Shown: positions 1 through 22,000 of the stretch, one piece after another | Layout: each line of letters begins with the position of its first letter | Numbering within the stretch: position 1 is the stretch's first letter | Virus record (IMG/VR): IMGVR_UViG_3300031758_000653 | Coordinates: 1 to 22,000 of that record | DNA from: a virus | Length of the DNA: 22,000 nucleotides | Reading direction: 5' to 3' (one strand) | Notes under the pieces: model-generated | Told to the model about the DNA's origin: nothing | Databases searched by the model: none | Seen by the model: only the letters and a program-made list of their open reading frames with translations | Position numbers and translations under genes: made by a program

Positions 1-572
1 TATACAGATCCATCATTCATGCCAGGTTTGGAAATAGTAGCAGAATGCTTAGGAGTAGCAGTGAAGAAATAGCAGCGGTTAGCAGTAGCAGAGAAGTGTT
101 TTGTAGCAGGGAAAAAATGACTCTTAACACTGTTGTGTGCTTCATCAAAGTAAATAGTGTCAATATGAATGTCTGCTTGCTGTAGACGCTGTAGAGAGTT
201 GTAGGTAGTGAAGATCAGTTTGTGTTTGGGAGCATCAGGATTGAATGCACTAGTCACAATTTGATTCCAATACTGAATCTCAGAGGGTTTTGTAGTGCTA
301 AAATGCCTTGTTTCCCCCGAATGGATATGAATAACAGATGCATTAGTAACATACTCCAAGAATTCAGCAGACAACTGTTCACTCAAAAGAATACGAGGAG
401 CAACTACAACAATAGTTTGAGGATCGCTATTGGAAAACTCTTTGATCGCATCAGCAATCATGGTCAGAGTCTTTCCAGCACCAGTCGGCATGATCAATTG
501 ACCAATACGATACTTGAGCATTGCTTCAAGACCGCGTTGCTGGTGAGGACGGAGTTGAATCACAGGGATCAT
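1..572 (-). CDS. SF2 DEAD/DEAH-box helicase, N-terminal part (UvsW-like), cut by window edge
   Basis: Translating the minus strand from the ATG at 570-572 gives 190 residues with no stop before the left edge, so the C-terminal half is outside the window. The protein starts MIPVIQLRPHQQRG, a Q-motif-like opening. It then shows Walker A (MPTGAGKT, about residues 28-35), motif Ia (VVVAPRILLSEQ), the DEAH box (YFDEAHNS, about residues 135-142) and motif III (FTATP, about residues 169-173). These are helicase motifs I to III of superfamily 2. T4-like cyanophages carry a UvsW-type ATP-dependent helicase that remodels branched DNA and R-loops during recombination and the replication switch, and this is the likeliest identity. 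The start lacks the extra N-terminal domain of T4 UvsW, so a different phage SF2 helicase remains possible. It follows a terminator hairpin at 597-629 and has no clear Shine-Dalgarno sequence. Confidence 0.88.
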   Translation of the reverse strand, partial: MIPVIQLRPHQQRGLEAMLKYRIGQLIMPTGAGKTLTMIADAIKEFSNSDPQTIVVVAPRILLSEQLSAEFLEYVTNASVIHIHSGETRHFSTTKPSEIQYWNQIVTSAFNPDAPKHKLIFTTYNSLQRLQQADIHIDTIYFDEAHNSVKSHFFPATKHFSATANRCYFFTATPKHSATISKPGMNDGSV

Positions 573-596
573 TGCGTATGAGACTATCATAGCAGA

Positions 597-629
597 AAAC
601 CGTCCCTGATGCGACTCAGTGGACGGTTT
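597..629 (-). terminator. Hairpin terminator between the 110-aa gene and the helicase
   Basis: A nine-base perfect inverted repeat, AAACCGTCC (597-605) and GGACGGTTT (621-629), encloses a second four-base stem, CTGA/TCAG (606-609, 616-619), with one bulged base. Read on the minus strand the hairpin ends in a run of four T before CTGCT, as in an intrinsic terminator. It sits downstream of the 110-aa gene and upstream of the helicase. This stretch (573-686) holds no other gene that I can see. The T run is short, so it might instead be an RNA-processing or stability hairpin. Confidence 0.6.
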
Positions 630-686
630 CCTAAGTGTCCTATGAAGCTTTAGATTCTCATCTTCAACCGGGACAAAGGTAGTCTA

Positions 687-1019
687 CTAGGATTGTTGTT
701 TTTTGTCAATATCTTCAGCAATTTTTTGAAATTTTGAATCCCAAGTTTCTTTATCAGCATCCCATTTACTTAGTGGGCATGAGTCAAGGATAATTTTTGC
801 CTTTGCAGGAACATAGCATCCACATTCTCTGCAACGATTTTCTAATTCATCATACTTATCACAACCTTTGCATGTTTCAATTCTTTGTTTATAAATTTCG
901 TCAGAAACAAAGAGAATTGCATCACGATTTTGAGTTATGTATTGAACTAATTCCCAAGAAAAATTAGCAAGATTTTTGGTTTGTTCTATAAGAGAAGGAT
1001 AATTTTTATCTTCAGACAT
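687..1019 (-). CDS. Small cysteine-motif (zinc-ribbon-like) protein, function unknown
   Basis: This 110-residue soluble protein has no signal peptide or membrane segment. Its centre carries a cysteine pattern: CKGCDKYDE (about residues 50-58) followed by CRECGC (about residues 63-68), with a further Cys near residue 80 (DSCPLSKW). The pairs look like a zinc-ribbon or rubredoxin-type metal site. The N-terminal half is helical and the C-terminal tail is charged (Lys, Asp, Gln). I do not recognise a named family, though small proteins of this type occur in cyanophage genomes near tail genes. It starts 27 bases after the adhesin-like gene, behind a late-promoter motif at 1043-1050, so it is probably expressed late. 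The zinc binding is inferred from the cysteine spacing only. Confidence 0.8.
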   Translation of the reverse strand: MSEDKNYPSLIEQTKNLANFSWELVQYITQNRDAILFVSDEIYKQRIETCKGCDKYDELENRCRECGCYVPAKAKIILDSCPLSKWDADKETWDSKFQKIAEDIDKKQQS

Positions 1020-1042
1020 TGTTTTTATATTTCAACTAAAAA

Positions 1043-1050
1043 TATTTATT
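1043..1050 (-). promoter_or_regulatory. Late-promoter motif AATAAATA
   Basis: Minus-strand AATAAATA matches the NATAAATA form of the T4-type late promoter reported for cyanophages (consensus recalled from memory; T4 itself uses TATAAATA). It lies 23 bases before the ATG of the 110-aa gene. It overlaps the TAA stop (1046-1048) of the upstream 513-aa gene. Confidence 0.5.
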
Positions 1051-2587
1051 GTGGTTGATAAGATCCCTTTATAGTTGATGCATTTATTGATCCTGATATT
1101 GTATAATTTGATCCAACAATTGCCGATCCACCATTTCCTGCACCTGTAGCTCCTGTGGTGCCAGATCCAGATGTTGCCCAATCTCCACCAGAACCACCGG
1201 ATTCTCCATTTGATCCACGAGTAGCACCACAAGTTGATGGGCTATACGACAAAGTATATTGATCAACAGAGGTTATATAAATTCTTGCATTTGTATCATC
1301 TCCACTATTGTCTCTCAACTTAACACCATTATCTCTAATTAGAACATTTCTTGGATTTCCAGAAATTTGCACCATATATGTCTTTGGAGATACATTAAAA
1401 GTATATCTTCTAATTCCATTTTTAAAATTCCATGAGAATATTTCTGCATACGCTGCAGTATTACCATCACGAACTCTAATCGTATCGTAACATCTACCAT
1501 TAGTATTTGGATTATCATTTGTATCAATTTCCATAGTAATTCGGGCAGATCCACTCCCAGTTACATTTAAGAAAGCATCATCATTATTTTCTGTCCAGTA
1601 ATATCCGATAGATGATAAGGAATATCCAGCACCTGCAGGATCCGAACCAAGACCTCCAGGAGACCCTAATAAAGTTCCATCTTGATTATTATATCCTCTA
1701 CCATATCCACCTGTTCCTCCATATCCACCTGCTCCAGCAGTGATTGTTGAATATTGAGTACATCGACGATACTGAGTATTTTTCACACATCGTTCACAAC
1801 AACCCCAGCACCAATCGCAAGTAGATTGACAACAATTCCCACCCCAAGTTCCAGCATCATTATAACCACTACCGCAACCAGGAGCTCCGCCACATCCTTG
1901 AGTCGTATATTCATTATAACAAGATCCTGCGCCTCCAGGAGCACCTTGAGATCCTCTCTCACCTCCACCGCCGCCACCATATACTTGTGCCGATGGTCTT
2001 AATAAAACATTAACATTATTTCCACCGATGGGAGATAACGAAAAAGCGTTTCCACCATTCTCACCTCCAGGATCAGGTGCGCCATTACCAGTTCCACCTC
2101 CTCTTCCAGAAGCACCAAAAATTTGACCAAAAACATCAATTACCAAATTATGTGCAATTGTATTCAATATTGCAGATGGAGTAGAAGTATTTACAGATCC
2201 ACAGATTCCATCAATAAACAAAAATTTTCTAATGTTCTTATTTAAATTATTATTCCAAGATTGATTTGAGATATCAAGATTAAGTTCAGTATCACTTTGA
2301 GTAAGATAATAATATTTTACTGAATTTCTAAATTGTGATGTTTTCCAATTATTTGATGTTGAAATATTGGCATTTTCGGTAGAATCTGGAACAACTGGGT
2401 CTGTATTTGTTGTACTTATGATTCTTTTTAGTTCTGAAACACTAATTTGACCAGTATCACTATTAAATGTCTCAGTTGTAGAAGAGGTTTGTTTTCTCTG
2501 CTGAGCACGAAAATTAGATCTTAAAGAACTAAAGGAAATAGCACCTGAAGAGTAATAAGGACCAGCTTTTGATACTGTTACTGCCAT
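1046..2587 (-). CDS. Glycine-rich, cysteine-rich tail-fibre adhesin-like protein
   Basis: This is a 513-residue virion-type protein, probably a host-recognition tip protein. The N-terminus (residues 15-30, AISFSSLRSNFRAQQ) resembles the opening used by many phage tail and virion proteins. Residues 153-220 and 284-325 are dominated by Gly-rich stretches, including GGGGGG at 204-209. Between them, residues 223-276 hold 11 cysteines in 54 residues (for example CCQSTCDWCWGCCERC). Residues 325-450 look like an all-beta domain. A second Gly/Ser-rich tract (about 452-490) precedes a C-terminal IVGSNYTISGSI segment that recalls ends of glycine-rich phage fibre proteins. The Gly-rich tracts recall the T-even gp38 adhesin, whose glycine motifs pack as a polyglycine sandwich; this is an analogy, not a shown homology. 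It follows the halogenase gene and has its own late-promoter motif. Confidence 0.82.
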   Translation of the reverse strand: MAVTVSKAGPYYSSGAISFSSLRSNFRAQQRKQTSSTTETFNSDTGQISVSELKRIISTTNTDPVVPDSTENANISTSNNWKTSQFRNSVKYYYLTQSDTELNLDISNQSWNNNLNKNIRKFLFIDGICGSVNTSTPSAILNTIAHNLVIDVFGQIFGASGRGGGTGNGAPDPGGENGGNAFSLSPIGGNNVNVLLRPSAQVYGGGGGGERGSQGAPGGAGSCYNEYTTQGCGGAPGCGSGYNDAGTWGGNCCQSTCDWCWGCCERCVKNTQYRRCTQYSTITAGAGGYGGTGGYGRGYNNQDGTLLGSPGGLGSDPAGAGYSLSSIGYYWTENNDDAFLNVTGSGSARITMEIDTNDNPNTNGRCYDTIRVRDGNTAAYAEIFSWNFKNGIRRYTFNVSPKTYMVQISGNPRNVLIRDNGVKLRDNSGDDTNARIYITSVDQYTLSYSPSTCGATRGSNGESGGSGGDWATSGSGTTGATGAGNGGSAIVGSNYTISGSINASTIKGSYQPQ

Positions 2588-2604
2588 TACACTGAGTTTT
2601 TCCT

Positions 2605-4062
2605 TTATTTATGAATGGCGTTTATAATTTCTTTATGTGATATTCTTTGATTTTCTAATTTTTTAATTTTCGTATATTCATAATGTTCTTTTGCAAATTC
2701 TAAAATCTGTTGTTTATTTCTTTTTGAATTTAAGAAATCTCGAATTGCATTTTTATCAAACATATTTAATCCGTTTGAAACTTGAATAAAATTATCAAGT
2801 GACCAAACAAATTTGGTTGAATTATTGCCTAGATTTTTAGCATCTAAAAACTCGTACTTACATTTTTCCTCAAAATCTCTGACCCATTCAGTTTTATTTT
2901 CAGTCATGTATTTCCAAAAGTCAGAATCAAATCTATTTGTATTATAATGAAGACAAATAAAATCCACGATGACTTTATAAGCATTTAGGTTTATTTCATT
3001 AAATTTTTTTCTATTATATTCCAAGAAGGTTAAATTTGAATTTAAAGAAATAAAATCTTTAATTTGATTTATGATAATGTGAATACCAGTAGACTCTAGC
3101 GGTTCTACAAATCCACTTGAAAGACCAATTGCTAAACAATTTCCAACCCATGCTTGATCATAATATCCAGGTTTATAGTAAATAATTTTGTCTGTTTGCA
3201 ATCTAACTCCAAATTTTTCTAATAGCCAACAATTATATTTTGTTTTTGCTTCTTCATCTGAAGTAAATCTGGAAGAATAAAGATATCCAGTTCCATATCG
3301 ATTTCCAATTGGTATCTGCCATATCCATCCATTATCTGTCGCTTCTGCTAACGTGTAAGATGGCACTTCTTCAAAATCATATGGAATTTGTTGTGGAATT
3401 GCTCTGTCAATTGGCAAATAATCTGTAATGTCATTCCACTTTACCTTTAAGTTTTTAATTAACATAGAGTTAAATCCAGAGGCATCAATATAAAAATCTG
3501 CTTTTACATTTCCACTATTTTTGAAATCTATACTTTCAATTTGATTATTTTCAATATTAATTTTTTCAGCAATATCATCAATAAAATCAATCTCGTTATT
3601 CATCTTTCCAAAAATATAATTTGAAAATTCTTGTGTATCAATGTGCAGCGCATGACTATAATCAAAAGTTTTTTTTGGTAATGTAGATGTTGCTTCATTA
3701 TAAAGTAGACCACCATTATAGCAATCGTTTAGAATAGAATAGATTGCACTTGATTGATCCGACTCCCCCCAAAAAGAAACTTCTTTAAATCCATGAAAAT
3801 ATTCTGTATTGGGAATCCAATTTTTAAAATTTATTCCTAATTTTACACTTACATTTAAGTCTCTAATTAAATCTTCAGTTTTTATTCCCAGAGAATTAAG
3901 GAATAAATGAATAATTGGTGTAGTACTTTCACCAACACCTATATTTTTTCTTTTGGCATCAAAATATAGAGAAACTTGAACTTTATCTCCCCAATATTTT
4001 TTAATCATTGATGCTGCAATCAATCCAGAGGTTCCTGCCCCCAAAACAATAAATTTTTTCAT
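2605..4062 (-). CDS. Flavin-dependent (tryptophan-type) halogenase, VirX1-like
   Basis: This 485-residue protein has the hallmarks of FADH2-dependent halogenases, which turn halide, O2 and reduced flavin into a hypohalous species used on an aromatic substrate. Visible are the GxGxxG FAD site (GAGTSG, residues 8-13), VGEST (43-47), the catalytic lysine in SVKLGINFKNW (Lys74), the diagnostic WxWxIP motif (WIWQIP, 246-251) and the EPLESTG motif (320-326) with the family's Glu-Ser pair at 323-324. Length is normal for the family, so the enzyme looks intact. A cyanophage enzyme of this family, VirX1, has been reported to iodinate many substrates. The gene sits between two fibre-type genes, and a flavin reductase is not visible nearby. 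It starts 11 bases after the 594-aa gene without a promoter motif, so it is probably cotranscribed with it. Substrate and halide are unknown. Confidence 0.93.
   Translation of the reverse strand: MKKFIVLGAGTSGLIAASMIKKYWGDKVQVSLYFDAKRKNIGVGESTTPIIHLFLNSLGIKTEDLIRDLNVSVKLGINFKNWIPNTEYFHGFKEVSFWGESDQSSAIYSILNDCYNGGLLYNEATSTLPKKTFDYSHALHIDTQEFSNYIFGKMNNEIDFIDDIAEKINIENNQIESIDFKNSGNVKADFYIDASGFNSMLIKNLKVKWNDITDYLPIDRAIPQQIPYDFEEVPSYTLAEATDNGWIWQIPIGNRYGTGYLYSSRFTSDEEAKTKYNCWLLEKFGVRLQTDKIIYYKPGYYDQAWVGNCLAIGLSSGFVEPLESTGIHIIINQIKDFISLNSNLTFLEYNRKKFNEINLNAYKVIVDFICLHYNTNRFDSDFWKYMTENKTEWVRDFEEKCKYEFLDAKNLGNNSTKFVWSLDNFIQVSNGLNMFDKNAIRDFLNSKRNKQQILEFAKEHYEYTKIKKLENQRISHKEIINAIHK
2606..2613 (-). promoter_or_regulatory. 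Late-promoter motif CATAAATA
   Basis: Minus-strand CATAAATA matches the NATAAATA late motif and ends 18 bases before the ATG of the 513-aa gene. It is built from the last codons of the halogenase gene (CAT AAA TAA), so the promoter and the upstream stop codon overlap. Confidence 0.55.
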
Positions 4063-4073
4063 AAAATTATAAA

Positions 4074-5858
4074 TTAATGGAAATCAGTCCACCCAACTCC
4101 AGTATATCCTTGAAATTTATTTGTATCCGTATTAAAAATAAATGCTCCAGCAACAGTTACTAAACCCACTCTTTGAGCAGTTGTTAGTCTTGGAGGTAAC
4201 ATATATGCTCTAGATCCAACGCCTTCACCGGGCAATAAACCTGGTGAAGATTTCCCAGCATCAGAAAAATCAACTGCAGAACGAACCGCTGTTGTTCCTA
4301 CACCTACACCTCCAGATCCTCTTATATAAAGTACAGAATTATATAAGTTTGTTGTTGCATTATATTGGACAATTGATTTTCCTTCTATATACAATCCCTC
4401 ACCATTAGTGGTTGTAGTTCCAATTCCAACGTTATCACTAATAGTTTGCCCAGAAACTTTTAAAGCGACGGTAGGAATTTGTGCTGTTCCAACTCCTACA
4501 TTTCCAAAAAGGGCAGTTTTTTCTCTAACATCTAGATTAGCAATTGGGATGGTTGTTCCAATACCAACACTATTAACAACACTCAAATTACTTGATATAC
4601 CAACATTAAAGAATGTGGATATTCCAGATGTATTGCTAATATTTTTATTGTTAAGGATCGTTGGTAAATCAAACGTTCCGGCTGATATTGTACCAAGTAT
4701 ATTTACATTTCCACTAAAAAATCCAGTTCCATTTGCATTAATTGTAACTCCAGTTCCAACTTGTAGATTTCCTTGTGGATCTGTATTCCCAATACCTAAC
4801 CTTCCATCATAAGTTAGTGTCATTAATTCGACAAATGTTTGTCCATAGAACCAATTAAACCTACCAGTGCCAATTCCCATAGGACCAGCATGTAAGTACA
4901 TACTGAAATCACCAGTATCATTGTTTAAAATCTCAAGTGTCCTGTCTATATCACCAAATCTTAAAAGTGCTGTGCTTTTTCCTACTCCAACAGATTGACC
5001 AATACTAATTCTTGCATTTCCACTATTGGAAATAACTTCTAAGAGTGATCCAGATTCTTTTCTAATTTGCAATTCTGATGTTGGTAATGCTGTTCCAACA
5101 CCAATTCTCCCAGAATTAAGAGCAGCAAATGCAGTTCCTCCAGTTCCAACATGAGATCTTGTAAATACTGTTGATACTCCAGTTGTTGAAAATCCACTAT
5201 TAATTGAATTGACTGTAATATCTGCTGTTGTTGTAATTGAAGATGCAGTTGATGCTATTCCAGTTAAATTTCCATAAAAACCCGTTGTTGCTGTTATAAT
5301 TCCAACATTAATATTTGATGGTAATCTTGCATTATCAATTGTTCCAGTTAATTGTGGAGCATTAAGACCAGTAAGACCAATACCAGAACCAGTGAAACTT
5401 GCTGCAGTTATAATTCCAGAATATGATGCATTTCCATTTGAATTAATTGTAACTCCAGTTCCAATTTGTAAATTTCCTCTTGGAATCGTAGTTCCTATAC
5501 CAACGCTGAAGGATGTAGAAATTGTAGAATTACTGCTGTTTACATACCATCCATCAACAGCAATTGCATAGATGTCAGTTAATCCAGATGCACTTCCTGA
5601 AAATAATTCTGCTGTAACAACACCAGAAACTGATACATTTTGTGTTACACTCAAAATTCCTACTGTTGTAACACCAGAAACATTTAGATCTTTTGTTACT
5701 GTAGCACCAGTAACTCTAGTATCGCCATAAACATTTAACAAATATTCGGTAGGAACGGAAGTTCCAATTCCCACCAAACCATTTGCATTTACAACGAAAT
5801 TATCATCATCAACTTGAACACCATTTCTAAGGTTAAATGACTTTCTATAATTTGCCAT
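4074..5858 (-). CDS. Tail-fibre/virion structural protein with VGIGT repeats
   Basis: This 594-residue protein is built from repeated beta modules, each opening with a [VILM]G[IV]G[TN] motif. Examples are VGIGTSVPTEYLLNV, VGIGTTIPRGNLQIGTGV, IGVGTALPTSELQI, LGIGNTDPQGNLQVGTGV, VGIGTTIPIANLDV and VGVGTAQIPTVALKV; about nine copies are visible. The C-terminus (PPRLTTAQRVGLVT, then FNTDTNKFQGY and GW) matches the common phage-fibre ending of the PRMTTAQR...YNT..K type. Such proteins are trimeric, extended fibres that contact the host surface. No signal peptide or membrane segment is present. The gene follows the 1736-aa fibre gene with an 18-base leader behind a late-promoter motif and precedes the halogenase. 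Whether it is a tail or head fibre cannot be told from sequence. Confidence 0.82.
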   Translation of the reverse strand: MANYRKSFNLRNGVQVDDDNFVVNANGLVGIGTSVPTEYLLNVYGDTRVTGATVTKDLNVSGVTTVGILSVTQNVSVSGVVTAELFSGSASGLTDIYAIAVDGWYVNSSNSTISTSFSVGIGTTIPRGNLQIGTGVTINSNGNASYSGIITAASFTGSGIGLTGLNAPQLTGTIDNARLPSNINVGIITATTGFYGNLTGIASTASSITTTADITVNSINSGFSTTGVSTVFTRSHVGTGGTAFAALNSGRIGVGTALPTSELQIRKESGSLLEVISNSGNARISIGQSVGVGKSTALLRFGDIDRTLEILNNDTGDFSMYLHAGPMGIGTGRFNWFYGQTFVELMTLTYDGRLGIGNTDPQGNLQVGTGVTINANGTGFFSGNVNILGTISAGTFDLPTILNNKNISNTSGISTFFNVGISSNLSVVNSVGIGTTIPIANLDVREKTALFGNVGVGTAQIPTVALKVSGQTISDNVGIGTTTTNGEGLYIEGKSIVQYNATTNLYNSVLYIRGSGGVGVGTTAVRSAVDFSDAGKSSPGLLPGEGVGSRAYMLPPRLTTAQRVGLVTVAGAFIFNTDTNKFQGYTGVGWTDFH

Positions 5859-5875
5859 CTTATATGGTTTTTTAG

Positions 5876-8800
5876 TTATTTATCCGTAAGTTTTTGTTCA
5901 AGGTTTTCAACCTTCGCAGAAAGTTCCTTGATTGCTTCAACAAGAAGTGGAACGACCTTATGATAATCAACTGCCAAGTAACCATTATCTCTTGTTACAA
6001 CCGCCTCAGGAAGAACTTCAAGAACTTCTTGTGCGATTACTCCAACATCATTTCCTTCCTTGCCAGACTTTTCATTCCAAGTATAAGTATTACCACTAAT
6101 GGAAAGAACTTTTGCAAGAGGATCATCAATTGGAGTAATATTATCTTTTAGTCTCTGGTCAGAGGTATAAAATGCAGTAATATCACCAGTTACATTTAAA
6201 TCGGAATTGATTTGAGTTGTTGTATTAATTGCTACCTTTGATCCAGATACTGCACTTAATTTAAGATCTCCAGATGATGTGTCAATTGTATTATCATCAG
6301 TTTGTGCTAATTTAATATTTCCAAGTTGAACAGTAGAACAATTTAATGTGCCATTAATATAAACATTTTTACCAATTCCTACTCCACCAGAAATAATTAA
6401 ATCCCCAGTTGTTGAAGAAGTAGACTCTGCTCCTTGTGTCAGTCTGACTGTATTATTAAATGTTGTTTGTGATTTTGCTCTAATTTCTTTATTAAATGTT
6501 ACGGGACCATCAAACTGAGAAAGAACTTGTCCAGATGCACCACCTTCTACAAGTAATCTCTCTTTAATTGTAACTTCATCAAATACGGCACTTAAACGAT
6601 TAGGATTTTCACCAGTAACTGTTGGTTTTGGAATATCATAAGAAACAACCTCTCCACTTGCTGCAGATGTTTTGGTATTTCCATTATAAAAATCTCCAGA
6701 ATTGTTCATTCCAGTATATACAACAATACCACCAGAACGTTCCTGAGAGTTCGCTAAAAAGTTTTCTTGATCATTTAGTGTTTTAACCTGAACTTGTGGC
6801 AATCCAGTCGAATAGTTACCTGGACCATATCCAAGATATTCAAAGGTGTGCCCTGACGCACGAAGAATAGAAGGTCTTCTGAACTCAATTGCAATTGGAT
6901 TAATTCTACGAATCAACGAGTTGACATCATGATTTTCTTGAACTGTTCCAAGAGATCCACGAATTACAGTTGCAGAAGTATCATTACCACTGCTGGTAAT
7001 TCTCATAATTTCATTATCAATTTGAATATAACATCCAAGTGGCAATCTTTGTGCTGTTCCAATACCAGTATGACTAATATTAATTGTGCTTCCTGTTGTT
7101 AACTCAGATGTTAAAATAAATGTTTGATTATCATAAAAAGAGACATTACGTGTTCCAAAATTTTCTCCATTTTCATCAGAAATTGCATTATTTGAAGAAA
7201 GTCCATGTTTTAAAACATATCCATTTGTTGCCGAAATTGAAGAGTTTGTAAGTGCTGTAAATGTCGTTACACTTTCTCTCTTATCGACAATGTAATCTCC
7301 TATATTATTATTATTAGAATCAATTACACGGAAACGATTTCCAGAAAGAAGACCATGAGCATCGTAAGTTGTAAATGTTGTAATACCTGCTGAGGAGTTG
7401 TATGCTGTCCCGCTAATTCTAATTGATGAGTTAACGACAAAAGCGTATTGTCCAGTTTGTATTGTTGGATCTCCAACAGTTTTAGCGATTGCAATTGATG
7501 TTGAAGATCCAATAGAAGTAATTCGATAATAACCATCTGTTACTGTTCCTGCACCGGTGATTTGAACAACGTCACCAATGTTTGTAGAAATTCCTGATGT
7601 TGAGACTGTGTAAAGAGCACCACTTCCAGCACCAATTTTACTTTGATCAAAATATAGAGATCCAGCAGTATAACCAGATCCAGGTGCCATAATTTCAACA
7701 GAAGTTACAATTCCACTACTCACAATTACTTTTGAAGTTGCACCACTCCATGAACCTGTTTGAGATCCATTAAGAAGTTTAACATTATAATATGTTCCAT
7801 TTGTATAAGATGTTCCACCATTTGAAATTGAACCAGTTACAATTCCTGAAAGACCATGAAATCTTGCAAAAGTTAATGTTGCAATTCCAGAACTTGATTC
7901 AACAGAAGAAATTGTAAGAGCAACTCCAACATTTTTAAGAGAGAGATCTGTTGTTTCACGTGTAATACTTTTCTTTAGATCATTTGTCTCAACCGCACCA
8001 ATTGGAGCACGTTTTGCAAATGTTTTTGCTGCTTGAGGGTTATCATTTACATTATCTCTATCTAATTGAGGATATAAATCGACAGGTAATTGTCCATACT
8101 TAAGATTTGTAAAAAGATTTGCACTAATTGCATTACTTGAGTTTAAAACATATAAGTGATAAATTCCATCTTGTTGATTGAAAATATATGGAGAAATAAT
8201 TTCATTTCTGTAAACAAATAAATTACTTTGCCAATCATTCCTTTCAAATCTTGGTAGATTTTGATCTCTAGTTGATGTTGTATCTGTAAATGTTCCAGCA
8301 GATTGTGTTACGCCCGTAATTGTATTTGTTGTTGTATATCTAAAGGTATATGCATCAATAATATTAGATACAATGAATCTACCATTGTATCCAGAATCAA
8401 ATCTTCCCGTAGAATTTGTTGAACTTTTAACATTTCTAATTGTTACTACTTCACCAACTTGAACATTATGTGGAAGTTCAGTTAATACCGTAACTACATT
8501 TGAACTTTCTGAACAAGATGCAATCAATCTTGGATTTTTTAAATATGCATAATCAGTGCTTGCAATGCTAGTTCTTGTAAAATCAGTGTCAGTTCTAACA
8601 CCTGTAGTGCTGGATTCTTGAAGAATAAATCCCGTTTCTGGATCTTTTGCGTTTGCAAATTCTTTTGGAATAACAACTCTCAACTTATAAATTTTTTCGT
8701 CTAAACTTCTTTCATCAGAAATACGCTTCACATAAGCAAGATCTGTTGTTGGACCAAAAGTTATCGTTCCACCAATACTCAATGCATTATAAATTTCATT

Positions 8801-11086
8801 GTTTTGATTAACGTGAATAAACCAGTTATTATTTTGACTATCAAATTGAATAGGTGATCCAAGTTCTCCAGATTCCCTGTCAGAAACTCTACTTAAAATG
8901 TGAAGATTTGTACCACCTACAACTTGAATTGGTTTGTTTTGAAGAGCATTTGTATACGATGCTGCAAGTTTTACTGTATTATTATCTCCAGGATTAATTG
9001 CATAGTAAATTTGATGAGGATCAATATTTTCTGGCAAATCTCCATCATCACTTATGATTATGATCTTTTCACCCGTTAACAGATTGTTAGATCCAATTGT
9101 AAATGATGTCGTAAATCCAGTTGGAGGTGTAGTGGTTGCATCATAAAATTTAACAGAACTTGTTGTTCCTAATGCAGTTGTAAGTCCAGAAGAACTAATT
9201 GCATTATTACACATGTAAATATTTGCTTCACTAGTTCCAGTTCCCAAAGGAACGTATAACTTATCATTTAATTTTGCACCGATTCGATATCCTTGTGTAA
9301 GAGATGATGGGGCAACATTAATTGAGTTAAATCCAAAAAGATAAAGGTGACTTGAGATACCAACTTGAGTTGTAAGTCCTACGTTTAAAGATAACCACTC
9401 AATGTTATCTTCAACAGAAGAAACTGATCTTGGTGTGACTATAGAGGTAATAAAAGCTTTATTATCCTTATCAAATGCTTCTTTTTTAAATCCAGAAGAA
9501 TTTAATGAAATTTGACCAAAGTTTGAGTTTGAGTTTGTAATTGATGCATCACCACCAGTTTCTGCATCAAAATGCTTATTAAATCCAATTGCAAATACAG
9601 AAACAATTTGAATGAAAGCATCATTTGTAATTTTAATATGACTTGTTTCCCATCCTTGACGATAGATAGCGTCTGGATCTAAATGATAAACTCTATTTGT
9701 ATCTGTTTGAGATGCTCCATTTGGAAGATCTCCACCAGAAACAGTAGTGTAATCAATTTTTTCATAAGATCTAGAAGATTTATTATATTTTGCAAAGGCA
9801 CGATCATCCTTTTGAAGAGATACTGCAGTAAATTGTGCAACAACGGTGCTTCTAAATCCTGATGCTTTGCTACCATCAGCATGAAGACCATTCATACCCC
9901 AGACAGAGCGTAATGAACAGTTAAAAATGTAAGGGGATGCGCCAGATACAGTATCAGTCTCAACTGTTACTGTCGCTCCGGCAGCACTTGGACTTGGAAT
10001 TGTAGGAACTGTTGAAAGAAGGTAAGTAAATGATGTTGAACTTAAAACAGATTGAACAGTTGTTGAAACATTATAAACCCCTACACCAACTCCTTTAACT
10101 TTAATTGGAGTACCTACGTTTAAACCATGCTCTGTTGTGGTTGTAACTGTAACACGTGCGTCTGCAACACTGCCATTACCAGAAAATATTGAAGCAATTG
10201 TAATTGGATCTGAAGCAAAAGCACCGACAATTTGAAACTCTGGATCTCTCTTTGCAAAACCAAGAGGATTCGTTGGATATTTATCTTCTGCTTTAATTTC
10301 ACGATATGCATTATAAGCATTTGAGACTTTGCTATAATACATATCAAGATCGGTGAGACCTGTTGCAGTTCCACCAGCACCACCAATAGGCAATGTAATA
10401 TTATTTACACCATCACAAAATTCAAAACAAGTTACTTTATGGTGTGAAAAATTAGGTGTTGAGCGATAGATTGATGAAAAATCATCTGGATTTGTATATA
10501 CCGTGCTACTTGCATCTGCATCAAAAATAGAAAATTGCCAAAAATAACAAGCACCAGTAATTCTAAAAATTGCAGATTTAGATACAGTATCATCTGTTGG
10601 ATTTGGAACATATTTTGGACGAATTTTGGTCTTTCTTAAATCAAGACCAACAATAGAAGTTCCTCTTGGAACAACAACACCACCATACCAACTATTAAAC
10701 TTATAAAGAATATTATCTTCTTGTGCAAGATCAAAGTTTGAATTTAATCCAAGTGAAAAAACATTTGTAGCAGTATCTTGACCACCAGATCGATTGACTG
10801 CTTTTGCTCCACTGTTATTATAAACTGCATATCCAGGTCTATTATCAATTAAATGCTCACCGGGAAATAGTAAAATTGTGGTTTTTTCTACTAAATCATT
10901 ATTATCTCCAGCAATATATGAGAATCTTGCCGCTTCTAATAATGCTCTTTGTATTGTTTTGAAAGGGCGAGCAAGAGAATTACCTTGATTCTCAATACTA
11001 TCAGTTGAATCAAGATCATTTGGATTGACGTAAAGAATACGACCTTCTGTATTCTTGATAAAATTGTCAAGTTTATTCAGACCCAT
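5876..11086 (-). CDS. Giant virion structural/fibre protein with C-terminal S74 intramolecular chaperone
   Basis: At 1736 residues this is the largest protein in the window. The N-terminal 250 residues (ILYVNPNDLDSTDS, then SLARPFKTIQRALLEA) look like the start of a right-handed beta-helix of the pectate-lyase-like type used in phage fibres and tailspikes. Recurrent beta modules with an HGL..G core follow, near residues 310-360, 870, 1075 and 1240. A PGSGYT segment occurs near 1140, and a VGIGKNVYI segment near the end resembles the neighbouring fibre protein. The last 95 residues begin with SDQRLKDNI and end in a coiled coil, which is the Peptidase_S74 chaperone domain. It trimerises the fibre and in characterised members cuts itself off before the Ser (here Ser1642, with Lys1647 as partner). 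The mature protein would therefore end near residue 1641. No clear Shine-Dalgarno sequence precedes the ATG. Confidence 0.85.
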   Translation of the reverse strand: MGLNKLDNFIKNTEGRILYVNPNDLDSTDSIENQGNSLARPFKTIQRALLEAARFSYIAGDNNDLVEKTTILLFPGEHLIDNRPGYAVYNNSGAKAVNRSGGQDTATNVFSLGLNSNFDLAQEDNILYKFNSWYGGVVVPRGTSIVGLDLRKTKIRPKYVPNPTDDTVSKSAIFRITGACYFWQFSIFDADASSTVYTNPDDFSSIYRSTPNFSHHKVTCFEFCDGVNNITLPIGGAGGTATGLTDLDMYYSKVSNAYNAYREIKAEDKYPTNPLGFAKRDPEFQIVGAFASDPITIASIFSGNGSVADARVTVTTTTEHGLNVGTPIKVKGVGVGVYNVSTTVQSVLSSTSFTYLLSTVPTIPSPSAAGATVTVETDTVSGASPYIFNCSLRSVWGMNGLHADGSKASGFRSTVVAQFTAVSLQKDDRAFAKYNKSSRSYEKIDYTTVSGGDLPNGASQTDTNRVYHLDPDAIYRQGWETSHIKITNDAFIQIVSVFAIGFNKHFDAETGGDASITNSNSNFGQISLNSSGFKKEAFDKDNKAFITSIVTPRSVSSVEDNIEWLSLNVGLTTQVGISSHLYLFGFNSINVAPSSLTQGYRIGAKLNDKLYVPLGTGTSEANIYMCNNAISSSGLTTALGTTSSVKFYDATTTPPTGFTTSFTIGSNNLLTGEKIIIISDDGDLPENIDPHQIYYAINPGDNNTVKLAASYTNALQNKPIQVVGGTNLHILSRVSDRESGELGSPIQFDSQNNNWFIHVNQNNEIYNALSIGGTITFGPTTDLAYVKRISDERSLDEKIYKLRVVIPKEFANAKDPETGFILQESSTTGVRTDTDFTRTSIASTDYAYLKNPRLIASCSESSNVVTVLTELPHNVQVGEVVTIRNVKSSTNSTGRFDSGYNGRFIVSNIIDAYTFRYTTTNTITGVTQSAGTFTDTTSTRDQNLPRFERNDWQSNLFVYRNEIISPYIFNQQDGIYHLYVLNSSNAISANLFTNLKYGQLPVDLYPQLDRDNVNDNPQAAKTFAKRAPIGAVETNDLKKSITRETTDLSLKNVGVALTISSVESSSGIATLTFARFHGLSGIVTGSISNGGTSYTNGTYYNVKLLNGSQTGSWSGATSKVIVSSGIVTSVEIMAPGSGYTAGSLYFDQSKIGAGSGALYTVSTSGISTNIGDVVQITGAGTVTDGYYRITSIGSSTSIAIAKTVGDPTIQTGQYAFVVNSSIRISGTAYNSSAGITTFTTYDAHGLLSGNRFRVIDSNNNNIGDYIVDKRESVTTFTALTNSSISATNGYVLKHGLSSNNAISDENGENFGTRNVSFYDNQTFILTSELTTGSTINISHTGIGTAQRLPLGCYIQIDNEIMRITSSGNDTSATVIRGSLGTVQENHDVNSLIRRINPIAIEFRRPSILRASGHTFEYLGYGPGNYSTGLPQVQVKTLNDQENFLANSQERSGGIVVYTGMNNSGDFYNGNTKTSAASGEVVSYDIPKPTVTGENPNRLSAVFDEVTIKERLLVEGGASGQVLSQFDGPVTFNKEIRAKSQTTFNNTVRLTQGAESTSSTTGDLIISGGVGIGKNVYINGTLNCSTVQLGNIKLAQTDDNTIDTSSGDLKLSAVSGSKVAINTTTQINSDLNVTGDITAFYTSDQRLKDNITPIDDPLAKVLSISGNTYTWNEKSGKEGNDVGVIAQEVLEVLPEAVVTRDNGYLAVDYHKVVPLLVEAIKELSAKVENLEQKLTDK
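5877..5884 (-). promoter_or_regulatory. Late-promoter motif GATAAATA
   Basis: Minus-strand GATAAATA matches the NATAAATA late motif and ends 18 bases before the ATG of the 594-aa fibre gene. It is formed by the terminal codons GAT AAA TAA of the upstream 1736-aa gene, the same arrangement as at 2606-2613. Confidence 0.55.
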
Positions 11087-11115
11087 TTTTATTGATTTTA
11101 ACTCTTATTATCTTC

Positions 11116-11123
11116 TATTTAGT
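11116..11123 (-). promoter_or_regulatory. Weak late-promoter-like motif ACTAAATA
   Basis: Minus-strand ACTAAATA differs by one base from NATAAATA. It lies about 30 bases before the ATG of the 1736-aa gene and overlaps the TAA stop of the 101-aa gene, as the better motifs do elsewhere. The mismatch and the longer spacing make this tentative. Confidence 0.25.
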
Positions 11124-11424
11124 TAGTCAAATCTTCCTCATCATACTCATATTCTATCTCTTCTGGCATATCTTCAGGATTTTCTAACTCAACTGGAAAG
11201 AGACAGGGGTGTGCCTCCTCATCAATCAAGTAGAAAGAACTTCTATATAAATCGTCTGGTTCAAATGTGCGATTCTTATCTGCTTCTCTGCACAAATCTT
11301 GATCGTATAAGTGTCCCTCTGGCAACTCATCGAAGGTAAATGGAACAGAGTTGATAAAATACATCTTCACAATCATACTGCCGTCATTGTACCAGCAGTA
11401 TGCAGAATCTATACGATAAGACAT
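11119..11424 (-). CDS. Small acidic protein of unknown function
   Basis: I chose the ATG at 11422-11424, giving 101 residues (MSYRIDSAYCWYNDGSM...). The open frame continues 20 codons further upstream, but that extension would run through the late-promoter motif and into the tRNA-Leu gene and is unlikely to be translated. The C-terminus is very acidic (EEIEYEYDEEDLTN). No membrane segment, signal peptide or known motif is visible, and I do not recognise the family. The gene lies between the tRNA cluster and the giant fibre gene, with a late-promoter motif 20 bases before its start, so it probably belongs to the late transcript. Confidence 0.7.
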   Translation of the reverse strand: MSYRIDSAYCWYNDGSMIVKMYFINSVPFTFDELPEGHLYDQDLCREADKNRTFEPDDLYRSSFYLIDEEAHPCLFPVELENPEDMPEEIEYEYDEEDLTN

Positions 11425-11444
11425 AGGGGTTTTCCCATATCTTA

Positions 11445-11452
11445 TATTTATT
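11445..11452 (-). promoter_or_regulatory. Late-promoter motif AATAAATA
   Basis: Minus-strand AATAAATA, matching the NATAAATA late motif, ends 20 bases before the chosen ATG of the 101-aa gene and starts 5 bases after the 3' end of tRNA-Leu. The spacing equals that of the better fibre-gene motifs and supports the shorter start of the 101-aa protein. Confidence 0.5.
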
Positions 11453-11457
11453 TTTAG

Positions 11458-11739
11458 TAGGAGCGGCGAGACTTGAACTCGCATAGCCGAAGCCGACGGA
11501 TTTTCTTACCACTACGACTTTCGCCGCCTCATAGAGTTTGTGGTCTGGACTATACCTTCACCATATCTTGTGATTTAGGTGCTCCCCGTCTAGTCTCTAC
11601 ACCTTCATCTTTCGATGCTTGGCTCGGTATTGCCATTTTACAGGTTTCACCGAATTTGAGGAGTTACACTCATGAGGTTTCCCAAATGAGGCTCAATTTT
11701 ACATAAGTCCGTTGTGTCTACCAATTCCACCACGCTCCC
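11458..11739 (-). tRNA. tRNA-Leu(UAA) gene, interrupted by a group I intron
   Basis: The exons are 11739-11705 (35 nt) and 11504-11458 (47 nt), 82 nt when joined. The acceptor stem is GGGAGCG with CGCTCCT (one G-U pair), the D stem GTG/CAC and the anticodon stem ACGGA/TCCGT. The spliced anticodon loop is CTTAAAA, so the anticodon is UAA. A long variable arm contains GCTTCGGC, typical of class II tRNA-Leu, and the T arm is GCGAG-TTCAAGT-CTCGC. The discriminator base is A and CCA is not encoded. The tRNA reads UUA and UUG, codons favoured by an AT-rich phage. It lies third in a tRNA cluster, behind its own strong sigma70-type promoter. Confidence 0.93.
11505..11704 (-). ncRNA. Group I intron (IC3-like), 200 nt, in the tRNA-Leu(UAA) anticodon loop
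   Basis: The intron lies after U34, the same site as the tRNA-Leu(UAA) introns of cyanobacteria and plastids. P1 pairs exon GGACTT (11710-11705) with GAGCC (11694-11690), leaving a U-G wobble at the 5' splice site. The last intron base is G (11505), the conserved omega-G. Core pairings visible on the minus strand are P3 CTCC/GGAG (11663-11660, 11585-11582), P4 TTCGGT/ACCGAG (11654-11649, 11628-11623), P6 CATC-GAAA-GATG (11617-11606), P7 GACTA/TAGTC (11595-11591, 11552-11548), P8 CACC/GGTG (11581-11578, 11562-11559) and P9 GCGGC-GAAA-GTCGT (11527-11514). Stretches such as GAGACTAGACGG and ATGGCAA match remembered Azoarcus and Anabaena tRNA introns. No homing endonuclease fits in 200 nt. Confidence 0.93.
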
Positions 11740-11752
11740 GTGATGTGAGACC

Positions 11753-11781
11753 ATTATAACTCAAAGAGTTGTAGTGGTCAA
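11753..11781 (-). promoter_or_regulatory. Sigma70-type promoter for tRNA-Leu (TTGACC-17-TATAAT)
   Basis: On the minus strand, TTGACC (11781-11776) is followed after exactly 17 bases by TATAAT (11758-11753), and the tRNA-Leu 5' end is 13 bases downstream. The -35 box matches 5 of 6 and the -10 box 6 of 6. The promoter lies between the CAU tRNA and tRNA-Leu. It overlaps a 13-base imperfect inverted repeat (11750-11762 and 11766-11778). Confidence 0.7.
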
Positions 11782-11782
11782 G

Positions 11783-11856
11783 TGCAGGTTGTGGGGATCG
11801 AACCCACCTTAGCCGAATTATGAGTTCGGTGCTTTCAACCAGAGAGCTAAACCTGC
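11783..11856 (-). tRNA. tRNA with CAU anticodon (Met, or lysidine-type Ile)
   Basis: The 74-nt cloverleaf is complete: acceptor GCAGGTT/AACCTGC, D stem with three strong pairs, anticodon stem CCGAA/TTCGG with loop CTCATAA (anticodon CAU), and T arm GTGGG-TTCGATC-CCCAC. The discriminator is A and CCA is not encoded. A CAU anticodon can be elongator tRNA-Met or tRNA-Ile2, whose C34 is converted to lysidine to read AUA. The adjacent tRNA-Ile(UAU) already reads AUA, which slightly favours Met. Four bases separate it from tRNA-Ile, so the two are processed from one transcript. Confidence 0.9.
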
Positions 11857-11860
11857 ACGA

Positions 11861-11932
11861 TGGGAACAGCGGGAGTTGAACCCGCGCTAAGCACTTATAA
11901 GGTGCCCGCTCTAACCATTAAGCTATGCTCCC
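11861..11932 (-). tRNA. tRNA-Ile(UAU)
   Basis: The 72-nt cloverleaf has acceptor GGGAGCA/TGTTCCC, D stem GCTT/GAGC, anticodon stem GGCAC/GTGCT with loop CTTATAA (anticodon UAU), and T arm GCGGG-TTCAACT-CCCGC. The discriminator is A and CCA is not encoded. UAU reads the AUA codon, which is rare in many hosts but useful to an AT-rich phage. It is the first tRNA of the cluster and lies directly after the terminator-like hairpin at 11935-11959. Confidence 0.93.
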
Positions 11933-11934
11933 AT

Positions 11935-11959
11935 AAAAAACTCAGAGTATCACTGAGCT
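11935..11959 (-). terminator. Intrinsic terminator after the antitoxin-like gene
   Basis: Read on the minus strand, CTCAG-TGATACT-CTGAG is followed by six T. The stem can extend by a G-U and an A-U pair. The TGA stop codon of the 57-aa gene lies at the 5' edge of the loop. Six T after a stable stem is a good intrinsic terminator, yet the tRNA genes begin 3 bases later, so read-through or processing must supply tRNA-Ile. Confidence 0.7.
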
Positions 11960-12123
11960 TCGTTGTTTAATTCAGTGTGTATTCGTATCAGATCGTCGTC
12001 TGCGGGCATCATTACTGCTGCCTTTCCATTCTCATCCACAATACCTAAAGTTTCTCCATTTTCAACTCGTCCCATCAGTTCATCAAACCTCTCTTGAAAC
12101 TCTTCCACTGTGAAAATTTCCAT
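11950..12123 (-). CDS. Phd/YefM-like antitoxin-family protein, no toxin partner visible
   Basis: This 57-residue protein begins MEIFTVEEFQERFDEL. It then has the pattern RVENGETLGIVDENGK (residues 19-34), followed by AAVMMPADD. This matches the N-terminal DNA-binding fold of Phd/YefM antitoxins, where a helix with EARxNLSE-type spacing is followed by a two-stranded element reading NGE..I...GK.AAVLMS. Family members are usually 70-90 residues; here the C-terminal toxin-binding tail is short (DDLIRIHTELNNEAQ). The upstream 66-aa gene does not look like a RelE, Doc or YoeB toxin, and no other toxin is next to it, so it appears to be an orphan. It may act as a repressor or neutralise a host toxin; both ideas are inference. 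TATAAT and TATAAATA elements lie just upstream, and the gene ends inside a terminator. Confidence 0.8.
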   Translation of the reverse strand: MEIFTVEEFQERFDELMGRVENGETLGIVDENGKAAVMMPADDDLIRIHTELNNEAQ

Positions 12124-12129
12124 TTCCGA

Positions 12130-12165
12130 TATTTATATTATAGCATCACTCGCCATAAACTGCAA
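12130..12165 (-). promoter_or_regulatory. Composite promoter: TATAAT box overlapping a TATAAATA late motif
   Basis: On the minus strand, TATAAT (12142-12137) shares its last base with a perfect T4-type TATAAATA (12137-12130). A weak -35 (TTGCAG, 12165-12160, 3 of 6 matches) sits 17 bases upstream. The late motif ends only 6 bases before the ATG of the 57-aa gene, so a late transcript from it would be nearly leaderless. The site could serve both early and late transcription of the antitoxin-like gene and the tRNAs. Confidence 0.4.
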
Positions 12166-12346
12166 GGTCTGCGTATTCAATTTGATCGGGTTCAAGATTA
12201 GCAGTGACAACTTCAAGGACGTTCATAAACTCTTGAACAGTATCACATTCTACCAGACGCTCGTTGCCTTGATCACTCAGGAGCAAGAAGGTACGACTGC
12301 ATACATCAATTACAATGCCCTGTACGGTCTCTTGTGCAGTGCTCAT
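12146..12346 (-). CDS. Small early-type protein of unknown function
   Basis: This 66-residue protein (MSTAQETVQGIVIDVCSRTF...) is acidic, soluble and predicted beta then alpha, with no membrane segment and no motif that I recognise. The start ATG follows GGAA at a reasonable distance. It is the first gene behind a perfect sigma70 consensus promoter (12372-12400), which points to strong early expression by the unmodified host RNA polymerase. It is followed, 22 bases after its stop, by the Phd/YefM-like gene, so the two may form a small early operon. It lacks toxin-family signatures, although an uncharacterised toxin cannot be excluded. Confidence 0.75.
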   Translation of the reverse strand: MSTAQETVQGIVIDVCSRTFLLLSDQGNERLVECDTVQEFMNVLEVVTANLEPDQIEYADLAVYGE

Positions 12347-12371
12347 GGGGTGTTCCGTTGATTACCCCCAT

Positions 12372-12400
12372 ATTATAGGGGGTCTTGGTGCTGGTGTCAA
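12372..12400 (-). promoter_or_regulatory. Perfect sigma70 promoter (TTGACA-17-TATAAT)
   Basis: On the minus strand, TTGACA (12400-12395) and TATAAT (12377-12372) are separated by exactly 17 bases, so both boxes and the spacing are ideal. Its ATG target (12344-12346) is 25 bases downstream of the -10 box. The -10 box is the loop of an inverted repeat ACCCCC/GGGGGT (12364-12369 and 12378-12383), a possible operator. It is typical of phage early promoters recognised by host polymerase. Confidence 0.85.
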
Positions 12401-12407
12401 GAGGTCT

Positions 12408-13085
12408 TTAAGAGTAATTTTTAATTACACCAATGGACCCAACGATTCTTGTGTTTTCTTCTTGAAGATCTTTAATTGTAAAATTCTGCCCATATCTCTC
12501 AAACTCATATTCTCTTCTTTCAGTTTTAATTTGATTTGAGCTAGTAATTAAACTTGTTAGTTCACTTCTTAAAGATACAATTTGCGATTGCTTTGATGTT
12601 ATAGATGATGCGTGTGAGACGCAAACTGAAGATGTACAAGGTATTCTGTAACAAGAAGACAAGTTACCATATAAACTTCCGATTCCAGACTGTGTAGAAT
12701 CATTTTGTGTGTAAACTAACCACGTACCTATACCTACATTTGATGTGACCAAAAATGTGCTAGTACTATCAAAAGGATCTTCACCGTTATAAGTTGGTGA
12801 GGACATATTTTCACTATAAACTCTTACAACATCAGGAAAAACAGTTGAAACGCCAACAGTTGTTCCACACCCAACAGCATATGCATTTTGTGAAAGAGAT
12901 ACTATTTCCGTTTGAAGAACAACTATTGATGCTGCAATAGAAACTATCTTTTTATCAATGTTTGTACAAGGGGGTGAAAATGATTCGATGCTTTCTTGCG
13001 ATTCTCCTTTACTCTCATTGAGGAAAGAGATTGCATCCGTATTTGCAGATAATTTTTCACTTAATATTTCACTTAGAAATTTCAT
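12408..13085 (-). CDS. Probable virion structural protein with flanking coiled coils
   Basis: This 225-residue protein is last in the tail operon. Residues 1-70 are helical (SEILSEKLSANTDAISF, then a heptad-like IVSIAASIVVLQTEIVSL), and residues 160-210 form a second helical or coiled-coil stretch (SKQSQIVSLRSELTSLI). Between them is a Ser/Thr/Gly-rich beta region (about 72-155) containing SNVGIGTWLVY, which resembles the VGIGT modules of the fibre proteins. Five to six cysteines occur, for example CTSSVCVSH. No known family is recognised. The ATG overlaps the end of the S74 fibre gene by 17 bases and is preceded by a good Shine-Dalgarno sequence. Position and composition suggest a late baseplate- or fibre-associated protein. 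Confidence 0.72.
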   Translation of the reverse strand: MKFLSEILSEKLSANTDAISFLNESKGESQESIESFSPPCTNIDKKIVSIAASIVVLQTEIVSLSQNAYAVGCGTTVGVSTVFPDVVRVYSENMSSPTYNGEDPFDSTSTFLVTSNVGIGTWLVYTQNDSTQSGIGSLYGNLSSCYRIPCTSSVCVSHASSITSKQSQIVSLRSELTSLITSSNQIKTERREYEFERYGQNFTIKDLQEENTRIVGSIGVIKNYS

Positions 13086-13743
13086 TTATTTTCTCCTTCA
13101 GTTCTTCAATTTGTTTTTGTTGTTCTTTAATTGCTTCAATTAAAAGACCGACAATGTTTCCATATTGGACACCTTTGTATCCATCAGGATTTTCTCCAAC
13201 AACTTCTGGTATGATTTGTTCAACTTCTTGTGCAATAACTCCAATTTGTGGTTGTTTAGTTTCTTTAAAGTCAAAAGATACTCCACGAAGAGCAGAAACT
13301 TTATCTAGTGCATTTTCAATTGTATGAACATTTTCTTTGAGTCGTATGTCGGAAGTTGGGAGTTTCTTACCTAATGCAAGTTCTGCTTCTAGATCCTTAC
13401 CATTAATTCTAACCTTTCCAAAAAAATTAGTTCTACCAATAACGGTTAATCTTCCAGATATGTAACTTAGTCCAAATAGATAAACTCCAGAAAAATTCAG
13501 AATTTTTCCCCTAGTTCCTATAATATTTGGAGGTGCTTTTAAATTAAATGGATTTTTAAGCATCCATAAATTTCCACAAACAGCTTGCTCACCAAGAATT
13601 AAAGAATTACTTTGTCCTATTAACTGCCCAGTGACTTTTACATTTTGATTAAAAGTGCTATTATCGTGATAAAATTTTTCTTTACCTTTTTCAGGAAGAG
13701 TTGGAAATCCAATTAAACTGAATAAAGTATTTACTACTGACAT
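13069..13743 (-). CDS. Short fibre protein with C-terminal S74 intramolecular chaperone
   Basis: Residues 1-125 of this 224-residue protein are a short beta-rich body with repeats such as VKVTGQLIGQSNSLILGEQAV and SYISGRLTVIGRTNFFGKVRI. From residue 131, SDIRLKENVHTIENALDKV begins a Peptidase_S74 domain that includes IGVIAQEVEQIIPEVV and ends in a coiled coil (IKEQQKQIEELKEKI). Characterised S74 domains trimerise a fibre and cut themselves off before the Ser; here Ser131 and Lys136 are in the expected places. The mature product would then be only about 130 residues, a stubby fibre or spike collar. It overlaps the spike gene by TAATG and the next gene by 17 bases, so translation is probably coupled. 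Confidence 0.82.
   Translation of the reverse strand: MSVVNTLFSLIGFPTLPEKGKEKFYHDNSTFNQNVKVTGQLIGQSNSLILGEQAVCGNLWMLKNPFNLKAPPNIIGTRGKILNFSGVYLFGLSYISGRLTVIGRTNFFGKVRINGKDLEAELALGKKLPTSDIRLKENVHTIENALDKVSALRGVSFDFKETKQPQIGVIAQEVEQIIPEVVGENPDGYKGVQYGNIVGLLIEAIKEQQKQIEELKEKINEISK
13093..13098 (-). promoter_or_regulatory. Shine-Dalgarno site for the 225-aa gene
   Basis: Minus-strand AAGGAG lies seven bases before the ATG at 13083-13085. Most other genes here have weak or no Shine-Dalgarno sequences, so this site fixes the start inside the 3' end of the preceding S74 gene. Confidence 0.65.
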
Positions 13744-14309
13744 TAACCTACTCCTACAATTGCTTTAATTGCGCCAATTACATTTAATCCACCAACAAAC
13801 ACATCAGTAATATATTCATTTCCTACAGGTGAGAGTGAGAATGCTCTCTTTCCAAAAGAGTCAAGAATAGCATTACCAGTCAGTGCTACTTGATCTATTT
13901 TGTTTGCTTTCATAATAATGCGACCAGATCCTGATATTGCATTAATATTTCTACCCGCTTTTAAATCTAAATCTTCTACTGCCTCAATCATAATAGTTTT
14001 TCCTTTGATCTTCACTGTACCATTACTCATTGCAGTGATACAAATATCTCCACCCATTCCAGTGAGACAAATATCAACATTTCCCTCAGATCCTGTATTT
14101 CCAGCGACGATTTCAATTCCTTTATCATTTAAAATCTTATAAGACCCTGTTTCAGTAAAAGTCTGCAAATGAACATCATTATCATTTGTATAAGCATACA
14201 TGTGATAAACAGATGTTCCATCCATTCCCATTAAGGGATCATTTGTAGTAATTCTAAATTTTGGTCCTACACTAATATAATCTCTTGCTTCGTAATTTCT
14301 ATGAGTCAT
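13743..14309 (-). CDS. Beta-helical central-spike candidate (gp5 C-domain-like)
   Basis: This 188-residue protein is almost entirely short beta repeats: NVDICLTGMGGDICITAMS, VKIKGKTIMIEA, DLDLKAGRNINAI, GRIIMKANKI and so on (about residues 75-150). This resembles the trimeric beta-helix that forms the C-terminal needle of T4 gp5 and VgrG proteins. The C-terminal third (KRAFSLSPVGNEYITDVFVGG) is less repetitive. The gene lies one base after the gp5-like OB-fold gene, which itself lacks an obvious needle, so the two may together replace single-chain gp5. This is inference from the repeat pattern and the gene order. No known enzymatic motif is present. Confidence 0.7.
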   Translation of the reverse strand: MTHRNYEARDYISVGPKFRITTNDPLMGMDGTSVYHMYAYTNDNDVHLQTFTETGSYKILNDKGIEIVAGNTGSEGNVDICLTGMGGDICITAMSNGTVKIKGKTIMIEAVEDLDLKAGRNINAISGSGRIIMKANKIDQVALTGNAILDSFGKRAFSLSPVGNEYITDVFVGGLNVIGAIKAIVGVG

Positions 14310-14310
14310 T

Positions 14311-16341
14311 TTATGTTGGACAATCTATTGATGTTTGAATACCTACTTTATCTCTAATTGTTTGTTGAGATATTGTACCAAGAATTGGTTTCAAGATAGC
14401 ACCAAATCCAGTGTCTGAGTTAACTGTAATTACAGGAATATCAGAAACCTCCAAAATATTTAGAGGTGTTGCCGAAAGTATTCTACCATTATCAACTGTT
14501 AAACTATAAGTATTTCCAAGATTATCGGTTGCAGTATCATTGTTAGAGTATTCTAATCCAGCAGTTTGTACTATAACATCAGTAACACCATAAGCATCTT
14601 GATTTTGCACTAATGGATATCCTTCACCAGAAGATAGCATATAAATTGCAGTTACTTCTCCAGCATCATTGATTACTGCTCTACCTTTTGCACCATATCC
14701 TAATCCACAACTATCACTAAATTCAACAAAGGGTGGAAACCGATATCCAGAACCAGGATTTGTAACTACAGATCCAATAATACTTGCAGTCTGTGTTACA
14801 TTATTGATTGCATTTATGAGTGGATTTCTAGCACCAAGAATGGCAATTGCTGTTGCTCCAGATCCTCCTCCACCAAAAATGTTAATTGTAGGAGAACCAC
14901 AAGTCGCTGGGAATGTTGGAATACACTCACCCAATCCGTTGACAGCATCCTGTAAGATATCGTTTGAGAATACATCTGCAATTCCTGCAACACCTTCAAC
15001 TGCAGAAGTTACATCTCCAACAACACTACCAATAGTGTTTGCAATATCAAAAATACTATTAAATGATTCTAGAGGATCTATACTACTCTTTGGACCAACT
15101 CCAACTACCCATTCTTTAGTTCCATCACACTTATTATTGCTTTGATTACAGTCAAAGAGACCACCAGATCCACTAAATAAATCTTTTGCACTTTTAATAA
15201 AATCAACAACACTAAAAACACCACCCAATAAAGCAGAAATACCATCTAAAGCAGAAGATAATCCATCAGCAATCGCATCGGTAATTGTATTAATAAGAGA
15301 TCCGATGAATTGCTCTGCTATACAAGTTACAAATCTTTCAACATTTTCGAGAAGTGATTCAAGTAACTGAATAATCAAATCTTTAAGACCCTCAACAATT
15401 GCATTTGCGACACAAGAAAGTGCTTCTTCTAGAACTTTAATCGGAATTACAAAAACTTCATTAGACTTATATCCTGCAGTATGTGCTGCTGCTGGACTAC
15501 CAGTTGCAGCAAGAACTGACCCATAAACACTAATATACAGTGCTTGTAATGCTTTTGGAATAATTCCTGGATTTTTCTCATCACCAACTAGATACTCATA
15601 AATTATATTAAAAATTTCACCAACTAACCAGTTGACTGCACCTTTAATTACCTCAGCAGTATTTTGAATTGCCTGTTTAAAATCAGAAATTTTTCCTTGG
15701 GCATCTTGTATATCTTTAAGTAAATTATCAACTTCGGATTTTACTGTTTTAATTGTTGTATCTTCACAAGTATCGGCAAATACAACTTTTTTTCCAATAC
15801 CACTATAAGCAGATATTTCTTTTAATCTTGCTGCTACTTCTGGAGGAACTGCTCTTGGACTTTTTTGAGATTGCTCTGTTGCTTCATTTGATTCATCAGA
15901 TTCTATTCTACCAGTTCCTTTTGGACTTTTTACTCTAGATGTGTGTCCAGTAAAAGGAGTAAAAGGATTTTTATATTCGGCAGTTGACCAATCACTTGTA
16001 TGACCAAGTGTTCCCATAATAACTGGGATTTGTGCATTATCACCATCCATGAAAAATCCAATGACCATATCGCCAGGTCTTATTTTTGGATTTACTGCAT
16101 ACTTTGCTGCACCACTTCCAGTAGTAGTTGGGAACATAACCTGCGCCCATGGAAGATCATCATTTGATAATTCAGAAACGTCTAAAGGATGGTATCCTAT
16201 AATTCTAACTTTGTATCTGTATCCCCATCCACCACCATTTGCTTGCTCTTCCCACGATTCTACCGGTGCAATTTGACCTAACCACCAACGAAAACCGTCT
16301 CTACCAATAAAATGACTTTGAAGTAATGATTGATCTAACAT
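14311..16341 (-). CDS. Baseplate hub protein, gp5-like OB fold without lysozyme domain
   Basis: Residues 13-135 of this 676-residue protein match the OB-fold domain of T4 gp5: RDGFRWWLGQIAPVE, VRIIGYHP, DLPWAQVMFPTTTGSGA and PGDMVIGFFMDG. In T4 this domain joins the gp27 trimer to the central spike. T4 gp5 continues with a T4-lysozyme domain, which is absent here. Instead residues 165-250 are helical, and 260-395 form an unusually hydrophobic or amphipathic helical region (for example LIIQLLESLLENVERFV). A Gly-rich segment (about 490-500) and beta repeats with PGSGYRFPPFVEF and SSGEGYP follow. The gene directly follows gp27 (TAA then ATG) and precedes the beta-helical protein. The hub role is well supported; the function of the hydrophobic middle is unknown. 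Confidence 0.85.
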   Translation of the reverse strand: MLDQSLLQSHFIGRDGFRWWLGQIAPVESWEEQANGGGWGYRYKVRIIGYHPLDVSELSNDDLPWAQVMFPTTTGSGAAKYAVNPKIRPGDMVIGFFMDGDNAQIPVIMGTLGHTSDWSTAEYKNPFTPFTGHTSRVKSPKGTGRIESDESNEATEQSQKSPRAVPPEVAARLKEISAYSGIGKKVVFADTCEDTTIKTVKSEVDNLLKDIQDAQGKISDFKQAIQNTAEVIKGAVNWLVGEIFNIIYEYLVGDEKNPGIIPKALQALYISVYGSVLAATGSPAAAHTAGYKSNEVFVIPIKVLEEALSCVANAIVEGLKDLIIQLLESLLENVERFVTCIAEQFIGSLINTITDAIADGLSSALDGISALLGGVFSVVDFIKSAKDLFSGSGGLFDCNQSNNKCDGTKEWVVGVGPKSSIDPLESFNSIFDIANTIGSVVGDVTSAVEGVAGIADVFSNDILQDAVNGLGECIPTFPATCGSPTINIFGGGGSGATAIAILGARNPLINAINNVTQTASIIGSVVTNPGSGYRFPPFVEFSDSCGLGYGAKGRAVINDAGEVTAIYMLSSGEGYPLVQNQDAYGVTDVIVQTAGLEYSNNDTATDNLGNTYSLTVDNGRILSATPLNILEVSDIPVITVNSDTGFGAILKPILGTISQQTIRDKVGIQTSIDCPT

Positions 16342-17688
16342 TTACGTTTTTCTTGCCTCTACATTGACTCCAAATGTATCACGAATGAGTTTCATAGATG
16401 TATATGAATTCTCAACATCAAAATGATGACATAGTTCTTTAATCATATATAGACCACTTGTTTCAGGGTCAAATTCTTTTGCATTTGATTGAGTGATTTT
16501 TGGAAAGTTGCATTCAATGATATCACCAGCTTTTAGATTTGTATTTGACGGTACAACAATATTAACAACCTGAGTAAACAATGTGTTATATCTCATGAGT
16601 GATTGTGATTGATAATCTATTGGATCTGCATTTAGATTTTTAGATACATCTTTTTCCATTGTTCCAACATCTAAAATTCCAGTGATAATTCTAGTTGGAA
16701 TATCTCCAAGAGTTTGACTTGAATTATTATCTAATCTTGGAAGATTAAATGATTTTCTTCCAAGATTACTTGTTTTTCGATCATAATTACTTTGTTTGAA
16801 TACTTCTTTACCTGGAGATGTGATTGTTCCATTTAATGGATTAAAGAAAATTCTATAATTTGCATAAGTTCCTAAACGAAGTTTTTCAAGTAAATTTTGA
16901 TTTTTATCAACATAGTAATTCAAAATTTTAAAATCATTATTTACTTTTTTATCATTCTCATCATAAGATGTTTGAGATTCTGTATAAGTATAAGTTGCTT
17001 TTGGACTTTGTTTCATTAGTTCATCAAGAGATCTAAATTGAAACCCATCTTGAGTTTGATAGAAGACAAAACCAGCAGTAGCACTTCCAGAACTTTCAGG
17101 AACTGCTTTTGATGCTAACCAAACTAAAACTGTAAATGGTTTTCTTAGATTGCCAATGAAACCATATTTGTTAGATGAAGGATTTATTGTTCCTAATTTA
17201 TTTGTTTTTAATGTATCCCTTAAAATTGCCGATACAGAATCACTAATTCTTAAAGAAGTTGGAAATTTTTTAGAAACTCTTACTGTTTCATTCGTGATTG
17301 CTTCTCTTGATACTAAATGCAAAGTAAATGTTTCTCTGTTTGTTTCAGATATTACATCAGTGATGCTTGAAACATAAAAATAGTCATCTGCTTTCTTAGA
17401 AAAATTTAATCCTGGATTTGTTGCTGAGTTGCCAGCGATATTTAAAGAAACCCTTTCTCCCCCACGAAGAGGAAGACCATTATAAATTGACTGCTTATCC
17501 CCACTTTTACCATCTGCTGGTGTGATAACATTTCCATTATCAATGACTTTAAGTTTTGCAGTGATTGTTGGTGAAAAAATATCTTCATAATACTCAAATA
17601 AAATAGCACCAGTTATTAGATCAATCGTTCTTGATCCGTCATTTGATTCTAAAATAAGTTCATTGTATAAGGACTTTTTAATTGACAT
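16342..17688 (-). CDS. 27: Baseplate hub subunit gp27-like
   Basis: This 448-residue protein begins with ESNDGSRTIDLITGAILFEYYEDIFSP (residues 14-40, broken here), typical of the gp27 tube-like domain: a target polypeptide followed by a description of a beta-barrel built from ITAKLKVIDNG, ERVSLNIAG and FTLHLVSREAITNE. The second half has FTVLVWLASKAVP and a C-terminal DIIECNFPK followed by GLYMIKELCHHF, the expected second tube domain. T4 gp27 (about 390 residues) forms the trimeric cup that carries gp5. Here its gene lies directly upstream of the gp5-like gene, supporting the call. The start overlaps the stop of the hydrolase gene as TAATG, suggesting coupled translation. It is somewhat longer than T4 gp27. 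Confidence 0.8.
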   Translation of the reverse strand: MSIKKSLYNELILESNDGSRTIDLITGAILFEYYEDIFSPTITAKLKVIDNGNVITPADGKSGDKQSIYNGLPLRGGERVSLNIAGNSATNPGLNFSKKADDYFYVSSITDVISETNRETFTLHLVSREAITNETVRVSKKFPTSLRISDSVSAILRDTLKTNKLGTINPSSNKYGFIGNLRKPFTVLVWLASKAVPESSGSATAGFVFYQTQDGFQFRSLDELMKQSPKATYTYTESQTSYDENDKKVNNDFKILNYYVDKNQNLLEKLRLGTYANYRIFFNPLNGTITSPGKEVFKQSNYDRKTSNLGRKSFNLPRLDNNSSQTLGDIPTRIITGILDVGTMEKDVSKNLNADPIDYQSQSLMRYNTLFTQVVNIVVPSNTNLKAGDIIECNFPKITQSNAKEFDPETSGLYMIKELCHHFDVENSYTSMKLIRDTFGVNVEARKT

Positions 17689-19616
17689 TATAGATACGCC
17701 AGATCGAGCAAGAGTTTGTTCTTAATAAAATTATTTAACAGTTTAAATTCGGTGATTGTTGGAGTAACTGTAGGTTGTTGAGATGGGTATGATACTTGTG
17801 GTGCTTGTGCCTGTGGTTGTGTATCATCAATGAATATTATTTGTGATCCTTTTCTTTCGGGAGTCATTGCCGCTGGTTGTCCCATTCGTGAAGATGGGAA
17901 AGAAATTTGTGCGGGTGGAGTACTAGGTTGTGATGTTATTGCTCCAGGTTTAGCATATTTTAAAGGGTGTCTTTTTAACCAGGATCCTGGATCTTCAAAA
18001 GAAGTAAACTGCCCATTACTTTGTGGAGGATTATTTGAGATTTCCCAGTGTAAATGTGGTCCAGTTGATTCACCTGTGCTTCCAACATAACCCATCAAAG
18101 TTCCCTGATTAATAACTTGTCCAACACTTACAGAAGGACGATTTCTCATATGACCAAAGAAATGATATGCACCATACATATCATCTTGCCAAACAACCCA
18201 GTTTCCGTAACCAGCAGAAGATGCAGTTCCATCTATACCAATATGAGTTACTTTTCCAGGAAAATATGCATATAAAGGAGTTCCACTAGCAGCAGCAATA
18301 TCATATCCTTTATGTTGTTTTCCCCATCTCATTCCTTTTCCTGAGGTTATTGTTGCTCCAGAACCAGGTTTAAATGGACTATATGGAACACTTAAAGGTT
18401 TATTACCCATTGATGCACCACTTGTTCCAGTTACAGGTGTAAAACTTGTTGCTAAAGGAGTTTGTGGAGTAACCGATGGTTTTTGTGGTTGTCCTGATGA
18501 AGGTTTAAAGTTTTTAATAAATTGATTGTGTTTTCTTCTCCGTTCAGCATAAACTCCTTTAGATGGATTCTCCCATTGTATCATCCAGTCATCTGCCGCC
18601 TCTTCTGGAGTATTAAACTGTTTTCTTAAATATAATGGAGTATTTGGATCATTCTTTATTGCAAAATCAACTTGTCCTTTCCAATTAGTTTTATAATCAG
18701 GAACTGCTTTTAAAAATGCGTTTTTTCTTGACGGAAAAGAATATTGAAATAATCCAACACCAGATTTTGTCCCACCTTTTTCAGTAACTCCAATTTGAAA
18801 TCCACTTTCTCCTTGTATATTTGCCAAAATACCAAGTGCATGAATATGGGGCACTCCCAACTGTCTTAAATATGAATAAACTGCCTGAGGACTTACTGTT
18901 CCACTACTAGCAGTATCTTCTTCAGGAAACATAGTATCAGGTCTTTCTTCATCAAGAGCAGGTGCTTGTTCTCCGGTTTCTACAGATTCATTAAGTGGTG
19001 TGGTAAAAAGTCTGAATGTTTCTGTAATTTCATCACCTAAACCTTGAACTGCAAGATTAAGTTCATCAAAAGATTGTGCAACACTTCCCTCACTAAACGA
19101 ATTAAAATCAAGTGTAATAATTGCATTGAATGAATTCTCTAAAACAGATCCAAATGATTTGATAATATTTTGCATATTACCGACCATATTATACATCGTT
19201 CTACCAAATATCTGAATTCTAGTTACAAACTCTTGACCCATAAAAATCCAAGTCGGTAGATTTTCTACAATCCATCCAGCAGTTATAAATCCTAAAAATC
19301 CAACCAATCTCCCTAAAGGTCCCTTATCACTTCTCCCTGCAAAGGCAAGTCCTCTTGAAGGAGATGTTGATACTCTAGAAGATTCTAACTGATCCTCAAT
19401 TTCTTGTCTTTTTGCTGCTTCTCTTCTTCTAGATTCAATAAGTTGAGTATTTGCAAATAATTCTCTTTTAACTCTAGTATTTGTCGCAATAATTTTAGAG
19501 ATATTACTAACAGAATCATTAACAGAAGAAACACTTCTCTTTGTTTCAAACAAAGATTTAGAAATATTGGTAATATTAATTGATGATGTTCTAAGTGAAT
19601 CTGATATTGATGCCAT
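17688..19616 (-). CDS. Tail-associated cell-wall hydrolase: tail lysozyme plus M23 peptidase
   Basis: This 642-residue protein has two peptidoglycan-degrading domains. Residues about 242-370 resemble the phage tail lysozyme family, with ILANIQGESGFQIG (putative catalytic Glu270) and GVGLFQYSFPSRKN. Residues about 425-530 are an M23 LytM-type zinc endopeptidase: HKGYD (His435, Asp439), GHM (His489) and HLHWE (His521, His523). The N-terminal 90 residues are coiled-coil-like, and residues 100-125 hold a hydrophobic LGFITAGWIVENLPTW segment. Proline-rich linkers separate the parts. Together the enzymes could cut both glycan and peptide bonds while the tail tube penetrates. The gene starts one base after the tape-measure-like gene and overlaps gp27. 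Confidence 0.9.
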   Translation of the reverse strand: MASISDSLRTSSINITNISKSLFETKRSVSSVNDSVSNISKIIATNTRVKRELFANTQLIESRRREAAKRQEIEDQLESSRVSTSPSRGLAFAGRSDKGPLGRLVGFLGFITAGWIVENLPTWIFMGQEFVTRIQIFGRTMYNMVGNMQNIIKSFGSVLENSFNAIITLDFNSFSEGSVAQSFDELNLAVQGLGDEITETFRLFTTPLNESVETGEQAPALDEERPDTMFPEEDTASSGTVSPQAVYSYLRQLGVPHIHALGILANIQGESGFQIGVTEKGGTKSGVGLFQYSFPSRKNAFLKAVPDYKTNWKGQVDFAIKNDPNTPLYLRKQFNTPEEAADDWMIQWENPSKGVYAERRRKHNQFIKNFKPSSGQPQKPSVTPQTPLATSFTPVTGTSGASMGNKPLSVPYSPFKPGSGATITSGKGMRWGKQHKGYDIAAASGTPLYAYFPGKVTHIGIDGTASSAGYGNWVVWQDDMYGAYHFFGHMRNRPSVSVGQVINQGTLMGYVGSTGESTGPHLHWEISNNPPQSNGQFTSFEDPGSWLKRHPLKYAKPGAITSQPSTPPAQISFPSSRMGQPAAMTPERKGSQIIFIDDTQPQAQAPQVSYPSQQPTVTPTITEFKLLNNFIKNKLLLDLAYL

Positions 19617-19617
19617 C

Positions 19618-21234
19618 TTATGTTACCACATTATAATTTAACTGAGAATATAAAACATAAAAATTATCAGGATTTGCAGAGTTAATCAAAGGAACATCAG
19701 ATAATGCTCCACTTGTCAATGGAACATTTGCTTGTTGATTAGCATTATTTGATGATTTAATCATTGTTATTGATGGTTGTGGTTCTGGCAACTGACCAAC
19801 CTGTGTTGGTGGTTTTGCAGGTGGTGTAACTTCTGCTGGAGATGCTACAACAGCATCTGGCAATCTCATTTCGGACCAATTGTATCCTTTAGATGCTGCC
19901 CAAGATTTTGCTTGTTGCTTTTCTTCTGGAGTCATTTTACTCCATGCATCTTCAATTCTCCCTCTTGCAAAGGGATTATTTCTATATTGCCATGCCTGTT
20001 CAAATTTTGAAACCATTTCTGGACTTGGAGCAGATGGCATCATGGTAGTTTGTGGTTGCACTGCAGCAGGAGCAGGTGCTGGTGCGGCCGCAGGTGCAGG
20101 TTCTGCTGCTGGTTTTGGAGATTCTTTTGGTTTTTCTTCTGCTGCTGGTTTTAGAGATTCTTTAGGTTTTTCTTCTGTTAAAATTCTAGTATTTGTTTCA
20201 GTTTTTCCAAAAAACTTATCATAAATTTCTTTTCCAAACTTTTGACCTGGACCATATGCAAGAGCACCAGAAATAAGTCCTGTTCCTGGAATAGGTATTA
20301 AAGATCCTAAACCAAAAGCGGCAGCAGAAGTAATCATACCGCTCGTGGCACCTGCAACTGCTCTGGCAGGATTTTCTCCTCCAGCAATGTCAAGTCCTGT
20401 CATCAATGCACCAATTGCAATATTACTTCTTACATTAAGACCACTACCAGGTTTTGGTCCAGCAGGTTTTGGTCCAGCAGGCTTTGGACCGCCAATACGA
20501 GGGAGTAATGCTGCTGCAATTGCTAAAGGTTTTGCAATTAATAATCTTGTTAATCCAAAAGCAATTCTACCAATTGTATTTTTAACAATCGAAAATCCTG
20601 CACGAATTGCTAGTAAACCACCACCAATGATTGCAAGATTTTTAATAATATTAAATTTAATATTATTAAAGAGACTTGTATTCTTATCTTCAGATGCTTG
20701 TATTGCTTGGACAACTTGATTTGTTAACCAACCACCAAATAAAATTCCAAGTGCAGCACCAATTCTACCAAAGACATCATCTACCTTTGGAGTTAATTTC
20801 TGAACTGGAGTAACAAGAGCATTTTGTATCTTTTGCTCTAATTCATTCTCTTTACCAATTCTAACTTGTTGTTCTGCTAATCTTCTTTCTTTCTCTTGTT
20901 CTGCTCTTGTTCTAGATATTTCTTCAGCATTATCTTGTTGGAGAAGTGTTGCAATGCTTGCAAGACCTGTTCCTAACTTACCAATATCAGATCTTAATGC
21001 TTGAATATTAGAATTAAATCCTAAGAGTGCTTGCTCTTGAGACTGAATCACTCTAACATTCTGGTTATCAATTTCTCTTTTTCTATTTTCAGATTCTATT
21101 AATTGATTTCTGAAAACAGATTGATCAATTATTGATTTCTTTAAAAGTGCATTTCTAACTTCTTGAGACAGAGGAGATCCCGTGCCTGGATCTATTCCAG
21201 ATCTACCAACTTTTTCGGGATCTAACTCAGCCAT
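19618..21234 (-). CDS. Tape-measure-like tail protein with hydrophobic segments
   Basis: The first 150 residues of this 538-residue protein are charged and coiled-coil-like (for example SRTRAEQEKERRLAEQ). Hydrophobic segments follow at about 157-178 (ALGILFGGWLTNQVV), 198-217, 224-246 and 271-333. A low-complexity Pro/Ala region (about 250-262 and 355-392) contains GPKPA repeats and KPKES repeats, and the C-terminus is polar. A long coiled coil plus membrane-active segments, placed after a frameshift-type chaperone pair, is the usual setting of a tape measure protein such as T4 gp29, but at 538 residues identity is not certain. It could instead be another hub-associated protein. A GRxxGxLGxxxxGW motif is shared with the neighbouring hydrolase. 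Confidence 0.6.
   Translation of the reverse strand: MAELDPEKVGRSGIDPGTGSPLSQEVRNALLKKSIIDQSVFRNQLIESENRKREIDNQNVRVIQSQEQALLGFNSNIQALRSDIGKLGTGLASIATLLQQDNAEEISRTRAEQEKERRLAEQQVRIGKENELEQKIQNALVTPVQKLTPKVDDVFGRIGAALGILFGGWLTNQVVQAIQASEDKNTSLFNNIKFNIIKNLAIIGGGLLAIRAGFSIVKNTIGRIAFGLTRLLIAKPLAIAAALLPRIGGPKPAGPKPAGPKPGSGLNVRSNIAIGALMTGLDIAGGENPARAVAGATSGMITSAAAFGLGSLIPIPGTGLISGALAYGPGQKFGKEIYDKFFGKTETNTRILTEEKPKESLKPAAEEKPKESPKPAAEPAPAAAPAPAPAAVQPQTTMMPSAPSPEMVSKFEQAWQYRNNPFARGRIEDAWSKMTPEEKQQAKSWAASKGYNWSEMRLPDAVVASPAEVTPPAKPPTQVGQLPEPQPSITMIKSSNNANQQANVPLTSGALSDVPLINSANPDNFYVLYSQLNYNVVT
20450..20494 (-). repeat. 15-bp tandem repeat encoding GPKPA
   Basis: Two exact copies of a 15-base unit (20450-20464 and 20465-20479) are followed by one diverged copy (20480-20494). 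They encode the GPKPAGPKPAGPKP linker of the tape-measure-like protein. Copy number may vary by slippage. Confidence 0.7.
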
Positions 21235-21400
21235 TTGTGTTGTTCTTTAAGTTTTCTTCTTCAATATATTGTTTGAGAAGAGCAATATAAACTTCCCTTT
21301 CCCAAGGTATAAGATTTTCTATTTCTGTCAATGAATATTTATGGTGTTGAACAAGAGAAAAGTTAGTTTTATAATATGACTCAAGATTTTCATGAGCCAT
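21227..21400 (-). CDS. 57-aa ORF in the gp51 position, reachable by -1 frameshift from gp26
   Basis: The frame ATGGCTCATGAAAATC (21400 onward) gives 57 residues, MAHENLESYYKTNF, continuing with YSLTEIENLIPWEREVYIALL and ending in an acidic helix (KQYIEEENL). The pattern of an acidic helical protein with PWERE..I.LL recalls the downstream half of the tail assembly chaperone pairs (the T part of lambda GT). In T4 the gene after 26 is 51, a hub assembly factor, but similarity is not shown. The ORF begins two bases after the gp26 stop and lies in the -1 frame of gp26, with a slippery heptamer just upstream. Its end overlaps the tape-measure-like start by 8 bases. Confidence 0.78.
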   Translation of the reverse strand: MAHENLESYYKTNFSLVQHHKYSLTEIENLIPWEREVYIALLKQYIEEENLKNNTNG

Positions 21401-21402
21401 TC

Positions 21403-22000
21403 CTAAGCGAAAAAACTTGATAACCCTTCCAGTAATACTTCACTCTCAACTCCAGTATTTGGATTCTTGACTTTAAGTGTATGAGAAAGTTTAGGCATCG
21501 TTGCAAAAAACTTTTCAACTTCTTTGAATTGCTTTGAACTTAACTGATCAATAAATTCAGAAAGTTCTTTTGCTGTGCAATCAGATGCTGACCAAGATTC
21601 TTCTTCATTATAAACTTGTTCCACACAAGACATAATCAAATCAAAAGTATCATCAACACTCATGTTAAAGTCATTTCCAAAGTTTGTTTTGATAAACTCT
21701 TTCATTGATGGATACTTCATTCTAAGAGTTAGATTAGAATCTAATTTAATATCTCTAGAATGTTCTTCATTTACACTAATTTTAATATCATCAAGATTAA
21801 TGCTGATTGGAACTTGTGTTTGACCATCATCAGGACAAGTAATTAAAACATCAACATTTTCACCAACAGACTTTCCACGAATATTAAGAAACAAATATTC
21901 AATATCAAAGGTTGCAAGTTGATCAACCTTAATTCCTTTTGTTAAAATACAATTGCTAATGACATTTTTAACAGCATCAGCAATTTGTTTTGAGTCTTCA
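21403..22000 (-). CDS. 26: Baseplate hub protein gp26-like, 5' end beyond the window
   Basis: The frame is open to the right edge, showing 198 residues and then a TAG at 21403-21405. It contains CILTKGIKVDQLATFDIEYL, then FLNIRGKSVGENVDVLITC and INLDDIKI, a pattern I recognise from T4-type gp26, a baseplate-hub assembly protein. The C-terminal part has MKYPSMKEFIKTNF, DLIMSCVEQVYNEEESW and SKQFKEVEKFFATMPKLSH, also typical of that family. A shorter start such as a TTG near 21894 would cut through the conserved region, so the real start lies outside the window. The last codons contain a TTTTTTC slippery site that can shift ribosomes into the 57-aa ORF. Confidence 0.85.
   Translation of the reverse strand, partial: EDSKQIADAVKNVISNCILTKGIKVDQLATFDIEYLFLNIRGKSVGENVDVLITCPDDGQTQVPISINLDDIKISVNEEHSRDIKLDSNLTLRMKYPSMKEFIKTNFGNDFNMSVDDTFDLIMSCVEQVYNEEESWSASDCTAKELSEFIDQLSSKQFKEVEKFFATMPKLSHTLKVKNPNTGVESEVLLEGLSSFFA
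21409..21415 (-). promoter_or_regulatory. Putative -1 ribosomal frameshift heptamer TTTTTTC
   Basis: Reading gp26 in frame, AGT TTT TTC GCT TAG places the heptamer T TTT TTC (X XXY YYZ) two codons before the stop. A -1 slip continues as CGC TTA GGA ATG, in frame with the 57-aa ORF, and fuses the two products. Only a weak downstream stem (CTCA/TGAG) was noticed. Confidence 0.55.

Follow-up and report, generated by a model that had tools for sequence, protein, structure and literature searches.

Phage protein genes such as td, nrdB and psbA carry introns, and the group I intron of the cyanobacterial tRNA-Leu(UAA) gene has its counterpart in the plastid one (trnL). A gammaproteobacterial tRNA-Leu intron has also been published, and introns of tRNA genes are often treated as inherited with their gene. 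For the cyanophage psbA intron, Zeng, Bonocora and Shub reportedly described in 2009 a free-standing endonuclease for its site.

The accessible text of a 2014 review states that the phage introns observed all lay in protein genes despite the many tRNA genes of phages (Hausner 2014, PMC3984707), and the intron family described here, carried in phage tRNA genes, stands against that statement. In its accessible text, the tRNAscan-SE 2.0 paper describes the program as not meant for the detection of group I introns and does not contain the word phage (PMC8450103), and the huge-phage paper reports tRNAs found with tRNAscan-SE, the word intron being absent from the accessible portion (PMC7162821). 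The available parts of further papers name no phage tRNA group I intron (PMC11878797, PMC7886860, PMC11835236, PMC7824862, PMC3706429, PMC6293099, PMC10580990, PMC8651126, PMC13096335, PMC1524935, PMC3037559, PMC4177764). Across the literature searched, which took in few subscription papers and no preprints, we found no report contradicting the restriction of phage introns to protein genes and, as the original prediction had supposed, no earlier description of a phage tRNA intron.

A group I intron interrupts a tRNA-Leu(UAA) gene in a T4-like cyanophage fragment

The window analysed here, a stretch of 22,000 nucleotides (positions 1 to 22,000 of IMG/VR record IMGVR_UViG_3300031758_000653), is a fragment of a T4-like cyanophage: the 10 proteins scanned with PHROGs include a baseplate hub, the tail lysozyme gp5 and tail proteins, in agreement with the phage origin proposed from the sequence alone. 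Synechococcus phage S-SRM01 is its nearest named genome. A cluster of three tRNA genes lies on the minus strand, tRNA-Ile(UAU), tRNA-Met(CAU) and a split tRNA-Leu(UAA), with the following features:

11859 to 11933, minus strand: tRNA-Ile(UAU), cluster neighbour (ARAGORN, Rfam)
11782 to 11856, minus strand: tRNA-Met(CAU), cluster neighbour (ARAGORN, Rfam)
11753 to 11781, minus strand: predicted sigma-70-like promoter, TTGACC-17-TATAAT (11/12), ending 13 bases upstream of the tRNA-Leu 5' end
11457 to 11739, minus strand: class II tRNA-Leu(UAA) gene with a group I intron (ARAGORN intron mode, c[11457,11739], (taa)i(36,200))
11705 to 11739, minus strand: 5' exon, 35 nt, ending C32-U33-U34 (sequence and ARAGORN intron mode)
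11505 to 11704, minus strand: group I intron, 200 nt (Rfam RF00028, 58.5 bits; 221 bits over 11505-11704 with family model R1, of which this intron is a training member)
11692 to 11694, minus strand: guide GAG, pairing with exon CUU as P1, with the U34-G wobble at 11694 (sequence)
11669 to 11690, minus strand: P2 hairpin with GAAA loop (double changes in 6 of 7 pairs; 69% of cells paired)
11658 to 11663, minus strand: P3 5' strand, partner 11582-11587 (double changes in 6 of 6 pairs; 100% of cells paired)
11623 to 11654, minus strand: P4 (11649-11654 with 11623-11628) and P5 (covariation alignment, helices 3 and 4)
11602 to 11622, minus strand: P6 and P6a hairpin (covariation alignment, helices 5 and 6)
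11591 to 11595, minus strand: P7 5' strand, guanosine-binding helix, partner 11548-11552 (100% paired; last pair A-U, U-A or C-G)
11582 to 11587, minus strand: P3 3' strand (covariation alignment)
11560 to 11580, minus strand: P8 hairpin (covariation alignment, helices 8 and 9)
11548 to 11552, minus strand: P7 3' strand (covariation alignment)
11508 to 11544, minus strand: P9.0 stem around two P9 hairpins, the second with a GAAA loop (helices 10 to 12)
11505, minus strand: terminal (omega) G, intron G200 (sequence and ARAGORN)
11457 to 11504, minus strand: 3' exon, starting A35-A36, with variable arm, T arm, acceptor 3' strand and A73 (sequence and ARAGORN)

With default settings, which allow no introns, ARAGORN reported only tRNA-Met and tRNA-Ile in the window and missed tRNA-Leu, the very failure anticipated for a scanner without intron handling. 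Allowing introns added one gene, tRNA-Leu with anticodon taa, in which the 200-nt intron follows base 35 of the gene, that is U34, and intron mode returned no genes from 30 dinucleotide shuffles of the window. Once these 200 nt are removed, the exons fold as an 83-nt class II tRNA-Leu(UAA) whose closing pair is G-U. The claims of a complete class II tRNA and of an insertion point behind U34, the one used by cyanobacterial tRNA-Leu introns, thus held; the lower boundary alone, placed at 11458, was off by one and moves to 11457 with the discriminator base. The tRNA would read UUA, the commonest leucine codon in 13 window ORFs (185 of 449). The putative promoter was the best of five sites in an 851-base stretch, where 1.7 are expected. 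By eye, a TTGACC box with TATAAT, TATTAT or TATTGT occupies the same place in six of the ten relatives at this locus (L226, L201, L140, L195, L229 and L241), and none is evident in L206, L233, L146 and L214.

Several further observations concern the window. The tRNA-Ile with anticodon UAU (11859-11933, minus strand) adjoins tRNA-Met and has an equivalent in S-SRM01; ATA codons number 89 in the 13 window ORFs. A tryptophan halogenase gene at 2605-4062 (minus strand) lies by the tail genes and is also present in S-SRM01. The start of an ORF at 11119-11484 (minus strand) overlaps the tRNA-Leu 3' exon, and since the proteins of 8 of 11 relatives align only from residue 17-21 onward, the true start is probably downstream.

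Covariation supports the fold of the intron

The Rfam group I model (RF00028, Intron_gpI) matched the region at 11714-11528 on the minus strand with 58.5 bits (cut-off 50, E 9.9e-13), with the whole model covered and the 3' end of the match falling 23 nt before the intron end at 11505. The longest open stretch on the intron's own strand spans 37 codons, and a 77-aa frame on the opposite strand (11473-11706) is taken as chance; the intron is ORF-less and carries no homing endonuclease gene.

To this we added an alignment of 30 tRNA-Leu introns, 21 from phages (window included) and 9 from bacteria. In the guide, intron G11 and G13 are invariant across these 30 and A12 is present in at least 90%. 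Over 48 pairs (50 at first, two loop-closing pairs being removed because they were split by gaps), 90.5% of 1,434 cells were paired. Double changes occurred in 36 of the 48 pairs and in 293 cells, against 25.6 pairs and 86.0 cells (sd 9.3) in shuffles, none of 500 being as high, and fell to 33 to 55 cells when the partner strand was slid, although the structure was derived from the window sequence, which biases the comparison in its favour over slid versions, and kinship among the rows can by itself lift counts above those of shuffles. The number of pair types per position, four in P3, nevertheless goes beyond what such a bias or kinship would give. The P3/P7 pseudoknot lies within the covarying core, P4, P6 and P8 covary too, and the weakest helices are P2 (69% of cells paired), upper P8 (64%) and one P9 hairpin (77%). 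All the elements named in the original prediction are present (P1 with its U-G pair, P3, P4, P6, P7, P8, P9 and the omega-G), together with P2, P5 and P9.0. Judged on its sequence, the insert is confirmed as a group I intron by its core, the U-G wobble at the 5' splice site and the terminal G at the 3' one, the Rfam score and the covariation of its helices agreeing on this point. We take its similarity to cyanobacterial introns to suggest subgroup IC3.

Related introns occur in many phage tRNA genes

An earlier scan pattern (CGGACTT...TTGAGCC) returned at least 120 rows and was exchanged for a 3'-side pattern combining P7-P9 with the 3' exon AAAATCC, which matched 112 contigs in IMG/VR. ARAGORN identified the joined exons as tRNA-Leu(UAA) in 101 of the 112, comprising 24 class I and 77 class II tRNAs. 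The 102 resolved rows, one of which is mis-solved (L174, with a negative length), contain 48 distinct 5' exon ends and 75 distinct introns, with a median intron length of 200 nt and seven introns above 330 nt. Among the remaining 11 matches, in eight the 3' half of a tRNA follows the intron end, the contig being cut off or the intron ORF-bearing, and three (L179, L194 and L198) are chance. Of the two loci kept by a loose filter on rows of the first pattern (L007 and L075), neither is a clear tRNA.

The tRNA-Leu intron is also present in Agrobacterium phage Atu_ph07 and in two huge phages, LR756501 (which LR756503 resembles) and LR756511. The cultured Gordonia phage Daredevil (NC_048021) carries a tRNA-Lys(UUU) gene, absent from its annotation, that a group I intron interrupts after U34 (L126:1372-1610). 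The LR756501, LR756503 and LR756511 records have no annotation of any kind, and at the Atu_ph07 and Daredevil loci neither tRNA nor intron is annotated. Class I tRNAs with the leucine anticodon UAA occur in S-SRM01 (L122:9313-9385) and at the 24 viral loci (for example L146, L177, L195, L204 and L219), on contigs that are partly cyanophage-like and partly of other viruses. In Pelagibacter phage HTVC105P, an uninterrupted 5' part of tRNA-Leu(UAA) lies by the integrase gene, like an attachment site (L469:601-645), and shares 97.6% identity over 41 nt with the intron-bearing gene of L130.

Two further patterns, the core without an exon constraint (at least 120 rows) and a Lys pattern (six contigs), showed by ARAGORN call that tRNA-Lys(UUU) bears such introns as well, and reading by eye gave intron-bearing phage tRNAs for Thr(UGU), Asn(GUU), Arg(UCU), Ile(UAU), Met/fMet(CAU) and perhaps Gln(UUG). 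Thirteen ARAGORN 'Stop(tta)' calls could be read as ochre suppressors, a reading that we dropped as an artefact of slid candidate junctions; the Glu, Thr, Pro and undetermined calls share this artefact, and all of these calls, when read by eye, give Thr(UGU), Asn(GUU), Lys(UUU), Arg(UCU), Ile(UAU), Met(CAU), Leu(UAA) and probably Gln(UUG). Four Lys cases (L398, L417, L424 and L432) fit insertion after U35, two of which (L398 and L424) are readable as Thr too, and among the Met cases L392, L426, L434 and L435 have a clear 3' exon only. No tRNA emerged from 35 of 83 cores, some of which are cut-off tRNAs or introns holding an ORF while others resemble protein-gene inserts. The anticodon loop is the place of insertion in the tRNAs that were read.

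Some contigs carry more than one intron: a 281-kb viral contig has three at 3561-5017 of L417, in tRNA-Arg, tRNA-Leu and tRNA-Lys, and viral locus L374 (7970-9163) has two, in separate genes; on each contig the interrupted tRNAs belong to a single cluster. tmRNA matches occur on two viral contigs (L146:3971-4223, cyano_tmRNA; L436:7831-8187, tmRNA). The capsid-gene intron of HTVC120P scores 160 bits with R1, a model of the tRNA-Leu introns, by which the family extends to protein genes. KT997847 holds two family introns in or beside pieces of a phage capsid gene (L127:1456-1630 and 2167-2341).

The RF00028 cut-off was reached in only 9 of 20 related sources tested. The sensitivity of this model and the use of tRNA scanners without intron handling are likely reasons why the family was missed. 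With the tRNA-Leu intron present in 101 of the 112 viral contigs, and others in further phage tRNAs, annotation of phage tRNAs without intron handling misses genes, and phage tRNA counts may be too low.

The same intron resides in unlike tRNA genes at one locus

Ten loci share the window's neighbouring genes (L140, L146, L195, L201, L206, L214, L226, L229, L233 and L241). In eight of them two small ORFs, the same each time, flank the tRNA, the stretch of L146 having one small ORF only, and nine have the tail fibre gene. Their introns are 92-100% identical to that of the window. L226, a second contig, has the identical intron within a 10,956-nt match with 0 mismatches and 1 gap, and the copy of L201 is 96.5% identical.

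The exons tell otherwise. Their identity to the window is 94-100% in four of the ten loci, 74-75% in L140 and L229 (another class II tRNA, with introns about 92% identical) and about 56-62% in L146, L195, L214 and L241 (a class I tRNA, with introns 92-94% identical), while S-SRM01, whose class I tRNA-Leu between the same two small ORFs is intron-free, is 80-85% identical to the exons of these last four and 58% to those of the window, all computed with a fixed 35-nt 5' exon that is one base too long for class I tRNAs. Presence and absence are thus seen at one locus, S-SRM01 being intron-free and its relatives intron-bearing with the same neighbours, although the exons differ too. A near-identical intron in unlike exons means that the intron changed genes or that genes changed around the intron, and the occurrence of one intron in unlike tRNA genes at a single locus is good evidence for the movement of this tRNA intron. 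The original suggestion of a mobile intron is supported for sharing among phages and with several bacterial phyla; the specific sharing with a cyanobacterial host that it also contained is not.

We recognised no endonuclease among the 10 window proteins scanned with PHROGs. HNH-like ORFs do lie inside related phage tRNA-Leu introns (L124, L137, L166, L168, L184 and L191) and inside bacterial ones. PHROG 10822 was the best match for all five phage ORFs scanned (L124, L137, L166, L168 and L191) and both bacterial ORFs scanned (L253 and L344), and the Pfam HNH cut-off was passed by L124, L166, L253 and L344 and missed by L137, L168 and L191. S-SRM01 has a free-standing HNH gene, gp048 (L122:9491-9910), between tRNA-Met and tRNA-Ile, with PHROG 2255 as its best match; it gave a match in PHROGs and none to Pfam HNH. 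In the window, tRNA-Met and tRNA-Ile are 2 bases apart, whereas in S-SRM01 the HNH gene separates them; this difference fits a contest at the tRNA cluster but proves nothing.

The window intron lies outside the main cyanobacterial clade

Contigs of one genome per bacterial species, scanned with the same P7-P9 and AAAATCC pattern, gave at least 119 rows. Among the 119 matches listed, 108 are tRNA-Leu(UAA) introns, all with class II exons and 12 of them cyanobacterial, and the non-cyanobacterial ones listed belong to Proteobacteria, Acidobacteriota, Bacteroidota and others; the 11 other listed matches have no resolved tRNA, with L259 and L279 showing none. A sample of 292 genomes from the cyanobacterial phylum contained 84 with an R1 match, including at non-Leu tRNAs, and 102 with an intron-free tRNA-Leu(UAA)-like match (at most two mismatches), many of these last in genomes of 1.5-2.5 Mb. 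Pairwise identities among 160 distinct introns of 150-330 nt, from 214 resolved rows, place the window intron at 60-66% to 12 introns of cyanobacterial tRNA-Leu genes, 65-78% to 59 phage introns from beyond its cyanophage cluster, up to 96% to other phage introns and 55-77% to 80 other bacterial introns.

We then built the tree with cyanobacterial tRNA-Leu introns that had been proposed, from 164 of 237 introns over 186 columns, omitting the guide region, dropping same-group rows more than 93% alike and excluding ORF-bearing introns above 330 nt. Eighteen of 20 cyanobacterial tRNA-Leu introns form one clade (100/100) with the window outside it. The other two, L459 (G291) and L466 (G188), are tRNA-Leu(UAA) introns of the cyanobacterial phylum unlike its usual type; they fall in the window's own 54-row set, which held 44 phage, 6 bacterial and 4 cyanobacterial rows (98/97) in the first tree, and lie near phage and acidobacterial introns in one tree, although this placement is not firm and an AU test joining both to the cyanobacterial clade gave no separation (p 0.42). 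Removal of six long rows abolished support for the window's larger set. Holding the window with the cyanobacterial clade was 26 log units worse with all rows (AU p 0.27; 0.268) and 14 log units better without the six long rows (AU p 0.63). Since deep support is lost in the reduced tree, we limit the claim to the position of the window outside the cyanobacterial clade; these sequences do not support a recent origin by capture from the main lineage of cyanobacterial tRNA-Leu introns.

A wider proposal is that phages act as reservoir and vehicle of an anticodon-loop intron family that jumps between isoacceptors and seeded bacterial tRNA-Leu(UAA) introns, perhaps including cyanobacterial and plastid trnL. 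We regard this as speculative and rather unlikely as it stands; if true, the supposedly ancient cyanobacterial and plastid trnL intron was perhaps phage-seeded. The mobility and origin of this textbook intron are now testable by phage crosses.

Proposed mechanism and alternative explanations

We consider it highly probable that the insert is an ORF-less self-splicing group I ribozyme, a nearly neutral passenger from a family that moves from one tRNA anticodon loop to another, and that it came likeliest from another phage and not from the host. A precursor tRNA would be transcribed from the predicted promoter just upstream, and its RNA would fold; an external guanosine would attack behind U34, and U34, once released, would in turn attack after the terminal G200, joining the exons into a functional tRNA-Leu(UAA). 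Self-splicing in the cell is expected here as in other group I introns, and the intron would persist at almost no cost or gain. Spread may proceed by homing, either through an endonuclease acting in trans or through an HNH gene that has meanwhile been lost, and the window copy's likeliest source would be another phage rather than the cyanobacterial host. The evidence in hand comprises the intron's anatomy, its covariation and its variable presence at one syntenic locus, together with near-identical copies in dissimilar exons, the range of tRNAs that the family interrupts and the HNH genes of some kin.

The first option of the original prediction was capture of an intron-bearing tRNA-Leu(UAA) gene from a cyanobacterial host. 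The shared site after U34 and overall architecture would agree with this, the AU tests allow an old sister relation, and the reduced tree is likelier with the window beside the cyanobacterial clade. Even so, we judge it very unlikely: that clade unites 18 of 20 cyanobacterial introns to the exclusion of the window, identity to the 12 reaches only 60-66%, in alignment A1 the three cyanobacterial introns show an extended P5 and different P7 and P9.0 sequences, and 102 of the 292 genomes carry the intron-free match. An equally slim chance attaches to separate entry of the lineage into phages and bacteria by target constraint, without exchange. Because exon bases dictate the guide, the same site could readily be reached independently, and the deep branches of the tree are unstable; yet phage and bacterial introns are similar over their whole length (up to 77%), with shared P9.0 and core sequences, their ORFs have the same best HNH PHROG, and the 164-row tree, unstable in its deep part, needs 15 phage-label changes, at least 10 of them forced by starred branches.

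Improbable, though somewhat less so than either of these, is that the phage keeps the intron for a benefit, for example by hiding the anticodon loop from anticodon nucleases up to the moment of splicing or by tying maturation to GTP or magnesium. The tRNA insertions read fall in the anticodon loop, and in the window's lineage the intron is conserved as well as the exons or better. A selfish element bound to its splice site would give anticodon-loop insertion too, however, the spliced tRNA is exposed again, and S-SRM01 offers an intron-free relative. The slightest probability of all goes to a dead ribozyme in a pseudogene or decaying gene, for which the lack of an ORF and some imperfect peripheral pairs could be cited, but the core pairs, U-G wobble and terminal G are intact, the family covaries strongly, copies are kept (identical in L226, 96.5% in L201), and the exons are intact behind a promoter-like site.

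Comparison with known systems

The cyanobacterial tRNA-Leu(UAA) intron resembles that of the window in its host gene, its site after U34, the elements P2-P9, the two hairpins in the P9.0 stem and, in almost every row, a GAG guide with the U-G wobble; it differs in its P5 extension and its P7 and P9.0 sequences, and the window's intron lies in a phage and outside the 18-intron clade. Chromosomal bacterial tRNA-Leu(UAA) introns share gene, site, length class and often the P9.0 sequence, reach 77% identity, and include two scanned ORFs in the same HNH PHROG, but all 108 among the matches listed have class II exons whereas the viral set includes 24 class I tRNAs. The introns in cyanobacterial and bacterial initiator tRNA (CAU) genes are likewise group I introns of the anticodon loop, inserted after U33 instead of U34, and in the tree four cyanobacterial introns that precede CAU exons are joined by a phage copy of fMet(CAU) type (L374).

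Among phage introns, those of the HTVC120P and KT997847 capsid genes are group I as well, whereas the window's intron interrupts a tRNA. The cyanophage psbA intron is similarly ORF-less and from a T4-like cyanophage, and the spread of either could rest on an endonuclease coded elsewhere; it differs in occupying a protein gene and in that an endonuclease is reported for it, while the 10 window proteins scanned yielded none. By analogy, the free-standing endonuclease of psbA would provide a precedent for the spread of the tRNA-Leu intron in trans.
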